Shown here: positions 1 through 64,000 of the stretch, one piece after another
How the letters are laid out: every line of letters starts with the position of its first letter
Numbering within the stretch: position 1 is the first letter of the stretch
Assembly (NCBI GenBank): GCA_001724025.1
Contig: MEDJ01000024.1
Span: 88,225 to 152,224 of the forward strand
Direction of reading: 5' to 3'
DNA length: 64,000 nucleotides
Source: Acidobacteria bacterium SCN 69-37
Lineage (GTDB): Bacteria > Acidobacteriota > Vicinamibacteria > Vicinamibacterales > SCN-69-37
Program-made: the position numbers and the translations under genes
The notes under the pieces: model-generated
Databases searched by the model: none
What the model was told of the DNA's origin: nothing
Seen by the model: the letters and a program-made list of their open reading frames with translations, nothing else

Positions 1-585
1 TCCGGCATCGGGCGTCTGGAGATCGAGGGCCATGACGAGGTTCGATGCCTGCGCGGATGCCGGCGCGTCGTGACCGCCCGCGACGTAGAGCGTCTGGCCG
101 ACGACGGCGGCGCCGGCCATCGCGAGGGGGGCCGGCAGCGGCGGCAGTGCCGTGCGGCGCAGCGTGCCGTCCACCCATTCGAGCGCGAACGCGTCGGCCA
201 CGTGGCGCGTCTCGTCCGAGCCTCCGGCCAGCAGGATGCGATTCGAGGCGGAGGCCGTGGCTGCGTACGCGAGCCGATGCGGCAGCGTGGACGTCAGGCG
301 CCATGCCGAGGCACCAGGCTCGAGGACGTACACCGAGTCGTACCAGACCTTCGAGCCGCCGTCGAAAAGCGACACGGGAAAGTCCGTTCCTCCGGCAACG
401 AGCAGCGCGCCGTGGCTCAGGCCGGTGGTGTGGCCGCTGAGCGGGCGCGGGAGGTGCGGGAGCGCGTCCCATACGATCGTCGCCCCCGGCATCTGTGACG
501 CGATCGCGTCCGCAGCCGGCGGATCGCCGGCCGAACAACCGTTCGCCAGCAGCAGCACCAGGAGGAGTGCGGATCTCACACGCAT
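1..585 (-). CDS. Kelch-type cyclically permuted mutarotase-like lipoprotein (partial, 3' end off window)
   Basis: The reading frame starts at an ATG at 585 and runs off the left edge, giving 195 codons of the N-terminal part. The first ~20 residues are a signal peptide with a lipoprotein-like end (LLLANGC), so an exported, lipid-anchored protein is likely. The rest shows Kelch beta-propeller blades: VAGGTDFP, GGSKVWYDSVYVLE, LLAGGSDE and LYVAGGHD. The GG-x-KVWYD-x-IYVL pattern is characteristic of the N-acetylneuraminate epimerase/cyclically permuted mutarotase group. The substrate cannot be told from this fragment; a sugar or sialic-acid-like mutarotase role is inferred from family. It overlaps the mazF-like gene upstream by 10 bases. 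Confidence 0.7.
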   Translation of the reverse strand, partial: MRVRSALLLVLLLANGCSAGDPPAADAIASQMPGATIVWDALPHLPRPLSGHTTGLSHGALLVAGGTDFPVSLFDGGSKVWYDSVYVLEPGASAWRLTSTLPHRLAYAATASASNRILLAGGSDETRHVADAFALEWVDGTLRRTALPPLPAPLAMAGAAVVGQTLYVAGGHDAPASAQASNLVMALDLQTPDAG

Positions 586-902
586 CCAGTGGCAATGGTC
601 AGCGCCCGGCAGACCTCGCGCCGCTTCGCCGGGCCGAGCGCTCCGACGTACTGGACGAGGCGCGAGCGTTCGACCGTCTGCACGTGATCGAGGCTGATGG
701 CCGATGGCCCCTTCATGCCTTCGTCGATCCCCACGACGACCTGACTCGGCGCGTCACGGATCGTGGACGTCACCGGCGCGACCATGACCGTATGGAGCAG
801 CGGAATGGCCTCCTGCCGCGACAGCACGAGCACGGGACGGCGTTTGTCCGGCGCCTTGAAGCGGTAGAGCCAGATCTCGCCATGGTTTACTCGGGCGGCC
901 AT
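576..902 (-). CDS. mazF: MazF/PemK-family toxin (endoribonuclease)
   Basis: A 108-residue protein of typical MazF length. It has the N-terminal GEIWLYRF strand, the RRPVLVLS motif near residues 21-28, and the VAPVTSTIR strand near 41-49, all hallmarks of the PemK/MazF fold. Family members are ribosome-independent mRNA interferases neutralised by a cognate antitoxin. Its start overlaps the end of the upstream antitoxin gene by 16 bases, the usual translational coupling of such pairs. Its stop overlaps the following Kelch gene by 10 bases. Cleavage specificity cannot be read from sequence. Confidence 0.88.
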   Translation of the reverse strand: MAARVNHGEIWLYRFKAPDKRRPVLVLSRQEAIPLLHTVMVAPVTSTIRDAPSQVVVGIDEGMKGPSAISLDHVQTVERSRLVQYVGALGPAKRREVCRALTIATGCV

Positions 903-1120
903 ACGCCCTCACCTGCCCAACCGTCCAGATCCGGATCGGATTCAACGGCCCCGCCATAGGCCCGGCGATACGCCTCGGCGATCCGACGGCGTTCTGCGCT
1001 CGCCAGATAGGCTTCCGCAGCGCGGCGGATCACGGCCGAGCGGCCATCCCGGCGCACGTCGGCGTCCGCATCCAGTCGCTGGAGCAGGTCGTCGTCGACG
1101 GTGATCTGTATCGATTTCAT
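887..1120 (-). CDS. Ribbon-helix-helix antitoxin partner of MazF
   Basis: About 77 residues. The N-terminus MKSIQITVDDDLLQRLD and the segment GRSAVIRRAAEAYL form a ribbon-helix-helix DNA-binding domain (CopG/MazE-like beta strand, helix, turn, helix). The acidic C-terminus (ESDPDLDGWAGEG) is a plausible toxin-binding tail. I chose the ATG at 1120 because a TACAAT -10 box lies 6-12 bases upstream, which would make the transcript nearly leaderless. In-frame ATGs at 1135 and 1138 are alternatives but sit inside that promoter. Three inverted half-sites overlap the start (see the operator entry), consistent with autoregulation. The next gene downstream is the toxin. Confidence 0.8.
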   Translation of the reverse strand: MKSIQITVDDDLLQRLDADADVRRDGRSAVIRRAAEAYLASAERRRIAEAYRRAYGGAVESDPDLDGWAGEGVWPPE

Positions 1121-1149
1121 GATGGAATTGTACATCATGAATAATGATG
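1118..1149 (-). promoter_or_regulatory. Antitoxin promoter/operator with three CATCATG-type half-sites
   Basis: A perfect inverted repeat, CATGATG (1118-1124) and CATCATG (1133-1139), is followed by a third half-site AATGATG (1143-1149). Between the first two arms lies TACAAT on the minus strand (1127-1132), a good -10 hexamer; no strong -35 is evident. RHH antitoxins classically bind such short inverted repeats across their own promoter. The autoregulation role is inferred. Confidence 0.6.
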
Positions 1150-1181
1150 GTTAGTGCGTGGGCGCACCGACGGACGCGACC

Positions 1182-3182
1182 CTACCGCGCCAGGCTCCGG
1201 ATGTAGTTCACGACGTGCCAGATGTCCAGGTCCGCGATCCGCCCGTCGTATCCCGCCATCATCGTTGGTGGCACGCCGCGCTTGATGACCGAGAAGATCG
1301 CGCCGTCGGTCGCACCGTGATCCCACTGCGCGTCCGTGAGGTCGGACGGCTGTCTGCCGCCCGACTCTTCGATGATGGAAATCGTCGTGCCCGCGCGCAC
1401 CGCCCCTTCCCCTTGCGGACCATGACAGACAGCGCAGTTGAGGTCGTAGATCGATTTGCCGCTGGCGATCGATGCCGGCGTCGACGGCACCGGGTTCGTC
1501 CCGGGCGCCGACGTTGGCGTCGTGGCGGCGGCCGTTGAGGGATCGTCCGCATCACTGGATGGCATCACACTCGCGGCGACGTCTACTTCGCGCGCGCCAA
1601 CGACCTTCCGAATCATGCCGTCGCTCTTCGTCAGCAGGTAGATCTCACCTGCGTCGTCGACGGCGAAGCGCACATCGACGCGTCCGCGTCCCGAAACGGC
1701 GCCGATGCCGGGCAGGGTGTCGCCTTGTCCTCCTCGCGCACGATACGCCGCCTCCACGAGGGGCCGAAGGTCCGTCGTCACCTCGTGAAGCGGCGCGAGC
1801 GTGTCCGGACGGCCGTTGTCAGCAGCCCGGATGTCGGCGATGTCGGCGTACCAGATGCGGCCGGTGGTGATGTCGCCGAAAATCAGCTTGTTGCTGAGCG
1901 CCGGAAGATCGCGACCGGCGTAGACGAATCCGTTGGCGATGCCGTCGCCGCCGGTAGCGCGGTCGTGCGAATACTGCGCCACGGGATAGGTCGGCGCGAT
2001 CGTGCCGCGTGTGACCGTGTCAGAGATCCGGACGGGGATGGTGTCGTTGGCCGGCAGTGGCTCCGCTCCGGCTGGCGACAGGGCGCGTGTGCCTTCGCGC
2101 AGCGGCCAGCCGTAGTTGGCGCCCTTGTGGATGACGACGATCGTTTCGGCGGTGACGAGGCCGATGTGAAAGGCCAGCAGGCGAGGCTCCGACGGCCGTA
2201 CCGGGTCCACGTCCCAGACCAGGCGATGCGGATTGCGCAGGCCGTACGCCCAGATCTCCTTGCGCGCGCCCTCGACGCCGGCGAATGGATTGTCGTCGGG
2301 AATCCGGTACCGGCCGTTCTCGCTGATCGTGCTCGTCGAGGTGTGCGCGCTGAGATCCGGAATGACGCGGAGAATTTTGCCGGGGAGCGAGTCGAGCCGC
2401 TGCGGCGTGAGCTGAAAGATGCCCTCGCCACGGTCGCCGGAGCCGGCGTCGCCGACGCCGAGATACATGACGCGCCAGTCGGCATCGCCGGGCCGCGCGA
2501 CCGGATTGAACGTCATCTCGCCGAGCGGGTGCTGGGGCAGCACGTGTTGCAGGCGCATCAGTTCGCGGGCGGTACCTTCGAACGTGGTGTTGGTCGTGTC
2601 TCGATCGGTCCACTCGATCAACACGACCTCGCGCGCGATCTGTCCATCGGCGGTCGGCACCGCGATCGGCGTCGAGAGCTGGTAGCCGGAGACGTCGAGG
2701 CCGGGCACCACGCCTGCGCGAGGCGCGGCGGGCGCCGGTGCCGACGGATCTTCCATGTGGAGCGTGTAGAAGATGCCGTTGTTCGCGTAGTCTGGATCGA
2801 AGACGAAGCTCGTAAGGCCGGTGGCGAAGTTGCGTTCGAACGTGAATTTCGGAAACAGGCCGGGTCGGCCCTCGAGGCCGTTGAAGTCGAGATACGTCGC
2901 GAACTGCTTCGCCTGTTTGTCGAGAATGTAGAGCGGTCCGTTGAGGTCGTTGACGAAGAAGCGCCGGCCGCCGGGTTCGTCGCGCAGATCGTTCACGCGC
3001 GCGAGCTGGCCGCGCGTGTTCTCGCCGCCGAGTTCGCCCGTGATGGGCATGGCCGCGTAGTCCTCGAAGTCGAGACTCAGTCGCGTGGCGGACTGGGGGC
3101 GAGGCGTCTCGCTGCACGCGAGGGTCAGGACCAGTGTCGATACCACGGCGGCCAGCGGAAGTGTCGGCGTGAGAGGGCGCAT
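1182..3182 (-). CDS. PQQ-dependent sugar dehydrogenase fused to a C-terminal cytochrome c domain
   Basis: A 666-residue lipoprotein: signal peptide ending LTLAC (Cys23). A six-bladed glucose/sorbosone dehydrogenase-type domain follows (for example GEMTFNP, LYLGVGDAGSGDRGEG-like stretch, WAYGLRNPHRLVWD, GANYGWP and a QYSHD segment). A proline/alanine linker leads to a class I cytochrome c domain with a CAVCH haem site near residues 583-587 and a downstream Met candidate in PPTMMAGY. The predicted reaction is periplasmic oxidation of an aldose or alcohol by PQQ, with electrons passed to the fused haem. It lies downstream of the rhamnose transporter operon, 134 bases after the binding-protein stop, so it may serve sugar oxidation, but its substrate is unknown. 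An in-frame ATG at 3194 is an equally possible start. Confidence 0.82.
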   Translation of the reverse strand: MRPLTPTLPLAAVVSTLVLTLACSETPRPQSATRLSLDFEDYAAMPITGELGGENTRGQLARVNDLRDEPGGRRFFVNDLNGPLYILDKQAKQFATYLDFNGLEGRPGLFPKFTFERNFATGLTSFVFDPDYANNGIFYTLHMEDPSAPAPAAPRAGVVPGLDVSGYQLSTPIAVPTADGQIAREVVLIEWTDRDTTNTTFEGTARELMRLQHVLPQHPLGEMTFNPVARPGDADWRVMYLGVGDAGSGDRGEGIFQLTPQRLDSLPGKILRVIPDLSAHTSTSTISENGRYRIPDDNPFAGVEGARKEIWAYGLRNPHRLVWDVDPVRPSEPRLLAFHIGLVTAETIVVIHKGANYGWPLREGTRALSPAGAEPLPANDTIPVRISDTVTRGTIAPTYPVAQYSHDRATGGDGIANGFVYAGRDLPALSNKLIFGDITTGRIWYADIADIRAADNGRPDTLAPLHEVTTDLRPLVEAAYRARGGQGDTLPGIGAVSGRGRVDVRFAVDDAGEIYLLTKSDGMIRKVVGAREVDVAASVMPSSDADDPSTAAATTPTSAPGTNPVPSTPASIASGKSIYDLNCAVCHGPQGEGAVRAGTTISIIEESGGRQPSDLTDAQWDHGATDGAIFSVIKRGVPPTMMAGYDGRIADLDIWHVVNYIRSLAR

Positions 3183-3316
3183 CTCGACAAGCATAGACAG
3201 ACGCGCGCGTGGCCCGCATGAAGTCGCGTTCACGTCGACGCCGAAATCGAGGATCGCACAAGTAACATGGAGCTTTGGGCAAGCGGCGGACTTGCCCATT
3301 GCCGTCTTCCCGCCTC

Positions 3317-5356
3317 CTAGAAATCGAACCCGTCGATATTCTCCTTCGTCATCACGAGCGGCGTGCCGAGCAGCACTTCTTCGCCGCGCACCTCGATCGC
3401 GCCGAGCCGGCCGCCGTCGAGCGACGTGGCGCCTGGCGACAGCGTGCCGTTCGCGGCCAGTGCCGCGGCGCGCACGGTGAGATAGCCGAGGTTCGTCGTG
3501 TTCCACAGCACGACCGTCTGCACGATGTCGTCGTGCACGTACGGCTTGTTCATGTTCGGCAGCGACAGCCCCATCACGCGGACGTCGCGCCGGTTGGCCT
3601 GACGCACCGCCTCGGCCGCCCCCGGCACGGCGGGCGCCGAGATGGCCATGATGAGCTTCACGTCCGGATACACACGCATGATCGTCTGCGCTTCCGCAAA
3701 CGCCTTGTCCCTGTCGTCGTCGCTCGGCTGGATGGTGACGAGCCGCATGTGCGGATAGGTCGAGGCCAGCCGTTCGCGGATGACGGCAATCCACGCGTTC
3801 TGGTTCGGTGCGGCCAGCGCGCCGGTGACGATGGCGAAGTCGCCCGTGGCGTCCATGAGGCGTGCAGCCTCGTCGACGAGTGTCGTGCCGATGCCCTCGG
3901 GCGTGGCCTGATTGACGAAGTAGTCGCGCGCGTCGGGCTCGGCATCGGCGTCCCACGTGATCACCTTGATGCCGCGCGCGCGTGCCTTCCTGAGCGCGGT
4001 CGAGATGCTCGCGCGATTCTCGACCGACACGGCAATCGCATCCACGCGTCGCGTGATCCAGCTCTCGACCAGTTCGTTCTGCCGCGCGGCATCGAGTCCC
4101 GTCGGGCCATCCCAGATGAGATCGACGCCGAGTTCGCGCGCGGCTTCCTCGGCGCCGAGACGGCAGCTGACGAAGTACGGGTCGCCCTTGGCTTTCGGCA
4201 TCATCGCGATCACGAGACGACGCCCAGTCGGCGAGGGATCAGCGGCACCGGCCACGGCCGGCGCGCTGTTGCGGGTGAGCGCACGGAACAGCCACGCATT
4301 CGTGCCGGCCACGACCATGGCACCGGCGAGAATGGCGATACAGATCGCGGCAACCTGGGTGTTCTTCATCGAAAGCTCCTGGGAAGGCTGGGAGGCGACA
4401 GGCTGGGAGGAGGCTGGAAGGCTGGGAGGTCGGGACGATCGAAGGCGGTCGAGGGCAATGGCGCCGACGAGCACGACACCCGTCAGCACGCCCACCAGTT
4501 CCGACGGCAGCGCCGCAAGCTGGAGGCCGTTCTGCAGCACGGCCAGGATGAACAGTCCGAGCAGCGTGCCGGCCACCGTGCCGCGGCCGCCGGTGACCGA
4601 TGCGCCGCCGAGGACGACGGCCGTGATCGCGTTCAGCTCGTAGCCATTGCCCGCATCTGATCGTGCCTGGCCGATGTGCGCCACGTACACGACCGCGGCG
4701 AGCGCGGCCGCCAGACCGCTGATCACGTAGACCTGCGTCAGCCGGCGCGTTACGGGCAGCCCCGCGTATCGCGCCCCCGCGTCGCCGAAGCCGATCGCAT
4801 ACCACGCCCGCCCGATGGTCGATCGCTGCAGCAGCACGTACGTGGCGATGGCCGCGGCCGCGAGCAGCGGCAGTTGCGCGGGCACGATGCCGCCGAGATA
4901 GCCCTGGCCGATGGCGTGGAACGCCGCCGGGAAGTTCGAATAGCTGGCGGTCCCACCCGTGAGGCCCTCGGCCACGCCGCGGAACAGCGCCAGCGATCCG
5001 AGCGTGACGATGAGCGGCGGCAGGCCGAATCGCGAGACGCAGGCCCCGTTCAGGCCGCCGCCGATCGCTCCCACGCCGAGCGCGCCGGCGATTGCGACGG
5101 GCATCGGCCAGTGCCAGTCCTGGTGCAGGATGCCGAGGCTCACCGCCGCCAGACCCATCATCGCGCCCACCGACAGATCGATGCCGCCCGTCACGATGAC
5201 CGGCGTCATCGCCAGCGCGAGCAGCCCGAGTGCCGTGGTGAACCGCCCGATCTCGAAGAGGTTGCCGATCGTCAGGAAATAGTCGGTCGTGCCCGCGAAG
5301 ATCGCGATCTCGGCGAGCAGCACGGCCGCCAGGACCAGCTCGGTCTTCCTAGACAC
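3317..5356 (-). CDS. Sugar ABC transporter permease fused in frame to its substrate-binding protein (RhaQ-RhaS type)
   Basis: One open frame of 679 codons contains two proteins that are normally separate. Residues 1-~310 are a branched/ribose-type permease (BPD_transp_2 family) with GGIDLSVGAMMGL and GGASVTGGRGTVAG. Residues 330-679 are a ribose/rhamnose-type periplasmic binding protein that begins MKNTQVAAIC with its own signal/anchor helix and contains a GDPYFVSC motif. The linker (PPSLPASSQPVASQPSQEL) is encoded by a CTGGGAGG-type repeat that occurs elsewhere in intergenic DNA, and no stop codon separates the halves. A strong ribosome-binding site precedes the internal ATG at 4369, so the binding protein may also be made alone. 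The GTG start at 5356 overlaps the upstream permease stop by 8 bases. Rhamnose specificity is inferred from the neighbours. Confidence 0.8.
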   Translation of the reverse strand: MSRKTELVLAAVLLAEIAIFAGTTDYFLTIGNLFEIGRFTTALGLLALAMTPVIVTGGIDLSVGAMMGLAAVSLGILHQDWHWPMPVAIAGALGVGAIGGGLNGACVSRFGLPPLIVTLGSLALFRGVAEGLTGGTASYSNFPAAFHAIGQGYLGGIVPAQLPLLAAAAIATYVLLQRSTIGRAWYAIGFGDAGARYAGLPVTRRLTQVYVISGLAAALAAVVYVAHIGQARSDAGNGYELNAITAVVLGGASVTGGRGTVAGTLLGLFILAVLQNGLQLAALPSELVGVLTGVVLVGAIALDRLRSSRPPSLPASSQPVASQPSQELSMKNTQVAAICIAILAGAMVVAGTNAWLFRALTRNSAPAVAGAADPSPTGRRLVIAMMPKAKGDPYFVSCRLGAEEAARELGVDLIWDGPTGLDAARQNELVESWITRRVDAIAVSVENRASISTALRKARARGIKVITWDADAEPDARDYFVNQATPEGIGTTLVDEAARLMDATGDFAIVTGALAAPNQNAWIAVIRERLASTYPHMRLVTIQPSDDDRDKAFAEAQTIMRVYPDVKLIMAISAPAVPGAAEAVRQANRRDVRVMGLSLPNMNKPYVHDDIVQTVVLWNTTNLGYLTVRAAALAANGTLSPGATSLDGGRLGAIEVRGEEVLLGTPLVMTKENIDGFDF
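4367..4380 (-). promoter_or_regulatory. Internal ribosome-binding site and ATG of the substrate-binding protein
   Basis: On the minus strand AGGAG (4376-4380) stands six bases before an ATG at 4369, inside the fused permease/binding-protein frame. This is an ideal Shine-Dalgarno spacing. It implies independent translation of the 350-residue binding protein, besides any fusion product. Confidence 0.65.
4379..4437. repeat. CTGGGAGG/CTGGAAGG-rich repeat inside the transporter frame
   Basis: The plus strand reads as reiterations of GGCTGGGAGG and GGCTGGAAGG. The same unit recurs at 45861-45900 and around 63610-63725, both intergenic. Here it forms the junction between permease and binding protein and is read as a Pro/Ser/Gln linker, so an intergenic element seems to have been captured as coding sequence. 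Confidence 0.5.
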
Positions 5357-6320
5357 GGGCAGGTTCCCGGCGAGGCACCATCGTGGTGACGCGCCGCGCG
5401 CGGAGGGCGTCGACGCCCACGGCCACGAGGATGATGGCGCCCTGGAATGCACGTTCCCACGACGCGCTGACGCCGAGGAACGTCAGCGCCGGGCCAAGCA
5501 TGCCGAGCAGCACGACGCCGAGGATCGTACCGGCCAGCGATCCGCGGCCGCCGGTGATGGCCGCGCCCCCGACGACCACGGCGGCAATCACCTGCATCTC
5601 GAGCCCGAGGCCGGTGTTGGGCGGAATCTGGCTGAATCGTGCGGCGTTCAGCAGCGCCGCCAGGCCCGCGAGCGCGCCGGCCGCCGCGAACGTCCAGAAG
5701 CGCACGCGGCGCGTGTCGATGCCGGCCAGGCGCGCGGCCTCGGCGTTCGATCCCGTGGCGTAGATCGCCCGGCCCGCCGGCACCTGCGTGAGTCCCCGCA
5801 GGATGGCGAGGGCAAGGCCGGCCGTGACGATCAGGGCCGCAACCGGATACGACGCCTGCGACAGGCCCAGCCACTGGAATCCCGCCGGCAGGCCCTGCAC
5901 CCATGCTCCCTGCGTGATCCAGCGCAACGCATCCCGCCACGCCACCATCGTCGCCAGCGTGACGACGATCGAGGGGAGCGAGAGCCAGGCGACGAGCGCG
6001 CCGTTGATGGCACCGAGCAGGGCGCCGACCAGCGGAGCGATCAGCACCACGAGCGGCAGCGGCACGCCGGCCACGGCGAGCACGCCGGCCGTCACGCTGC
6101 AGACGGCGAAGATCGATCCGACCGAGATGTCGATCTCGCCCGCGAGGATCACGAGCGTGGCACCGATCGCGGCGATGAGCACCGGCAGCGTCGCGAGCAG
6201 GACGTCGAGCAGGTTGCCGGCCACGAAGAAGCCGGGCGCGCGAATCGCGAGCACGAGGCCGAGTCCCGCGATCGCGAGGGCGATCGACAGTTCGGCCCGA
6301 TGCCGCGCCACGACGATCAC
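5349..6320 (-). CDS. Sugar ABC transporter permease (RhaP type)
   Basis: A 323-residue integral membrane protein with about ten hydrophobic segments. The family signature ILAGEIDISVGSIFAV lies in the first third and GGAAITGGRGSLAGT near the C-terminus, typical of ribose/rhamnose/AI-2 permeases of the BPD_transp_2 family. Its GTG start at 6320 overlaps the ATPase stop (GTGA), and its end overlaps the second permease by 8 bases. It should pair with that second permease to form the transmembrane channel. Rhamnose as substrate is inferred from the operon. Confidence 0.85.
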   Translation of the reverse strand: MIVVARHRAELSIALAIAGLGLVLAIRAPGFFVAGNLLDVLLATLPVLIAAIGATLVILAGEIDISVGSIFAVCSVTAGVLAVAGVPLPLVVLIAPLVGALLGAINGALVAWLSLPSIVVTLATMVAWRDALRWITQGAWVQGLPAGFQWLGLSQASYPVAALIVTAGLALAILRGLTQVPAGRAIYATGSNAEAARLAGIDTRRVRFWTFAAAGALAGLAALLNAARFSQIPPNTGLGLEMQVIAAVVVGGAAITGGRGSLAGTILGVVLLGMLGPALTFLGVSASWERAFQGAIILVAVGVDALRARRVTTMVPRREPARV

Positions 6321-7822
6321 GCGGTGGCCTCCGCGGCCGGACGCGCGAGCGCGAGGGCCAGAATCCGCTCGGGCGTCGCGTCGGCACGATCGACAATCGC
6401 GCAGATCGTGCCTTCGCGCATCACGGCAATGCGATCGCTCATGCCGAGAATCTCCGGCAGTTCCGACGAGATCATGATCACGGCCATGCCGCGCTCGACC
6501 ATCGCCTGCATCACGCCGTGAATCTCGGCCTTGGCGCCGACGTCGACGCCCTGCGTGGGCTCGTCGAGGATCAGGATCGCGGGCGCCGTGGCGAGCCAGC
6601 GCGCGAGCGCGACTTTCTGCTGGTTGCCGCCCGAGAGCGTGCCGGCGTTGGCCACGACGCTCGACGCCTTGATCTGCAGGTCCTGGCGGAAACGCTCGGC
6701 CAGCGCGCGTTCCCGCGACGCCTGCACCAGCCCATGGCGCGAGACTGCGGCCAGGTTGGCCAGGCTCGTGTTGGCGGCAATCGGCATCTCGAGCACCACG
6801 CCGTGCCGGCGCCGATCCTCCGGCACGTACGCGAGACCGGCGGCAATGGCATCGGCTGGCCGATCGATCGTCACCGGTTGCCCGTCGATCAGGATCTGGC
6901 CGCGGTCCGGCCGGCGCAGACCGAAGATCAGTTCGGCCAGTTCGGTGCGGCCCGATCCGACGAGACCGGCCAGGCCCAGGATCTCGCCGCGGCGCACGGT
7001 GAACGACACGTCGAACACGCCCGCGGTCGTCGACGTCAGGCCGCGGACGTCGAGCGCCACGGCGCCAGGTGTCACGGCCCGCTTCGGAAAGACGGTGGCC
7101 AGTTCGCGGCCGGCCATGTGGCGCACGACCTCGTCGCGCGTGACGGCGCCGCGCGGGGCGGTCATGACCGTCTCGCCGTCGCGCAGGATGGTGACGCGAT
7201 CCGCCAGCGTGAACACTTCGTCGAGCCGATGCGAGATGTAGATGATGCCCGTGCCCGTCTCGCGCAGGGTGCGGACCACGTCGAAGAGCCTGTCGACCTC
7301 GCGGTCCGTGAGCGAGGCCGTGGGTTCGTCCATCAGGATGACGCGCGCGCCTGCGCCGATTGCCCGGGCAATTTCGACGATCTGCTGCTCGGGCATGCTC
7401 AGCGATCCGGCGAGCCGATCGGGATCGAACGCCGCGCCGGCGCGCGCCAGCAGATCGCGTGCGCGATCGGTGCGTGCGCGCCAGTCGATCCGGCGCCACG
7501 CACCGCCGTGTTCGAGCGTCAGCGCGATGTTCTCGCTGACCGTCAGATCCGGGAACAGGGCCGGCTGCTGGTAGATGACGGCGATCCCGAGTTCGCGCGC
7601 GCGGGCCGGCGTCAGGCGCGCCAGGTCCACGGCCTCGTCGTCCACCTCGAGCGCGCCGTCGTCGGCGCGGACGGCGCCGGTGATGATCTTGATCAGCGTC
7701 GACTTGCCCGCGCCATTTTCGCCGACGAGTGCGTGGACCTCGCCGGGCGCGAGATCGAACGACACGCCTTTCAGCGCCCGGACGCCGGCGTAACTCTTGC
7801 GGATGGCAGTGGCCGTCAGCAT
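6317..7822 (-). CDS. Sugar ABC transporter ATPase with two nucleotide-binding domains (RhaT/RbsA/MglA type)
   Basis: 501 residues, the usual length of duplicated carbohydrate ATPases. The first half has a Walker A GENGAGKST, a signature-like LSMPEQQ and Walker B VILMDEPTASL. The second half has the degenerate Walker A VGSGRTEL, signature LSGGNQQK and ILILDEPTQGVD. It energises uptake through the two permeases downstream. The start at 7822 (MLTATAIRKSYAG) matches family N-termini; longer starts would run into rhaI. It lies 16 bases after rhaI. Confidence 0.88.
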   Translation of the reverse strand: MLTATAIRKSYAGVRALKGVSFDLAPGEVHALVGENGAGKSTLIKIITGAVRADDGALEVDDEAVDLARLTPARARELGIAVIYQQPALFPDLTVSENIALTLEHGGAWRRIDWRARTDRARDLLARAGAAFDPDRLAGSLSMPEQQIVEIARAIGAGARVILMDEPTASLTDREVDRLFDVVRTLRETGTGIIYISHRLDEVFTLADRVTILRDGETVMTAPRGAVTRDEVVRHMAGRELATVFPKRAVTPGAVALDVRGLTSTTAGVFDVSFTVRRGEILGLAGLVGSGRTELAELIFGLRRPDRGQILIDGQPVTIDRPADAIAAGLAYVPEDRRRHGVVLEMPIAANTSLANLAAVSRHGLVQASRERALAERFRQDLQIKASSVVANAGTLSGGNQQKVALARWLATAPAILILDEPTQGVDVGAKAEIHGVMQAMVERGMAVIMISSELPEILGMSDRIAVMREGTICAIVDRADATPERILALALARPAAEATA

Positions 7823-7838
7823 CGCGGGCGCGTGAGAC

Positions 7839-9038
7839 TCAGAAGCCCGAACCGAGTGACGCGGACGCGACGTCCCGTCGCTCCGCGCGTTCACGTGTGA
7901 TGCGGGCGAGGTAGCCGCTCTGCCGGAAGGCGTCGAGCGGATCGTCCGGGAGCCCGTGAGACCGGCGCCATTCGCGAATCGCGGGGCGCACGTCGATGGC
8001 GAACGCGTCCTGCAGGCACGTTTCGGCGCGCACGATATCGGCCGCGGCCTGCGCGCGCACGAGCGTGTCGAGATCGACGAGTGCGGCTTTCGCGTAGAGC
8101 GCCTGGGCCGTGACCACGGTCTGGATCATCGCCTCGATCTTGCCCTTGAGGTTGTGACTCTGGTCCACCATGTACGCGATGTCGGCCGTGGTGCCGGTAT
8201 CCCACTCGAAGAACCGGATTTCGTGGAAGATCCGGAACGCCTGATACGGATCGATCGATCCCATCGTCAGGTCGTCATCGGCATAGCGCCTGTCGTTGAA
8301 GTGGAAGCCGCCGAGCATGTCCTCGGCCAGCAGCCACGCCACGATCTGTTCGATGTTCTGGCCCTGGTAGTGGTGCCCGGTGTCGACCAGCACCCTGGCC
8401 CGCGGGCCGGCGGCGCGGGCGAAGAGCAGCGCCATGCCCCAGTCGCCGATATCCGTGTGATAGAAGGCCGGCTCGAACGGCTTGTACTCGACGAGCAGGC
8501 GCTGGTCGCCGGCGAGCGCGTCGTGCAGGGCCCGGAGTCCCTCGTCGAACCAGTGCTTGCGTGCACGGATCGACGCGCTGCCGGGATAGTTCGATCCGTC
8601 GGCGAACCAGCAGGACAGATCGCGGCTGCCGAGCGCGTGCATGGCGGCGATGCTGTCGAGCCCGTGACGGACCGCACGCGCGCGGATCGCCGGGTCCGGG
8701 TTGCCGAGCGATCCGGACTTGTATGCCTGATCCTGGAAGAAGTTCGGGTTGATCGCGCCCGGTCGCACGCCGGCCGCGGTCGCGGCACGCTCGACGGCCG
8801 GCGCGTCTGCGGCGCCGCCTGGCAGATCCCACTGCACGTGCAGGGCGACGGTCGGGCAGGCGCCCGTGAGGGCGTGGATCTGGCCGGCATCGGCGAACTT
8901 CTCATCGAGCGTCACGGCCGCGGCCGGCTGCCGGAACACGCCGAACCTCGTGCCGGTGTCGGCAAAGCCCCAGGAGGGCAGCTCGATCCGGAAGCGATCG
9001 AGCGCGCCGAAGATCTGCTGCGTCAGGTTGTCATGCAT
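7839..9038 (-). CDS. rhaI: L-rhamnose isomerase (RhaI, Pseudomonas/Rhizobium type)
   Basis: A 399-residue xylose-isomerase-like TIM barrel that converts L-rhamnose to L-rhamnulose. Conserved stretches include WGFADTGTRFGVF near residue 25, VALHVQWDLPGG, GSNYPGSASIRARKHWF, LLVEYKPFEPAFYHTD and VLVDTGHHYQGQNIE. The acidic residues and histidines of the last two form the metal site in this family. It is the third gene of the minus-strand rha operon. An unusual 257-base gap containing a large foldback repeat separates it from the preceding rhaD gene. Confidence 0.9.
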   Translation of the reverse strand: MHDNLTQQIFGALDRFRIELPSWGFADTGTRFGVFRQPAAAVTLDEKFADAGQIHALTGACPTVALHVQWDLPGGAADAPAVERAATAAGVRPGAINPNFFQDQAYKSGSLGNPDPAIRARAVRHGLDSIAAMHALGSRDLSCWFADGSNYPGSASIRARKHWFDEGLRALHDALAGDQRLLVEYKPFEPAFYHTDIGDWGMALLFARAAGPRARVLVDTGHHYQGQNIEQIVAWLLAEDMLGGFHFNDRRYADDDLTMGSIDPYQAFRIFHEIRFFEWDTGTTADIAYMVDQSHNLKGKIEAMIQTVVTAQALYAKAALVDLDTLVRAQAAADIVRAETCLQDAFAIDVRPAIREWRRSHGLPDDPLDAFRQSGYLARITRERAERRDVASASLGSGF

Positions 9039-9060
9039 ATGCGCCCTTTCACACGGGTCG

Positions 9061-9301
9061 GTGAAACATGGAGGACATGGAGAGCATGGAGGCCGAGTTG
9101 ACGGTCGACGAGCGCGGCCGGCCTGCGGCCGGCCAGCGGCGAAGCCGCTGGTCGATGAGCAAGTGAGATTCGCGCGCGTAAGAGAGCCGGCTATCCAGAT
9201 CCCTGTTCTCTTACGCGCGCGAATCTCACTTGCTCATCACCCGCGCTCGTCGCGGTCGTACAGTCGGCTCTCCCTGCCCTCCCTGTCTCCATGTTTCATC
9301 G
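9061..9301. repeat. Large foldback (inverted repeat) element between rhaD and rhaI
   Basis: The arms 9154-9185 and 9207-9238 are a perfect 32-bp inverted repeat with a 21-base loop. The symmetry continues imperfectly outward: GTGAAACATGGAG at 9061 answers to GATGAAACATGGAG on the opposite strand at 9301, and CGACGAGCGCGG occurs on both sides. The left arm carries an extra ~36 bases that themselves contain two small palindromes. No open frame of note is present. It could be a MITE-like relic, a processing/stability hairpin in the rha mRNA, or a terminator-like attenuator; the sequence alone does not decide. Confidence 0.75.
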
Positions 9302-11521
9302 CTGAAACGCCTCTCCGAGCCCGCCGTCCACGGGAATCACGTGACCGGTGGTCCGGCTGCTCTCGTCGCCGGCCAGCCAGCAGATCGCCTGCGCGCAATC
9401 AACCGGCCGGATGGGCCGGTGCGTGATCGTACGCCGTGCGTAGTAGTCGGCCAGCTTCCCGCGCAGGTCCTCTGTCGAGTCCTGTGCGCTCCACGGGATG
9501 CCGTACTTGTCGAGCGACACGATCACGCGATCGCGGGGGAACATGGCCGATCCTGCGACGACCGTGGCCGGTGCAATCCCGTTGACGCGCACGATCGGGC
9601 CGAGCCCAACGGCGAGTTCGCGGATCAGGTGGTTCACGGCGGCCTTGCTCACGTCGTACGGTTCGCTGCCGCTCTTCGGCACGATGGCGTTGGCCGAGCT
9701 CGTCAGCACGATGCTGGCCGGCAGGCCCTGCGCCTGCATGACGACCGCGACTTCGCGCGCCAGGACGTGGTTGCCCGTGACGTTCACGTTCAGGGCCAGC
9801 GCCCACGTCGATTCGATGGGCGTCCCGGGCGGCGGCGTCGGGTAGATCGCGGCCGTGTTGACGACGATGTCGAGGCCGCCGAAGCGGAGCACGATCTCGC
9901 GCAGGCCCGCCCGGATCGTGTCGCGTGCGGTCAGATCCAGGCGGACGGCCAGCGCGGCCTCGGCCGATCCGACGGCCGCTACGTCTGCCGCCACCGCTTC
10001 GACTGCCTCGACATTCAGGTCCGCCACGACGACGTGCGCGCCCTGCGCGGCAAGGTGCCGCGCCACTTCGCGGCCGATGCCGCTGGCGGCACCGACGATC
10101 AGCGCCACGCGCCGGCTGAACGGCTTCTCGGGCGGCATCCGCTGCAGCTTGGCTTCCTCGAGCGCCCAGTACTCGATGCGGAACGCCTCGGACCGCGGGA
10201 GCGCGACGTAGTTGTGCAGGCTCGAGAAATCACCGGCCTGCGACGCGTGACGCGCCTGCGGCAGCGGGCCCGGCGCCGGCCTGTCGCCCTCGAGCGCCGT
10301 GGCGCCGGCCATCACGTGGATGGCGTTGACGAAGAACTCGGTGGTGATGCGCGCCTCGCGCTTGTCCTTCGCGAACCCGAACACCCCGAGCGTCGGGATC
10401 ACGACCACGGAAGGGTTCGAGTCGCGCAACCGCGGGGAGTCGGGCGTGGCGTGGGCCGCGTAGTAGGCCGCGTAGTCGACGCGATACTGCACCGCGCGTT
10501 CCTGGAGACGGGCCTTCAGGACGTCGATCGATTCGCCTGCCGGATCCCACGGCACGAACATCGGGCAGATGCGCGTGCGGAGGAAGTGATCCGGACAGCT
10601 CGTCCCCAGCCGGCACAGGTCCTTGGCCCACGCGCTGCCGGCGAACGCCAGCGCGTCATCCGAGCGATCCCAGTGCGCGATCGTCCGCCGGTTCGTGGAG
10701 GCGACGCCGCGCAGGAACGGCAGCAGGTCGGCCGCGACGTCGGCTGACGACGCAGGCGCCGCCACCGCGACGCCGCCGAACAGCGGTCGGCCGGAGCGGC
10801 GCGCGTGGTCGTCGACGAACTGGCCCATCTGATCGATCGTCGTGATGCTGCTCAGGTAGCACGCGCGCTGGGTGTCGCCCCAGGTGAAGAGGCCGTGTCC
10901 GCCGAGCAGGATGCCGTCGCAGCCGGGGTGATCGGCCACGGCGCGTCGCAGCATCAGCGCGAGTTCGAAGCCCGGGCGCTGCCAGGGCACCCACACGATC
11001 TGTCGGCCGTAGCGTGCGTTGAATTCCTCGAGCCTGTCGCGGCCGTTCGCGCTGGCGGCCAGGGCGATGGCCCAGTCCGGGTGCAGGTGATCGACGTGCG
11101 CGAACGGGAGGAACGCATGCAGCGGCGTGTCGATCGAGGCGGCCACGCGGCTCTGGCCGAACGCGCAGAGCGGGTACATCGCCACCATCTCGTCTTCGTG
11201 CGCTTCGCCGCGGTAGCGCGCGATCAGGCGCTCGAGCTTGTCCATGTAGAGGAGGGCGAAGCCGGACGCGCCGATCGATCGCAGGTCGCCGCCACTGCCC
11301 TTCACCGCCATCACGCGCACGGGATCGCCGGTGAACGGGTCCGGCAGATCGAACTTCGAGCTCGTGTTGCCGCCGCCGAAGTTGGTGATGCGCAGATCGG
11401 CGCCGAGCGTGTTCGATCGGTAGCGCAGCAGATCCAGCGGTCGATCGGCCAGCGGCGCGGCGTCGGCCTCCTGCCACAGATCGGCGAGAAAGCGAAGGGA
11501 TGTGGGGGACACGTCAGACAC
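9296..11521 (-). CDS. rhaD: Bifunctional rhamnulose-1-phosphate aldolase / short-chain alcohol dehydrogenase
   Basis: 741 residues in two parts. The N-terminal ~430 residues are a class II aldolase domain ([21 protein letters not shown] with metal-type histidines, [10 protein letters not shown]). The C-terminal ~270 residues are a Rossmann short-chain dehydrogenase ([30 protein letters not shown] with catalytic Tyr and Lys, PVDGG end). The family cleaves rhamnulose-1-phosphate to dihydroxyacetone phosphate and L-lactaldehyde, and the fused dehydrogenase processes the lactaldehyde. The GTG at 11521 overlaps the rhaB stop by 8 bases; GTG at 11512 is an alternative. It shares the operon with rhaB and rhaI. 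Confidence 0.9.
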
Positions 11522-12971
11522 AGCGATGCTCCAGGACGTCACGAAACCTGCGATAGTGCCGCTCCCAGCGGTCCGTGTCGATCGGGTGAAAGCGCCCGGC
11601 GGGAAACGAGCGATCGATGATGGCACGCGCATCGGCCAGCGTCGCGACGTGGCCGGTGGCCAGCATCTGCACGGCGATGTTGCCGAGCGCGGTGGCTTCG
11701 ACCGGACCGGCCACGACCTCGCGGCTCGAGGCATCGGCCGTCAGCTGGTTCAGCAGTGCATTCTGCGCGCCGCCGCCGATCACGCGGATGGTGCGGATCG
11801 ACAGGCCGGTCACGGACTCGAGCCCCTCGACGACCAGACGATACTTCAAGGCCAGACTCTCGAAGATCGTGCGTGCGAACGCCGCAGGCGTGGCCGGGGG
11901 CGCCTGGCCCGTGCTGTGGCAGTACGCCGCGATGGCCGTGGTCATGCGCACCGGACTGAGGAACGCCGCATCGTCTGGATCGATGATGGCGCCGAACGGC
12001 GTGGTCGTGGCGGCCGCGGCGGCCAGGTCCTCGTACGACAGCGTGAGTCCGTCGGCGGCCCAGTCGCGGCGGCAGGCCTGCAGCAGCCACAAGCCGCCGA
12101 TGTTCTTCAGCAGGCGCGTCGTGCCGCACACGCCGCCTTCGTTCGTGACGTTCAACGCCGCACCGTCGGGCGTGATGACCGGGGCCGGCATCTCGACGCC
12201 GAGCAGGGACCACGTGCCCGAACTCAGGAACGCCGTGTGGTCTGCGGCCGCCACGGCGGCAACCGCCGACCCGGTGTCGTGGCAGGCCGGTGCCACGACG
12301 GGGATGCCCGCGTGGGAGCCGACGGCGGCCTGGATGCGACCGAGGATGGTGCCCGGCTCGACGATCGGACCGAAGATCGACGTCGGAATCCCGAGCGCGT
12401 CGATCAGATCGATGGCCCAGGTGCGGGCGTGCGCATCGACACACTGTGTGGTCGTGGCGTTCGTGTATTCGCACGCGATGCGGCCCGTCAGCCAGTAGTT
12501 GAGCAGGTCGGGCATGGTCACGAACGACGAGGCGCGATCGAGCGCGGAGGGCGCCGCATCGAGGGCCGCCGCCAGCTGGAACAGCGTGTTGAACGGCAGG
12601 AACTGCACGCCGGTGCGTTGATAGATGCGATCGCGGCCGAGTCGTGCCAGCACGCGGTCCATCACGCCGTCCGTGCGATGGTCGCGGTAGTGCCACGGCG
12701 GCTCGACGAGTTGCCCCTCGTCATCGAGCAGGGCGAAATCGCAGCCCCACGTGTCCACGCCCAGGCTGGCGAGCGGCGCGTCGGCCCGCGCAAGTCCGCG
12801 GCGCACCTCGGTCCACAGCGCGTCGACATCCCAGCGCAGCGTGCCGTCGATGCGTGCCGGCACGTTGGCGAAGCGATGGACGGGCTCGAGCGTGAGCCGG
12901 CCGTTGGACAGGTGTCCGACGATCGCGCGGCCGCTTTCCGCACCGAGGTCGAGGGCCAGGAATCGGGGCAT
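11514..12971 (-). CDS. rhaB: Rhamnulokinase
   Basis: 485-residue FGGY-family sugar kinase. The N-terminal [18 protein letters not shown] is the ATP-binding DxGxxS-type motif. Further family features are [29 protein letters not shown], the [13 protein letters not shown] phosphate-binding loop and [15 protein letters not shown]. It phosphorylates L-rhamnulose to rhamnulose-1-phosphate, the substrate of the next gene. It is the first gene of the minus-strand rha operon and is transcribed divergently from rhaM across a 279-base non-coding region that holds candidate operators. Confidence 0.92.
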
Positions 12972-13044
12972 GCCGTGTGTGTCCCGCCCGTCACGATAGG
13001 GCGTTGGCCGCCGCGATTCAACAGCATCGCGCTCGGGCCTCGTC

Positions 13045-13061
13045 GTTCACCATGGGAGAAC
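13045..13061. promoter_or_regulatory. Candidate rha operator 1
   Basis: GTTCACCATGGGAGAAC begins with the same GTTCACCA as operator 2 and has a weakly palindromic right half (GAGAAC). It lies about 74 bases upstream of the rhaB start. The role is inferred only from repetition and position. Confidence 0.35.
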
Positions 13062-13168
13062 AACGGCAATGGCGGCTGCGACGGGCAGCGAACTGCCAGG
13101 CGGCGCGGCTCGTGCGGCCAACCGCGGGGGACCGGGACAGGGTGGTGCGTGCGACAGCCGGAACAGAA

Positions 13169-13185
13169 GTTCACCACTGGTAAAC
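13169..13185. promoter_or_regulatory. Candidate rha operator 2
   Basis: GTTCACCACTGGTAAAC is a 17-base palindrome with three imperfect positions (consensus GTTYACCANTGGTRAAC). It lies 66 bases upstream of the rhaM start. It has the size and symmetry expected of a dimeric HTH operator. Confidence 0.42.
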
Positions 13186-13250
13186 AACCGGCTCGTCCGG
13201 GGCGCGGGTTGCGGCCGGGGCGCGATGCGTGCAGACTGGCGGTCCACCCG

Positions 13251-13577
13251 ATGACGCGCAAGGCCTTCCGCATGTCGGTCGATCCCGGGCAGCACGCCGA
13301 GTACGAGCGGCGGCATCGTCCCATCTGGCGCGAGCTCCAGGACGTGCTGCTCGCGCACGGCGTCCACAGCTATTCGATCTTTCTCGACGACGCGACGGGC
13401 GATCTGTTCGGGTACGTCGAGGTCGACGACGAGGCGCAGTGGACGGCGGTTGCGGAGACCGACGTTTGCCGCCGCTGGTGGCGCTTCATGCGCGACGTCA
13501 TGCCGGCCAACAGGGACGACAGTCCGGTGTCGCGGGATCTGCGCGAGGTGTTCCACCTGGCCGCGGGGCCCCGATGA
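13251..13577 (+). CDS. rhaM: L-rhamnose mutarotase
   Basis: A 108-residue protein matching the RhaM/RhaU family length and motifs: [18 protein letters not shown] at the N-terminus (catalytic-type His), [20 protein letters not shown] in the middle, and a C-terminal WWRFMRDVM. It interconverts the alpha and beta anomers of L-rhamnose, feeding the isomerase. It is the first gene of the plus-strand operon. Its TGA overlaps the ATG of the regulator gene (ATGA), indicating translational coupling. Confidence 0.9.
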
Positions 13578-14725
13578 GCGGCGGTGACACCGCCCCCCGG
13601 GACCGCGACGGCTATCTCATCAAGTCGCTGGTCCACGCGGCCGACATTCTGCGGGCGTTCGAACGGCGCGGCGAACTGCTGAGCCTGCGCGATGTGATGG
13701 ACCGCACCGGGTATGGCAAGGGGATGTGCTTCCGCCTGCTGCACACGCTCCGGCACCTCGGGTTCGTGGAGCGCGTGGACCGGCGGTATCAGCTCGCGAT
13801 CGAGGTGCCGCGGCCGCGGACGTTCCGCCTCGGGTACGCCGCACAGGGGCACGACAGCTCGTTCGCCTCCGAGGTCCACGACGGGCTGGTGACCGCCGCG
13901 GCCCGCGAGCGCGTGGAACTGCGCATCGTCGACAATCGCTACAACGCGAAGACGGCCCTGAAGAATGCCGAGCAGCTCATCCGCGACCGGGTCGATCTGG
14001 TCATCGAGTTCCAGACCGACGAGGCTGCGGCGCCCGAGATCGCGTCGCGGTATCGGCAGGCCGGCATCCCCGTGATCGCGATTGACATTCCGCATCCGGG
14101 TGCGACGTACTTCGGGGCGAATAACTACGAGGCCGGTCTGATGGCGGGGCGCTGCCTCGCGCGCTGGGCGAAGCAGCACTGGCGGGGCCGGGTCGACGAG
14201 ATCCTGCTGATCGACATCGTCCGCGCGGGCACGCTGCCGGCGTCGCGGACGCGGGGCGTGCTCGCCGGGATTCGCGAGATCCTGCGCACCAGCGCCAGTG
14301 TGCCTGTCGTGACGATCGATGGGGATGGGCAGTTCAAGACGGCGCTCGAGCGCGTGCGACGGCACCTGCGGACGTCGCGGGCCACGCACGTGCTGGTGGG
14401 CGCGGCCAACGATCCGAGCGCACTGGGCGCCGGGCGCGCGTTCCAGGAAGCCGGCCGTGCCGCCTCCTGCGCCATCGTCGGGCAGAACGCGGAGCCCGAT
14501 GCGCGCGCGGAACTGCGCGCGGCGCACAGTCCGCTGGTGGCATCGGTGGCGTATTTTCCGGAGAAGTACGGAGATGGGTTGATCCGCCTGGCGATCGACC
14601 TGCTCGCCCAGCGGCGCGTGCCACCGGCGGTGTTCGTCACGCACGAACTCGTCACGCCGGCCAATGTCGATCACGTCTACCCCAACGACGCCCTGCTCGG
14701 CGTCCGGACGTTCGCGAGGTTCTGA
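13574..14725 (+). CDS. Hybrid regulator: IclR-type winged helix fused to periplasmic-sugar-binding domain
   Basis: 383 residues. Residues ~12-75 read as an IclR-type winged helix ([39 protein letters not shown], then [12 protein letters not shown]). The remainder is a ribose/rhamnose-type periplasmic-binding domain (Peripla_BP_4 like: [40 protein letters not shown]). Classical IclR proteins carry a GAF-like effector domain, and classical sugar-binding repressors (LacI) carry a LacI-type HTH, so this pairing is uncommon. There is no signal peptide, so it acts in the cytoplasm. Its place between rhaM and the rhamnosidase suggests that it senses rhamnose or rhamnulose and controls both divergent operons. 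Activator or repressor action cannot be told. Confidence 0.8.
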
Positions 14726-14728
14726 CCG

Positions 14729-17700
14729 ATGAAGAAGCTGCTGTTTGTCGTCGTGGTACTGGCCGTCGGGGCCGCCGCAGCCTGGTGGTGGCTCGCCGGT
14801 GGTCGTGCCGGGATCGACGCGGGCGCCCCGAACACGCCCACGGCGCTGACCGTCGATCATCGCGTCGATCCGCTCGGGATCGATACCGCGACGCCGCACC
14901 TCTCGTGGCAGCACCGCATCGCCACGCGCAACTGGCGCCAGGGCGCGTACCAGATTCTGGTGGCCAGCGATCCGTCGCGCCTGCACGACGGGCAGGCCGA
15001 CGTGTGGGACAGCGGCCGCACGCCGTCCGATCAGTCGCATGGGATCGGCTACGCCGGTCCGGCCCTCGAGTCGGGGCGCCGGTACTACTGGACGGTCCGC
15101 ACCTGGGACGTCGACGACGTGGCGTCGTCGTTCGCGCCGGCATCGTTCTGGGAGATGGGACTGCTGCAGCCGTCGGACTGGCAGGCGCAGTGGATTGCGA
15201 GTGACGATGCCGAAACGGCTGCCGATCGCGCCGACATCCGCTGGGTCGCCGTCAACGGGCCGGACGCGATGCGGATGCCGCTCGGAACCGAGAGCGTGTT
15301 CCGCGTCACCGTCGATCTGGCGGGGAAGCCCGCCAACGCCGCACTGTTCCTCGTGGCCCGCGGCGACTTCACGGCCACGGTCAACGGCCGCCCCGCCGGG
15401 GCGAAGACGCGCAGCTGGGTGGCGTTCGATCGCGAGGACATCACCGAGTCGCTCGTGGCCGGCACGAACGAGATCGAGGTGCGGCTGAAGACGGCGCTCG
15501 TGGCCGATGCCACGGCCCCGGCCGACGGCCGCATTCCGTCGGCGCTGGCCGGTCTGGTGAAGATCGAGCACGAGGACGGGCGAATCGAGCGATTCGCGAG
15601 CGGTCCGGCATGGCGGTCGCGCCTGAGCACGTCGTTCGACGAGCAGGACAGTGCAGTCGTGGCCGCGCTCGGCGACGGCGTGTTCCCGGATCCCGGACCG
15701 CTGCCGTCGCCCGCATCGCTGTTCCGGACGACGTTCGAGGTGTCGAAGCGCGTGCAGTCGGCGCGGCTGTACGCAACGGCGCTCGGCAGCTACCGGATGT
15801 TCCTCAACGGCACGCGTGTGGGCGAGGACGTGCTGACGCCCGAGTTCACCGACTATCGCGACCGCGTCGTCTATCAGACCTACGACGTGACGGCGCTGGT
15901 GCGCAGCGGCCGGAACGCCATCGGGGCCATGCTCGGGGATGGCTGGTTCGGCAGCGCGCTGAGCTGGTACGGCAACCGGTTCTTCTTCGGGCCGGGCCCC
16001 CTGCGGTTCATGGCCCAGCTCGACATCGTGTACACGGATGGCACGCGCGACCGGATCAGTACCGATCCCACGTGGAAGACAACGGCCTCGCCGGTGCTGC
16101 ACTCCGAGATCTATGCGGGCGAGGTGTACGACGCGCGGCGTGAGGCGGAAGGGTGGCAGACGGCGGCGTTCGACGACGCCGGCTGGAATGCCGCGGAGCC
16201 TGCGCCGGGGCCCGCCGGCACCGTCAGCGCCCAGATGACGACGCCCGTGCGCGTCACGGAGACGATCGCGCCGGTGAGTGTCACCGAGCAGGCGCCGGGT
16301 GTGTTCGTGTTCGACATGGGACAGAACATGGTCGGCTGGACCCGACTCGACGTCGACGGGCCGCGTGGCGCGCGCGTGCGCCTGCGATACGCCGAGCGGC
16401 TCGAGCCGGACGGCGCGATCTATCGCGACAACTTCCGCAACGCGAACGCCACGGGCATCTACGTGCTGAAGGGCGGCGGCCACGAGCAGTACACGCCGCT
16501 GTTCTCGTTCTACGGCTTCCGCTACGTCGAGGTCACCGGCTTCCCGGGCACGCCGACGACCGCGTCGCTGACCGGCGAGGTGGTGACGAGCGTGACGGCC
16601 GAACCAACGGGCCGGCTCGAGACCTCGAGCGATCTCGTCAACCGCTTCTGGCAGGTCGGCCTGTGGGGGCAGAAGGGCAACTTCCTCAGCGTGCCCACCG
16701 ATTGTCCGCAGCGCGACGAGCGGCTCGGATGGACGGGCGATGCCGGCGTGTTCTGGCGCACGGGCGCCTATAACTTCGACATCGAGGCGTTCACGCGCAA
16801 GTGGATGCTCGACGTGCGCGACGCGCAGTCCCCGGCCGGATCCGTCCCGAACACGGTGCCGCACGTGCCCGATCTCGGCGACGGCGCGCCCGGGTGGGGT
16901 GATGCGGTCGTCATCGTGCCGTGGACGTCGTGGATGCAGTACGGCGATCGCCGCTTCATCGACGAGAACTGGGACGCGATGGAACGATGGATGGCGTACA
17001 TCGCCGACGGCAATCCCGACTTCATCCGTCGTCAGCGTGTCGGCTGGAACTTCGGCGACTGGCTCGCCCCCGACGAGCGGACGTCGCAGGCACTGGTCGG
17101 GACCGCGTACTGGGCGCTCATCGCGGATCAGATGGCGCAGATGGCCGAAGCCACGGGGCGCGACGAGGCCGTCGGGCGGTACCGCACGCTGCACGACACG
17201 CTGCGATCGGCCTTCCAGAAGGCGTTCGTGAAGCCGGACGGGCAGGTCGACGTGGGGACGCAGACGTCGTACGTGCTCGCGCTCAACATGCGGCTGCTGC
17301 CCGAGGCCCTCGTGCCGCGTGCGGTCGAGCACCTCGTGCAGGCCATCGAGGCGCGCAACGGCCATCTGTCGACAGGCTTCCTCGGCACGCCGTTCCTGCT
17401 GTTCACGCTGGCCGATCACGGCCGTGCCGACGTGGCGTATCAGCTGTTGCTGAACGAGTCGTTCCCGTCGTGGGGCTACATGATCGCCAACGGCGCGACA
17501 ACGTGGTGGGAGCGCTGGAACAGCGATACGAGCGACCCGGCCATGAACTCGTACAACCACTACGCGTTCGGATCGGTCGTGGCCTGGGTCTATCGGTACG
17601 TGGCGGGGATCGACACGTCGGCGGCCGGTCCCGGGTTCAAGCACATCGTGATTCATCCGCACGTCGACGCACGATTGCCGCACGCGCGCGGCGAGTACGA

Positions 17701-17920
17701 CTCGGTCTACGGCACGATCGTGTCCGACTGGTCGCAGGGCGAGGACGGGCGATTCACGCTGCAGGTGACGATTCCCGCGAACACGGCGGCCAGCGTCTAT
17801 CTGCCGGCCGGCGATCAGACACAGGTCTACGAGGATGACCAGGTCGTCGAGTCCCGCCGCGACGGCGCAACGCACGTGGTCGAGATTGGATCCGGCAGCT
17901 ACGTGTTCGAGGTCCGGTAG
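14729..17920 (+). CDS. GH78 alpha-L-rhamnosidase
   Basis: A 1063-residue exported enzyme starting with a Lys-Lys plus hydrophobic signal/anchor segment (residues 1-25). Family features in order: an N-terminal fibronectin-like Bac_rhamnosid domain (GRRYYWTVRTWD), the jelly-roll domain (FRTTFEVSKRVQSARLY), and the six-hairpin catalytic domain with DCPQRDERLGWTGDA (residues 658-672), which carries the acidic catalytic/binding residues. A PRGEYDSVYGTI-like C-terminal beta domain (HARGEYDSVYGTIVSDW) follows. It should release terminal L-rhamnose from plant or bacterial glycans or glycosides. It starts three bases after the regulator stop, and pxpA follows five bases after its end. Confidence 0.92.
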   Translation: MKKLLFVVVVLAVGAAAAWWWLAGGRAGIDAGAPNTPTALTVDHRVDPLGIDTATPHLSWQHRIATRNWRQGAYQILVASDPSRLHDGQADVWDSGRTPSDQSHGIGYAGPALESGRRYYWTVRTWDVDDVASSFAPASFWEMGLLQPSDWQAQWIASDDAETAADRADIRWVAVNGPDAMRMPLGTESVFRVTVDLAGKPANAALFLVARGDFTATVNGRPAGAKTRSWVAFDREDITESLVAGTNEIEVRLKTALVADATAPADGRIPSALAGLVKIEHEDGRIERFASGPAWRSRLSTSFDEQDSAVVAALGDGVFPDPGPLPSPASLFRTTFEVSKRVQSARLYATALGSYRMFLNGTRVGEDVLTPEFTDYRDRVVYQTYDVTALVRSGRNAIGAMLGDGWFGSALSWYGNRFFFGPGPLRFMAQLDIVYTDGTRDRISTDPTWKTTASPVLHSEIYAGEVYDARREAEGWQTAAFDDAGWNAAEPAPGPAGTVSAQMTTPVRVTETIAPVSVTEQAPGVFVFDMGQNMVGWTRLDVDGPRGARVRLRYAERLEPDGAIYRDNFRNANATGIYVLKGGGHEQYTPLFSFYGFRYVEVTGFPGTPTTASLTGEVVTSVTAEPTGRLETSSDLVNRFWQVGLWGQKGNFLSVPTDCPQRDERLGWTGDAGVFWRTGAYNFDIEAFTRKWMLDVRDAQSPAGSVPNTVPHVPDLGDGAPGWGDAVVIVPWTSWMQYGDRRFIDENWDAMERWMAYIADGNPDFIRRQRVGWNFGDWLAPDERTSQALVGTAYWALIADQMAQMAEATGRDEAVGRYRTLHDTLRSAFQKAFVKPDGQVDVGTQTSYVLALNMRLLPEALVPRAVEHLVQAIEARNGHLSTGFLGTPFLLFTLADHGRADVAYQLLLNESFPSWGYMIANGATTWWERWNSDTSDPAMNSYNHYAFGSVVAWVYRYVAGIDTSAAGPGFKHIVIHPHVDARLPHARGEYDSVYGTIVSDWSQGEDGRFTLQVTIPANTAASVYLPAGDQTQVYEDDQVVESRRDGATHVVEIGSGSYVFEVR

Positions 17921-17925
17921 ATCCG

Positions 17926-18627
17926 ATGCTGCTGAACCTCGACGCAGGGGAGCGCTCCGAGGAGACCGAAGGTCTGTGGTCGCTGTGTGACCTGCTGAAC
18001 TGCGCGTGCGGCGGCCACGCGGGTGACGAGACGACGATGGACCGCGTGGCGCGGTTCTGCGCGCGATCGACAGTCCGCCTCGGCGCGCACCCGTCGTATC
18101 CAGACCGCGCAGGATTCGGCCGGCGATCGCCGGTGGCGACGACCGACGCGTCGCCCGCGCGCGTTCGCGAGGTGGCCGCGCTGGTCGAGATGGCGGTGTC
18201 CGAACAGTGCCGGGCGCTGGCCGACGGTGCCAGGCGACGCGGCGTGGCCGTGGTGGCCGTGAAGCCGCACGGCGCGCTGTACCACGACGCGGCCGCGCAC
18301 GTGCCGATTGCCCGCGCCGTGCTCGTCGGTGCCGTGGACGCGCTCGGTCGAGGCATCACCGTCATCGGGCCGCCGACAGGCGCGCTGCGTGACGAGGCGA
18401 CACGGATGGGGCTGATGTACGCGCGCGAGGGGTTTGCCGATCGCCGCATGCGCGCCGATGGCACGCTCGTGCCCCGCACCGAGCCCGACGCGCTGATTGT
18501 CGATCCGGCCGAGGCTGCCGCACAGGCCGCGGCCCTCGTCTCGTCGGTCGACACCATCTGCCTGCACGGCGACACGCCAGGCGCCCTCGCCGTTGCACGC
18601 GCTGTGCGCGAGGCGATGCGCGGATGA
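17926..18627 (+). CDS. pxpA: 5-oxoprolinase subunit A (LamB/YcsF family)
   Basis: 233 residues with LamB/YcsF motifs: LLNLDAGERSEE at the start, NCACGGHAGDE, GAHPSYPDRAGFGRRS and VKPHGALYHDAA. With PxpB and PxpC it forms the ATP-dependent bacterial 5-oxoprolinase that opens pyroglutamate to glutamate. It is slightly shorter than typical (~250), and the usual DLNCDLGEG start is altered to LNLDAGERS. It follows the rhamnosidase gene by five bases, an unexpected place for 5-oxoproline metabolism. Confidence 0.87.
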   Translation: MLLNLDAGERSEETEGLWSLCDLLNCACGGHAGDETTMDRVARFCARSTVRLGAHPSYPDRAGFGRRSPVATTDASPARVREVAALVEMAVSEQCRALADGARRRGVAVVAVKPHGALYHDAAAHVPIARAVLVGAVDALGRGITVIGPPTGALRDEATRMGLMYAREGFADRRMRADGTLVPRTEPDALIVDPAEAAAQAAALVSSVDTICLHGDTPGALAVARAVREAMRG

Positions 18628-18670
18628 CGGGCGACCGGCCACCGGCGACCGGCTGCTGGCGGGAGCGCGC

Positions 18671-19264
18671 ATGACTGAGTGGCGCGCGCTTGGCGCTCGG
18701 GCCGTGCGGTTCTCGCGTCCGCCCGGAACATCGCCGCGCGCGCTGCTCGATCGAATCCGCACGTGGCCGGGCGTGGTCGACGTCGTGATCGCGCGCGAGG
18801 ACGTTGCTGTGTATTTCGATGACGCCCCTCGCATCTCGCAGGGGGCGATTGACGTCCTCGCGAACCTGCGCGATGACGACGGGCCGGTGCGGACGGTCGA
18901 GTTGCCCGCGCGCTACGACGGTCCCGATCTGCCTGCGGTTGCCGACGCGGCGGGGCTGACGATCGACGAGGTCGTGCGCGTCCACGCGGCGGCACGCTAC
19001 GAGGTCGAGACGATGGGCTTTGCCCCGGGCTTCGCGTATCTCGTGGGACTCGACCCGCGCCTCTGTCTGCCGCGTCTGTCCACGCCCCGGACGCGCGTGC
19101 CGGCCGGATCGATTGCGCTGGCAGGCGGGTATACGGGCGTCTATCCGTTCGACTCGCCAGGTGGCTGGCACGTGATTGGCCGCGTCGAGGGCGTTCGGCT
19201 GTTCGACGAACATGGTGCTCTGCTGCGGCTCGGCGATCGTGTCCGCTTCGTCCGATGTCCTTGA
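18671..19264 (+). CDS. pxpB: 5-oxoprolinase subunit B (allophanate hydrolase subunit 1-like)
   Basis: 197 residues. It has the AHS1/KipI-type core, with YEVETMGFAPGFAYLVGLDPRL and PRTRVPAGSIALAGGYTGVYP, and the GGWHVIGR segment near the C-terminus. The ATG at 18671 (MTEWRALGARAVRF) gives the family-like N-terminus; upstream in-frame sequence is low-complexity and overlaps pxpA. A 43-base spacer containing ACCGGC reiterations lies between pxpA and this gene. It overlaps pxpC by 10 bases. Confidence 0.87.
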   Translation: MTEWRALGARAVRFSRPPGTSPRALLDRIRTWPGVVDVVIAREDVAVYFDDAPRISQGAIDVLANLRDDDGPVRTVELPARYDGPDLPAVADAAGLTIDEVVRVHAAARYEVETMGFAPGFAYLVGLDPRLCLPRLSTPRTRVPAGSIALAGGYTGVYPFDSPGGWHVIGRVEGVRLFDEHGALLRLGDRVRFVRCP

Positions 19265-20058
19265 TCGTCGTTCGCGCCATCGGCCTGGTGACGGTGCAGG
19301 ATCGCGGGAGGCACGGGCGCATGCACGAAGGATTGGCGCCCGGCGGCGCGCTCGTGCCCGAACTGCTCGCCGCCGCCAACAGGCGCGTGCAGAATCCCGA
19401 CGACGCGGCCGCCATCGAGGTCATGGGCACGGTGACGATGCGCGCGGACGGGGCGATGCGCGTGGCCACCGATGCGATCGAGCCGCGTGATCTGCGCGTC
19501 GGCGACGAGATCACGGTCGCGAGCGAGCGGCATCGCGCCGCGTACCTGGCCGTGCGCGGCGGCATCGACGCGCCCGTCGTGCTCGGCAGTCGCAGCACGC
19601 AGTTGAGCGCAGGGATTGGCCGTCTCCTGCGATCGGGCGATCGTCTGTCGATGGGCGAGGTGCCCATCGTCTCGCGCCCCGTGGAGGCGTTCGAGCCCGT
19701 CGATGTCGTTCGCGTGATTCCCGGCCCGGACCATACGGCGTTTGCCACCCACGCCCTCGTCGTCCTGACGTCGTCGCCCTACGTCGTGCTGCCGTCGAGC
19801 GATCGCGTGGGCATGCGGCTCGAGGGACCGGCGCTGCCGGGCGTGACACGGCGCGATGTCACGAGGCCGATGGTCTGCGGCGCCATCGAGGTGCCGCCCG
19901 ACGGACGGCCGATCGTGCTCGGTCCCGAGCACCCGACGACGGGCGGCTATCCCGTCATCGCGGTCGTGGCGCACGACGATCGCGGCCGCTGCTTTGCGCG
20001 GGCGCCCGGACAGGTGGTGCGGTTCGCCTGCCTCCCACTTGCCGCTCCCGTGCGATAG
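19255..20058 (+). CDS. pxpC: 5-oxoprolinase subunit C (allophanate hydrolase subunit 2-like)
   Basis: 267 residues. AHS2/KipA features: VVRAIGLVTVQDRGRHGRM at the start, then YLAVRGGIDAPVVLGSRST, VIPGPDHTAF, SDRVGMRLEGPAL and GPEHPTTGGYPVIAVV. It completes the PxpABC complex. The start overlaps pxpB by 10 bases, so the three subunits are translationally coupled. This is the last gene of the plus-strand operon that begins with rhaM. Confidence 0.87.
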   Translation: MSLIVVRAIGLVTVQDRGRHGRMHEGLAPGGALVPELLAAANRRVQNPDDAAAIEVMGTVTMRADGAMRVATDAIEPRDLRVGDEITVASERHRAAYLAVRGGIDAPVVLGSRSTQLSAGIGRLLRSGDRLSMGEVPIVSRPVEAFEPVDVVRVIPGPDHTAFATHALVVLTSSPYVVLPSSDRVGMRLEGPALPGVTRRDVTRPMVCGAIEVPPDGRPIVLGPEHPTTGGYPVIAVVAHDDRGRCFARAPGQVVRFACLPLAAPVR

Positions 20059-20134
20059 TGCCACCGTATCGCCATGCAGCGGATCAGACGCAGCACCCTT
20101 TGCGCGATCGCGATCCAGGCACGAAGCGACGCCG

Positions 20135-21439
20135 ATGCCGCGTGAATTCAGGAACCATGTCAGATTCCTGATCGGCCTGGGCGGTGTGGCGGTGGGCGCG
20201 GCACTGTTCGCCATCGCCTTCCGGTCGTCGCTCACGTGGCTCTATCGCGCGCTCTACGACGGCGACAACGTGGTCGACGGCATCGCGAACCTGTCGCTCC
20301 CGTGGCGGCTGCTGGTGCCGATCGCGGGCGCGACGGTCGCCGGCATCATCGCCCGCTTTCGAACCGTGCGGAGCCAGAACGTGAGCAACGTGATGGAGGC
20401 CGTGGCGCTTGGCCACGTGCGGCTCTCGTTGCGTACCACGGCGTCGCGCGTCGCGTCTTCGTGGGCGGCGATTGCCGGCGGCATGTCCATCGGTCGTGAA
20501 GGACCGCTGATCGAGTTCGGCGGGGCGCTCGGGGCGGCCGTGGGTCGCGTGATCGGCACGTCACTGACGCGCACACGCGTACTGGTGGCGGCAGGCACGG
20601 CGGCGGGATTCGCGTCGACCTACAACACGCCGTTCGCAGCCGTGCTGTTCGTCCTCGAAACGATTGCCGGCGTTGCCGCGCTGGAACTCGTCCTGCCGGT
20701 GATGGCCGGAACGGTGGCCGCCACGTTCATCACGCGAGCCGTGGTGGGGGCCGGTCCGATCTACGGACAACGCACGTTCGATCTCGAGTCGAGCCTCGAT
20801 CTGGTGTCGGCACTGGCCCTGGGCGTCATCGCGGCCATCGCGGCGATGGCGTTCAAGCGTGCGCTGGCGCTTCTCGAACACTGGGTCGACAGACACCCGA
20901 TTCCGCAACCGTACCGTGCCATGGCGGGCGGCCTGCTGGTTGGTGCGATCGCCATGTGGCTGCCCGCGATTGCGGGGAACGGGTACGAGCCGCTCAATCG
21001 CCTGCTCGACGAGCCGATGGCGATCGGCGCGGTGGCCCTGCTGCTGGCGGCGAAGCTCGTCGCCACCAGCGGATCGGTGGCGTCCGGTGTTCCCGGCGGC
21101 ATCTTCACGCCGATGCTGCTGATGGGCGCGGCGCTCGGCTCCGGATGGGCGCACCTCGTCGGCGCGTCCGCTCCTGACGCGGGCCGTTATGCATTGATGG
21201 GGATGGCTGCGGCCACGGCCGCCAATGTCCACGCGCCGCTGACCGCCGCCGTCATGATCTTCGAACTCTCGGGCGACTATCCGATTGCCTTGCCGCTCAT
21301 CGCCGCGGCTGTTGGCGCCACGGCCGTGTCGAAGGCTTTCGGGAGCGAATCCGTGTATGAAACGGAACTCCGCAAGCGCGGCCTGGGCTGGGACATCACC
21401 CTCGAAGGGCGGCAGATGCGGCCCGGCCGACAACCGTGA
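20135..21439 (+). CDS. ClC-family chloride channel/transporter
   Basis: A 434-residue polytopic membrane protein. The ClC anion-binding motifs GREGP (in GGMSIGREGPLIEFG, with the gating glutamate) and GGIFTPMLLMG are present. The first motif GSGIP of classical ClC proteins is not recognisable; RSQNVSNVMEA occupies its place. No CBS domains follow. It could be a channel or a H+/Cl- exchanger. The start at 20135 is supported by the hydrophilic N-terminus before the first helix. It lies 76 bases after pxpC on the same strand and may not belong to that operon. Confidence 0.86.
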   Translation: MPREFRNHVRFLIGLGGVAVGAALFAIAFRSSLTWLYRALYDGDNVVDGIANLSLPWRLLVPIAGATVAGIIARFRTVRSQNVSNVMEAVALGHVRLSLRTTASRVASSWAAIAGGMSIGREGPLIEFGGALGAAVGRVIGTSLTRTRVLVAAGTAAGFASTYNTPFAAVLFVLETIAGVAALELVLPVMAGTVAATFITRAVVGAGPIYGQRTFDLESSLDLVSALALGVIAAIAAMAFKRALALLEHWVDRHPIPQPYRAMAGGLLVGAIAMWLPAIAGNGYEPLNRLLDEPMAIGAVALLLAAKLVATSGSVASGVPGGIFTPMLLMGAALGSGWAHLVGASAPDAGRYALMGMAAATAANVHAPLTAAVMIFELSGDYPIALPLIAAAVGATAVSKAFGSESVYETELRKRGLGWDITLEGRQMRPGRQP

Positions 21440-21481
21440 TCGAGGACGACGCCCCACGAGCGCCCCACGTCCGCCTGGACG

Positions 21482-22213
21482 TCAGCTCATCAGTCTCTGC
21501 AGAAACGCGATCGCCCGTGTCTGGTCGATGAAGAACGGGCTGGTCGCGATGGTGATGATCGCGGCGGTCCGCCTGTGGGCGTCGACGAAGCGCCTGGTGG
21601 TCTCGAAGTCGATGTACGCCATCTCGGGCGCGAAGAAGTCGAGATCGATATTCAGGATCAGGTTGCGCTGACCGGCGACGCGGCGGTCGTCGAGCGCGGA
21701 ACTGCCCGTCGCAAAGAGGGCCTCGCCGATGAGGCCGGCTCGACGCGCGGGCTCGATGTAGTTGCCCACGTTCAGATCGATGTTGGTGTAGCGGAAGGTG
21801 TCGGCGGGCGTCCACGTGGCGTCGAAGCCGCGTGCCGGCACGCGCGTGTCGCGGTGCTGATCGAGGTGCACGAGCGTGGCGCCGGGCTCGAGGTGGCCGT
21901 GGCGGAACGCCTCGATCCAGAAAGCGAACACGTGGTTGTGATTGTCGACGACGATCGTGGGGACGTCGTCCCAGACAGTGCGAACGAACGTCGCGAGGCC
22001 CGTGCACGACTGCAGCGTCCCGTGCTCGTCGACATCCTCGAAGACGACCTGCGTGCCCGGCACGACGTCGGCAACCGTGCCGTCCACGAGCGGCGGCACC
22101 CAGAGACGCGGCGAGGGGCCGCGCCGGTCGTACGCGAACGCGTTGTTGCCGACGGGGCCCTCGAGCCAGAACGGCTGCACGTAGCTCTCGGGAATGGTTC
22201 CGGCCGTCGTCAT
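21482..22213 (-). CDS. UPF0489 family protein
   Basis: 243 residues. Conserved features of the UPF0489 (C5orf22-like) family are visible: TIVVDNHNHVFAFWIEA, TLVHLDQHRDTRVPA, and LNIDLDFFAPEMAYIDF near the end. The clustered Asp/His residues resemble metal ligands of arginase/deacetylase-like folds, so a hydrolase is possible, but no activity is established. It converges with the ClC gene; 42 bases separate their ends. Confidence 0.8.
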   Translation of the reverse strand: MTTAGTIPESYVQPFWLEGPVGNNAFAYDRRGPSPRLWVPPLVDGTVADVVPGTQVVFEDVDEHGTLQSCTGLATFVRTVWDDVPTIVVDNHNHVFAFWIEAFRHGHLEPGATLVHLDQHRDTRVPARGFDATWTPADTFRYTNIDLNVGNYIEPARRAGLIGEALFATGSSALDDRRVAGQRNLILNIDLDFFAPEMAYIDFETTRRFVDAHRRTAAIITIATSPFFIDQTRAIAFLQRLMS

Positions 22214-22270
22214 CGACCACCGGATTGTAGCGTCCCGAACCGGAGCGGGTGGCGCGGCACGGATCAGCGA

Positions 22271-23617
22271 TCAGATCGCCGGCAGTTCGTAGCCCTTGCG
22301 GCGGGGCCTGTCGAGCATCGCGTTCGCGCGCGGGCTGTTGGTGAAGCGTTCGGTCGTCGGATCCCAGTGCAGGCGATCGCCAACCGTCTGCGTGTCCTGG
22401 CTCACCCAGCGCGCGATGTTGCCGAGGTGGCAGACAGTGGCCGAGCGATGGCCGATCTCCACGTCGGCCACGGGCTTGCGGCGCGTCCTGATGCTCTCGA
22501 CGAAGTTGGCGTAGTGATCGGTGGCCGTGTGGAGTTGGATCGGCATCGACTCGAGCGGAATCGTCTTCCACTCGGGCGTGCTGACCTCGAAGCGATCACG
22601 ATCGATCCGGATCTGGCCCTTGTCGCCGATGAACAGCGCACCGCCGTTCGGGTTGGCGTCTTCCGACAGTTCGAGATGGATGCCGCCGGGGTACATCATG
22701 TGGACGATCGTCTCCTTCGGACCGAAGAAGCGACCGACGCGATCCGGCCCTTCGGCAATCCAGGGCTTGAAGGGCTGGCCCTCGACCCAGACCTCGGTCG
22801 GGCCGCTCTCGTCCATGCCGAGCGCCCACTGCACCTGATCGAGATCGTGCGCGCCCCACCCGCAGATCTCGCCGCCGCAGAAATCCTTGATCGACAGCCA
22901 TCCCGGCCGCGATCGGCTCGTGCGGAGATTCTCGTTGAACGGCTTCGGATCGACGGGGCCCATCCACAGGTCCCAGTCCAGCGTGGGCGGCACCGGCTCG
23001 GCGGGCAGGCGTGACTCCCACGCGCCGGCGAAGTTCACGCCAACGATCTTCGTCACCGTGCCGATGTAGCCGTTGCGTACGAGCATGCACGCACGATGGA
23101 AATTCGCATCCGATCGCTGCTGGCTGCCCACCTGGAGCACGCGGTCGTGATGACGGATCGCGTTCACCATCACGCGCCCCTCGTGCACGGTCAGCGTCAT
23201 GGCCTTCTCGACGTACACGTCCTTGCCTGCCTGCGCCGCGTGAATCGACTGCAGCGCGTGCCAGTGATCCGGGCTGGCGATGACGACGGCGTCGATGTCG
23301 CGGCGATCGAGGAGGCGTCGGTAGTCCTGATAGACGAAACGCTCGTCGATGTTCAGCCGCGCGGGCGACGCGTCGACACGCGCGCGTGCCAGGTCCACGT
23401 CGCACACGGCCCCGCACCGCACGCCGGGCAGGCGGCTGAGCGCGCCCGTATCCGAATACGAACGGCTGCCGGTGCCGATGGCGCCGAACACGATCGTGTC
23501 GCTCGGGGGCACGGCGCCCTGGCGGCCGAGGACGCGCGACGGCAGGATGAGCGGCGCAGCCGCCGTGGCGGCCGCGGCCGCGAGGAAGTGACGACGGCTC
23601 TGTTTCTTCAGACGCAT
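22271..23617 (-). CDS. Tat-exported Gfo/Idh/MocA-family oxidoreductase
   Basis: 448 residues. The N-terminus (KKQSRRHFLAAAAATAAAP) is a twin-arginine signal, so the folded cofactor-loaded enzyme is exported. A Rossmann domain (IVFGAIGTGSRSY) and AVVIASPDHWHALQSIHAAQAGKDVYVEKAM, which contains the family's EK(P/A) motif, follow. The C-terminal alpha/beta domain has GGEICGWGAHDLDQVQWALGMD. Relatives act on sugars or glycosides with tightly bound NAD(P). The ATG at 23617 is preceded by GGGAG. It lies alone. Confidence 0.85.
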   Translation of the reverse strand: MRLKKQSRRHFLAAAAATAAAPLILPSRVLGRQGAVPPSDTIVFGAIGTGSRSYSDTGALSRLPGVRCGAVCDVDLARARVDASPARLNIDERFVYQDYRRLLDRRDIDAVVIASPDHWHALQSIHAAQAGKDVYVEKAMTLTVHEGRVMVNAIRHHDRVLQVGSQQRSDANFHRACMLVRNGYIGTVTKIVGVNFAGAWESRLPAEPVPPTLDWDLWMGPVDPKPFNENLRTSRSRPGWLSIKDFCGGEICGWGAHDLDQVQWALGMDESGPTEVWVEGQPFKPWIAEGPDRVGRFFGPKETIVHMMYPGGIHLELSEDANPNGGALFIGDKGQIRIDRDRFEVSTPEWKTIPLESMPIQLHTATDHYANFVESIRTRRKPVADVEIGHRSATVCHLGNIARWVSQDTQTVGDRLHWDPTTERFTNSPRANAMLDRPRRKGYELPAI

Positions 23618-23759
23618 GGGGCACTCCCGGTACGGTGTGCGAGATGGCGATGGTGTGCGGGCATGATACCCCGGCTCGAGGTGTCTGACAGGTTCACGAA
23701 GCGTATTTGCGGCCGGACAAACGACAGGCCGGGGAAGCTTGCGTGTATCGTAGGACCCG

Positions 23760-25658
23760 ATGGTAGGCATTCCGCAGACGCCCGACGCGGTCCTGGCCTC
23801 GGCCCGGGCCTTCTTCGATGACCTGAACCGCACCTACGCGACAGTCCACCGCACCAAGGAAGACCTCTTCTGGTCCACCTACATGGCGACCAGCGACGAT
23901 CACGATGGCTTCGCGCGCGCCGAGAACGCGTTCAAGGCGTTCGTCTCCGATCCCGCGCGTCTGCGCGCGACCCGCGATCATCTGGCGCAGTTGGCGGGCA
24001 TCGTCGCGATGCCGGCGTCGCAGGAAGAGGCGCGCGACGCGGTGGTGCACGGCCTGCGCGGCTGGCTCGCCGTGTTCGAGGCCAACATCGTCGACAACGA
24101 CGAGGGCCGCGATCTGATGCGGCAGATCGTCGAGGCCGAAGCGGAGCTGTTCACGAAGCGGAAGGCGTTCGAGCCGCGTCACGTGAACGAACGCGGCGAG
24201 ACAGAGGTCGGCACGCTCAGTACGCTCGCGACCAACCTGGCCACCAACCCGCACGAGGACCGGCGGCGCAGTTCGTTCGATGCGTTCCGCGAGATCGAAC
24301 GCTGGGTGCTGACCAACGGGTTCCTCGATCTCGTCAGGCTGCGCAACAGGTTCGCGCGCGCGCTCGGCTTTGCCGACTATTTCGATCTCAAGCTCCGCAA
24401 GAACGAGCGGATGACGCCGGCCGAGTTGACGGCGATCCTCGACGACTTCCTGGCCAGGACCGACGCGGCGGCCACGCGATCGCTGGCCGACCTGCGCGCC
24501 CGTCACGGCGAGGGGGCACTGGCGCCGTGGAACGTGCGCTTCTACTCGACCGGCGACGTCGTCCGGCGCGTCGATCCGTACGTGCCGTTCGGCCTGGCGC
24601 TGCGTCGCTGGGTCGAGAGCTTCCGCCGGCTCGGCATCACGTTCCGTGGCGCGACGCTGCAGCTGGATCTGATCGACAGGGCGGGGAAGTACCAGAACGG
24701 CTTCTGTCACAGTCCCGTGCCGGCGTGGACGGACGCGGGCGGCACGTGGATTCCGAGCCACATCAATTTCACGGCCGACGCCATGCCCGATCAGGTCGGC
24801 AGCGGCCAGCGCGCCATCGTCACGCTGTTCCACGAGGGCGGACACGCGGCGCACTTCGCCAACGTGATCCAGAACGCCCCGTGCTTTTCGCAGGAGTACC
24901 CGCCGACGTCGATGGCCTATGCCGAGACCCAGTCGATGTTCTGCGACAGCCTACTCGGTGACGCGGACTGGATGGTGCGCTACGCACGCACGGCCTCGGG
25001 GGAGCGCATGCCGGCCGACCTCGTGCGCGACCGCGTCACGGCGCGCCAGCCGATGCGGGCGTTCGAGGAGCGGTCGATTGCCGTCGTGCCCTGCTTCGAG
25101 GCCGCGTTGTACGCGATGCCCGACGAGTCGCTCGTGCCCGATGCCGTGATCGCCCTGGCACGCGAGACCGAGCGGCGCGTGCTCGGCCTCGAGAGTCCGC
25201 GCCCGCTGCTGGCTATTCCGCACCTGCTGAACCAGGAGTCGGCCGCGTCGTACCAGGGCTACCTGCTCGCGCACATGGCCGTGTACCAGACGCGTGCGTA
25301 CTTCGCGCGGACGTCCGGGTATCTCACCGACAACGTCGAGATTGGTCCGGCGCTCGCGCAGCACTACTGGGCGCCGGGCAACAGCGTCGATCACGATGCG
25401 ACGTTGCGCAGCCTGACGGGCGAGGGGTTCTCGGCGAGGTACCTGGCAGACGAGTGCAACCGATCGATCGACGAGGCCTGGGGCAGGGCCGAGGCCAGCA
25501 TGGCCGCGGCCGACGCGCGCACGTATCCCGATCGCATCCCCGCCAGCCTCGACGCCGACATCCGCGTCGTCCACGGCGCGGAGCTGATTGCGGACTCGAG
25601 CCGGGGCGAAGACGCGATGTGCGATCGCTTCGAAGCGTGGGTGCGCGAGCGGTACTGA
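23760..25658 (+). CDS. M3-family oligopeptidase
   Basis: 632 residues without a signal peptide, so probably cytoplasmic. The zinc-binding motif HEGGHAAHF (HExxH) is followed ~30 residues later by the glutamate-containing SMAYAETQSMF, and the family region KYQNGFCHSPVPAWTD precedes it. This is the thimet oligopeptidase/oligoendopeptidase F superfamily and should cleave short peptides. The gene is divergent from the oxidoreductase across 142 bases. Confidence 0.87.
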   Translation: MVGIPQTPDAVLASARAFFDDLNRTYATVHRTKEDLFWSTYMATSDDHDGFARAENAFKAFVSDPARLRATRDHLAQLAGIVAMPASQEEARDAVVHGLRGWLAVFEANIVDNDEGRDLMRQIVEAEAELFTKRKAFEPRHVNERGETEVGTLSTLATNLATNPHEDRRRSSFDAFREIERWVLTNGFLDLVRLRNRFARALGFADYFDLKLRKNERMTPAELTAILDDFLARTDAAATRSLADLRARHGEGALAPWNVRFYSTGDVVRRVDPYVPFGLALRRWVESFRRLGITFRGATLQLDLIDRAGKYQNGFCHSPVPAWTDAGGTWIPSHINFTADAMPDQVGSGQRAIVTLFHEGGHAAHFANVIQNAPCFSQEYPPTSMAYAETQSMFCDSLLGDADWMVRYARTASGERMPADLVRDRVTARQPMRAFEERSIAVVPCFEAALYAMPDESLVPDAVIALARETERRVLGLESPRPLLAIPHLLNQESAASYQGYLLAHMAVYQTRAYFARTSGYLTDNVEIGPALAQHYWAPGNSVDHDATLRSLTGEGFSARYLADECNRSIDEAWGRAEASMAAADARTYPDRIPASLDADIRVVHGAELIADSSRGEDAMCDRFEAWVRERY

Positions 25659-25675
25659 GGCAGCTGTTTCTGTTT

Positions 25676-25865
25676 CCCCTGGGGCTGAAGCCCCAGGGCT
25701 CCGAAGATCTGGAGACGCGCGCTCCGAAGATCCGGGGATGCGGGCTCCGAAGAGGCTTCGGGCCGCGGGCTGCGGGCCTCGGCATCCGGAGCCCTGGGGC
25801 TTCGACACCACTGGCCGCGGGGCGCGGCAGCCGGAGCCCTGGGGCTTCAGCCCCAGGGGAACTCC
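25676..25865. repeat. Block of GGCTGAAGCC palindromes and GGCTCCGAAGA units
   Basis: A perfect palindrome lies at 25676-25698 (CCCTGGGGCTGAAGCCCC core). Its mirror-oriented copy is at 25837-25858, with a half copy near 25785. Between them GCTCCGAAGA recurs several times. The block lies between two convergent genes, so it may also act as a bidirectional terminator. The same unit recurs at least six more times in this window, always intergenic. Confidence 0.8.
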
Positions 25866-25876
25866 GAAGACGCGCG

Positions 25877-27049
25877 TTACTTCTTGAGTGCGTTGCGCAG
25901 CTTGTCGGCCAGGCCGCCGCCGAAGGCGTTGGCAGAGAACGCGTCGGCACGCGCGGCGTAGTCCTCGACTTCCGCGTGCTCTTGGACCAGCGCCACGGCC
26001 TTGCGGCTGAGCCGCAGGCGTCGGGCCGCTTCGTCGATTTCCAGCACGACGACGGCGATGGTGCTGCCGACGGGCAGGGCACGCGGCAGATCCGCATCGC
26101 GGGCCACGCCACTCTCGGCCAGCGGCACCAGGCCGACGACGCCCGGCGTCAGTTCGACGAACACGCCGAACTTCGCGTGTCGTTCCACGCGGCCCTCGTA
26201 GACCTGGCCCGTGTGGAACGTGGTCGGCACCGCGGCCCACGGGTCGGCCAGCAGCTGCTTCAGGCTGAGCGCGATCTGCCCGGTCTTCTCGTCGATCCGC
26301 AGCACCTTGACCGTCAGCTCCTGTCCCGGCTCGGCAATGGCCGATGGAGCCGTGACGTGTGACCAGCCCATCTCGGAGACATGGAGCAGGCCCTGCACGT
26401 TGCCGCCGAGATCGATGAACGCGCCGAAGTCACGGACCGAGACCACGCGGCCCGTGACGACCGCACCCACGGTCAGCGCGCGGCGGACCTCGTCGGCGCG
26501 CGCCTGCTGTTCGGCCTCGAGCAGGGCGCGTCGCGAGACGACGAACTTCCGGCCGCCCTCGCCATATTCGATGATGCGGAACGTGTAGACGTGGCCGAGG
26601 TGCACGGCCGGATCAGTGCCGCGCACGATGTCGATCTGCGAGAACGGGCAGAAGGCGCGCTGGCCGGCGACCGTCACGCTGAAGCCGCCCTTCACCTCGG
26701 CGTCCACCTTGCCGTCGACGGGCAGGCCGGTGCGGAACGCGTCCTCGAGCTGTCGTGCGGCCGCGGCGCCACGCTGGAGTTTGCGCGACAGCGTCAGGCC
26801 GCCTGTCGTCGACACGATCGTCGCCTGGACGCGGTCGCCGACCTTCGCCTCGACCACGCCGTCGGCATTGGCCAGATCGGCCAGCGCGAGCGTGGCTTCT
26901 CCCTTGGCCCCGACGTCGACGAACGCGACGTCCGATCCCAGGGCGACGATGGTGCCCTCGACGACCTGGCCGGTGTCGAGGCGTGCGGTGGTGAGGGAGG
27001 CAGCAAACAGGGCGGCGAAATCTTCGGTCTCGTTCTCGTTCTCGGTCAC
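25877..27049 (-). CDS. S1 RNA-binding domain protein (ribosomal protein S1-like)
   Basis: 390 residues with four S1 (OB-fold) repeats. They begin near GQVVEGTIVALGSDVAFVD, GLPVDGKVDAEVKGGFSV, GAVVTGRVVSVRDFGAFID and GQVYEGRVERHAKFGVFVE. The third and fourth are canonical, with LLHVSEMGW and LVPLAES ends. Ribosomal S1 usually has six repeats, so this is a shorter paralogue that may bind mRNA or the ribosome. I chose the GTG at 27049 because GGAG precedes it at good spacing; an ATG at 27094 would add 15 Arg-rich residues. Confidence 0.82.
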   Translation of the reverse strand: MTENENETEDFAALFAASLTTARLDTGQVVEGTIVALGSDVAFVDVGAKGEATLALADLANADGVVEAKVGDRVQATIVSTTGGLTLSRKLQRGAAAARQLEDAFRTGLPVDGKVDAEVKGGFSVTVAGQRAFCPFSQIDIVRGTDPAVHLGHVYTFRIIEYGEGGRKFVVSRRALLEAEQQARADEVRRALTVGAVVTGRVVSVRDFGAFIDLGGNVQGLLHVSEMGWSHVTAPSAIAEPGQELTVKVLRIDEKTGQIALSLKQLLADPWAAVPTTFHTGQVYEGRVERHAKFGVFVELTPGVVGLVPLAESGVARDADLPRALPVGSTIAVVVLEIDEAARRLRLSRKAVALVQEHAEVEDYAARADAFSANAFGGGLADKLRNALKK

Positions 27050-27138
27050 GTGGGGACTCCGGCTGCGGCGCGCCGCGGCGTCGGGACGCGCCAACGGGAC
27101 ATTGTCCCTCAGGTCCGGGGACCGTGCGCGTCTGTCTG

Positions 27139-28392
27139 TCAGAGGGCGAAGTCGCCGGTCCAGGCCCCGCGATCGATCACGGGCCGGCGCGATCCGTCGC
27201 GGCAGATGGCCGTGACCGACGTGCGGTCGTCCGAAATCATGCAGTCGCGGTGGACCTTGCTGTCGTTACAGCCGGCCGCGCGCAGCTCGTCGCGCGACAT
27301 CGCGGTGCCACCCTCGAGCCTGTCGACGTACGCCCGGCCGAACGCGATGTGGCACGCGGCGTTCTCGTCGAGCAGGATGTTCTGGAAGACGAGGCCCGTG
27401 CTGTAGATGGGCGAGTCGTCGATGCCGACCAGCGCCACCTCGCCGAGCAGGCCTGCGCCCTCGTCGGTGGCGAGCATGGCGCGGAACGCGTCGCCGCCTT
27501 CGCGCGCGGTGAAGCCCGTTACGCGGCCGTCGGCGAACTCCACGCGCAGCCCCTCGACGTTCTGGCCGTTGATCAGGACCGGGCGGGTCATCGAGACCAC
27601 GCCGCGCGTGCGGCGGTGATCGGGTGTCGTGTAGTTCTCGAAGGTCGGCAGGTTCGCGAAGAAGCGGACCTCGCCGTGGTGCATGCCGCCGCCGAAACGC
27701 GCGAGCGGGTGAAGTCCCACCATCAGGTCGGTTGCCGGGCCGGTCACGTGCAGCCACTCGATGCCCGCCGCGTCGAGCAGGGCGCTGCGGCGCGCGATGC
27801 GGGCGCCGCGGGCCCACCAGCGATCGACGCAGTCGTCGTGGTCGAGACCGAGGACCGTGACGAGTGCCGTCTCCAGGCGGGCGCGCGCGTCGGGTACGTC
27901 GCCGAAGATCAGCCGTCCCCAGTCGGCCGTGGCAAACGGGATGATGCACCACGGCGTCGTGTTCCGGCCGAGACCTTCGGTGTAGAAGTGCTCGCGGGCG
28001 GCCGTGCGCGCGGCCTCGAACCGGCTCACGCGATCGGCAGGGCAGCGCGCCAGCGCGAACGGGTCGTCGACGCCTTCGATCCGCAGCGTCGCACCACGCA
28101 CGTCGACCAGGTCGTTCCAGCGATCGGCCCACGTGGCCGGCACATCGGTGAGGCTGGCGTCAGTGGCGTGCGTCACGTGCAGCGCGTCGAGCCGCGGCGA
28201 CCACGTGGTGTAGTCCACGCGCGTCGCACCCTGCCTGTAGGCTTCCTCCGCAATCGCCAGCAGCAGGGGATAGGCCTCGATCCCGTGCTGGATGTGGACG
28301 GGCCTGCCGGCGATGCCCGCGCGTCCGCCCCAGCCGCACTCGACGACGAGCCGGGCGTAGCGGTGCAGGAGTTCGGGGGATGTGAGCGGCAT
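27139..28392 (-). CDS. M29-family aminopeptidase (thermophilic/AmpS-PepS type)
   Basis: 417 residues. The start MPLTSPELLHRYARLVVECG is typical of M29 enzymes, and an SD-like GGAG lies before the ATG at 28392. Conserved blocks include TEGLGRNTTPWCIIPFA, the metal-site region GGGMHHGEVRFFANLPTFENYTTP broken around Glu/His/Asp, and AACHIAFGRAY. It is a two-metal cytosolic aminopeptidase with broad specificity. It is divergent from the ThuA-like gene. Confidence 0.83.
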   Translation of the reverse strand: MPLTSPELLHRYARLVVECGWGGRAGIAGRPVHIQHGIEAYPLLLAIAEEAYRQGATRVDYTTWSPRLDALHVTHATDASLTDVPATWADRWNDLVDVRGATLRIEGVDDPFALARCPADRVSRFEAARTAAREHFYTEGLGRNTTPWCIIPFATADWGRLIFGDVPDARARLETALVTVLGLDHDDCVDRWWARGARIARRSALLDAAGIEWLHVTGPATDLMVGLHPLARFGGGMHHGEVRFFANLPTFENYTTPDHRRTRGVVSMTRPVLINGQNVEGLRVEFADGRVTGFTAREGGDAFRAMLATDEGAGLLGEVALVGIDDSPIYSTGLVFQNILLDENAACHIAFGRAYVDRLEGGTAMSRDELRAAGCNDSKVHRDCMISDDRTSVTAICRDGSRRPVIDRGAWTGDFAL

Positions 28393-28541
28393 GCGGGGTC
28401 TCCGTGGCCGCGCCAGGCGGACGGGCGCGGCAAACGCGTATCGTGACACAGCACCGCGTCGGCCGGACGCGTCCCCGTGACGCGGCGGTACAATCGCACG
28501 GACCGCGCCCCGCGCACACAGGTCAGTCAAGGAGCTCCTAC

Positions 28542-29993
28542 ATGCACGCCCGAGGTTTCGTCGCGCTCTCCGTCATGGCCGCATCGATCGCGACCTTTGC
28601 CGCCCATCATCTGGATGCGGCCGCGCCGCAGCAGCCGGCCCCGCTGCCGATGGCCACCAGTACCGACCTCGGCGGCTTCCTGACCGCCACGCTCGCGTTC
28701 ATCGCAGCCGATGCGGACAAGGACGGTGCCGTGACGCGCGAGGAACTGACGACGGCCGTGACGCGGTGGGTGACGAGCGCCGATGCGGCGAGTGCCGGGG
28801 CGGTGACGCGCGAGCAGCTCGTGCCGGCCCTGAATGCGGCCATGCCGGCCGCCGGCCTGGCCGCGGCGTTCAGCATGGGCGGCGGCGAGCAGCCGCGCAC
28901 GCCGGTGCCGGCCACGGTCGAGCTGATGCGGGCCGCCCTGCCGGCCACGGCCCCCGCGACACCCGCGCGTCCGCGCAAGGTGCTCGTGTTCGCGCGCGCC
29001 GGGGGCTTCGTGCACTCGACGATTCCGCTGGCCGCAGCCACCGTCGAGGCGCTCGGCGAACGCACGGGGGCCTGGTCCACCACCATTTCCTATGACGCGG
29101 CCGACATCACCGCCGCCAACCTCGCGAACTACGATGCCGTGTTCCTCGCGAGCACGACAGGGGCGTTCCTCGACGAGCCGGGCGACGAGGCGACGTCCGC
29201 GGCGCGGCGGCAGGCGCTCGTCGACTTCGTCCGCAGCGGCAAGGGGCTTGCCGGCATTCACGCGGCCACCGACGCGTACCACGTCGACAGCACCCCGCCG
29301 GCGCCCGGCGGCGGCGCGGCCAGCCTGCTCGGCGGCTTCTCGGCCGGGGCCTTGCTGGCGCCCGTCATGCTGACGCAGGGCGATCGCAACGGCGACGCCC
29401 GCCTCGATGCGACCGAGGCCACGGCCCTGGCCGACGCGTGGTTCCGCACGCTCGATGCCGCCGGAACCGGCAGACTCTCGCAGGCAGATTTCGCACTGTT
29501 CGCCCTGCTCATCCCCAAGGGCCCTGCCGCACCCGTGGCGCAGGGGCCGGACACGCAGGTGGGGACCTGGGCCGACTTCAACCGGATGATCGGCGGATAC
29601 TTCAAGTTCCACTGGCTCGATCCGCAGAAGATCACGGTGAAGATCGACGATCCCGCGAGCCCGCTGACGGCGATGTTCAAGGGCCAGGCGTTCGACGTCC
29701 ACGACGAGATCTACACGATGGCCGCCAACTCGTTCTCGCGCGATCAGGTGCGCGTGCTGACGAGTCTGGACTACGACAAGATGAGCCCCGAGGATCGGGC
29801 GCTCGAGGAGCACCCGCGCGTCGACCACGACTTCGGTTTGAGCTGGGTGCGCCGCGAGGGGCAGGGCCGCGTCTTCTATCTGGCGCTGGGCCACAGCGAG
29901 CGCATCTACGCGATGACGCCGATCCTCGAGCACCTGCTGGCCGGCGTGCAGTACGCGCTCGGCGATCTGCAGGCCGACGATACGCCGCGGTAG
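28542..29993 (+). CDS. ThuA-like domain protein with EF-hand insertions
   Basis: 483 residues with a signal peptide (residues 1-~28). An EF-hand loop DADKDGAVTREE at 57-68 is followed by a degenerate second one. The ThuA/trehalose-utilisation domain (glutamine-amidotransferase-like fold) begins near 145 (RKVLVFARAGGFVHST) and includes GKGLAGIHAATDAYH. It is interrupted by two further EF-hand loops, DRNGDARLDATE (281-292) and DAAGTGRLSQAD (305-316). ThuA then resumes at ~345 (GGYFKFHWLDPQK, ending with LSWVRREGQGRVFYLALGH). ThuA proteins are linked to sugar metabolism, but their reaction is unclear. The start at 28542 has AAGGAGC seven bases upstream. Confidence 0.82.
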   Translation: MHARGFVALSVMAASIATFAAHHLDAAAPQQPAPLPMATSTDLGGFLTATLAFIAADADKDGAVTREELTTAVTRWVTSADAASAGAVTREQLVPALNAAMPAAGLAAAFSMGGGEQPRTPVPATVELMRAALPATAPATPARPRKVLVFARAGGFVHSTIPLAAATVEALGERTGAWSTTISYDAADITAANLANYDAVFLASTTGAFLDEPGDEATSAARRQALVDFVRSGKGLAGIHAATDAYHVDSTPPAPGGGAASLLGGFSAGALLAPVMLTQGDRNGDARLDATEATALADAWFRTLDAAGTGRLSQADFALFALLIPKGPAAPVAQGPDTQVGTWADFNRMIGGYFKFHWLDPQKITVKIDDPASPLTAMFKGQAFDVHDEIYTMAANSFSRDQVRVLTSLDYDKMSPEDRALEEHPRVDHDFGLSWVRREGQGRVFYLALGHSERIYAMTPILEHLLAGVQYALGDLQADDTPR

Positions 29994-30009
29994 TCGCTCG
30001 CCCGCCGCC

Positions 30010-30122
30010 CGGATTTTCGGAGCCCCGGGGGCGTCGTTGAGCTCTCCCTGGGGCTGAAGCCCCAGGGCTCCGAAGAGCGCGGCCCCAGGGCTCCGAAGAG
30101 CCGCCCCAAGGCTCCGAAGAGC
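30010..30122. repeat. Palindromic repeat block after the ThuA-like gene
   Basis: A perfect 22-base palindrome (30046-30067, CCCTGGGGCTGAAGCCCCAGGG) is followed by three tandem GGCTCCGAAGA units spaced by C-rich bases. This is the same family as the block at 25676. The remaining bases up to 30225 are GC-rich with no gene seen. Confidence 0.8.
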
Positions 30123-30225
30123 GTGAGACCCACCGCCGCCGCCGGGCCGCCTGCCGCCGGCCGCTGGGCCGCCGCGCTCAAGCGACCACGCCCGGCCGCC
30201 GATTCCCCGTTCAGGGGTCGGCCGG

Positions 30226-31416
30226 ATGCATCGTCTCGAGGCGCGTGTCACAGTTCTGCTCGTCGTTGCTCAGATCGCGCTGGGGACGTGTCTCTCTGCC
30301 GGCGGGCAGGTGCCGGTCGAGGCCGCCCGTCCCGTGGTCTCACACCCGGCGGAACTTGCCTCCATCTCGACAGCGGCATCGAACGAATCGGCCCGGGGTG
30401 ACGTGCGCGGGACGACCGTCGATGCGTCCGGCGGCGTGCTGCCGGGCGTGACGGTGACCGTGGCCACGCGCGACGGCCGCGATCTGGGCTCAGTCGTGAC
30501 AGGCGTCGACGGCGCCTTTGTCGTGAGCGAACTGCCGATCGGTCCGGCCGTGCTCAGCTTCCATCTCAGTGGTTTCGCCGACGCGCGCGTGGACGTGGAC
30601 GTGCGCGACGCCCGGGACGATGCCGCATCCCGCCAAGGCGTCATCCGACAGCGCCTGGATCTGCCGGCCATGGCCGAGCGCGTGACGGTGCGCGCCGATC
30701 CGCTGCCGCCACCCCCGCCGCCTCGACCGGTGGCCGCGCCGGTCCCCGAACACGATCAGGCATCGGTGTGCAGCCCTGCCCGCGCCGAGGCGACGGTCCA
30801 GACGTTCGGCACGATTCGATCGCGGCGCGACGACGAAACGAAGGTGCTGTTTGCGGCGGGCGAGGCGCTGCTCGTCGAAGGCGGGACGACGACGGGACTG
30901 GCTGTCGGCCAGAACTATGTCGTACGACGACAGTATCCGACGGCGCTGCGTGCCGGACGCCAGGTCGTGGTGATGGGCGAGCACTCGGCCGGGCTGCTGC
31001 AGATCGTCGAGGTCGAGCCCGACGTGGCGACGGCGGTGGTCGTCTATGCCTGCGACGAAATCATGCGGGGCGACTATCTCGCGCCGTTTGCGCCGGAGGT
31101 CGCCCGCGCGCCCGAGCCGGCCGGCACGCCGGTCTTCGAGCAGGCGGCTCGTCTCCTGTTCGCCGATGCCGGGCAGCCGATCGGCGTCCCTGGCCGCATG
31201 GTCATCGTCGATCGAGGGGCGCGTCAGGATGCCCGCGTCGGGCAGCGCCTGACGATCTTCCGGCGGTCGCGCTTTGGCGACAGGCGGCCGATCGTGGTGG
31301 GCGACGCGGTGGTCGTGGCCGTGCGCGACGCGTCGTCGACCGTCCGGATCGAGCGGGCCACCGATGCGATCTTCCTAGGTGAGCAGGGGGATTGGGCGGC
31401 CCCGCAGGCGCGTTAA
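30226..31416 (+). CDS. Exported protein with carboxypeptidase-regulatory-like domain; rest unrecognised
   Basis: 396 residues. An N-terminal hydrophobic segment looks like a signal peptide. Residues ~58-130 form a carboxypeptidase-regulatory-like (CnaB-type) beta-sandwich: DVRGTTVDASGGVLPGVTVTV, then VTGVDGAFVVSELPIGP. A proline stretch (PLPPPPPPRP) links it to a C-terminal ~200 residues that I do not recognise. That part contains two similar beta-rich modules, LAVGQNYVVRRQY and ARVGQRLTIFRRS, each with a VGQ-hydrophobic-RR pattern suggestive of an internal duplication. Function is unknown; an envelope or surface role is inferred. Confidence 0.68.
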   Translation: MHRLEARVTVLLVVAQIALGTCLSAGGQVPVEAARPVVSHPAELASISTAASNESARGDVRGTTVDASGGVLPGVTVTVATRDGRDLGSVVTGVDGAFVVSELPIGPAVLSFHLSGFADARVDVDVRDARDDAASRQGVIRQRLDLPAMAERVTVRADPLPPPPPPRPVAAPVPEHDQASVCSPARAEATVQTFGTIRSRRDDETKVLFAAGEALLVEGGTTTGLAVGQNYVVRRQYPTALRAGRQVVVMGEHSAGLLQIVEVEPDVATAVVVYACDEIMRGDYLAPFAPEVARAPEPAGTPVFEQAARLLFADAGQPIGVPGRMVIVDRGARQDARVGQRLTIFRRSRFGDRRPIVVGDAVVVAVRDASSTVRIERATDAIFLGEQGDWAAPQAR

Positions 31417-31448
31417 CCGACCTGTTGAACGGCATCGGGCCGAGTATG

Positions 31449-31457
31449 TGTTACACT
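31449..31457 (+). promoter_or_regulatory. Extended -10 promoter element of the cytochrome oxidase operon
   Basis: TGTTACACT matches an extended -10 (TG-N-TACACT). No well-spaced -35 is evident; TTGAAC at 31425 is 21 bases away. A short inverted repeat, GTCGAT (31514-31519) and ATCGAC (31532-31537), lies in the leader. The first gene starts at 31580. Confidence 0.4.
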
Positions 31458-31579
31458 CTCACCGCATCCGCGCGAACCGTCACGTGTCACGGTCGTAGTC
31501 CGGGCCCTTCCACGTCGATTTCCTGAAGAATATCGACGATCGGGCGCCCCGGCCTGACGGATGCAGGGAATGGGTCTTC

Positions 31580-32233
31580 ATGCGCGTGGCTTCCCAGTAC
31601 CTACGCGCCGCTGTGGTATGTCTGGCGGCGCTCCCCCTGACGACAGCTTGCGGCAGCGGTATCGTTGCGAGCCGTGAGGCCGCCTCGGGTGCCGAGCTGT
31701 ATCAGTCCTGCGAGAGCTGTCACGGTCCGGCCGGCGGCGGCGACCTCGTCCAGCACGCTCCGGCCATTGCCGGGCTGCCGGCGTGGTACGTGGCCAGCCA
31801 GCTCGAGCGGTTCCAGACCGGCCTCCGCGGCAAGCACCCCGACGATGTCGAGGGGCTGCGGATGCGGCCGATGTCGCTCCAGGTCAACAGTCAGACCCAG
31901 CGGGAGACGGTGGCCGCGTATGTGGCGAGCCTGCCGTCGGCCGCCAACGCCCCCAGGCTCAAGGACGTCGACCTCACGCGTGGCGAAGAGACGTTCGCGA
32001 TGTGCGTGGCCTGCCACGGCATGAAGGGCGAGGGCACCGAGGCGTTGAACGCGCCGCCGCTCGCCGGGCTCGACGACTGGTACGTGGCCCTGCAATTGCG
32101 CAAGTTCCGATCGGGGATCCGCGGGTCGGTCCCCGGCGATGGGATCGGGCCGACGATGGCGGCGATGTCGATGGCGGTGCCGCCAGAGGTCATCGAAGAC
32201 GTCGCGGCATACGTCCACACGCTGCCGCGATGA
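31580..32233 (+). CDS. Dihaem cytochrome c (c4/c553-like) of the oxidase operon
   Basis: 217 residues. The signal peptide ends near LPLTTACGSG, a possible lipobox. Two class I cytochrome c domains follow, with haem sites CESCH and CVACH; each has a distal Met candidate (RMRPMSL and AAMSM). The halves are clearly repeated (GLPAWYVASQLERFQTGLRG versus GLDDWYVALQLRKFRSGIRG). It probably delivers electrons to the CuA site of the oxidase encoded downstream. Its TGA overlaps the next ATG. Confidence 0.88.
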   Translation: MRVASQYLRAAVVCLAALPLTTACGSGIVASREAASGAELYQSCESCHGPAGGGDLVQHAPAIAGLPAWYVASQLERFQTGLRGKHPDDVEGLRMRPMSLQVNSQTQRETVAAYVASLPSAANAPRLKDVDLTRGEETFAMCVACHGMKGEGTEALNAPPLAGLDDWYVALQLRKFRSGIRGSVPGDGIGPTMAAMSMAVPPEVIEDVAAYVHTLPR

Positions 32234-32364
32234 GCGCCCCGTTCGACGGATATCCCATGGCACACACCGAATCGGATCCCGAGGTCATTGGTCGCAAGTT
32301 TCTCCTGATGACGGTTGCCGCCGTGCTCGCATTCGCCGCGGCGGCGTATCTCATCGTGTCCTGA
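32230..32364 (+). CDS. 44-residue single-span membrane peptide of the oxidase operon
   Basis: A very small gene starting at the ATG that overlaps the cytochrome c stop (ATGA). The N-terminal ~22 residues are hydrophilic (HTESDPEVIGRKF), followed by one transmembrane helix (LLMTVAAVLAFAAAAYLIV). Tight coupling and size suggest an accessory subunit such as those of bacterial caa3 or cbb3 oxidases, but it matches no family I know. It ends 12 bases before the subunit II gene. Confidence 0.65.
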   Translation: MSAPFDGYPMAHTESDPEVIGRKFLLMTVAAVLAFAAAAYLIVS

Positions 32365-32376
32365 GGAAGTTTCGTC

Positions 32377-33135
32377 ATGCCGTCTTGGTTCATGCCGCAG
32401 GCGTCGACATCGGCCGTGGAGATCGACAACCTGATCCTGATGATCACGGTCATCGTCGGCGTCTGGTTCGTTGCCGCCGAGCTGGTGTTTTTCTGGCTGA
32501 TCTGGAAGTTCCGTGCGCGGGACGGCGTGCGTGCCCAGTACGTGGCGGGCGAGGCGAAGTCGGAGAAGAAGTGGGTGTCGTACCCGCACTACGCCGTGCT
32601 GGTGTTCGACATCCTGATTCTCATCTTCGCCCTGCGCGTGTGGAACAACATCAAGATCTCGGCGCCACCCGGCGAGGAGCGCGTGCGCATCATCGCGCAG
32701 CAGTGGGCCTGGACGTTCCAGCACGCCGGGCCGGACAACATCCTGGACACCGCTGACGACATCCGGACGGTCGAGGACATGTACGTGCAGGTGAACCGCA
32801 CGTACCACTTCGAACTGCACTCCAAGGACGTCGTGCACAGTTTCTCGGTACCGGCCTTCCGGCTCAAGCAGGACGCGGTGCCTGGCCGCGCGATCAATGG
32901 GTGGTTCACCGCGACACAGACAGGGACGTTCGACGTGCAGTGCGCCGAGATCTGCGGGATCGGCCATGGCCTGATGCCCGCGCACCTCCACGTGCGCACC
33001 GCGGCCGAACACCAGGCCTGGATGGCCGAGGTGGCGGGCACGGGCGCCGCGCCGGCCGAGGCCGCGGACATGGGGACGGGTGAGGTGCTCGCGCACGCGG
33101 ACACGGCCCGGGTTCAGATGGGAGCAATGCAATGA
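32377..33135 (+). CDS. coxB: Cytochrome c oxidase subunit II
   Basis: 252 residues with two N-terminal transmembrane helices and a periplasmic cupredoxin domain. The binuclear CuA site is complete: CAEICGIGHGLM near residues 189-200 supplies two Cys, Glu, His and Met, with an upstream His in KDVVHSFSVP. The aromatic QQWAWTFQ used for electron entry is present. There is no fused cytochrome c domain, so the separate dihaem cytochrome is the likely donor. The stop overlaps the coxA start by 4 bases. Confidence 0.93.
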   Translation: MPSWFMPQASTSAVEIDNLILMITVIVGVWFVAAELVFFWLIWKFRARDGVRAQYVAGEAKSEKKWVSYPHYAVLVFDILILIFALRVWNNIKISAPPGEERVRIIAQQWAWTFQHAGPDNILDTADDIRTVEDMYVQVNRTYHFELHSKDVVHSFSVPAFRLKQDAVPGRAINGWFTATQTGTFDVQCAEICGIGHGLMPAHLHVRTAAEHQAWMAEVAGTGAAPAEAADMGTGEVLAHADTARVQMGAMQ

Positions 33136-34883
33136 GCGCGCACGCCATAGCGCACGAGGCCCACGGGCATCACGAACACGCCGATCCGGGGTTCTTCCGG
33201 AAGTACCTGTGGTCGACCGACCACAAGGTGATCGGGATGCAGTACCTGTTCACCGGCATGTTCATGGCGATCATCGGCGGGTTCACCGTCTATGTGTTCC
33301 GCATGCAACTGGCCTTCCCCGGCGAGTCGGTGCCGGGCTACGGCTACGTGAACGCCACGGCCTACAACTCGCTGATCACGATGCACGGCAGCATCATGGT
33401 CTTCTGGGTCGCGATGCCGGTGCTCATCGCCTCGTTCGGGAACTTCCTGATTCCGCTCATGCTCGGATGCGACGACATGGCGTTCCCGAAATTGAACCGC
33501 CTGTCGTACCAGATTTTCCTGCTCAGCGCGCTCGTGGTGCTCTCGACGTTCTTCGTGCCGGGCGGCGCGTTCGGCGGCGCGTGGACGTCCTATCCGCCGC
33601 TGTCGGCCTCGGCCGCCTACAACGCGACGCCCTGGGGCGCGCCGATGTGGCTGATTGCCGTCATCCTGGAGTTCGTCGCGTTCCTGCTCGGCGGCATCAA
33701 CTTCGTGACCACGGCGATGAACTCGCGGGCGCCGGGCATGAAGATGTTCGACGTCCCGATCGTCGTCTGGATGATCGTGCTGGCGAGCCTGGTGTTCATG
33801 GGATCGGTGGGGCCGCTCGTCGCCGGCGCCATCATGCTGCTGTTCGATCAGTTGATCGGCACCGGATTCTTCAACCCGAACACGGGCGGTGACCCGATCC
33901 TCTGGCAGCATCTGTTCTGGTTCTTCGGCCACCCCGAGGTGTACGTCGTGCTCCTGCCGGCCGTGGGGATCGTGGCCGAGGTGATGACGGTCTTCTCGCG
34001 CAAGAAGCTGTTCGCGTACCGCACGGTGGTCTACACCGCGCTGGCGACCAGCGTCATCAGCTTCTTCGTGTGGGCGCATCACCAGTTCATCGCCGGCATC
34101 GACCCGCGCATGGCCGGGATCTTCACGGTCACCACGCTGATCATCTCGGTCCCGATCGCCGAGATGATGTTCGTCTACATCGCCACGATGTATGGCGGCT
34201 CGATCCGGCTGGCGACGCCGATGCTCTGGGCGCTGGCGTTCATCGCGGAGTTCCTGATCGGCGGCGTGACCGGCATCTTCCTCGGCGCGTCGGGCGCCGA
34301 CGTGTACTTCCACGACACGTATTTCGTCCTCGCGCACTTCCATTACACGTTCTTCCCGATCGCGTTCATCGGCACGTTCGCCGGGCTGACCTACTGGTTC
34401 CCGAAGATGTTCGGCCGGCACATGAACGAGACCCTGGGCAAGATCCACTTCTGGGGAACGGTGGTGGCGTTCAACGCCATCTTCATCCCGCTGTTCCTCG
34501 CGGGGGCTGGCGGCGATCACCGCCGGATCTTCGACTACTCGGCGTTCCCGGAACTGGCGAGCCTGCAGCCGCTCCGCCAGATCGCCACGATCGCCCTGCT
34601 CGTGCTGATCGCGTTCCAGCCGGTGTTCCTGTTCAACTTCTTCTACAGCATGTTCCGGGGCAAGCGCGCCACGGCCAACCCGTGGCACGCGAACACGCTG
34701 GAATGGGCCGCGCCGTCGCCGCCGCCGCACGGGAACTTCCCGGAGATGCCGGTCGTCTACCGCGGGCCCTACGAGTACAGCGTCGAGGGGCGCGAGGACG
34801 ACTACTGGCCGCAGCACGTGCCGCCGGACGACGTGACGGTCGACGGGCCGGTCGAGGCCCCGGTCGCCGCCGGCGGACACTGA
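33132..34883 (+). CDS. coxA: Cytochrome c oxidase subunit I, haem-copper, K-pathway lysine missing
   Basis: 583 residues and twelve transmembrane helices. Visible ligands are His85 (TMHGS, low-spin haem), the CuB/His-Tyr pair in GHPEVY (His267, Glu269, Tyr271), WAHHQF (His316/317), and AHFHYTF (His402, His404). The D-pathway residues are kept: Asn104 (SFGNF), Asp115 (DDMAF) and Asn122. From remembered alignment to the Paracoccus/Rhodobacter enzymes, the K-pathway VPTGIK motif reads VPIAEM here (340-345), so Thr becomes Ile342 and Lys becomes Met345, with Glu344 next to it. It is an oxygen reductase by its cross-linked Tyr, but proton delivery may differ. The long His/Pro-rich C-terminal tail is soluble. 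Confidence 0.92.
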   Translation: MSAHAIAHEAHGHHEHADPGFFRKYLWSTDHKVIGMQYLFTGMFMAIIGGFTVYVFRMQLAFPGESVPGYGYVNATAYNSLITMHGSIMVFWVAMPVLIASFGNFLIPLMLGCDDMAFPKLNRLSYQIFLLSALVVLSTFFVPGGAFGGAWTSYPPLSASAAYNATPWGAPMWLIAVILEFVAFLLGGINFVTTAMNSRAPGMKMFDVPIVVWMIVLASLVFMGSVGPLVAGAIMLLFDQLIGTGFFNPNTGGDPILWQHLFWFFGHPEVYVVLLPAVGIVAEVMTVFSRKKLFAYRTVVYTALATSVISFFVWAHHQFIAGIDPRMAGIFTVTTLIISVPIAEMMFVYIATMYGGSIRLATPMLWALAFIAEFLIGGVTGIFLGASGADVYFHDTYFVLAHFHYTFFPIAFIGTFAGLTYWFPKMFGRHMNETLGKIHFWGTVVAFNAIFIPLFLAGAGGDHRRIFDYSAFPELASLQPLRQIATIALLVLIAFQPVFLFNFFYSMFRGKRATANPWHANTLEWAAPSPPPHGNFPEMPVVYRGPYEYSVEGREDDYWPQHVPPDDVTVDGPVEAPVAAGGH

Positions 34884-34898
34884 GTCGAGGAGTCGAAC

Positions 34899-35477
34899 GT
34901 GAGCAGTTCCAAACCGATCGCCACGACACGCAGCGTGATGAATCTGCCCACGGGCCGGCTGGCTCTGTGGTGGGTCATCGCCTCGGAGATCGTCATCTTT
35001 GGCGGCTTGCTGGGGTCGTACATCATGTTCCGGCTCAGCCACGACGCGTGGGCCGAACAGGCGGCAATTACCAGTACCCTGGCAGGGGCCACCAACACCT
35101 TCATCCTGTTGACCTCCAGCCTGTCAGCGGTCCTCGCGCACCAGGCGGCCGAGCGTGGCGATGGACCCCGCGCGGCGAAGATGCTGCGCCTGACGGTGCT
35201 CGGCGGCCTGGGCTTCCTCATCGTGAAGTCGATCGAGTGGACCGGCGAGATCCAGCACGGCTACACGATCACGTCGAACCTGTTCTGGTCGTTCTATTAC
35301 ACGGCCGCCGGCCTGCACGGCCTGCACGTGATTGCCGGCATGATCTGCATGCTGATCGTCGCGCGCGCCGCCGCCCGGAACCAGGAACTGCAGCGCGTCG
35401 AGATCGTCGGCCTCTACTGGCACTTCGTCGACGTCGTCTGGATTTTCCTGTTCCCGCTGCTCTACATCGCGAAGTAA
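34899..35477 (+). CDS. coxC: Cytochrome c oxidase subunit III (first copy)
   Basis: 192 residues and five transmembrane helices: the short CoxC/CyoC form. Motifs are WWVIASEIVIFGGLLGSYIMF in the first helix (Glu conserved), GLHGLHVIAGM and a C-terminal GLYWHFVDVVWIFLFPLLY. The GTG start at 34899 is preceded by GAGGAG. It stabilises subunit I and borders the D-pathway entrance. A second subunit III paralogue follows after the subunit IV gene. Confidence 0.9.
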   Translation: MSSSKPIATTRSVMNLPTGRLALWWVIASEIVIFGGLLGSYIMFRLSHDAWAEQAAITSTLAGATNTFILLTSSLSAVLAHQAAERGDGPRAAKMLRLTVLGGLGFLIVKSIEWTGEIQHGYTITSNLFWSFYYTAAGLHGLHVIAGMICMLIVARAAARNQELQRVEIVGLYWHFVDVVWIFLFPLLYIAK

Positions 35478-35480
35478 CCC

Positions 35481-35843
35481 ATGGCTGAACACGCACACGC
35501 TCACGCGCACGGGGCCGGTCACGGCGATGCGTTCTACGTCCGGATCTGGGCGATCCTCCTGGTGCTGCTGTTCGTCAGCGTCATCGGCCCGGAGTTCGGG
35601 ATCCGCGTCGTCACGCTCATCACCGCCTTCGGCGTTGCCATCGTCAAGGCGTACATGGTCGGGCGCCACTTCATGCACCTCGGCATCGAACGGAAGTGGG
35701 TCGTCTGGATTCTGGCCATGATGATGGCGTTCGTCGTGCTGATGTTCGCCGGCATCGCGCCGGACGTGCAGCTGCACAACGGGCAGAACTGGATCAAGCT
35801 CTACGAGGAGCCCGCGCCCGGATCCGGGGCGCACGGGCACTGA
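35481..35843 (+). CDS. Cytochrome c oxidase subunit IV (prokaryotic)
   Basis: 120 residues with a His-rich N-terminus (HAHAHAHGAGHG) and three hydrophobic helices. The central VGRHFMHLGIERKW is typical of the prokaryotic COX4/CyoD-like family. It lies three bases after the first subunit III gene and four bases before the second, so it is part of the complex. Confidence 0.85.
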   Translation: MAEHAHAHAHGAGHGDAFYVRIWAILLVLLFVSVIGPEFGIRVVTLITAFGVAIVKAYMVGRHFMHLGIERKWVVWILAMMMAFVVLMFAGIAPDVQLHNGQNWIKLYEEPAPGSGAHGH

Positions 35844-35847
35844 CATC

Positions 35848-36426
35848 ATGCACTTCCCGGTCACCCGCGCCCCGCATCGTGAGATCGTGCCGAACAGCGT
35901 GCTCGGCATGCTGATCTTCGTCGGCACCGAGGTGATGTTCTTTGCCGGCATGATCAGCGCGTTCACGATCACGCGGGCCGGTTCGCTGCCGCTCGTCTGG
36001 TCGCTGCCGGCCGGGCTCGTGCTGCCGGCCGCCGAGACGGCCGTCAACACCGTGGCGTTGATCGCGAGCGGGATCCTGATGTTCGTGGCCGACAGGCAGC
36101 GCCGGGCCGGTCGCTCGGGGCGGGCCGCCGGCCTGCTGCTCGGGGCCACGGTCCTCGGGGCGCTCTTCGTGCTGCTGCAGGGGCGCGAGTGGTGGGGCCT
36201 GCTCAGCCAGGGCGTGACGATGCAGTCGAGCACGCTCGGCGCGTTCTTCTACCTGATCGTGGGGACGCACGCCGTGCACGCCGTGGTGGCGATCGTGGCG
36301 CTGGGCGTGGCCTGGTGGCGCCTGCGCCAGGGCACGCTCTCGTCAGCCTTCTTCCTCGGTGCCCAGACGTTCTGGTATTTCGTCGTCGGTATCTGGCCCG
36401 TGATTTATCTGCGGGTCTATTTCTGA
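35848..36426 (+). CDS. Cytochrome c oxidase subunit III-like protein (second copy)
   Basis: 192 residues and five transmembrane helices, clearly homologous to haem-copper oxidase subunit III: GMLIFVGTEVMFFAGMISAF in helix 1 (conserved Glu), STLGAFFYLIVGTHAVHAVVA, and TFWYFVVGIWPVIYLRVYF at the end. It differs strongly from the first copy at 34899-35477. Two dissimilar subunit III genes flanking subunit IV suggest an oxidase with two such subunits, or one that swaps them. Confidence 0.87.
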   Translation: MHFPVTRAPHREIVPNSVLGMLIFVGTEVMFFAGMISAFTITRAGSLPLVWSLPAGLVLPAAETAVNTVALIASGILMFVADRQRRAGRSGRAAGLLLGATVLGALFVLLQGREWWGLLSQGVTMQSSTLGAFFYLIVGTHAVHAVVAIVALGVAWWRLRQGTLSSAFFLGAQTFWYFVVGIWPVIYLRVYF

Positions 36427-36436
36427 GGCGGGCAAC

Positions 36437-36727
36437 ATGACTATCGCACGCGTATTTTCAGCGACTCTCCTCACTCTCGCGGCTCCGGGCTCGGCCCTGG
36501 CCTGCGCCGTCTGCGGCACGATGGGCATGGAGAACAACAGCGGGGCGTACTTCGGGATGACCATCATCATGTCGCTCCTGCCGCTCTGCATGATGGGAGG
36601 CGTCGTGTACTGGGTGTCCCGGCGCGTCGCCGCGGCCGAGGCTGCTTCCATGCCGCACCAGGTGCCGGCCCCGTCGAGCGTCCCGACGCCGTACCCGGCA
36701 TCGGCCACGTCGCCCGACATCGCCTGA
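36437..36727 (+). CDS. Small exported membrane protein with CxxC, end of the oxidase operon
   Basis: 96 residues. A signal peptide ends at GSALA; CAVCG (CxxC) follows directly, then one transmembrane helix (MTIIMSLLPLCMMGGVVYWV) and a Pro/Ser-rich tail. The CxxC next to the membrane would suit copper handling or thiol chemistry during CuA assembly, which is inferred from the operon only. It starts 10 bases after the second subunit III gene. No named family recognised. Confidence 0.65.
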   Translation: MTIARVFSATLLTLAAPGSALACAVCGTMGMENNSGAYFGMTIIMSLLPLCMMGGVVYWVSRRVAAAEAASMPHQVPAPSSVPTPYPASATSPDIA

Positions 36728-36762
36728 ATCCGCGCGGACCCGTTCTCCACCTCCGGCGCGCG

Positions 36763-37812
36763 TCAGCGCTTCCGCGCTTCGCGGAGCTGACGCCGGCGTG
36801 TGCCTCCCTGCCGCTCGAACATCCAGCCCGGATACTCGACGGGCAGGGCACTCACCGCATCGATGGCGGCCAGCTCAGCGTCTGACAGCGCGAGATCGAC
36901 AGACGCGAGATTCTCCTCGAGCTGCGCCGGGCGCTTCGCACCGATGATCACGCTCGTCACGACGGGCTGGTGCAGCAGCCAGGCCAGCGCCACCTGCGCC
37001 ACGGTCACCCCGTGCGCGTCGGCGATCGCGCGAAGCGCGTCGACGCTGTCGAACGCCCGATCGCGCTGAACGGGCGGAAAGTCGAACGTCGCCCGGCGGC
37101 TGCCGGCCTCGGTGCCGCCCTCCCGCGTGTATTTGCCGCTCAGCAGGCCACCGGCGAGCGGACTCCAGACGAGCAGGCCCACGCCCTCGCTCTCGAGCAT
37201 CGGTACGATCTCGCGCTCGAGATCGCGTCCGGCGACCGTGTAGTACGCCTGCAGCGACGCGATCGACGCGAGTCCCCTGCGCGCGGAGATACCGAGCGCC
37301 TTCGTGATCTGCCACGCCGCCCAGTTCGACACGCCGATGTACCGCACGTGCCCCTGCTGGACGAGCGTATCGAGCGCGCCAAGCGTCTCCTCGATCGGCG
37401 TCGCCGGATCGAAGCCGTGCACCTGATACAGGTCGATGTGATCGAGCTGGAGCCGGCCCAGGCTGGCCTTCACGCCCTCCAGGATGTGATAGCGCGACGC
37501 CCCGCGCGCGTTGACGCCTTTGCCGACCTCACCGAACACCTTCGTCGCGACGACGACCTCGTCGCGGCGAAGGCCGAGATTGCGAATCGCCTGGCCGGTG
37601 ATGATTTCCGACCGGCCTTCGCCGTAGACGTCGGCCGTGTCGATGAAGTTGACGCCGGCCTCGAACGCGCGACGGACCAGGGCATCGGCGTCAGCCTGCT
37701 GGAGCCGGCCGATGTGTCCCCAGATGCCGGCCTCGCCGCCGCCGAAGGTCATGGTTCCCAGGCAGAGCTCGGAAACGAACAGGCCAGTACTGCCGAGTCG
37801 TGTGTAACGCAT
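36763..37812 (-). CDS. Aldo/keto reductase
   Basis: 349-residue TIM-barrel NADPH oxidoreductase. It starts MRYTRLGSTGLFVSELCLGTMTFG, typical of the YajO/AKR11-12 kind, with GGAGGACTG directly before the ATG. The catalytic tetrad residues are visible as FIDTADVYGEG (Asp, Tyr), VVATKVFGEVG (Lys) and LYQVHGFD (His). The cofactor end has SVIIGAKRPAQLEENL. Substrate unknown. It converges with the oxidase operon and lies downstream of ilvA. Confidence 0.88.
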   Translation of the reverse strand: MRYTRLGSTGLFVSELCLGTMTFGGGEAGIWGHIGRLQQADADALVRRAFEAGVNFIDTADVYGEGRSEIITGQAIRNLGLRRDEVVVATKVFGEVGKGVNARGASRYHILEGVKASLGRLQLDHIDLYQVHGFDPATPIEETLGALDTLVQQGHVRYIGVSNWAAWQITKALGISARRGLASIASLQAYYTVAGRDLEREIVPMLESEGVGLLVWSPLAGGLLSGKYTREGGTEAGSRRATFDFPPVQRDRAFDSVDALRAIADAHGVTVAQVALAWLLHQPVVTSVIIGAKRPAQLEENLASVDLALSDAELAAIDAVSALPVEYPGWMFERQGGTRRRQLREARKR

Positions 37813-37864
37813 CAGTCCTCCGCGTGCGTGATCGGGGACGACCTGCAGGCCGGCCCTGTTGCCG

Positions 37865-39385
37865 TTATCCCAGGAACAGCGAGTACGCCGGATTGTCCGA
37901 TTCGCGTTCGTAGCGATACCCGAGCGTGTCGAGGAACGACTGGAACGCGTCCTCGTCGGTGGCCGGCACTTCCAGTCCGGTGAACACACGACCGGGGTCG
38001 GCACCGTGGTTGCGGTAGTGGAAGAGGCTGATGTTCCAGCGATCGCCGAGCGCGTCGAGGAACTTCATCAGGGCGCCCGGCCGCTCCGGAAACTCGAAGC
38101 GGCAGAGGACCTCGCGTTCGACCTCCGGACTCCGACCGCCCACCATGTGGCGCACGTGCAGCTTCGCGAGCTCGTTGTCCGACAGGTCCGTTGTCGCGTA
38201 TCCGCGTGCCGTCAACGTTTCGGCCAGCGCCGTCGCGTCCTGCCGCGAGGCAATCGCCACGCCCACGAAGATGTGGGCCGCGCGTCGACCGCTGAGGCGA
38301 TAGTTGAACTCCGTCACGACGCGCCGGCCGATGGTGGCGCAGAACTCGCGGAACGCGCCGGGCCGTTCCGGAATCGTGACGGCGAGCAGGGCCTCGCGCG
38401 CCTCGCCCATCTCCGCACGCTCGACGACGAAGCGGAGCCGATCGAAGTTCATGTTCGCGCCGCTCAGCACGGCTGCCAGACGCGCACCCGTCGTGCCCGT
38501 GCGCCCGACCCAGCGTCGCAGACCGGCGACCGCCAGCGCGCCGGCCGGCTCGGTGATCGATCGCGTGTCGTCGAACACGTCCTTGATGGCCGCGCAGATC
38601 TCGTCGTTCGAGACCAGCACGATCTCGTCGACCACCTGCCGCGCCAGATCGAACGTGTGCACGCCAACGTCGCGCACCGCCACGCCGTCCGCGAAGATGC
38701 CGACCTGCTCGAGCGACACGCGATGGCCCGCGTGCAGGGAACGGTGCATCGCATCGGCTTCGAAAGGCTCGACGCCGATGACTTTGATGGCCGGCTTCAG
38801 CGTCTTGATGTAGCTGCCGATGCCCGCGATCAGCCCGCCGCCCCCGATGGGCACGAAGATGGCGTCGATGTCGCCCGATCGGTGCCTGAGGATTTCGGTG
38901 GCGATCGTGCCCTGGCCCGCAATCACGAGCGGATCGTCGAACGGCGGGATGTAGGTGCGGCCGGTCTCGCGCGTGAGTGTCTCGCAGTGCGCGCGGGCGT
39001 CATCGAAACTGTCGCCGACGAGCACGACCTCGGCGCCCATGTGCCGGACGGCCTGGACCTTGATGGCCGGCGTCGTCTGCGGCATCACGATGACGGCGTC
39101 GAGGCCCAGGTGCCGCGCCGCGAAGGCGACGCCCTGCGCGTGATTGCCCGCGCTCGCCGTGATCACGCCGCGCGCGCGCTCGTCGATCGACAGGTGCGCG
39201 ATGCGGTTGTAGGCGCCGCGGATCTTGAAGCTGAAGACCGGCTGCAGGTCCTCGCGTTTGAGCAGCACCGTGCTGCCGAGCCTGCGCGACAGGCGCGGTG
39301 CGTCGTCGAGCGGCGTCTCTTCGGCCACGTCGTACACGCGGCTGGTGAGGATCAGGCGAAGCAGCGAGTCGAGGGTGAGGGACAT
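37865..39385 (-). CDS. ilvA: Threonine ammonia-lyase, biosynthetic type
   Basis: 506 residues, the long regulated form. The PLP lysine lies in FSFKIRGAYNR, SAGNHAQGVAFAA is the phosphate-binding region, and GGGGLIAGIG follows. The C-terminal ~170 residues hold two ACT-like domains (PERPGAFREFC and PERPGALMKFL) that bind isoleucine/valine. It makes 2-oxobutanoate for isoleucine. It lies 79 bases after thrA on the same strand, so threonine synthesis and the first isoleucine step are probably transcribed together under the leader attenuator. Confidence 0.92.
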   Translation of the reverse strand: MSLTLDSLLRLILTSRVYDVAEETPLDDAPRLSRRLGSTVLLKREDLQPVFSFKIRGAYNRIAHLSIDERARGVITASAGNHAQGVAFAARHLGLDAVIVMPQTTPAIKVQAVRHMGAEVVLVGDSFDDARAHCETLTRETGRTYIPPFDDPLVIAGQGTIATEILRHRSGDIDAIFVPIGGGGLIAGIGSYIKTLKPAIKVIGVEPFEADAMHRSLHAGHRVSLEQVGIFADGVAVRDVGVHTFDLARQVVDEIVLVSNDEICAAIKDVFDDTRSITEPAGALAVAGLRRWVGRTGTTGARLAAVLSGANMNFDRLRFVVERAEMGEAREALLAVTIPERPGAFREFCATIGRRVVTEFNYRLSGRRAAHIFVGVAIASRQDATALAETLTARGYATTDLSDNELAKLHVRHMVGGRSPEVEREVLCRFEFPERPGALMKFLDALGDRWNISLFHYRNHGADPGRVFTGLEVPATDEDAFQSFLDTLGYRYERESDNPAYSLFLG

Positions 39386-39464
39386 TGGAACGCCTACCGT
39401 TTACCGGCCACCGGATCACTATGTGCGGCGTGCGGCCCGCCGCCGTGCCGCCCGCTGCCCTGAT

Positions 39465-41999
39465 CTACCGCGTCGACAGCGACAGGATGTCGTTGAGGAT
39501 GCCCGCAGCCGTGACGGCCGGGCCGGCGCCGGGCCCGCTCACCACGAGCGGCTCGGCGCGGTACCGGCGGGTCGTGAACGCCACCAGGTTGCGCGTGCCC
39601 TGCAGCGCGCCGATCGGGCTCGTGACCGGTACCGCGGCCAGCGTGGCCGAGACCGACGTGGCCGTCGCAGTCACCACGTACCGCAACACCCGTCCCCTGG
39701 CGGCCTCGCGCTGTGTCCGCTCGGCCCAGTTCGCATCGAGCGACGGCAGCCGCTGCATGAACTCGTCGAGCGTCAGCCTGGCGAACGACGACGGCACGAG
39801 GTTCTCGGGGACGGCGGCCGGCCCGCGATAGCCCATCAGGCGCGCGAGGATCAGTACCTTGCGGCCGGCATCGGCGCCCGATAGATCTTCGCGCGGATCC
39901 GGTTCGGCGTAACCGAGCTCGACGGCCTCGCGCACCGCCTGCGAAAACGGCGTGCCCGACGACACGGCCGAGACGACGTACATCAGCGTGCCGCTCACCG
40001 ATCCCTCGATGCGCCGCACGCGATCGCCGGTCTCGGCGAGCTTGCAGTACGTGTCGATGATCGGCAGGCCGGCGCCGACGGTTGCTTCGTATTTGATCTG
40101 GCGACCGGACGTCTCAGCCGCCGCCATCAGCGCCGCGTACGACTCGTACGATCCGGCCACCGGCTTCTTGTTGGCCATGACCACGTGGAAGCCGTGCCCG
40201 AGCGCCGTGTGCAGCAGGTCGCCCGTGTCTTCGCTCGTGACGTCGACGAGCACCGGCTCCGATACCGCATGGCTCGCCATCATCGTCAGGGCCTCGGCCG
40301 CCGAGGCCTTGTGGCCGCCGAGCGTCGAGAGCAGACGGCCGCGATCCTTCTCGCGTGCGAGGGCGAGCAGGCGCCGCCGCGAAATCCCGCGCGGATCGAA
40401 CACATAGCCCGAACGATCCAGCAGCCCGACGACGCGCACCGCGTGGCCATTCGTGGGACTGGCAATCTGATCGGCCAGTTCCCGGCCCACGCGGCCGAAA
40501 CCGAGCAGCACGACATCGGTGTGCGGACGGGTGAGCGGCCGACCGCCGCCGATCTTCGACAGCTGGAACGCGGCGTGGACGCGGCGGACGGCGTCGGCCG
40601 CGTCATCCTCGCCCACGACGAACGAGATGTTGCGCTCCGACGATCCCTGCGCGATGGCGACGACGCTGATGCCCGCCGAGGCGAGCGACGAGAACACCCG
40701 CGCGGCAATGCCCGGCGCGCCGACCATGCCATCGCCGACCACGGCCACCACGGCCACGGAGGTGCGCGCCGTGACGTGATCGATCAGGCCGTTGGCCAGT
40801 TCATCCCTGAACGTGCGGCGGATGGCGTCGACAGCGCGTTCGGCCTGCGATGCCGGCAGCGTGAATCCGATCGAGCTCTCGGACGAGGCCTGGAAGATCG
40901 TCGACACCGAGACTCGCTCGGCATCGACAGCGGTGAACGTGCGCGCCGCGATGCCGTGCACGCCGGCCATGCCCTTGCCGGCCACGGTGACGACCGCCTG
41001 ATCGCGGACCACGGCCACGGCCTTGACGGGGTGTCCCGGATCGCCGCGGCGCGCCGACACCTCGGTGCCCGGCAGCGCGGTGTCGATGAACGAGCGGACG
41101 CGCAGCACGATGCGCGTCCCGTCGAGCGGGATGAGCGCGCGCGGGTGCAGCACCTTTGCACCGTAGTACGCCACCTCGGCTGCCTCGCGGTGGTGCAGGT
41201 GCGGGATCAGGCGCGCGTCTGGCACCAGGCGCGGATCGCTCGTCAGGATGCCGCGGACGTCCTTCCAGAGCACGGCGTCGGCGGCGCCGAGCGCGCGCGC
41301 GAGCGTGGTGGCCGTCAGATCCGATCCGCCGCGCCCGAGCGTGGTCACCGTGTGATCCGGACCGCGGCCGATGAACCCGGGTACGACGGCCAGTACCCGT
41401 CTGGCGAGCAGCGGCCTGATGGCCTGCCGGGCCGCGCGCGTGGATTCCGGGATGAGCGGCGCCGCGCCGCCGTGCAGGCCGTCGGTGACGATGACCTCGA
41501 CGCCGTCGACGAACGCCGCCTTCCGGCCGAGGCCGGCGACCACGGCAGCCAGGATCGACGCCGACAACCGTTCGCCGCGCGACACGATCCTGTCGCTCGC
41601 GCGCGCCTCGATGTGGCCGAGCACCTGGACCGCGGCGGAGAGATCGCGGTACTCCCGTTCGGCGATGTCGATGGAGGCGAGCAGCGAACGTCGCGCCGGG
41701 CCGGAGGCGACCAGAGCCGTGACGACCTTGCGGTGGCGCGCAAAGATCTTCTGCGCCACCTTCGCGGCTTCTCGGTCGTCGCCGCTCACGGCCAGCCGCG
41801 CGCCCTCGAGGAGCTGGTCGGTGACGCCGGACATGGCCGAGCAGACCACGACCAGCGGTCCCTCGTGTGCCGCGATCAGCTCCGCGGCCTTATGGATGGC
41901 CGGGGCATCGGCCAGCGACGCGCCGCCGAACTTCCACACCGACAGGCGGCTGGCCGCCGGCTTCGGCCTGCCGGCCTGTTTGCGCGGGCGGTCGCTCAT
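39465..41999 (-). CDS. thrA: Bifunctional aspartate kinase / homoserine dehydrogenase
   Basis: 844 residues. The N-terminal aspartokinase has [12 protein letters not shown] and [13 protein letters not shown]. Two ACT domains follow ([17 protein letters not shown] and [17 protein letters not shown]). A Rossmann-type homoserine dehydrogenase then begins [17 protein letters not shown] and includes NKKPVAGSY and [13 protein letters not shown], the catalytic region, followed by SGTLMYV. It catalyses steps one and three from aspartate to threonine/methionine. Its ATG overlaps the stop of the upstream threonine-synthase-like gene (ATGA). Confidence 0.93.
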
Positions 42000-43342
42000 G
42001 ATCGTGTCGCCTTCGCGGCCGCGGCGTCGTCGATCGCGCGGCGCACGGCGTCGTAGTCGTTCGGCAGTTCGATGGGCGCGTTCGCGTAGCGTCGGCGCGC
42101 GGTGCCCGTGGCCGTGTGGTACGCGATCTTGAACTCGGCGAACTTCAGACCGGCGGCCGTCGAGATGACGACCACGCGGTCGTCGCGCCGGATGTCGCCG
42201 CGGGCCACGAGCTTCTCGAGCGCGGCGAGCGCCACGCCCGTGTGCGGGCAGTTGAACATGCCCGTCAAATCCGCGCGCGCGGCGGCATCGGCCAGTTCCG
42301 CTTCCGACGCCTGCTCGACGATGCCGTCGTAGCGCTGGAGCGTCGCGATCGCCTTGCGGATCGATACCGGGTTGCCGATGCGGATGGCCGAGGCGAGCGT
42401 CGCCCGTGCGGTGATCGGCTCGAACTGCCAGTTGTTCCTGTAGGCGCGGTAGAGCGGGTTGGCCGCTTCGGCCTGCGCGACGACGATGCGTGGCCGCTTG
42501 TCGATCAGGCCGAGGTCGTGCATCAGGTCGAAGCCGGCGCCGAGTGCGCTGACGTTCCCCAGGTTGCCGCCGGGGATGATCACCCAGTCGGGGACCTGCC
42601 AGTCGAACTGCTGGACGATCTCGACCGAGATGGTCTTCTGGCCCTCGATGCGGAGGCTGTTCATGGAGTTGGCGAGGTAGACGCCTTCTTCCCTGACGAG
42701 CCGCTGGACGATCTTCATGCAGCCGTCGAAGTCCGTGTCGAGTGCCAGCACGCTGGCGCCGTTCGACAGCGGCTGCACGAGCTGTGCGGGGCTGACGAGG
42801 CCCCGGGGCAGGAAGACGATCGCCGGGATGCCGGCCGAGGCCGCAAAGGCGGCGAGTGCCGCCGACGTATCACCGGTCGAGGCGCACGCCACGGCGCGCA
42901 CGGGCGAGCCATTGGCCATCATCTGCTTGACGACCGAGACCAGCACGGTCATCCCCAGGTCCTTGAACGATCCGGTGTGCGAGTTGCCGCACATCTTCAC
43001 CCAGAGATCATCGAGGCCGAGTTCGTGGCCGTAGCGTTCGGCCCAGAAGAGGTTCGTACCGCCCTCGTCCATCGACACGATGTTGTCGTTGCGCAGTTCG
43101 GGGCAGACCCACTCCTTCTTGCCCCAGACGCCGGAGCCGTACGGCCACGTCGTGTGCTTGTAGCGTTCCTCGAACAGGCGCATCCAGCTCGTCGGTCCGC
43201 GCTTCTTCAGCGCCGGGACGTCGTGGACCACCTGCAGCAGGTCGCCGCAGGTCGGACAGTTGTAGATCGGCTGCCAGATCGAGTGATCGCCCGGACACCC
43301 GGCCGCACACCGGAATACCGCCTTGAAGACCGGCTCGCTCAT
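41996..43342 (-). CDS. Threonine synthase-like PLP enzyme (second copy)
   Basis: 448 residues. An N-terminal zinc-ribbon-like segment ([10 protein letters not shown] and CPTCGDLL) is followed by the fold type II PLP core. The Schiff-base lysine is in [28 protein letters not shown] binds phosphate, and [16 protein letters not shown] lies near the C-terminal half. The family converts phosphohomoserine to threonine. A second, clearly different threonine synthase gene sits directly upstream with a 4-base overlap, so this copy may be specialised (a related phosphorylated substrate is possible). The start at 43342 follows family N-termini. Confidence 0.85.
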
Positions 43343-44577
43343 CGCTGACCTCCTGCCTGAGTGCCCATGGCTGCCTCGAAGTCGGCCAGGGATCGGCCGA
43401 TGTGAATGGGAACCGGCCCGCGGCCGTGCAGCGCCTCGACCGTCTTGTAGCCGTTGCCCGTGATGCAGATCACGATCGACTCGTCGGGCGGGATCACGCC
43501 GCGTTCGATCAGCTGTTTGGTGGCGGCCACCGTCACGCCGCCGGCCGGCTCGGTGAAGATGCCCTCCGTCTCGGCCAGCAATTCGATGCCGTCGAGGATG
43601 GCGTCTTCGCCAACCATCGCCCCGGCACCGCCCGTGGAACGTATGGCGCTGACGACCTGGAAGCCGTCGGCCGGGTTGCCGATGGCAATCGACTTCGCGA
43701 TCGTGTCGGGCTTGACGGGATCGGGGAACTCGAGGCCCTCGTCGAGCGCCTTGACGACAGGAGCACAACCGGCTGCCTGTGCGGCGTAGACACGCGGCTC
43801 CTCACCCTCGACCAGGCCGAGCGATCGGAATTCGTTGATGCCCTTCAGGATGCGCGGCAGCAGCGTGCCGCCGGCCACGGGCGAGACGATGTGCCGTGGC
43901 AGCGTCCAGCCGAGCTGTTCGACGATCTCGAAGCCGTACGTTTTCGCGCCCTCGGCATAGTAGGCGCGCAGGTTGATGTTGGCGAAGCCCCAACCGTACT
44001 GATCGGCGACCTGCGTGCACAGCCGGTTCACGTCGTCGTAGTTGCCGCGGACCGCGATGATGCGCGGGTTGTAGACCGCGGCGCCGGTGACCTTGCCCGG
44101 CTCGAGGTTGTCGGGGATGAAGACGGAGCAGTCGAGGCCGAGCCTGGCCGCGTGCGACGCCACGCTGCCGGCGAGGTTGCCCGTCGACGCGCACGCGAAC
44201 ATGGTGAAGCCGAGTTCCACGGCGCGCGTGGCCGCGACCGAGACCACCCGATCCTTGTACGAACAGGTGGGGTGGTTCACCGAGTCGTCCTTGACGTAGA
44301 GCTCGCGGACGCCGAGGCGCTTCGCGAGGCGATCGGCCTTGACGAGCGGCGTGAACCCGGAGTGCAGGCCGGTGCGCGGCTCGCCCTCGATGGGCAGCAG
44401 CGGGCGATAGCGCCAGATGCTGCGCGGGCCGGCAGCAATCGACTCGCGCGAGATCTGCAGTTTCACCGCGTCATAGTCGAAGTGCACCTCGAGCGGTCCC
44501 ATACACTTGTCGCACACGAACAGGGCGGTGGCGGGGAACGGGGCGTGGCAGACGTGGCAGCGGAGACTGAAGGTCAT
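43339..44577 (-). CDS. thrC: Threonine synthase (first copy)
   Basis: 412 residues. A four-cysteine zinc ribbon (CHVCHAPF and CDKCMGPL) leads into a threonine synthase core with [17 protein letters not shown] lysine in [16 protein letters not shown], phosphate loop [15 protein letters not shown], and a C-terminal [11 protein letters not shown]. It resembles the archaeal/cyanobacterial-type enzyme. ATG at 44577 chosen for the MTFSLRC start. It is flanked by thrB (72 bases upstream) and the second copy (overlap 4 bases). Confidence 0.87.
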
Positions 44578-44649
44578 GACGGATACCTGACAACACAACG
44601 ACGGAATGGCGATCGAGTCATGCGGCCGTGCGGCAACATGACGCGCGGG

Positions 44650-45582
44650 CTAGGGTGACGGCATGGCACGGGCCGTGCCCACGGGCGGCCTGGCCGAGAG
44701 CGTGCGGATCGTGGACGGAATCCCGATCGCGTCGTAGACGCCGCACAGCGCCGACGCCGCGTCCGCCTGGCGGCCCGGCGCGGCCACGACGGCAATCGAC
44801 GGGCCGGCGCCGCTGAGGCAGACACCGAGGACGGCGGGATGATCGAGCGCGAGTGCCTGCGTCAGGCCGGGGACGTACTGCGCGCGGGCCGGCTGATGCC
44901 AGCGGTCGCGCAGCGCCTCGCGCAGCAGATCGTAGCGGCCGCTCTCGAGCGCGCGCACGAGCAGCAGCGATCGCTGCAGGTTGAACACCGCGTCGCGCCT
45001 GGCGATCTCCGGCGACAGCACCTGGCGTGCGAACGCGGTCTCGAGTTCCACCCGCGGCGTGCCGACGATCAGGCCGAGGTCGGCCGGCCAGGCCCACGCC
45101 GACGTCAGAATGCGGCCGTCCTCGCACTGGCAGCTCAGCGTGAGACCGCCAAGCAGCGCGGCGGCCGCGTTGTCCGGGTGTCCCTCGATCTCGGTGGCGA
45201 TCCGCATGATCACTTCGGGATCGCGCGGTGTCGTCAGCGCTTCGTACAGCTTCAGGCCGGCGACCGTGGCCGCTGAACTGCTGCCGAGGCCGGCCTTCAT
45301 CGGGATGCCCGTGGTGACGTGGACGCGGGCCCGGCGCGGGCGATCGCCGAAGTGCGCCAGCGCGCGCGTGAACCCCGTGACGATGCGGTTTTCGCCCGAC
45401 GCGGGCACCTGGCCTTCGACCACGATCGCGTCGGCGTCGCTGGTGACGGGACCGATCTCGTCGATCCGCACCCGGAGGTCGACGTCGACGGCCACGCTCA
45501 GGGCGTCGAACGCCGGGCCGAGGTTGCTGATCGAGCCCGAGACGACGATCTCGTGGCCCGCGCTGACGGGTGATGCGGTCAT
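44650..45582 (-). CDS. thrB: Homoserine kinase
   Basis: 310-residue GHMP kinase. The ATP-binding motif GIPMKAGLGSSSAATVAG lies near residue 90; the N-terminal substrate strand SISNLGPAFDALSVAV and the C-terminal LSGAGPSIAVVAAP are both typical of ThrB. It phosphorylates homoserine for the threonine synthases downstream. It is the first structural gene after the leader peptide and attenuator. A 22-base palindromic repeat (45595-45616) sits in its 5' untranslated region. Confidence 0.92.
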   Translation of the reverse strand: MTASPVSAGHEIVVSGSISNLGPAFDALSVAVDVDLRVRIDEIGPVTSDADAIVVEGQVPASGENRIVTGFTRALAHFGDRPRRARVHVTTGIPMKAGLGSSSAATVAGLKLYEALTTPRDPEVIMRIATEIEGHPDNAAAALLGGLTLSCQCEDGRILTSAWAWPADLGLIVGTPRVELETAFARQVLSPEIARRDAVFNLQRSLLLVRALESGRYDLLREALRDRWHQPARAQYVPGLTQALALDHPAVLGVCLSGAGPSIAVVAAPGRQADAASALCGVYDAIGIPSTIRTLSARPPVGTARAMPSP

Positions 45583-45594
45583 CCGATTCTGATT

Positions 45595-45616
45595 CCGCAG
45601 GGCTGAAGCCCTGCGG
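45595..45616. repeat. GGCTGAAGCC palindrome in the thrB leader
   Basis: CCGCAGGGCTGAAGCCCTGCGG is a perfect 22-base palindrome except for its central GA. It lies 12 bases upstream of thrB and downstream of the attenuator. It belongs to the same repeat family as the blocks at 25676 and 56798 and may form a hairpin near the thrB start. Confidence 0.75.
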
Positions 45617-45656
45617 CTCCGTTTGCCGACGTGCGGCGATCCACGCTCTCGCGTCC

Positions 45657-45688
45657 AAAAAAAAAGCCGGCCCTCGTTCGAGGCCGGC
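45657..45688 (-). terminator. Attenuator terminator of the thr operon
   Basis: On the minus strand GCCGGCCTC-GAAC-GAGGGCCGGC (45666-45688) forms a stem of at least seven G-C pairs and is followed by nine T (45657-45665). It stands between the leader peptide stop and thrB, so it must be read through or prevented for thrB expression. Its 5' arm is exactly complementary to 45746-45754 within the leader peptide codons. Confidence 0.85.
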
Positions 45689-45720
45689 GAGTGCTGTCTC
45701 AGGGCTCGGAGCGTTCCTTG

Positions 45721-45819
45721 TCAGGCGATCCGAGCGACACCACTACCGGCCTCGCGGCCCTTCATGGTCCGCGTCGTCTTCTGCATCGTAATGGCCGTGA
45801 TCCGCGCGCCGGTCGACAT
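45721..45819 (-). CDS. thrL: thr operon leader peptide
   Basis: A 32-codon gene. Residues 3-18 hold six Thr and two Ile (..ARITAITMQKTTRTMK..). The peptide is followed by the attenuator hairpin and then by thrB-thrC-thrC2-thrA-ilvA, whose end products are exactly threonine and isoleucine. The start codon lies about three bases after the predicted transcription start, so translation would be leaderless or nearly so. The composition resembles the enterobacterial thr leader peptide, but homology is not claimed. Function is inferred: a sensor of charged Thr-tRNA and Ile-tRNA. Confidence 0.75.
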   Translation of the reverse strand: MSTGARITAITMQKTTRTMKGREAGSGVARIA

Positions 45820-45828
45820 CGCCTTGGA

Positions 45829-45858
45829 AGTATAGGGCGCCGTCGCCGGGGGGGTCAA
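45829..45858 (-). promoter_or_regulatory. Sigma70-like promoter of the thr operon
   Basis: TTGACC (45853-45858) and TATACT (45829-45834) on the minus strand are separated by 18 bases. The predicted start is about 45822, just before the leader peptide ATG at 45819. This is the clearest promoter in the window. Confidence 0.75.
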
Positions 45859-45860
45859 GG

Positions 45861-45992
45861 GAGGCGGGGAGGCTGCAGGCTGGGAGGAGGCGGGAAGGCG
45901 GCGAGACTCGGGCGGCGCGGCAGCGCGGCCGCGGGCTGCACGGCGGCGGGCGGCGCGAGAGACGTCGGAGCCCTGAGGCTTCAGCCTCAGGG
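45861..45992. repeat. Mixed repeats between the glycosyltransferase and thr leader
   Basis: 45861-45900 holds the GGCTGGGAGG/GGCGGGAAGG unit also found in the transporter fusion. 45971-45992 (CCCTGAGGCTTCAGCCTCAGGG) is a perfect palindrome of the GGCTGAAGCC family with changed flanks. The palindrome lies downstream of the glycosyltransferase stop and may terminate it. Confidence 0.7.
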
Positions 45993-46019
45993 GAGACGGA
46001 CCGGCTTGAAGGCGGCCAT

Positions 46020-47201
46020 TCAGGACGACGAGCGCTGAGTGTGAACGGCGGCGAGCAGCGCTTCGACGCGCGCCATGACGGTGGGCCAGCGGTACTCGCG
46101 TTCGACGTACGCGAGTCCCTGGTGCCCGAATCGCCGTGACGCCTCGGGGTGATCGAGCAGCCACGACAGCCCGGCGGCGAACTCGCGATACGTGCCGTAA
46201 TACAGGCCGCCGCCCGCGCGTTCCACCTGCCCCTTGAGCACGGCGCAGCGCGCGTTGACGAGCGCCGGCAGGCCGTGGTTCCACGCCTCGAGCAGCGCGA
46301 TGCACAGACTTTCGTATGGGGACGGCATCACGAGCGCCCGCGCGTGGGTGAGCAGCGCATCGCGCACGTCGTCGGTCACGAACCCGAGCACGCGCACGCG
46401 CGGATGCGACGCCAGTGCGGCGTGCACCGGCCCCGCCAGCACGAGCGTGACGTCGCGCGACTCGGCCTGCTGATAGCGGATGAAGTGATCGACGAGCCTG
46501 TCGCAGCCCTTGTTGCGATCGACACGGCCCACGTACACGACGAACGGATCGACGAGGCCGAGCGGTGCGAGCACCGCGATCGGCGCGGCCGGCGCGGGAT
46601 CGAGCCCCGTGCCGATCACCGTCGACGGACCGATGGATCCGCCCGCGCGCGTCGTCACCAGGGTGCGTTCCTCGTCGGTCAGGAAGATGTACCCGCGCGG
46701 CTGCTGGAAATAGTCGGCGAGTATCGCGAAGTCGAGCACCTCGTCTTCCTCGGCCGTGGGCACGAGCACCGATCGATCCGCCACGACGGGCAGGCCGATG
46801 ATGCTGGGGACGTAGCGGAACGCCCAGAACAGGATGAGGTCGTACTCGTGGCCGTGCGCGGCGAGATGGGCGATCAACCCGGGCGTATCCGGGCCGTTGG
46901 CCTCGAACCACGCACGCTCGTCCTCGATCGTGTGTCGCCGGGCGAAGGCGCGCTCGCTCGCCTCGGCAAACCGGTGCAGGTGCCGCTGGCGCGCCACGCG
47001 GAAGCGCCGCACGCGTACGGGGCCCTCGGTCGACCAGCCCTCGGGTAGCGTGTTGCGCCAGTAGACGTAGTCCTCGGCACACGACGTGAGCACGTGCACC
47101 TCGTGGTGCGCGGCCAACCGCTCGGCCAGGTGCCGGCAGTGCGCTTCCGATCCACCCGTGACCGTGGCGCCGTAGCGCTGGACCACGCAGGCGATCTTCA
47201 T
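46020..47201 (-). CDS. GT4-family glycosyltransferase
   Basis: 393 residues. It starts MKIACVVQRYGATVTGGSEAHCRHLAE, the typical GT-B N-terminal loop. The C-terminal donor domain has FVVYVGRVDRNKGCDRLVDHF, RVRVLGFV and the nucleotide-sugar-binding PSPYESLCIALLEAW (E-x7-E). It probably adds a sugar to a surface polysaccharide or lipid; donor and acceptor are unknown. Its ATG overlaps the stop of the coiled-coil gene upstream (ATGA), indicating a functional pair. Confidence 0.88.
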   Translation of the reverse strand: MKIACVVQRYGATVTGGSEAHCRHLAERLAAHHEVHVLTSCAEDYVYWRNTLPEGWSTEGPVRVRRFRVARQRHLHRFAEASERAFARRHTIEDERAWFEANGPDTPGLIAHLAAHGHEYDLILFWAFRYVPSIIGLPVVADRSVLVPTAEEDEVLDFAILADYFQQPRGYIFLTDEERTLVTTRAGGSIGPSTVIGTGLDPAPAAPIAVLAPLGLVDPFVVYVGRVDRNKGCDRLVDHFIRYQQAESRDVTLVLAGPVHAALASHPRVRVLGFVTDDVRDALLTHARALVMPSPYESLCIALLEAWNHGLPALVNARCAVLKGQVERAGGGLYYGTYREFAAGLSWLLDHPEASRRFGHQGLAYVEREYRWPTVMARVEALLAAVHTQRSSS

Positions 47202-47671
47202 CGGGCGCCCGGGGCGCCGGGGGCGGGCGGCTGATTGGCCTTGAGCGCGTCGATCTCGCGCCGCAGCGTCGTCACCTCGACGACGAGCGTTTCGATGGCG
47301 CCCATCAGCGTGTCGTTCACCTGGTTCTGCCGCGCGAAGTTGTCGCGGGCGTAGTCGTACAGCCAGCGCGTGAGCGGCAGCAGGATGCGTTGCTTCGCGA
47401 ACAGGATCAGGCCGCCGGTCCGCCGGCGGTGGCTCGTCATCCCCAGCCGCGTCTCCAGCGTCCACTCGTGATCATCGAGCAGCAGGGCGGGCGCGAGCAG
47501 CATGCGCCGGCGCGCGAGGGCGCGTTGCAGAATGGCCTCGGCCTCCTCGAAGAGCGCGGCATCGACGAGCGGCGACTGCGGGTCCAGTCTGGCGATGTCG
47601 GCCCGCAGCCGCGCGCGGACGTGCGCCCGCACCTCGTTCATCGCGTCATCCACCGATTCCGGCTGGGTCAC
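47198..47671 (-). CDS. Coiled-coil protein coupled to the glycosyltransferase
   Basis: 157 residues, no signal peptide. The N-terminal half is charged and helical (MNEVRAHVRARLRADIARLD). An amphipathic segment (ILLPLTRWLYDYARDN) may touch membrane. The C-terminus is a heptad-like coiled coil (TLMGAIETLVVEVTTLRREI) ending in a Pro/Ala tail. Such small coiled-coil proteins often accompany glycan-assembly genes, but no function is known. GTG at 47671 chosen; an ATG at 47641 is also possible. Confidence 0.65.
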   Translation of the reverse strand: MTQPESVDDAMNEVRAHVRARLRADIARLDPQSPLVDAALFEEAEAILQRALARRRMLLAPALLLDDHEWTLETRLGMTSHRRRTGGLILFAKQRILLPLTRWLYDYARDNFARQNQVNDTLMGAIETLVVEVTTLRREIDALKANQPPAPGAPGAR

Positions 47672-47694
47672 GGGGCCAGTATAGACGTCGGTCG

Positions 47695-48645
47695 TCAGGG
47701 GAGGGCAGGGATCGCGTAGGCCGAGTCCGCCAGGTCGGGGCAGGGCGGATCGTCCTCGAATACCTGCACGCACGCCGTGAGCGCATTGGGCGCGGACAAC
47801 GGATCGGCAGGGGTTTCGACGGATTCGATCAGCCCGAGCAGGTAACGGTGCAGGCGGACGTCGTGGCCCATCCGGTGGTGCTGCCGGTACAGCAGCGGCT
47901 GCACGAGGTTCCAGTGCCAGCCGAAGTAGCGCTCGGTCTGCGGCTTGATGCGCAGGTTGGCCAGGACGGTCGTGGCCGATGGATCCTCGAGCACCAGGTG
48001 ACTCTTGCCCCGCAGCGGGAAGCCGCGGAAGATGCCCGCCCGCTGGTACAGGTTCACGACGTAGTGGACGTTGGCCGGCACGCGCGGATTGCGCAGCGAG
48101 AACGCGTCCACGTACACGGCGAGCGCGACGTCGATGTCGTGCGTGCCGAGTCGTCGCGCGAACTTCGTGATCGCGCCGCCGCCCCAACTGTGACCGAAGA
48201 CGATGATCAACGGGCGTGCGGGGAACGCGGTGGCGAGCGGGTTCTCGTCGAGCGCCACGCGCGCGGCGATGTCGTCGGCCGCCTGGTCCCAGTCGCGGTT
48301 GTTGTAGGTCAGGGCCACGACGTTCGGGTCGTCGACGAAGGTCGCCTCGATCTGGTGACGCAGACGCACGAGCCCCGATACGCGGCTGTCCGGCCCCTCG
48401 CGGCCGCCGGTGAACCCGACCACGAGCAGCCGCGTCGGGGCTGCGGACGCCTCGTCGTCCACGGCGTTGCGGACCGGGTGTCCGAGCGACGCGAGTGCGG
48501 CGCGTGACTGCTGCTGCAGCACGAGCCACCGGGCCGCATCGGGTCGATCGTCGGCCCGGCTCGGCGTAGCCGCCGATCCAAGCAGGGCCAGCGTCATGAG
48601 CGCTGGCAGGACGAAACGGAAGCGAAACGACGGTCGGCAGTACAT
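47695..48645 (-). CDS. Exported alpha/beta-hydrolase
   Basis: 316 residues with a signal peptide (R-rich n-region, hydrophobic core, cleavage near ATPSRA). An alpha/beta-hydrolase core shows LLVVGFTGG, a possible oxyanion strand, and the nucleophile elbow IVFGHSWGGGAITKFA (GHSWG). A late His, as in HRMGHD, could complete the triad. It is likely a periplasmic or secreted esterase/lipase-like enzyme with unknown substrate. Confidence 0.75.
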   Translation of the reverse strand: MYCRPSFRFRFVLPALMTLALLGSAATPSRADDRPDAARWLVLQQQSRAALASLGHPVRNAVDDEASAAPTRLLVVGFTGGREGPDSRVSGLVRLRHQIEATFVDDPNVVALTYNNRDWDQAADDIAARVALDENPLATAFPARPLIIVFGHSWGGGAITKFARRLGTHDIDVALAVYVDAFSLRNPRVPANVHYVVNLYQRAGIFRGFPLRGKSHLVLEDPSATTVLANLRIKPQTERYFGWHWNLVQPLLYRQHHRMGHDVRLHRYLLGLIESVETPADPLSAPNALTACVQVFEDDPPCPDLADSAYAIPALP

Positions 48646-48754
48646 GACAGACGGTTGGACATGGTACTACGCGGATTGGCGGCGCGGAGGGGGGCCACGC
48701 GGCCACCGGAGACACGTCGGAGCCCCGTCGTTGGCGGCCGACGCTGAGCGGCCG

Positions 48755-48776
48755 GAGGCTTGAGGTTTCAGCCTCG
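48755..48776. repeat. Degenerate GGCTGAAGCC-family palindrome
   Basis: GAGGCTTGAGGTTTCAGCCTC retains the mirror halves GAGGCTTgA and TTcAGCCTC of the palindromic family. It lies in the 249-base gap between two divergent genes (48646-48894). That gap otherwise contains an AT-richer promoter-like stretch (CAATAATACAG near 48846) before the esterase gene. Confidence 0.5.
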
Positions 48777-48852
48777 GGACCCCGGAAGGCACCGGCTGTC
48801 GACGAGCCGTGCGTGTCAGGGGAGCGTTCGGTCGGTAGGATGCATGCAATAA

Positions 48853-50118
<1,266 letters not shown>

Positions 50119-50156
50119 GGGGTGAGAGCACCGTCGCTCTCGAGTGTCTTCGGAGG

Positions 50157-50204
50157 CCAGGGGCTTCAGCCCCTGGCGACACCCGCAGGGGCTGAAGCCC
50201 CTGC
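50157..50204. repeat. Two GGCTGAAGCC palindromes between convergent genes
   Basis: CCAGGGGCTTCAGCCCCTGG (50157-50176) and GCAGGGGCTGAAGCCCCTGC (50185-50204) are perfect palindromes except for the central dinucleotide, in opposite orientation and eight bases apart. They fill the gap between two convergent stop codons and could terminate transcription in both directions. Confidence 0.82.
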
Positions 50205-50210
50205 GCTCCA

Positions 50211-52634
50211 TCATCGAGCCCGGAGATCGCGGATCGCCGGGTGTCCGGGATCGAGCTGTTCGAGCAGATCGGTGTACCGCTGCGCGTCGGCCGCCTGGCC
50301 CGATCGCGCGCTGTAGAGCGCCAGCAGATACACGAGATCGACATCCGCCGGGTGGCGGTCGTGCGCCGCGCGCAGCATCGCCAGTGCTTCGGCCGGGTGC
50401 CCCGTATCGTTGAGCGCCACGCCCAGCACGTACGCGTAGCGTGACGACTCCGGCGCCAGATCCACGGCCAGCCGCAGTTCGGTGATGGCCTCCGTCACGC
50501 GCTTCTGGCGGACGAGCGACAGGCCGAGCGCGTGGTGCAGCGCGCCATCGCGCGGCAGCACGACGATGGCCTCGCGGAGTGTCCGTTCGGCCGTACCTTC
50601 CTCGCCTCGCAGGCGATGGACTTCCGCCAGATTCACGTACGCCGGCCCGAAGCGCGGATCGAGCCGCAGGGCCTCGCGCAGCGCGGCCTCGCTCTCGGCC
50701 ATCCGTCCCCGCGACAGCCACAGGCTGCCAAGTCCCGCCTGCGCTTCCGGGCGATCGCCGTTGAAGCGATACTCGTCGACCAGTTCGTCGAAGGCGTGCG
50801 CAAAGGCCGGCTGCCACGTCGGTGGCAGTCCGCGATCGGCAAGATCGGCAAGCGTGCGCGCGGCCTCGCTGCGCACCGTCCGCACCGGATCCGAGAGCCG
50901 CGGTGCGGCCAGGCGCACGCGCGTTGCGGGATCGGCCGATCGGATCACCTCGATGGCCGTGCGGCGGATCATCGGATTGTCGTCGGCGATCAGGCTGTCG
51001 ATCGGCAGGAACGGCGGCGCGCCGACCGCCGCGAGCCGCGCGATCGCACTGGCGCGCGCGATCGTCGATTGCGAAGGATCGGCAGCAATCCGCCCGAGAT
51101 CGGCAGCCGCGGGCGCACCGCGGTCCGCGGCGGCGAACACCTCCGCGAACATCTGGAAGCCCTGCGGCGCGTGACCGCGTCGCTGCGCGATCTGCCGAGC
51201 GGCCCACGCCGCCCCTTCCGCCACGTGGCACGTCGAGCAGGGATTGGGCACGCCGATCGTTACCGTGCGATCCGGACGCGGCACGCGGAAGCTGTGATCG
51301 TGGCGCGGGTCCACCACCATGTAGGTCGTCGTCGGCATGTGACACGACGTGCAGGCCGCGGCCGCGGTGCCCGGCGTGTGGAAGTGGTGCGCGGGACTGT
51401 CGTACGTCGAGGCTTGATGGCACTGCACGCACGTGCCGTTGCCCGGGACGCGCAGGCGTCCCGCGTGCGGATCGTGGCAGTCGCTGCACGTCACGCCGGC
51501 GGCGTGCATGCGGCTCTGGGTGAACGATCCGATCGTGTAGACCTCGTCGCGCTGCTGCCCGTCCGGGTAGTAGAGCGGGGCCTCGAGCGTGCTCGGCCGG
51601 AAGCCATCTTCGAACGGCTGGCCCGCGTGCCACGCGTCGGTGAGCTGGGCGCGACGCGAGTGGCAGCGCGCGCACGTGTCGATCTCCCGGGTCGTGGTGC
51701 GCGGGGTGCTCCGCACCGGGAGGCCTGCGGTGGTGTCGAAGCGCCACGTGACGCCGGCGCGCTCGTCGAGGCGCGCGGTCAGGCCGGTGTCGCCGGCGGT
51801 CAGGCGGCCCGCGCGCGCCAGGTCGACATGGCGCGATCCCGGGCCGTGACACGACTCGCACCCCACGCTGATCTCCGACCAGGTCGTGTGGAACGTGCGT
51901 GCGGTCGAGTCATAGCCCTTGCGCAGGTTCGTCGAGTGACAGTCCGCGCACATGAAGTTCCAGTTCTGCTGCAGACCGGTCCAGTGCAGCGGGTCATCGT
52001 GCGGGATGGATTCGTCCGGATACAGGTGGAACCAGCGCTGGCCGCCCTCGGCCTGCGCGCGGCTGTCCCACGCGATCCCGAGCGCCTGGATGCGGCCGTC
52101 GGGAAAGCGAATCAGGTACTGCTGCAGCGGCGCGACACCGAACGTGTAGGCGATCTCGAAGTCGGCGAGTTGGCCGTCGGCGCCGTCCGTCCTGACGAAG
52201 AAGCGGTCGTCGCGTTTGAAGAACGTCGACGTGACGCCGTCCTTCGTGAACGTCGTGTCATCGAAGCGGCCGAGGACCGTCGTGGCTGTGGCCTCGGCCA
52301 TCGCCGCGGCGTGCTGCGAGGTGTCCCATGCGCGGGCTTCGGACTCGTGGCACGCGCGACACGTGGTCGTGCCCACGAAATCGGCCACGGGCAGGGACAC
52401 GGACGTGGCCGGTCCGGGCGGCGACGTGCTGCCGCGCCAGACGATCGCGGCGCCGATGCCGGCCGCGAGGACGAGTCCCACGCCGATCGCCAGGGCGCGT
52501 GCACCAGGCCGCCGGACTTCGGTGCGGTCCGGCGCCGGTGCTGCGACGCGCGGCGTCCGGCCGCGCGTGCCCCTGGTCTGGTCAGGCCGTGCGCCTGGCT
52601 GTCGTCCCGATCGCGATGGCATCGCTGATGGCAC
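50211..52634 (-). CDS. Eight-haem cytochrome c with HEAT-like and TPR repeats
   Basis: 807 residues. An Arg/Pro-rich cytoplasmic N-terminus and one transmembrane anchor (ALAIGVGLVLAAGIGAAIVW) lead to a periplasmic multihaem domain. It has eight CxxCH sites: CRACH, CADCH, CESCH, CARCH, CSDCH, CVQCH, CTSCH and CSTCH. Helical HEAT-like repeats follow (IRRTAIEVIRSADPATRVRLA), then at least four TPR units (PAYVNLAEVHRLRGEEGTAE, GALHHALGLSLVRQKRV). The haem spacing resembles multihaem cytochrome families acting on nitrogen or sulfur compounds, but I cannot assign a substrate. The repeats suggest docking to a partner protein. Confidence 0.85.
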   Translation of the reverse strand: MPSAMPSRSGRQPGARPDQTRGTRGRTPRVAAPAPDRTEVRRPGARALAIGVGLVLAAGIGAAIVWRGSTSPPGPATSVSLPVADFVGTTTCRACHESEARAWDTSQHAAAMAEATATTVLGRFDDTTFTKDGVTSTFFKRDDRFFVRTDGADGQLADFEIAYTFGVAPLQQYLIRFPDGRIQALGIAWDSRAQAEGGQRWFHLYPDESIPHDDPLHWTGLQQNWNFMCADCHSTNLRKGYDSTARTFHTTWSEISVGCESCHGPGSRHVDLARAGRLTAGDTGLTARLDERAGVTWRFDTTAGLPVRSTPRTTTREIDTCARCHSRRAQLTDAWHAGQPFEDGFRPSTLEAPLYYPDGQQRDEVYTIGSFTQSRMHAAGVTCSDCHDPHAGRLRVPGNGTCVQCHQASTYDSPAHHFHTPGTAAAACTSCHMPTTTYMVVDPRHDHSFRVPRPDRTVTIGVPNPCSTCHVAEGAAWAARQIAQRRGHAPQGFQMFAEVFAAADRGAPAAADLGRIAADPSQSTIARASAIARLAAVGAPPFLPIDSLIADDNPMIRRTAIEVIRSADPATRVRLAAPRLSDPVRTVRSEAARTLADLADRGLPPTWQPAFAHAFDELVDEYRFNGDRPEAQAGLGSLWLSRGRMAESEAALREALRLDPRFGPAYVNLAEVHRLRGEEGTAERTLREAIVVLPRDGALHHALGLSLVRQKRVTEAITELRLAVDLAPESSRYAYVLGVALNDTGHPAEALAMLRAAHDRHPADVDLVYLLALYSARSGQAADAQRYTDLLEQLDPGHPAIRDLRAR

Positions 52635-52931
52635 TCAGTCTACGACGCAAGCGGGACGAGTCGTCGACATCACCCTTGTATGAACGGAGATGTGCTGTTC
52701 GTCGAGCGATCCCGGACTCCCAGGGGCTGAAGTCCGGAAGCGGCCAGGGGCGTGGCGGCGGTGGGGTGGCCCCGCAGTAGGGCCGCCCGCACGCGGCCTA
52801 CTGCCGCTTTACATTGCAAAGGACGCCGCATATAGTGCGCGACTGGCCGCGCCGGCGCCCCGGGTGCCCGGCAGTGAAGGGCGTGACCGCAAGACAGGCG
52901 GCAGCCCGGCATGCGGCCTTTCGAGGTGCGG

Positions 52932-55433
52932 ATGTTCAGCAGCATCTGGCGCGATCTGGCCTGTGCCGGCCGATCGCTGGCGAAGGCGCGGGCATTCACG
53001 CTCGTGTGTGTGGTGTCGCTCGGCATCGGCATGGTGCCGGTCATCGCCGTGCCGTACGCCTCCCGCGTGTTCAATCTGATGCTCACGCCGCCGGGCGTGC
53101 AGACGGATGGACTCGTCGAGGTCGTCACCACGCCCTCCGGCCCGCGGCAGGCCGTCGATATCTGGTCCTATCCGGATTTCGTCGACCTGCGCGCCGCCGA
53201 CATGGGCCTGGCGCTCACCGGGTGGGCAAACGGCACCAGCCGCTTCACGACCGAGACGCCCGCCGGTGCGCAGACGCGCGCGCTCTCCGCGGCGTTCGTT
53301 TCCGCGAACTACTTCGAGACGTTCGGGGTGTCGCTGGCGCAGGGCCGGACATTCACCGACGCGATGGACGATCCCCTGCTGGTCGATCGCGTCGTGATCC
53401 TCGGGCACGACTTCTGGCAGCACGACCTGGGCGCTGACGCGAACATCATCGGCGCGCAGCTGATCCTGGATGGCGCGCCGCACGTCGTGGTCGGCGTGGC
53501 GCCGCCGCTCGCCATCGATGCGCGGCAGGTGATCATGCCGCTCGAACGGCATCCACGCCTGCACGCGGACGAGGTCGGTGTGGAGCCCGCGCGCACCGAC
53601 AGGCGCCGCGAGTGGATCCACATCCACGGCCGCCTGCGGCCTGGCGTCAGCGTCACACACGCCAATGCCGCCGTCGCCGTCGTCACGTCACAGCTCGCCC
53701 GCCTGCACCCGGCGACCAACGAGTTCCGGGCCGGATCCGTCGCGTCGTACGACCCGGTTGGCGTCCTTCAGCGCCCGCAGATCCGGCTGCTCCAGGGCGT
53801 GGCGCTGACGCTGACCGGCGTGGTGCTGCTCGTCGTGTGCCTGAACATCTCCGGCATGATGCTGGTGCGCTGGGCGATGCGCGAACGTGAGTTGTCCGTG
53901 CGTCAGGCGATTGGTGCGAGCCGCGGCCGGCTGATGCAGGGACTCCTGTCCGAGGCGATCGTCCTCGCGGCCATCGGCGCCGCACTGGCCGCGCTCGTGC
54001 TCATCAACGTGCCTCCGCTGGTGATGTGGCTGTCTGGTGAGACGCTGCCCGCCAGGTTCCACGAGTCCATGCGATTCGATGCGTACATGCTCGTCGTCTG
54101 CGTCGCGGCCTGCATCGTCACCAGCCTGATGTGCGGCCTGATGCCGGCGATGCGCTTCAGCCGCCCGGCCATTCTCGCGGCGCTCAAGGACGATGCGGGT
54201 GCCGGCGGGATTCGGGCGGGCCGGCTCCATCGGCTGACGGCCGCGTTGCAGGTCGCCATCGCGGTGCCACTGATCGTGATGGCCGGCATCTCGCTCGATC
54301 GCATCAGGGCCACGGCCATGAACGATCTCGGGTTTGCCGCCGAGGATCTCTCGGCCGCGCAGATCGGGCTCGACGACGTGTCAGCCGATCAGGCGGCCTT
54401 CCGCATCCGGACAGCCATGGCGACATTGGCGCAGGCGCGTGGCGTGGCATCGGTGACCGTGGCGGATGGTTTGCCGCTCGACTTCAGCGGTCGCAGCCAC
54501 GGCGTTTCGCTGCAGGCCGAGCGGGACGCCGCGCCGAGAACCTGGCGTGTCCACGTCACGCGCGTCGGTGACGACTATCTGGAAACGATGGCGATCCCGC
54601 TGTGGCGCGGGCGCGGCATCGTCGAGGACGATCGCACGGGCGCCGAACGGGTGACGGTCATCTCGAAGACGCTTGCCGACGCTCTCCTGCCGGAGCACGA
54701 CGCGGCGGACGTCCTGGGCAGGCACCTGATATTCGATCCCGAGGGTGACACTCCGCTGACGCTGACGATCGTCGGCGTGACCGCCGATTTCCCTACGTCG
54801 CAGATGAGCACCGAGCGCAGCCAGTTGCTCGTGCCCCTGGCCCAGCATCCGGCACCGGCCGTGTTCCTCATCGCGCGCCGGACGCCGGGCGAATCGGCGG
54901 CCACGATGGCGGCCGCACTCGAGGCCACGGTTCGCGATCTCGTCCCGGACGACGCGACGGCGCTGACGATGGGCGAAGGCATCCGCTATGCGCGCGTGGT
55001 GACGGGGACCTGGCTGCGCGAGCACAGCGTGCGCGACTTCGTGGGGTGGTCGATCGCGTCGGGCAGCAGCGGCGGCGTGATCCTGATGCTTGCCGCCCTG
55101 GGCATCTACGGTGTCGTCGGCTTGATGGTGGCCGCGCGTACCCGCGAGATCGCCGTGCGCGTGGCGCTCGGCGCCTCGCGTCGACGCGTGATCGCCATGA
55201 TCCTGTTCGATGTCGTGAAGCTCGCGATGCCAGGTATCGTCGTCGGCATCGTGCTGACGGTGGGTTTGATGCGCCTGAACGCGGAGAACATGGGTATCGC
55301 GCTCAGCGACGTCGAGTCCGTGGCGTACGTCGGCGGCGCGGCCGTGGCCCTGATCGTCGCCCTCGTCGCGAGCCTGCCGCCGGCGCGACGGGCGGCCACG
55401 ATTGCGCCGATGATCGCGATGCGATCGGAATAA
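52932..55433 (+). CDS. ADOP-type (acidobacterial duplicated orphan permease) MacB/FtsX protein
   Basis: 833 residues. The N-terminal helix (FTLVCVVSLGIGMVPVIAVP) precedes a large periplasmic MacB_PCD-like domain. An FtsX block of three helices with MRERELSVRQAIGASRGRLM follows. A second copy of the whole arrangement ends with a matching FtsX block (TREIAVRVALGASRRRVIAMIL). This duplicated permease without an ATPase partner nearby is the ADOP family, expanded in Acidobacteriota. It may export or move lipids or peptides. ATG at 52932 chosen because GAGGTG precedes it; ATG at 52911 is possible. The 297 bases upstream hold only a degenerate repeat near 52717. Confidence 0.88.
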   Translation: MFSSIWRDLACAGRSLAKARAFTLVCVVSLGIGMVPVIAVPYASRVFNLMLTPPGVQTDGLVEVVTTPSGPRQAVDIWSYPDFVDLRAADMGLALTGWANGTSRFTTETPAGAQTRALSAAFVSANYFETFGVSLAQGRTFTDAMDDPLLVDRVVILGHDFWQHDLGADANIIGAQLILDGAPHVVVGVAPPLAIDARQVIMPLERHPRLHADEVGVEPARTDRRREWIHIHGRLRPGVSVTHANAAVAVVTSQLARLHPATNEFRAGSVASYDPVGVLQRPQIRLLQGVALTLTGVVLLVVCLNISGMMLVRWAMRERELSVRQAIGASRGRLMQGLLSEAIVLAAIGAALAALVLINVPPLVMWLSGETLPARFHESMRFDAYMLVVCVAACIVTSLMCGLMPAMRFSRPAILAALKDDAGAGGIRAGRLHRLTAALQVAIAVPLIVMAGISLDRIRATAMNDLGFAAEDLSAAQIGLDDVSADQAAFRIRTAMATLAQARGVASVTVADGLPLDFSGRSHGVSLQAERDAAPRTWRVHVTRVGDDYLETMAIPLWRGRGIVEDDRTGAERVTVISKTLADALLPEHDAADVLGRHLIFDPEGDTPLTLTIVGVTADFPTSQMSTERSQLLVPLAQHPAPAVFLIARRTPGESAATMAAALEATVRDLVPDDATALTMGEGIRYARVVTGTWLREHSVRDFVGWSIASGSSGGVILMLAALGIYGVVGLMVAARTREIAVRVALGASRRRVIAMILFDVVKLAMPGIVVGIVLTVGLMRLNAENMGIALSDVESVAYVGGAAVALIVALVASLPPARRAATIAPMIAMRSE

Positions 55434-55449
55434 AAGCGCGGACGCGTCG

Positions 55450-56031
55450 TCAGCGCGTGGGCACTTCCGCCCAGAACCAGCCACGCAGATCGCCAGGCGC
55501 GAAGCCGACAGCGCGATCGTCCGGGTACGAGGCCGCGAGCAGGTTGCCGATGGTGGCCTGCACGACCTCGCGCGGACCGTGGCACATCACGCACATGTCC
55601 ATCGTTCCGATGGGGCGCAGGACGCCGAGCCGGCCGCCGGCCAGCTCGAACTCCGCGGGCCTGGCGTCGGCCATCCCGGTGTCCGCGTACGACGCGACCC
55701 ACGCGAGCGCCCAGGGGCGCGGTGCGTTTGCAGGATTGCGCACGCGATGGCTGGTGCGTCCGATGGTGAGGCCATGCTTCGCGCCGATGGCAGCCGTCAT
55801 CTGCTGGGCCTCGTCACGGCATACGGTGACGGCCGCCTGTGGACCTCCACGGCCGAGTTCCTCCTTCAGTCGTCCCACGAGCGTGGTCTGCAGCTCGGCG
55901 ATCGCGCGCTCGGCGCGGGCAATCGCGTCAGGCGTCGGGACGGGGACAGGGCCGGCCTCCTGCGCGGCGCCGGGACGCACGAAGGCCTGTGCCGCGACGA
56001 TGACGACAGCGACGATCAGCAGCGTGCGCAT
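55450..56031 (-). CDS. DUF3365 (Tll0287-like) exported haem protein
   Basis: 193 residues. A signal peptide (LLIVAVVIVAAQAFVRPGAAQ) precedes a DUF3365-type sensor fold with VTVCRDEAQQMTAAIGAKHGLTIGRTSHRVRNPANAP broken into its typical order: Cys-Arg segment, GRTSHRVRNP, then a haem site CVMCHG near the C-terminus. Related proteins are periplasmic c-type haem sensors or redox proteins. It converges with the permease gene. Confidence 0.8.
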   Translation of the reverse strand: MRTLLIVAVVIVAAQAFVRPGAAQEAGPVPVPTPDAIARAERAIAELQTTLVGRLKEELGRGGPQAAVTVCRDEAQQMTAAIGAKHGLTIGRTSHRVRNPANAPRPWALAWVASYADTGMADARPAEFELAGGRLGVLRPIGTMDMCVMCHGPREVVQATIGNLLAASYPDDRAVGFAPGDLRGWFWAEVPTR

Positions 56032-56128
56032 GCGGACAGCCTACGACAGGATGCCCCGGACGCGGCAACGGCAGGGGTGGTGAGGCGGACCACTGGCCGG
56101 ACACGTCGTCACTTGATATTGATCCAGA

Positions 56129-56764
<636 letters not shown>

Positions 56765-56797
56765 CGCCAGTTCGCCCGGGGGGCGAGTCATGCGGAG

Positions 56798-56900
56798 CCC
56801 CGAGGCTTCAGCCTCGGGGGACATTCCCTGGGGCTGAAGCCCCAGGGCTCCGAAGACGAAGCCCCAAGGTTCCGAAGACGAGGCCTCAGGGCTCCGGCCC
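56798..56900. repeat. Palindromic repeat block before the ebo operon end
   Basis: Two perfect palindromes, 56798-56819 (CCCCGAGGCTTCAGCCTCGGGG) and 56826-56847 (CCCTGGGGCTGAAGCCCCAGGG), are followed by three CTCCGAAGA/TTCCGAAGA units. It lies between convergent genes. The rest of the gap up to 56980 shows no gene. Confidence 0.82.
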
Positions 56901-56980
56901 GTCGTCCCTGAGCGATGGCCCCAGGAATTACCGGGCCCACCTTTCGCCAGTCGTCCCCGTCGTACCTGAGAAGATCCGCC

Positions 56981-58354
56981 CTACGCCGTCAGGTGCTTCC
57001 AGATGACGTCGTACACGTCGATCGATCGCATCGTGTCGCCACTGAACGCGTCGCCATGGCGGCTGATGCACACAGGGCCGTGCGCGCCGGCATCGCCGGG
57101 GCGGCCGTGCGATCCTTTCACGAGCGTGGCATCGAGCGGCGTGACGTCGAGCAGCGCGCGCATGCCGATCGCGCGCTTGAACAACCGCCAGCCGACGTAG
57201 AGGGCAGGGATGCGGATGGCCGGGTCGAGGAACAGCTCGACCGGGTCGTAGCCCGGCTTGCGATGGATGTCGACGGTGCGCGCATAGTCGGGCGCGCGGC
57301 GATCGTCGAGCCAGTAGTAGTAGGTGAACCACGCGTCCGGGGCCGCAATGGCGACGAGATCGCCGGCCCGCTGGTGATCGATGTGCAGGTCCGCCTGCTC
57401 GTGGCGATCGAGCACGACGTCGACGCCGGGCAGTTGCGACACAATCGCCCGCACCTGCGCGAGCTTCGTCGCGTCGTTCACGTACACGTGCGCCACCTGG
57501 TGGTCGGCCACGGCAAAGGCGGCGCTGGCGCCGGCGTCGAGCAGTTCCAGTCCCTGTTCGTCGCGGACGACGATCAGGCCCTGATCGCGCAGCGCGCGGT
57601 TGATATGAATCGGCCGCGAGACGTTGCAGAGCGCGTACTCGGACACGACGAGGACGCGCACGCCGCGATCCTCGTAGAACTCGATCAGCGAGCCGGCCAC
57701 CTCGTCGACGGCACGGAGATCCGCCCGGATGGCGGGAAGATCGATGCCGCGCTGCTGCAGGCCGTAGTCGAGGTGCGGCAGATAGACGAGCGTGAGCGTG
57801 GGCGAGTACTGCTGCTCGACGCGCTTCGACGCCTCGGCAATCCACTGCGTCGATCGGATCGACGAGCGCGGTCCCCAGAATTCGAAGAGCGGAAACTGGC
57901 CGAGGTCACGCTGCAGGTCGTCGCGCAGGCTGCCCGGCTTCGAGTGGACGTCTGGCAGCTTGCGCCCGTCGGCCGGGTACATGGGGCGGGGCGTGACGGC
58001 GTAGTCCACCGTCGAATACATGTTGTACCACCAGAACATGTTCGCCGCGGTGAATGCGGGATCGATCGCGCGTGCCGCCTCCCAGATCTTCGGCGACTGC
58101 ACGAGCGGGTTGGACTGCTTCCAGAACCGGATCTCGCAGTCCTCGCGCGAGTACCAGCCGTTGCCGACGATGCCGTGCACGGCCGGATACTGGCCCGTCA
58201 CGTAGTCGGACTGCGCCGTGGTCGTCAGCGCGGGGAAGGCGGGCACGATGCCCGCCGTGCGGCCCGTCGACGCCCACTTCGCGAGCCTCGGCATCTCGGG
58301 CCCGATGAACGCGGGGGTCAGTCCGACGACGTTGAGGACGACGGTGCGGTGCAT
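56981..58354 (-). CDS. eboF: EboF: type I phosphodiesterase/nucleotide pyrophosphatase family
   Basis: 457 residues of the alkaline-phosphatase superfamily. The Thr nucleophile lies in FPALTTTAQSDYVTG, followed by HGIVGNGWYSR, the metal-site YLPHLDYGLQ and VSEYALCNVSRPIHIN, and a C-terminal SHGRPGDAGAHGPV. It is the last gene of the ebo operon and overlaps eboE by 37 bases. Ebo proteins are linked to moving precursors to the periplasm in scytonemin producers. A start at 58378 (MGDGKAG) is possible; I prefer MHRTVVLNVVG at 58354, preceded by GGAAGG. Confidence 0.85.
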   Translation of the reverse strand: MHRTVVLNVVGLTPAFIGPEMPRLAKWASTGRTAGIVPAFPALTTTAQSDYVTGQYPAVHGIVGNGWYSREDCEIRFWKQSNPLVQSPKIWEAARAIDPAFTAANMFWWYNMYSTVDYAVTPRPMYPADGRKLPDVHSKPGSLRDDLQRDLGQFPLFEFWGPRSSIRSTQWIAEASKRVEQQYSPTLTLVYLPHLDYGLQQRGIDLPAIRADLRAVDEVAGSLIEFYEDRGVRVLVVSEYALCNVSRPIHINRALRDQGLIVVRDEQGLELLDAGASAAFAVADHQVAHVYVNDATKLAQVRAIVSQLPGVDVVLDRHEQADLHIDHQRAGDLVAIAAPDAWFTYYYWLDDRRAPDYARTVDIHRKPGYDPVELFLDPAIRIPALYVGWRLFKRAIGMRALLDVTPLDATLVKGSHGRPGDAGAHGPVCISRHGDAFSGDTMRSIDVYDVIWKHLTA

Positions 58355-59559
58355 GCGTCCAGCCTTCCCATCACCCATGCGTATTCGCGCGAGATCGACT
58401 CGAGCAGATCGAGCTTCAGCGCACCGGGGAGGACGTCCCACGTGTACGTCTCGATCTCGAGGTGCGTGGTGAACGGCCGCGCGACGGCGGCCTCGATGAC
58501 GCGGCTGACGTCGTCCTGCGTCGACGTGAGACCGTCGTAGTCGCGCGCGAACAGCGGGACGTGGAAGTGGATGCGCCACTCGGCCGCGCGCGCGGCCGCC
58601 CCATCGAGCGCGGGATCGAGATCGGCAAAGTGCGTCAGGCCGTCCGCGTCGCGCGTCACCACCTGGTGCAGATAGGTCGTGTCGGCGAACCGCCGCAGCC
58701 GCGACGTGATGTCGGCGGCCGCCGCGGCATCGGCCGGCATGTCCACGCGCAGCGCCGAGCTGAGCTGGACTCGGCCGATCCGGATGCCGGCCTGCGCGAG
58801 CCGGTCCAGCGTCTGGAGCGGATCCTCGTGCTCGACCGAGACGTGACAGCAGTCGAAACAGACGCGCACGTGATCGAGCAGCGCTGCCCGCGCCGCCTCG
58901 TCATCGACGCCCAGCGCACGTGACACCTGCGGAATGCCGCGCGGCAGGAGCCAGCGATCGAAAAACGCGATCGTCTCGTCGACCGTCTCGATCGCGCAGT
59001 CCGGCTCGGGTTCGATGTCGAGGTGCAGGAACGCGCCGGTCTCACGCCGCATCTGCGCGAGCGCGATGGCCACCTGCACCACGTGATCCGTGACCGTCTC
59101 CCAGCCCGTCGTGTCGTCGGCCGGCATCCAGGCCTTGTAGGACAAGGGGACCGTCGAGACGCCGCCGTCGACCCCCGCCGGCACGAGCCGGCCCAGGATG
59201 CGTGCGAGATCGAGCGTGTACGCCACGCGTGCCGGATCGCGCCAGTCGGGGGCGTACACGTCGGCCTTCACCGGTGTGCCATGAAACGGTCCGAACGGGA
59301 AGCCGTTGATGATTGCGACGTAGAGCCCCTCGGCGTCGAGCCACGCGCGGAACGCGTCGAGCCGATCGCCCGTGCGCAGTTCGCGGGCGTCGCGCGCCGA
59401 CAGCCGCAGCCCGATGCCGAATGGCCCCGCGGGCGAGAAGCGCTGTCTGAGCGCCGGTGCGTATCGACGCACGTTCGCCTCGACGGCGTCCCACCCGTCG
59501 GCCGCGTGGATGTTGGTGCAGTAGGTGAGGTGCAGCGCGGTGCCGCGCCCGATGCGCAC
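58318..59559 (-). CDS. eboE: EboE: xylose-isomerase-like TIM-barrel metabolite traffic protein
   Basis: 413 residues. It starts GRGTALHLTYCTNIHAADGWD, the family opening, and continues with IINGFPFGPFHG, a TIM-barrel strand set with LHLDIEPEPDC, VCFDCCHVSVEHEDP (acidic/His metal ligands) and LEIETYTWDVLP. It resembles AP-endonuclease-2/xylose-isomerase barrels. The chemistry is undefined. It lies five bases after eboB and overlaps eboF. Confidence 0.87.
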   Translation of the reverse strand: MRIGRGTALHLTYCTNIHAADGWDAVEANVRRYAPALRQRFSPAGPFGIGLRLSARDARELRTGDRLDAFRAWLDAEGLYVAIINGFPFGPFHGTPVKADVYAPDWRDPARVAYTLDLARILGRLVPAGVDGGVSTVPLSYKAWMPADDTTGWETVTDHVVQVAIALAQMRRETGAFLHLDIEPEPDCAIETVDETIAFFDRWLLPRGIPQVSRALGVDDEAARAALLDHVRVCFDCCHVSVEHEDPLQTLDRLAQAGIRIGRVQLSSALRVDMPADAAAAADITSRLRRFADTTYLHQVVTRDADGLTHFADLDPALDGAAARAAEWRIHFHVPLFARDYDGLTSTQDDVSRVIEAAVARPFTTHLEIETYTWDVLPGALKLDLLESISREYAWVMGRLDACTAPSSSTSSD

Positions 59560-59564
59560 GACGG

Positions 59565-60404
59565 TCAGCCCGCCTGCGTGGCCGCCGCGGCGGTGACGCC
59601 GGCCGGCAGACGGAATTTCGGCGACTGCCCGAGGAACTGCACGGGGTTCTCGAACACGACGCGGTGGATCAGGGCCTCGCTGTGCCGGCGGCGACGCATC
59701 TCGGCGATGAACTTCGGCACGGCCAGCGGCTCGCTCGGACCCCAGTCACACGCCCCGGCGACCAGCAGGCGTTCCGGCCCGTATTTCTCGATCATGTCGA
59801 CGGCACGCGGGGCCGAGACCTTCGTCTGCGGGTAGAGCGTGAGACCGGCCCAGAAGCCGCCGTCGAGAATGGCCTCGACCGTGTGTTCCTCCGCGTGGTC
59901 GACGAGCACGTGACCGGCCGGCAGCGCGGGGAACTGGCGCAGCACGTCGAGCGTGATGCGCGTGCCCTTCAGCTTGTCCTCGAGGTGCGGCGTGTGGATC
60001 AGCACGAGCTGGCCGTGCTCGGCCGCCAGCGCGACCTGCTCCGTATACGTCGTGATTTCGTTCGTCGTCACCCGGTTCAGCCCGATCTCGCCGATGCCGA
60101 GCACGGTCGGGCCCGGGAGCAGCGCCGGGATCCGGCGCAGGACCTCGATCGACATCTCGCGGTTGTCGGATTCCTTCGGGTTCATCCCCAGCCACGTGTA
60201 GTGCTGCATGCCGGCGGCGGCCGCCCGCTTCGGCTCGAATTCCATGAGCTGGCGGAAGTAGTCGTCGAAGCCTTCCGGCGAGCTGCGATCCCAGCCGGCC
60301 CAGAACGCCGGTTCGGTCACGGCCACGCAGCCGGTGAGCGCCATCTGGGCGTAGTCGTCGGTCGTGCGCGACGCCATGTGGGCGTGGTGATCGATGTAGC
60401 GCAT
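59565..60404 (-). CDS. eboB: EboB: TatD-like metal-dependent hydrolase
   Basis: 279 residues. TatD/amidohydrolase features are [12 protein letters not shown] (metal His pair near the start), [37 protein letters not shown] and [17 protein letters not shown] (Asp near the end). The ATG at 60404 shares a base with the preceding TGA (TGATG). Reaction in the Ebo pathway is unknown. Confidence 0.87.
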
Positions 60405-60715
60405 CAGCGGCCTCCCTCGGGGCGTGCCCACGCGCCCACGGCGCCCTTGCGATCGAGCGCGGGCCGCGGCTCGGTCGTCGGATCGCTCAGCAGCAGCTGG
60501 ATGTCCTGCACGCGCCTCGGCGACGTGCTCGAGAGGACGCCAATGGCATCGGCCAGCGCGCGGACGCGGTAGTCCGTGCGCGCGATCGACGCATCGGCGC
60601 GGTCGAGCCGGTCGAGGAACGCCGCCACTTCGACGATGCGGTTGCGATTCTCGATGAAGTACTCGTCCACCAGCTCGACGGGTGACAGGGGAGAGGGATG
60701 CGGCTGACGATTCAT
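60404..60715 (-). CDS. Small protein in the EboA position of the ebo operon
   Basis: 103 residues, soluble and mostly helical ([20 protein letters not shown] and [10 protein letters not shown]), with a disordered basic tail. It sits between eboD and eboB, coupled to both (ATGA at 60712-60715, TGATG at 60404-60406). As I recall, canonical EboA is about twice this length, and I see no clear similarity. This is either a much reduced EboA or an unrelated accessory protein. No function can be given. Confidence 0.7.
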
Positions 60716-61941
60716 GACGAACCTCGGATCGACGCGGCGACCTGCAGGCGTGGACCGATGACGCTGGTCGAACCAGCGGCCGCGATCTGCTGCAGCACCT
60801 CGATACCCCGGATCATACCTTCGGTCTCGATGTCGTGAGCGTCGAACGCGTCGCCGATACTGCGGAGCAGCAGAATCGTCAGCCGGCCGCCGAGGTGCTC
60901 GCGGAACTCCGCGAGTCCGCGCAGGACGGACGCGGGGTGATCGGGGGGATCGAGGTGCCGGCCGAGTTCCGGCGTGTAGATCGGCAGGCGCAGGGCGATC
61001 AGCAGATCGAGCACGCGGCGCCAGTCCTGCTCGGCCAGCGTGCCGGTGAGGTACGAATACGTGCAGTCGAGTGCCAGGCCGATGGCCACGGCCTCTCCGT
61101 GCCGCAGGGCGTGATGCGTCAGTTGCTCGAGCCGGTGCGCGGCCCAGTGGCCGAAGTCGAGCGGCCGGGACGTGCCGAGTTCGAACGGGTCGCCGCCGTT
61201 GCTGATGTGCGTCGCGTGGAGCAGCGCTGACCGCCGGACCACGGCGCGCATCGCCTCCGGATCGCGCGCCACCAGCCGGGCCGCGTCGCGCTCGAGGTCG
61301 GCGAAGAACGCGGCGTCCTTTACCAGGGCGACTTTCACGGCTTCCGACAGCCCGCCGAGCCAGTCGCGATCCTCGAGGGTCGTCAGGAAGGCGACGTCGT
61401 TGATGACCGCGGTGGGCGGGGCGAACGTTCCGAAATAGTTCTTCGTGCCGAAGCCGTTGACGCCGTTCTTGACGCCCACACCCGAGTCGTCCTGCGACAG
61501 CACCGTGGTCGGGACGCGAATGAGCCGGATGCCGCGGTGCGCGGTGGCCGCGGCGTACCCTGCCACGTCGAGCACGGCCCCGCCGCCGACGGCGACGACG
61601 TAGGAGTGGCGGCAGAGCGCGGCCGCATGAATCCGCTCGTGGATCGAGGCGAGAATGGCCGGGTCGTTCTTGGCCGCCTCGCCGCCCGGGACGATCAGCG
61701 CGTCGGCGGCCAGGTGCAGGACGTCGGCATGGGCGGCACAGTACGCGTCGACCTGCGCCACGAGCGACGGGTGCGCGGCGGCCACGCCGGCGTCGATGAC
61801 GCAGACGAGGCTGGCGGGCTTCGGATCGTCGGTGTCGGCGATCAGGTCGCGCAGCAGCCGGTTGCCGGGATCGAAAACGCCGGTCGTGAAGCAGACGGGA
61901 AAACTGAACGTCACGCGGACGTGCTGCCGGATCGCATCCAT
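60712..61941 (-). CDS. eboD: EboD: 3-dehydroquinate synthase-like protein
   Basis: 409 residues of the sugar-phosphate cyclase/dehydroquinate synthase fold. NAD-binding loop [17 protein letters not shown] lies at ~116-131, [19 protein letters not shown] follows, and metal ligands are predicted in [14 protein letters not shown] (Glu), [12 protein letters not shown] (His) and [13 protein letters not shown] (His). The substrate in Ebo clusters is unknown; a real cyclase reaction is possible since the key residues are kept. It starts one base after eboC. Confidence 0.87.
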
Positions 61942-61942
61942 A

Positions 61943-62881
61943 TCAGGTCACAGCGAACAACCGCGCCAGCCACCAGGCCAGCAGGCCGGTCACGAGGACA
62001 GCCAGACTGTTCATGATACCGGCGTACGCGGCCGCGAGGACAGCGTCGGCGAGCACCAGCGACAGCACGCCGGCGCGCACGGCCCGCCGGATGTCGATGG
62101 CCGCAGTGGTGGAGGCCGCGCGCGCGAACGCCGGCAGCACGCGCCAGGCGAGTCCGCACGCCAGCGCCACGGCCCAGGCGATCTGCACGGAGGTGAAGCC
62201 CGGCGCGATCGGTCGTGTGAGGGCGATGGCGATCAGCGACGCGATGACGCCTGTCAGCAGGACGATGGCAACGACGACGACCGGGCGCCTGGCGCCGTGG
62301 ACCTCGCCGCGGCTCACCATCGTGACGGCCGCGATGTACGCCAGTGGCAGCAGGCCGAGCGGCCAGGCACGGGCGAGGACCGCCGGCATCAGCGCGATGC
62401 CGAGCAGCAGGTTCAGTGCCCGGCACAGCCCCATGTTGACGGGACCGAGGAACGCGTGGTGCTTGCCCCACGCGTCGTAACTCAGGACGGCCAGGACGAT
62501 GGCGGCGGCCACGGCGGCGGCCACCGCGCCCACGGCCGCGGCCGCGGCCACGCCGGCGGCCAGCAGGGTCGCACCGGCAAGCGCGGCGTGCCGCACGGCA
62601 ATCCGGCCGCTCGGGATGGGCCGCTCCGGCCGCTCGCGGGCGTCGATCGCCCGGTCGAAGACGTCGTTCAGGACGATGCCGCCGGCGTAGAGGCAGGCCG
62701 TGGCGGCCAGCAGCCAGCCCAGGCCGGGGGCAACGGGCCCGGGCACCAGCGCCAGGCCGGCAACCGAGGCGCCGGCCAGCACGTCGGCCAGGGACGTGGC
62801 CACGTTGGCGGGGCGCAGCAGCTCGAACCAGGCGCGCGCACGGCCGGCTGGCTGGCGGGAAGGTGTCGGGCGTGACGGCAC
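61943..62881 (-). CDS. eboC: EboC: UbiA-family prenyltransferase-like membrane protein
   Basis: 312 residues with eight or nine transmembrane helices. The first Asp-rich UbiA motif is intact in LNDVFDRAIDARERPERPIP, and a second, altered region (SYDAWGKHHAFLGPVNMG) follows. UbiA enzymes prenylate small aromatic or sugar-like substrates. The GTG at 62881 has GAGG nine bases upstream; ATG starts further out give an Arg-rich unlikely extension. It is the first gene of the six-gene operon. Confidence 0.86.
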   Translation of the reverse strand: MPSRPTPSRQPAGRARAWFELLRPANVATSLADVLAGASVAGLALVPGPVAPGLGWLLAATACLYAGGIVLNDVFDRAIDARERPERPIPSGRIAVRHAALAGATLLAAGVAAAAAVGAVAAAVAAAIVLAVLSYDAWGKHHAFLGPVNMGLCRALNLLLGIALMPAVLARAWPLGLLPLAYIAAVTMVSRGEVHGARRPVVVVAIVLLTGVIASLIAIALTRPIAPGFTSVQIAWAVALACGLAWRVLPAFARAASTTAAIDIRRAVRAGVLSLVLADAVLAAAYAGIMNSLAVLVTGLLAWWLARLFAVT

Positions 62882-63150
62882 GGTGTCCTCGTCTGATCGG
62901 GAGAAAATCGCGGCGGTGGGCAGCCTTCCACACCTCTGCGGGACCGGCGGTGCGGCAGGACGTCGCCTGCGGCATTCGCCTTGTGGCATCGTCGTTGAAT
63001 ATCATTGTGACATCGGGGTGTCACCGTTCGGTGCGCGGAGGGGGGAGCCGGCCGCGTGGCCGGGGAACTGACGCGACGTCAGTGCAGAACGTTCGGACTC
63101 CAGATCGCGTGCCGTCGGAAAGCGGCCGCGAGCGTGAAAGGACACTAATC
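62882..63150. promoter_or_regulatory. Divergent region between ebo operon and azurin gene
   Basis: A 269-base gap with no gene. It holds a GTGACA-TCGGGG-TGTCAC inverted repeat (63007-63024) and an ACTGACG-CGA-CGTCAGT palindrome (63067-63083). Promoters for the divergent eboC and azurin genes should lie here; clear -35/-10 boxes were not found. Confidence 0.45.
63067..63083. promoter_or_regulatory. Perfect palindrome upstream of the azurin gene
   Basis: ACTGACGCGACGTCAGT has two perfect 7-base arms around CGA. It lies 68 bases before the azurin start. Operator function is inferred from symmetry only. Confidence 0.35.
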
Positions 63151-63609
63151 ATGAAGCGTGCGAAGTTCTTATCGTTGGTATTGGCCACCGTCGTGGCGTC
63201 GTCGATCGCGTTCCTGCAGGCGCAGGGGCCACGCGTGGTCGAGATCGAAGGCAGCGACATGATGAAGTTCAACGTCACCAGCATCAACGCCAAGCCCGGT
63301 GAGCAGTTGACCGTGCGTCTGAAGGTGGTCGGCAAGATGCCGAAGATGGCGATGGCGCACAACTTCGTGTTGCTGAATGCCAAGGCGGATGCCGCGGCGT
63401 TCGCCAACGCCGCCGCGATGGCCGGCGCGACGGCCTACATCCCGGCCGCCCGCAAGGGCGACGTGCTGGCGCACACCGCGCTGGCGGGTGCCGGCGAGAC
63501 GGTGGAAATCACCTTCAAGGCCCCGGCCACGGCCGGCAGCTACACGTTCCTCTGTAGCTTCCCGGGCCACTTCGCGGCCGGCATGCGCGGCACGCTGGTG
63601 GTGAAGTAA
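63151..63609 (+). CDS. Azurin/plastocyanin-type cupredoxin
   Basis: 152 residues. A signal peptide (KFLSLVLATVVASSIAF) is followed by an azurin beta-barrel. Copper ligands are visible: His in MAMAHNFVLL, and Cys, His and Met in FLCSFPGHFAAGM. It carries electrons in the periplasm. AAGGACAC precedes the ATG. It is divergent from the ebo operon and convergent with the regulator at the right edge. Confidence 0.9.
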   Translation: MKRAKFLSLVLATVVASSIAFLQAQGPRVVEIEGSDMMKFNVTSINAKPGEQLTVRLKVVGKMPKMAMAHNFVLLNAKADAAAFANAAAMAGATAYIPAARKGDVLAHTALAGAGETVEITFKAPATAGSYTFLCSFPGHFAAGMRGTLVVK

Positions 63610-63629
63610 GGCTGGAAGCCTGCGGGCTG

Positions 63630-63675
63630 GAAGGAGGCCGGAAGGGAGTTGACCCCCTTCCGGCCTTCTTCTTTT
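63630..63675. terminator. Strong hairpin terminator after the azurin gene
   Basis: The left arm (63630-63646, GAAGGAGGCCGGAAGGG) pairs with the right arm (63655-63671) over 17 positions with one G-U pair, loop AGTTGACC, then CTTTT. It is flanked by CTGGAAGG-type repeat units. The stem is symmetrical enough to act on both convergent genes. Confidence 0.75.
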
Positions 63676-63730
63676 CCACGGCCTCCCCACCTCCCGGCCT
63701 CCTCCCCGCCTGCAGCCTCCCCGCCTTCTG

Positions 63731-64000
63731 CTACACCTTGAATCTCTTCCAGTCGATGCCGAGCTGGCGCACCTTGTAGTTGAAGATGCGATCGGTCGTC
63801 CGCAGCAGGCGGGCGGCGCGGGCGCGGTTGCCGCGGGCACTCTTCAGCGCGTCCTGCAGCAGGTCGCGCTCGTAGGCAGCCACGGCCTCGCTGAGCGAGA
63901 CGTTCATCACGGTGCCAGACGCCTCGGCCGTCTGCAGCGTGGGCGGCAGGTGGTGCGCGTGGATCACCTGGCCGTCGCAGACCAGGACGGCGCGCTCGAC
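63731..64000 (-). CDS. C-terminal part of a sigma54-interacting (NifA/NtrC-type) regulator (partial)
   Basis: Only the last 89 residues are in the window, and the frame is open to the right edge. The visible part starts with the end of the AAA+ domain (VERAVLVCDGQVIHAHHLPP) and finishes with a Fis-type helix-turn-helix (DALKSARGNRARAARLLRTT, then RIFNYKVRQLGIDWKRFK). This arrangement is typical of Fis-family sigma54 activators. Sensory domain and targets are unknown. Confidence 0.85.
   Translation of the reverse strand, partial: VERAVLVCDGQVIHAHHLPPTLQTAEASGTVMNVSLSEAVAAYERDLLQDALKSARGNRARAARLLRTTDRIFNYKVRQLGIDWKRFKV

Follow-up and report, generated by a model that had tools for sequence, protein, structure and literature searches.

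The window, the whole 64,000-nucleotide stretch of DNA that we analyzed, lies on contig C24 of a 4.43-Mb acidobacterial genome (G000) and carries on its minus strand a leader region followed by the genes thrB-thrC-thrC-thrA-ilvA. The first gene, thrB (44650-45582, minus), encodes homoserine kinase and scores above the cut-off of TIGR00191. It is followed on the same strand by thrC1 (43339-44577), a threonine synthase gene, and thrC2 (41996-43345), a second threonine synthase-like gene, both above the cut-off of TIGR00260; by thrA (39465-41999), a fused aspartokinase/homoserine dehydrogenase with Pfam AA_kinase, ACT and Homoserine_dh domains; and by ilvA (37865-39385), a threonine dehydratase with a regulatory domain, in which PALP and two Thr_dehydrat_C domains were identified. 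These assignments agree with an earlier, sequence-only reading of the DNA, which had described an operon for threonine and, via ilvA, isoleucine. The two thrC genes (window 41996-44577) are tandem and divergent, being about 28% identical, and the pair is retained in three other genomes (G001, G003 and G005). On a contig labelled as a Chloroflexi metagenome-assembled genome (L093, JANWJD010000187.1), ThrC1 is 57% identical; misbinning or transfer is possible.

Every element of the leader region lies on the window's minus strand. The promoter TTGACC-N18-TATACT consists of a -35 hexamer at 45853-45858, which is identical and at the same distance in G001, a second species of the genus, and a -10 hexamer at 45829-45834, separated by an 18-nt spacer; it is the sole promoter-like site in the 900 bases scanned (mean in shuffles, 0.0). 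Nine nucleotides separate the -10 hexamer from the leader start codon in G000, G001 and a more distant genome, G024, and transcription is predicted to start at about 45822, ~3 nt before the leader AUG. The open reading frame that follows (45721-45819, ATG start) encodes a 32-codon leader peptide, MSTGARITAITMQKTTRTMKGREAGSGVARIA, with Thr at positions 3, 8, 11, 15, 16 and 18 and Ile at positions 7 and 10, plus a third Ile at 31; together Thr and Ile make up 9 of its 32 residues (p = 0.003). Between this frame and the start of thrB at 45582 sits an intrinsic terminator: a GC hairpin (45666-45688; -16.9 kcal/mol including the T run) directly followed by nine T (45657-45665). The string SSNSSNTTTTTTTT (GC, then T8) is found just once in the G000 genome, at the terminator of the thr operon, and just once in the G001 genome, at the counterpart terminator. 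Promoter, Thr/Ile-rich leader and nine-T terminator had all been proposed from the letters of the window, and all three are present as described.

The leader can form competing pairings. Segment 2 (45746-45755, codons 22-25) pairs with the 5' arm of the terminator, segment 3, in a 10-bp duplex of -22.5 kcal/mol, and it can also pair with segment 1 (ACCGGC, 45808-45813, codons 3-4), through positions 45746-45751; the latter duplex has -12.7 kcal/mol in G000 and -11.9 kcal/mol in G001. The resulting 2:3 antiterminator hairpin (45679-45754) contains the leader stop codon and, folded from codon 21 to the end of the terminator 5' arm, reaches -49.8 kcal/mol versus -16.9 kcal/mol for the 3:4 terminator; because it overlaps the terminator 5' arm, the two are mutually exclusive. 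The sequence-only reading had called 45746-45754 exactly complementary to that arm: the complementarity holds, but the exactness does not, since the nine positions form 8 Watson-Crick pairs and one G-U pair (10 pairs with 45755). Its competing six-base segment and its 1:2, 2:3 and 3:4 structures were recovered by folding.

To relate these pairings to translation, we masked a ribosome footprint at each leader codon and then calculated the terminator probability at equilibrium at 37 °C. In this model, the probability in G000 does not exceed 0.3 while the A site is at codons 2-18 and lies between 0.7 and 0.9 once it has reached codon 19, up to the stop; it averages 0.04 for ribosomes on the Thr/Ile codons versus 0.85 for those at codons 21-33. 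The switch falls directly after codon 18, the last Thr codon of what we take as the sensor (codons 3-18, 45766-45813, with six Thr and two Ile). It is robust to the size of the ribosome footprint, and none of 200 dinucleotide shuffles of the leader reached the real difference (maximum 0.47 vs 0.82). For G001, the modelled terminator forms except with the ribosome on codons 9-12 (ITTT), and Ile9 also shifts the switch. The default states of the two models differ: without a ribosome, the terminator probability is 0.01 in G000 (antitermination) versus 0.87 in G001 (termination). Two further leaders, those of G098 and G097, show a weak step only. Since the equilibrium probability is always about 1 for the leaders of family f2 described below and for Escherichia coli thrL, sequestration of segment 3 before the terminator is made was used there as a proxy. 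By this proxy, E. coli thrL, the positive control, has segment 3 sequestered until Thr15-Thr16 and then freed, and in most of the 11 Thr-type leaders segment 3 likewise stays sequestered until the ribosome has just passed the final Thr codon of the run. The folding calculations thus indicate that the sequence can switch by ribosome position.

Based on these findings, we propose that the leader is very probably a ribosome-mediated transcription attenuator sensing charged tRNA-Thr (and tRNA-Ile). We infer its start site, its translation and its physiological response. The transcript would begin ~3 nt before the leader AUG, and the ribosome would load, independently of a Shine-Dalgarno site, at the 5' end or close to it. 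When threonine (or isoleucine) is scarce, the ribosome would stall within codons 3-18 and leave segment 2 free; segment 2 would then pair with segment 3, allowing read-through into thrB-thrC-thrC-thrA-ilvA. When both amino acids are plentiful, the ribosome would enter codons 19-33 and cover both segment 2 and the antiterminator's 5' half, so that the 3:4 hairpin with its U9 would form and transcription would end, yielding an RNA of about 165 nt. This is the Thr/Ile attenuator of the sequence-only reading, which now draws support from the anatomy, the codon conservation, the recurring pairings and the modelled switch.

Thr-type leaders are found in relatives. G001, the one other species of the genus among the genomes compared, shares the promoter, the 9-nt gap and a terminator with T9; its leader peptide, MSTGGATTITTTKRIMRIRKAGGGVAPVAW, is changed but still has 6 Thr and 3 Ile among 30 residues, and the 3' half of the leader is conserved between the two species. 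In a genome of another family (G061), a Thr-run leader with TCTTTTITTGIC stands directly before thrB-thrC-thrA; in a third family, that of G024, a leader with MFAAQITITTTKKRSIKRIGRVGGVCELET (ITITTT) precedes an aspartokinase gene; and in 7 genomes of family f2, leaders with Thr runs, such as MQTHPSAATTIVITTTTCGVPRG, precede thrA. The (C)GGATGA shared by segment 2 of the f2 leaders includes the stop codon in six of the seven. Each of the 11 Thr-type leaders (G000, G001 and nine others) shows enrichment of Thr plus Ile (p = 0.003 to 0.0001). The conservation of Thr and Ile codons and the covariation in the hairpins, both of which the sequence-only reading had put forward as decisive, were thus found: the codons are kept in the 11 leaders while the peptide diverges, the exclusive pairings recur in relatives, and the terminator pairs of related leaders covary. 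A scan of genome contigs found four relatives only, among them G001. A covariance model built from two sequences (R1) and run over 162 genomes of the order gave two convincing matches beyond the genus (L133 and L134); most of the other, weak matches that we inspected lie inside coding sequence and were discarded. Two genomes of the same family as G000 (G003 and G005) have the thr operon and no leader, and no Thr leader was found at the thr operons of 12 further genomes of the order. The absence in G003 and G005 despite the operon implies that the element is dispensable and comes and goes.

Other explanations for the locus deserve consideration. A co-directional glycosyltransferase gene lies upstream on the same strand (46020-47465), with its end about 330 nt from the hairpin, which might therefore be a mere terminator of that gene, with the leader frame arising by chance. 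Against this, a conserved promoter lies between the two, the leader frame, its Thr/Ile codons and the antiterminator are kept in G001, Thr-rich leaders precede thr genes in two other families, and none of the 200 shuffles reproduces the modelled switch; we consider this explanation very improbable. No more weight can be given to a ligand-binding riboswitch, a T-box or a protein-controlled terminator acting in place of ribosome stalling. The stable 2:3 structure and the conserved 3' half of the leader would fit such a device, but what is kept in the sensor is codons rather than bases, Thr-richness persisting through 11 sequence-divergent leaders, and an Rfam scan of the region gave no match at the gathering score. 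The matches listed up to E = 10, among which the threonine operon leader model does not appear, are chance ones, the best being anti-hemB at 18.8 of the 49.5 bits needed.

It is harder to dismiss a working attenuator that responds to threonine only, with the Ile codons incidental, since Thr always outnumbers Ile and some of the leaders have a single Ile. Yet Ile occurs in 11 of the 11 Thr-type leaders, ilvA is inside the G000 operon, and Ile9 of G001 also shifts the modelled switch; on balance we find a response to threonine only unlikely, if a good deal less so than the two explanations above, and prefer an attenuator reading both amino acids.

The sequence-only reading had presented the element as an attenuator outside the enterobacteria, which is correct but understated, as its occurrences span the order and include positions ahead of thrA and asd-lysC. 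Inspecting the DNA ahead of aspartokinase genes in about 85 genomes from the order, we found a leader and terminator before asd-lysC in seven families; a covariance-model search added three more. One such homologous leader with a terminator lies before asd-lysC in the window's own genome (L114, G000:C2:37251-37419), and L198 and about 45 related loci, from at least ten families of the order, have the same arrangement. A covariance model built from 26 asd-lysC leaders (R2) matched 24 of 396 genomes of the phylum, all in the order of G000. R2 also matches the thr leader of G001, at 43 bits, and the thr and asd-lysC elements are therefore homologous. In the R2 set, four of the seven terminator pairs show changes on both sides, a result seen in 0 of 500 shuffles, and a general test for upstream pairing in the asd-lysC leaders was only moderately strong (24 of 55 at or below 5% of shuffles).

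The asd-lysC leaders mostly contain RKR..RKR, and some add Thr/Ile runs (TITITVTTRKR). Judged by their sequences, these leaders seem to sense Lys, a combination of Thr/Ile with Lys, or Met, and the sensor amino acids of the family, Arg excepted, are products of the aspartate pathway. The Met-rich leader MSMPMMAMRMTSIGGRIVSGP, found with a terminator before asd-lysC in yet another family (L303, G017:C6:36079-36216, minus), may be a methionine sensor. The modelled switch falls 0-2 codons after the last Lys in 18 of 37 asd-lysC leaders (null, 16%), among frames preselected for a KR/RK/KC motif, and is suggestive of Lys sensing. Because the start codons of these leaders were set by a rule based partly on the presence of KR/RK/KC, the case for lysine is weaker than that for threonine. 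The codons CGA AAG CGG are conserved at the nucleotide level in asd-lysC leaders, sometimes twice (e.g., L198:1222-1390). In a genome rich in GC, CGA is expected to be among the rare codons for Arg; the conservation could reflect a slow codon or a role of the RNA itself, as a GNRA-like C-GAAA-G loop.

The predicted near-leaderless start, which had been regarded as an oddity of the leader peptide, is instead a recurrent trait. The distance from the end of the -10 hexamer to the start codon, as predicted, is 9-11 nt in 31 of 41 measured asd-lysC leaders, and a Shine-Dalgarno-like site is present in 3 of 47. This short spacing and the rarity of Shine-Dalgarno sites point to near-leaderless initiation as a shared design of the family; if transcription starts at the usual distance from the -10 hexamer, the 5' leader would be a few bases long. 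Taking these observations together, we suggest that one homologous attenuator family governs the aspartate pathway across the order with its sensor codons exchanged: Thr/Ile before thr operons and, before asd-lysC, pairs of Arg-Lys-Arg (a lysine sensor), a mixture of Thr/Ile and Lys, or Met. Ribosomes loading at a nearly leaderless 5' end would read all of them. We regard this wider scheme as about equally likely to be right or wrong.

By the features tested, the G000 element appears to be a classical ribosome-mediated attenuator outside the Rfam threonine leader family. It recalls thrL of the E. coli thrABC operon in having a Thr/Ile codon run in a short leader, an antiterminator opposed to an intrinsic terminator and a thr operon downstream, and the two respond alike in the folding model. 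It differs from thrL in lacking a covariance-model relation, in its predicted near-leaderless start, in having thrB first and ilvA included, and in its leader of 32 codons, in which a long tail follows the sensor. Leaderless attenuators are known: in Sinorhizobium meliloti trpL (PMC7298713), the attenuator RNA begins at the leader start codon or right beside it, although that system concerns Trp, an alphaproteobacterium and a 14-aa leader of unrelated sequence. The polycysteine leaders of actinobacterial cys operons (PMC1262725) likewise place an amino-acid run before the matching biosynthetic gene, but a terminator hairpin is not reported there, and amino acid and phylum are others. Of additional note, a Cys-codon-rich leader (GCPCCRSC) with a terminator lies before a cysteine synthase gene in G000 itself (L121/L251, C13, about 48,850-49,083) and resembles these polycysteine peptides; similar Cys-rich leaders with terminators are present in G001, G003, G015 and G045 (L252, L254, L260 and L265).

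Lysine is read elsewhere by riboswitches, and we know of no leader-peptide attenuator that responds to it. A literature search found no description of the present attenuator family; the comparative studies of Lopatovskaya (2010) and Vitreschak (2004) could contain related predictions. A previous screen in Acidobacteria (PMC2965389) predicted attenuators, almost none with an assigned function; its main text lists neither threonine nor thrB. The new elements here are the phylum, a family that spans the order, sensor codons that seem to be exchanged among its members, and a probable sensor for lysine.

The findings provide a concrete attenuator system, with its amino acids assigned, for a phylum in which almost none has been functionally assigned (PMC2965389). 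They also offer a natural series of one RNA switch with seemingly different sensor codons, making the rule that the codons are the sensor testable within one lineage. Finally, they suggest that in this order classical attenuation goes hand in hand with leaderless ribosome loading, and that lysine, too, may be read by a leader peptide there.
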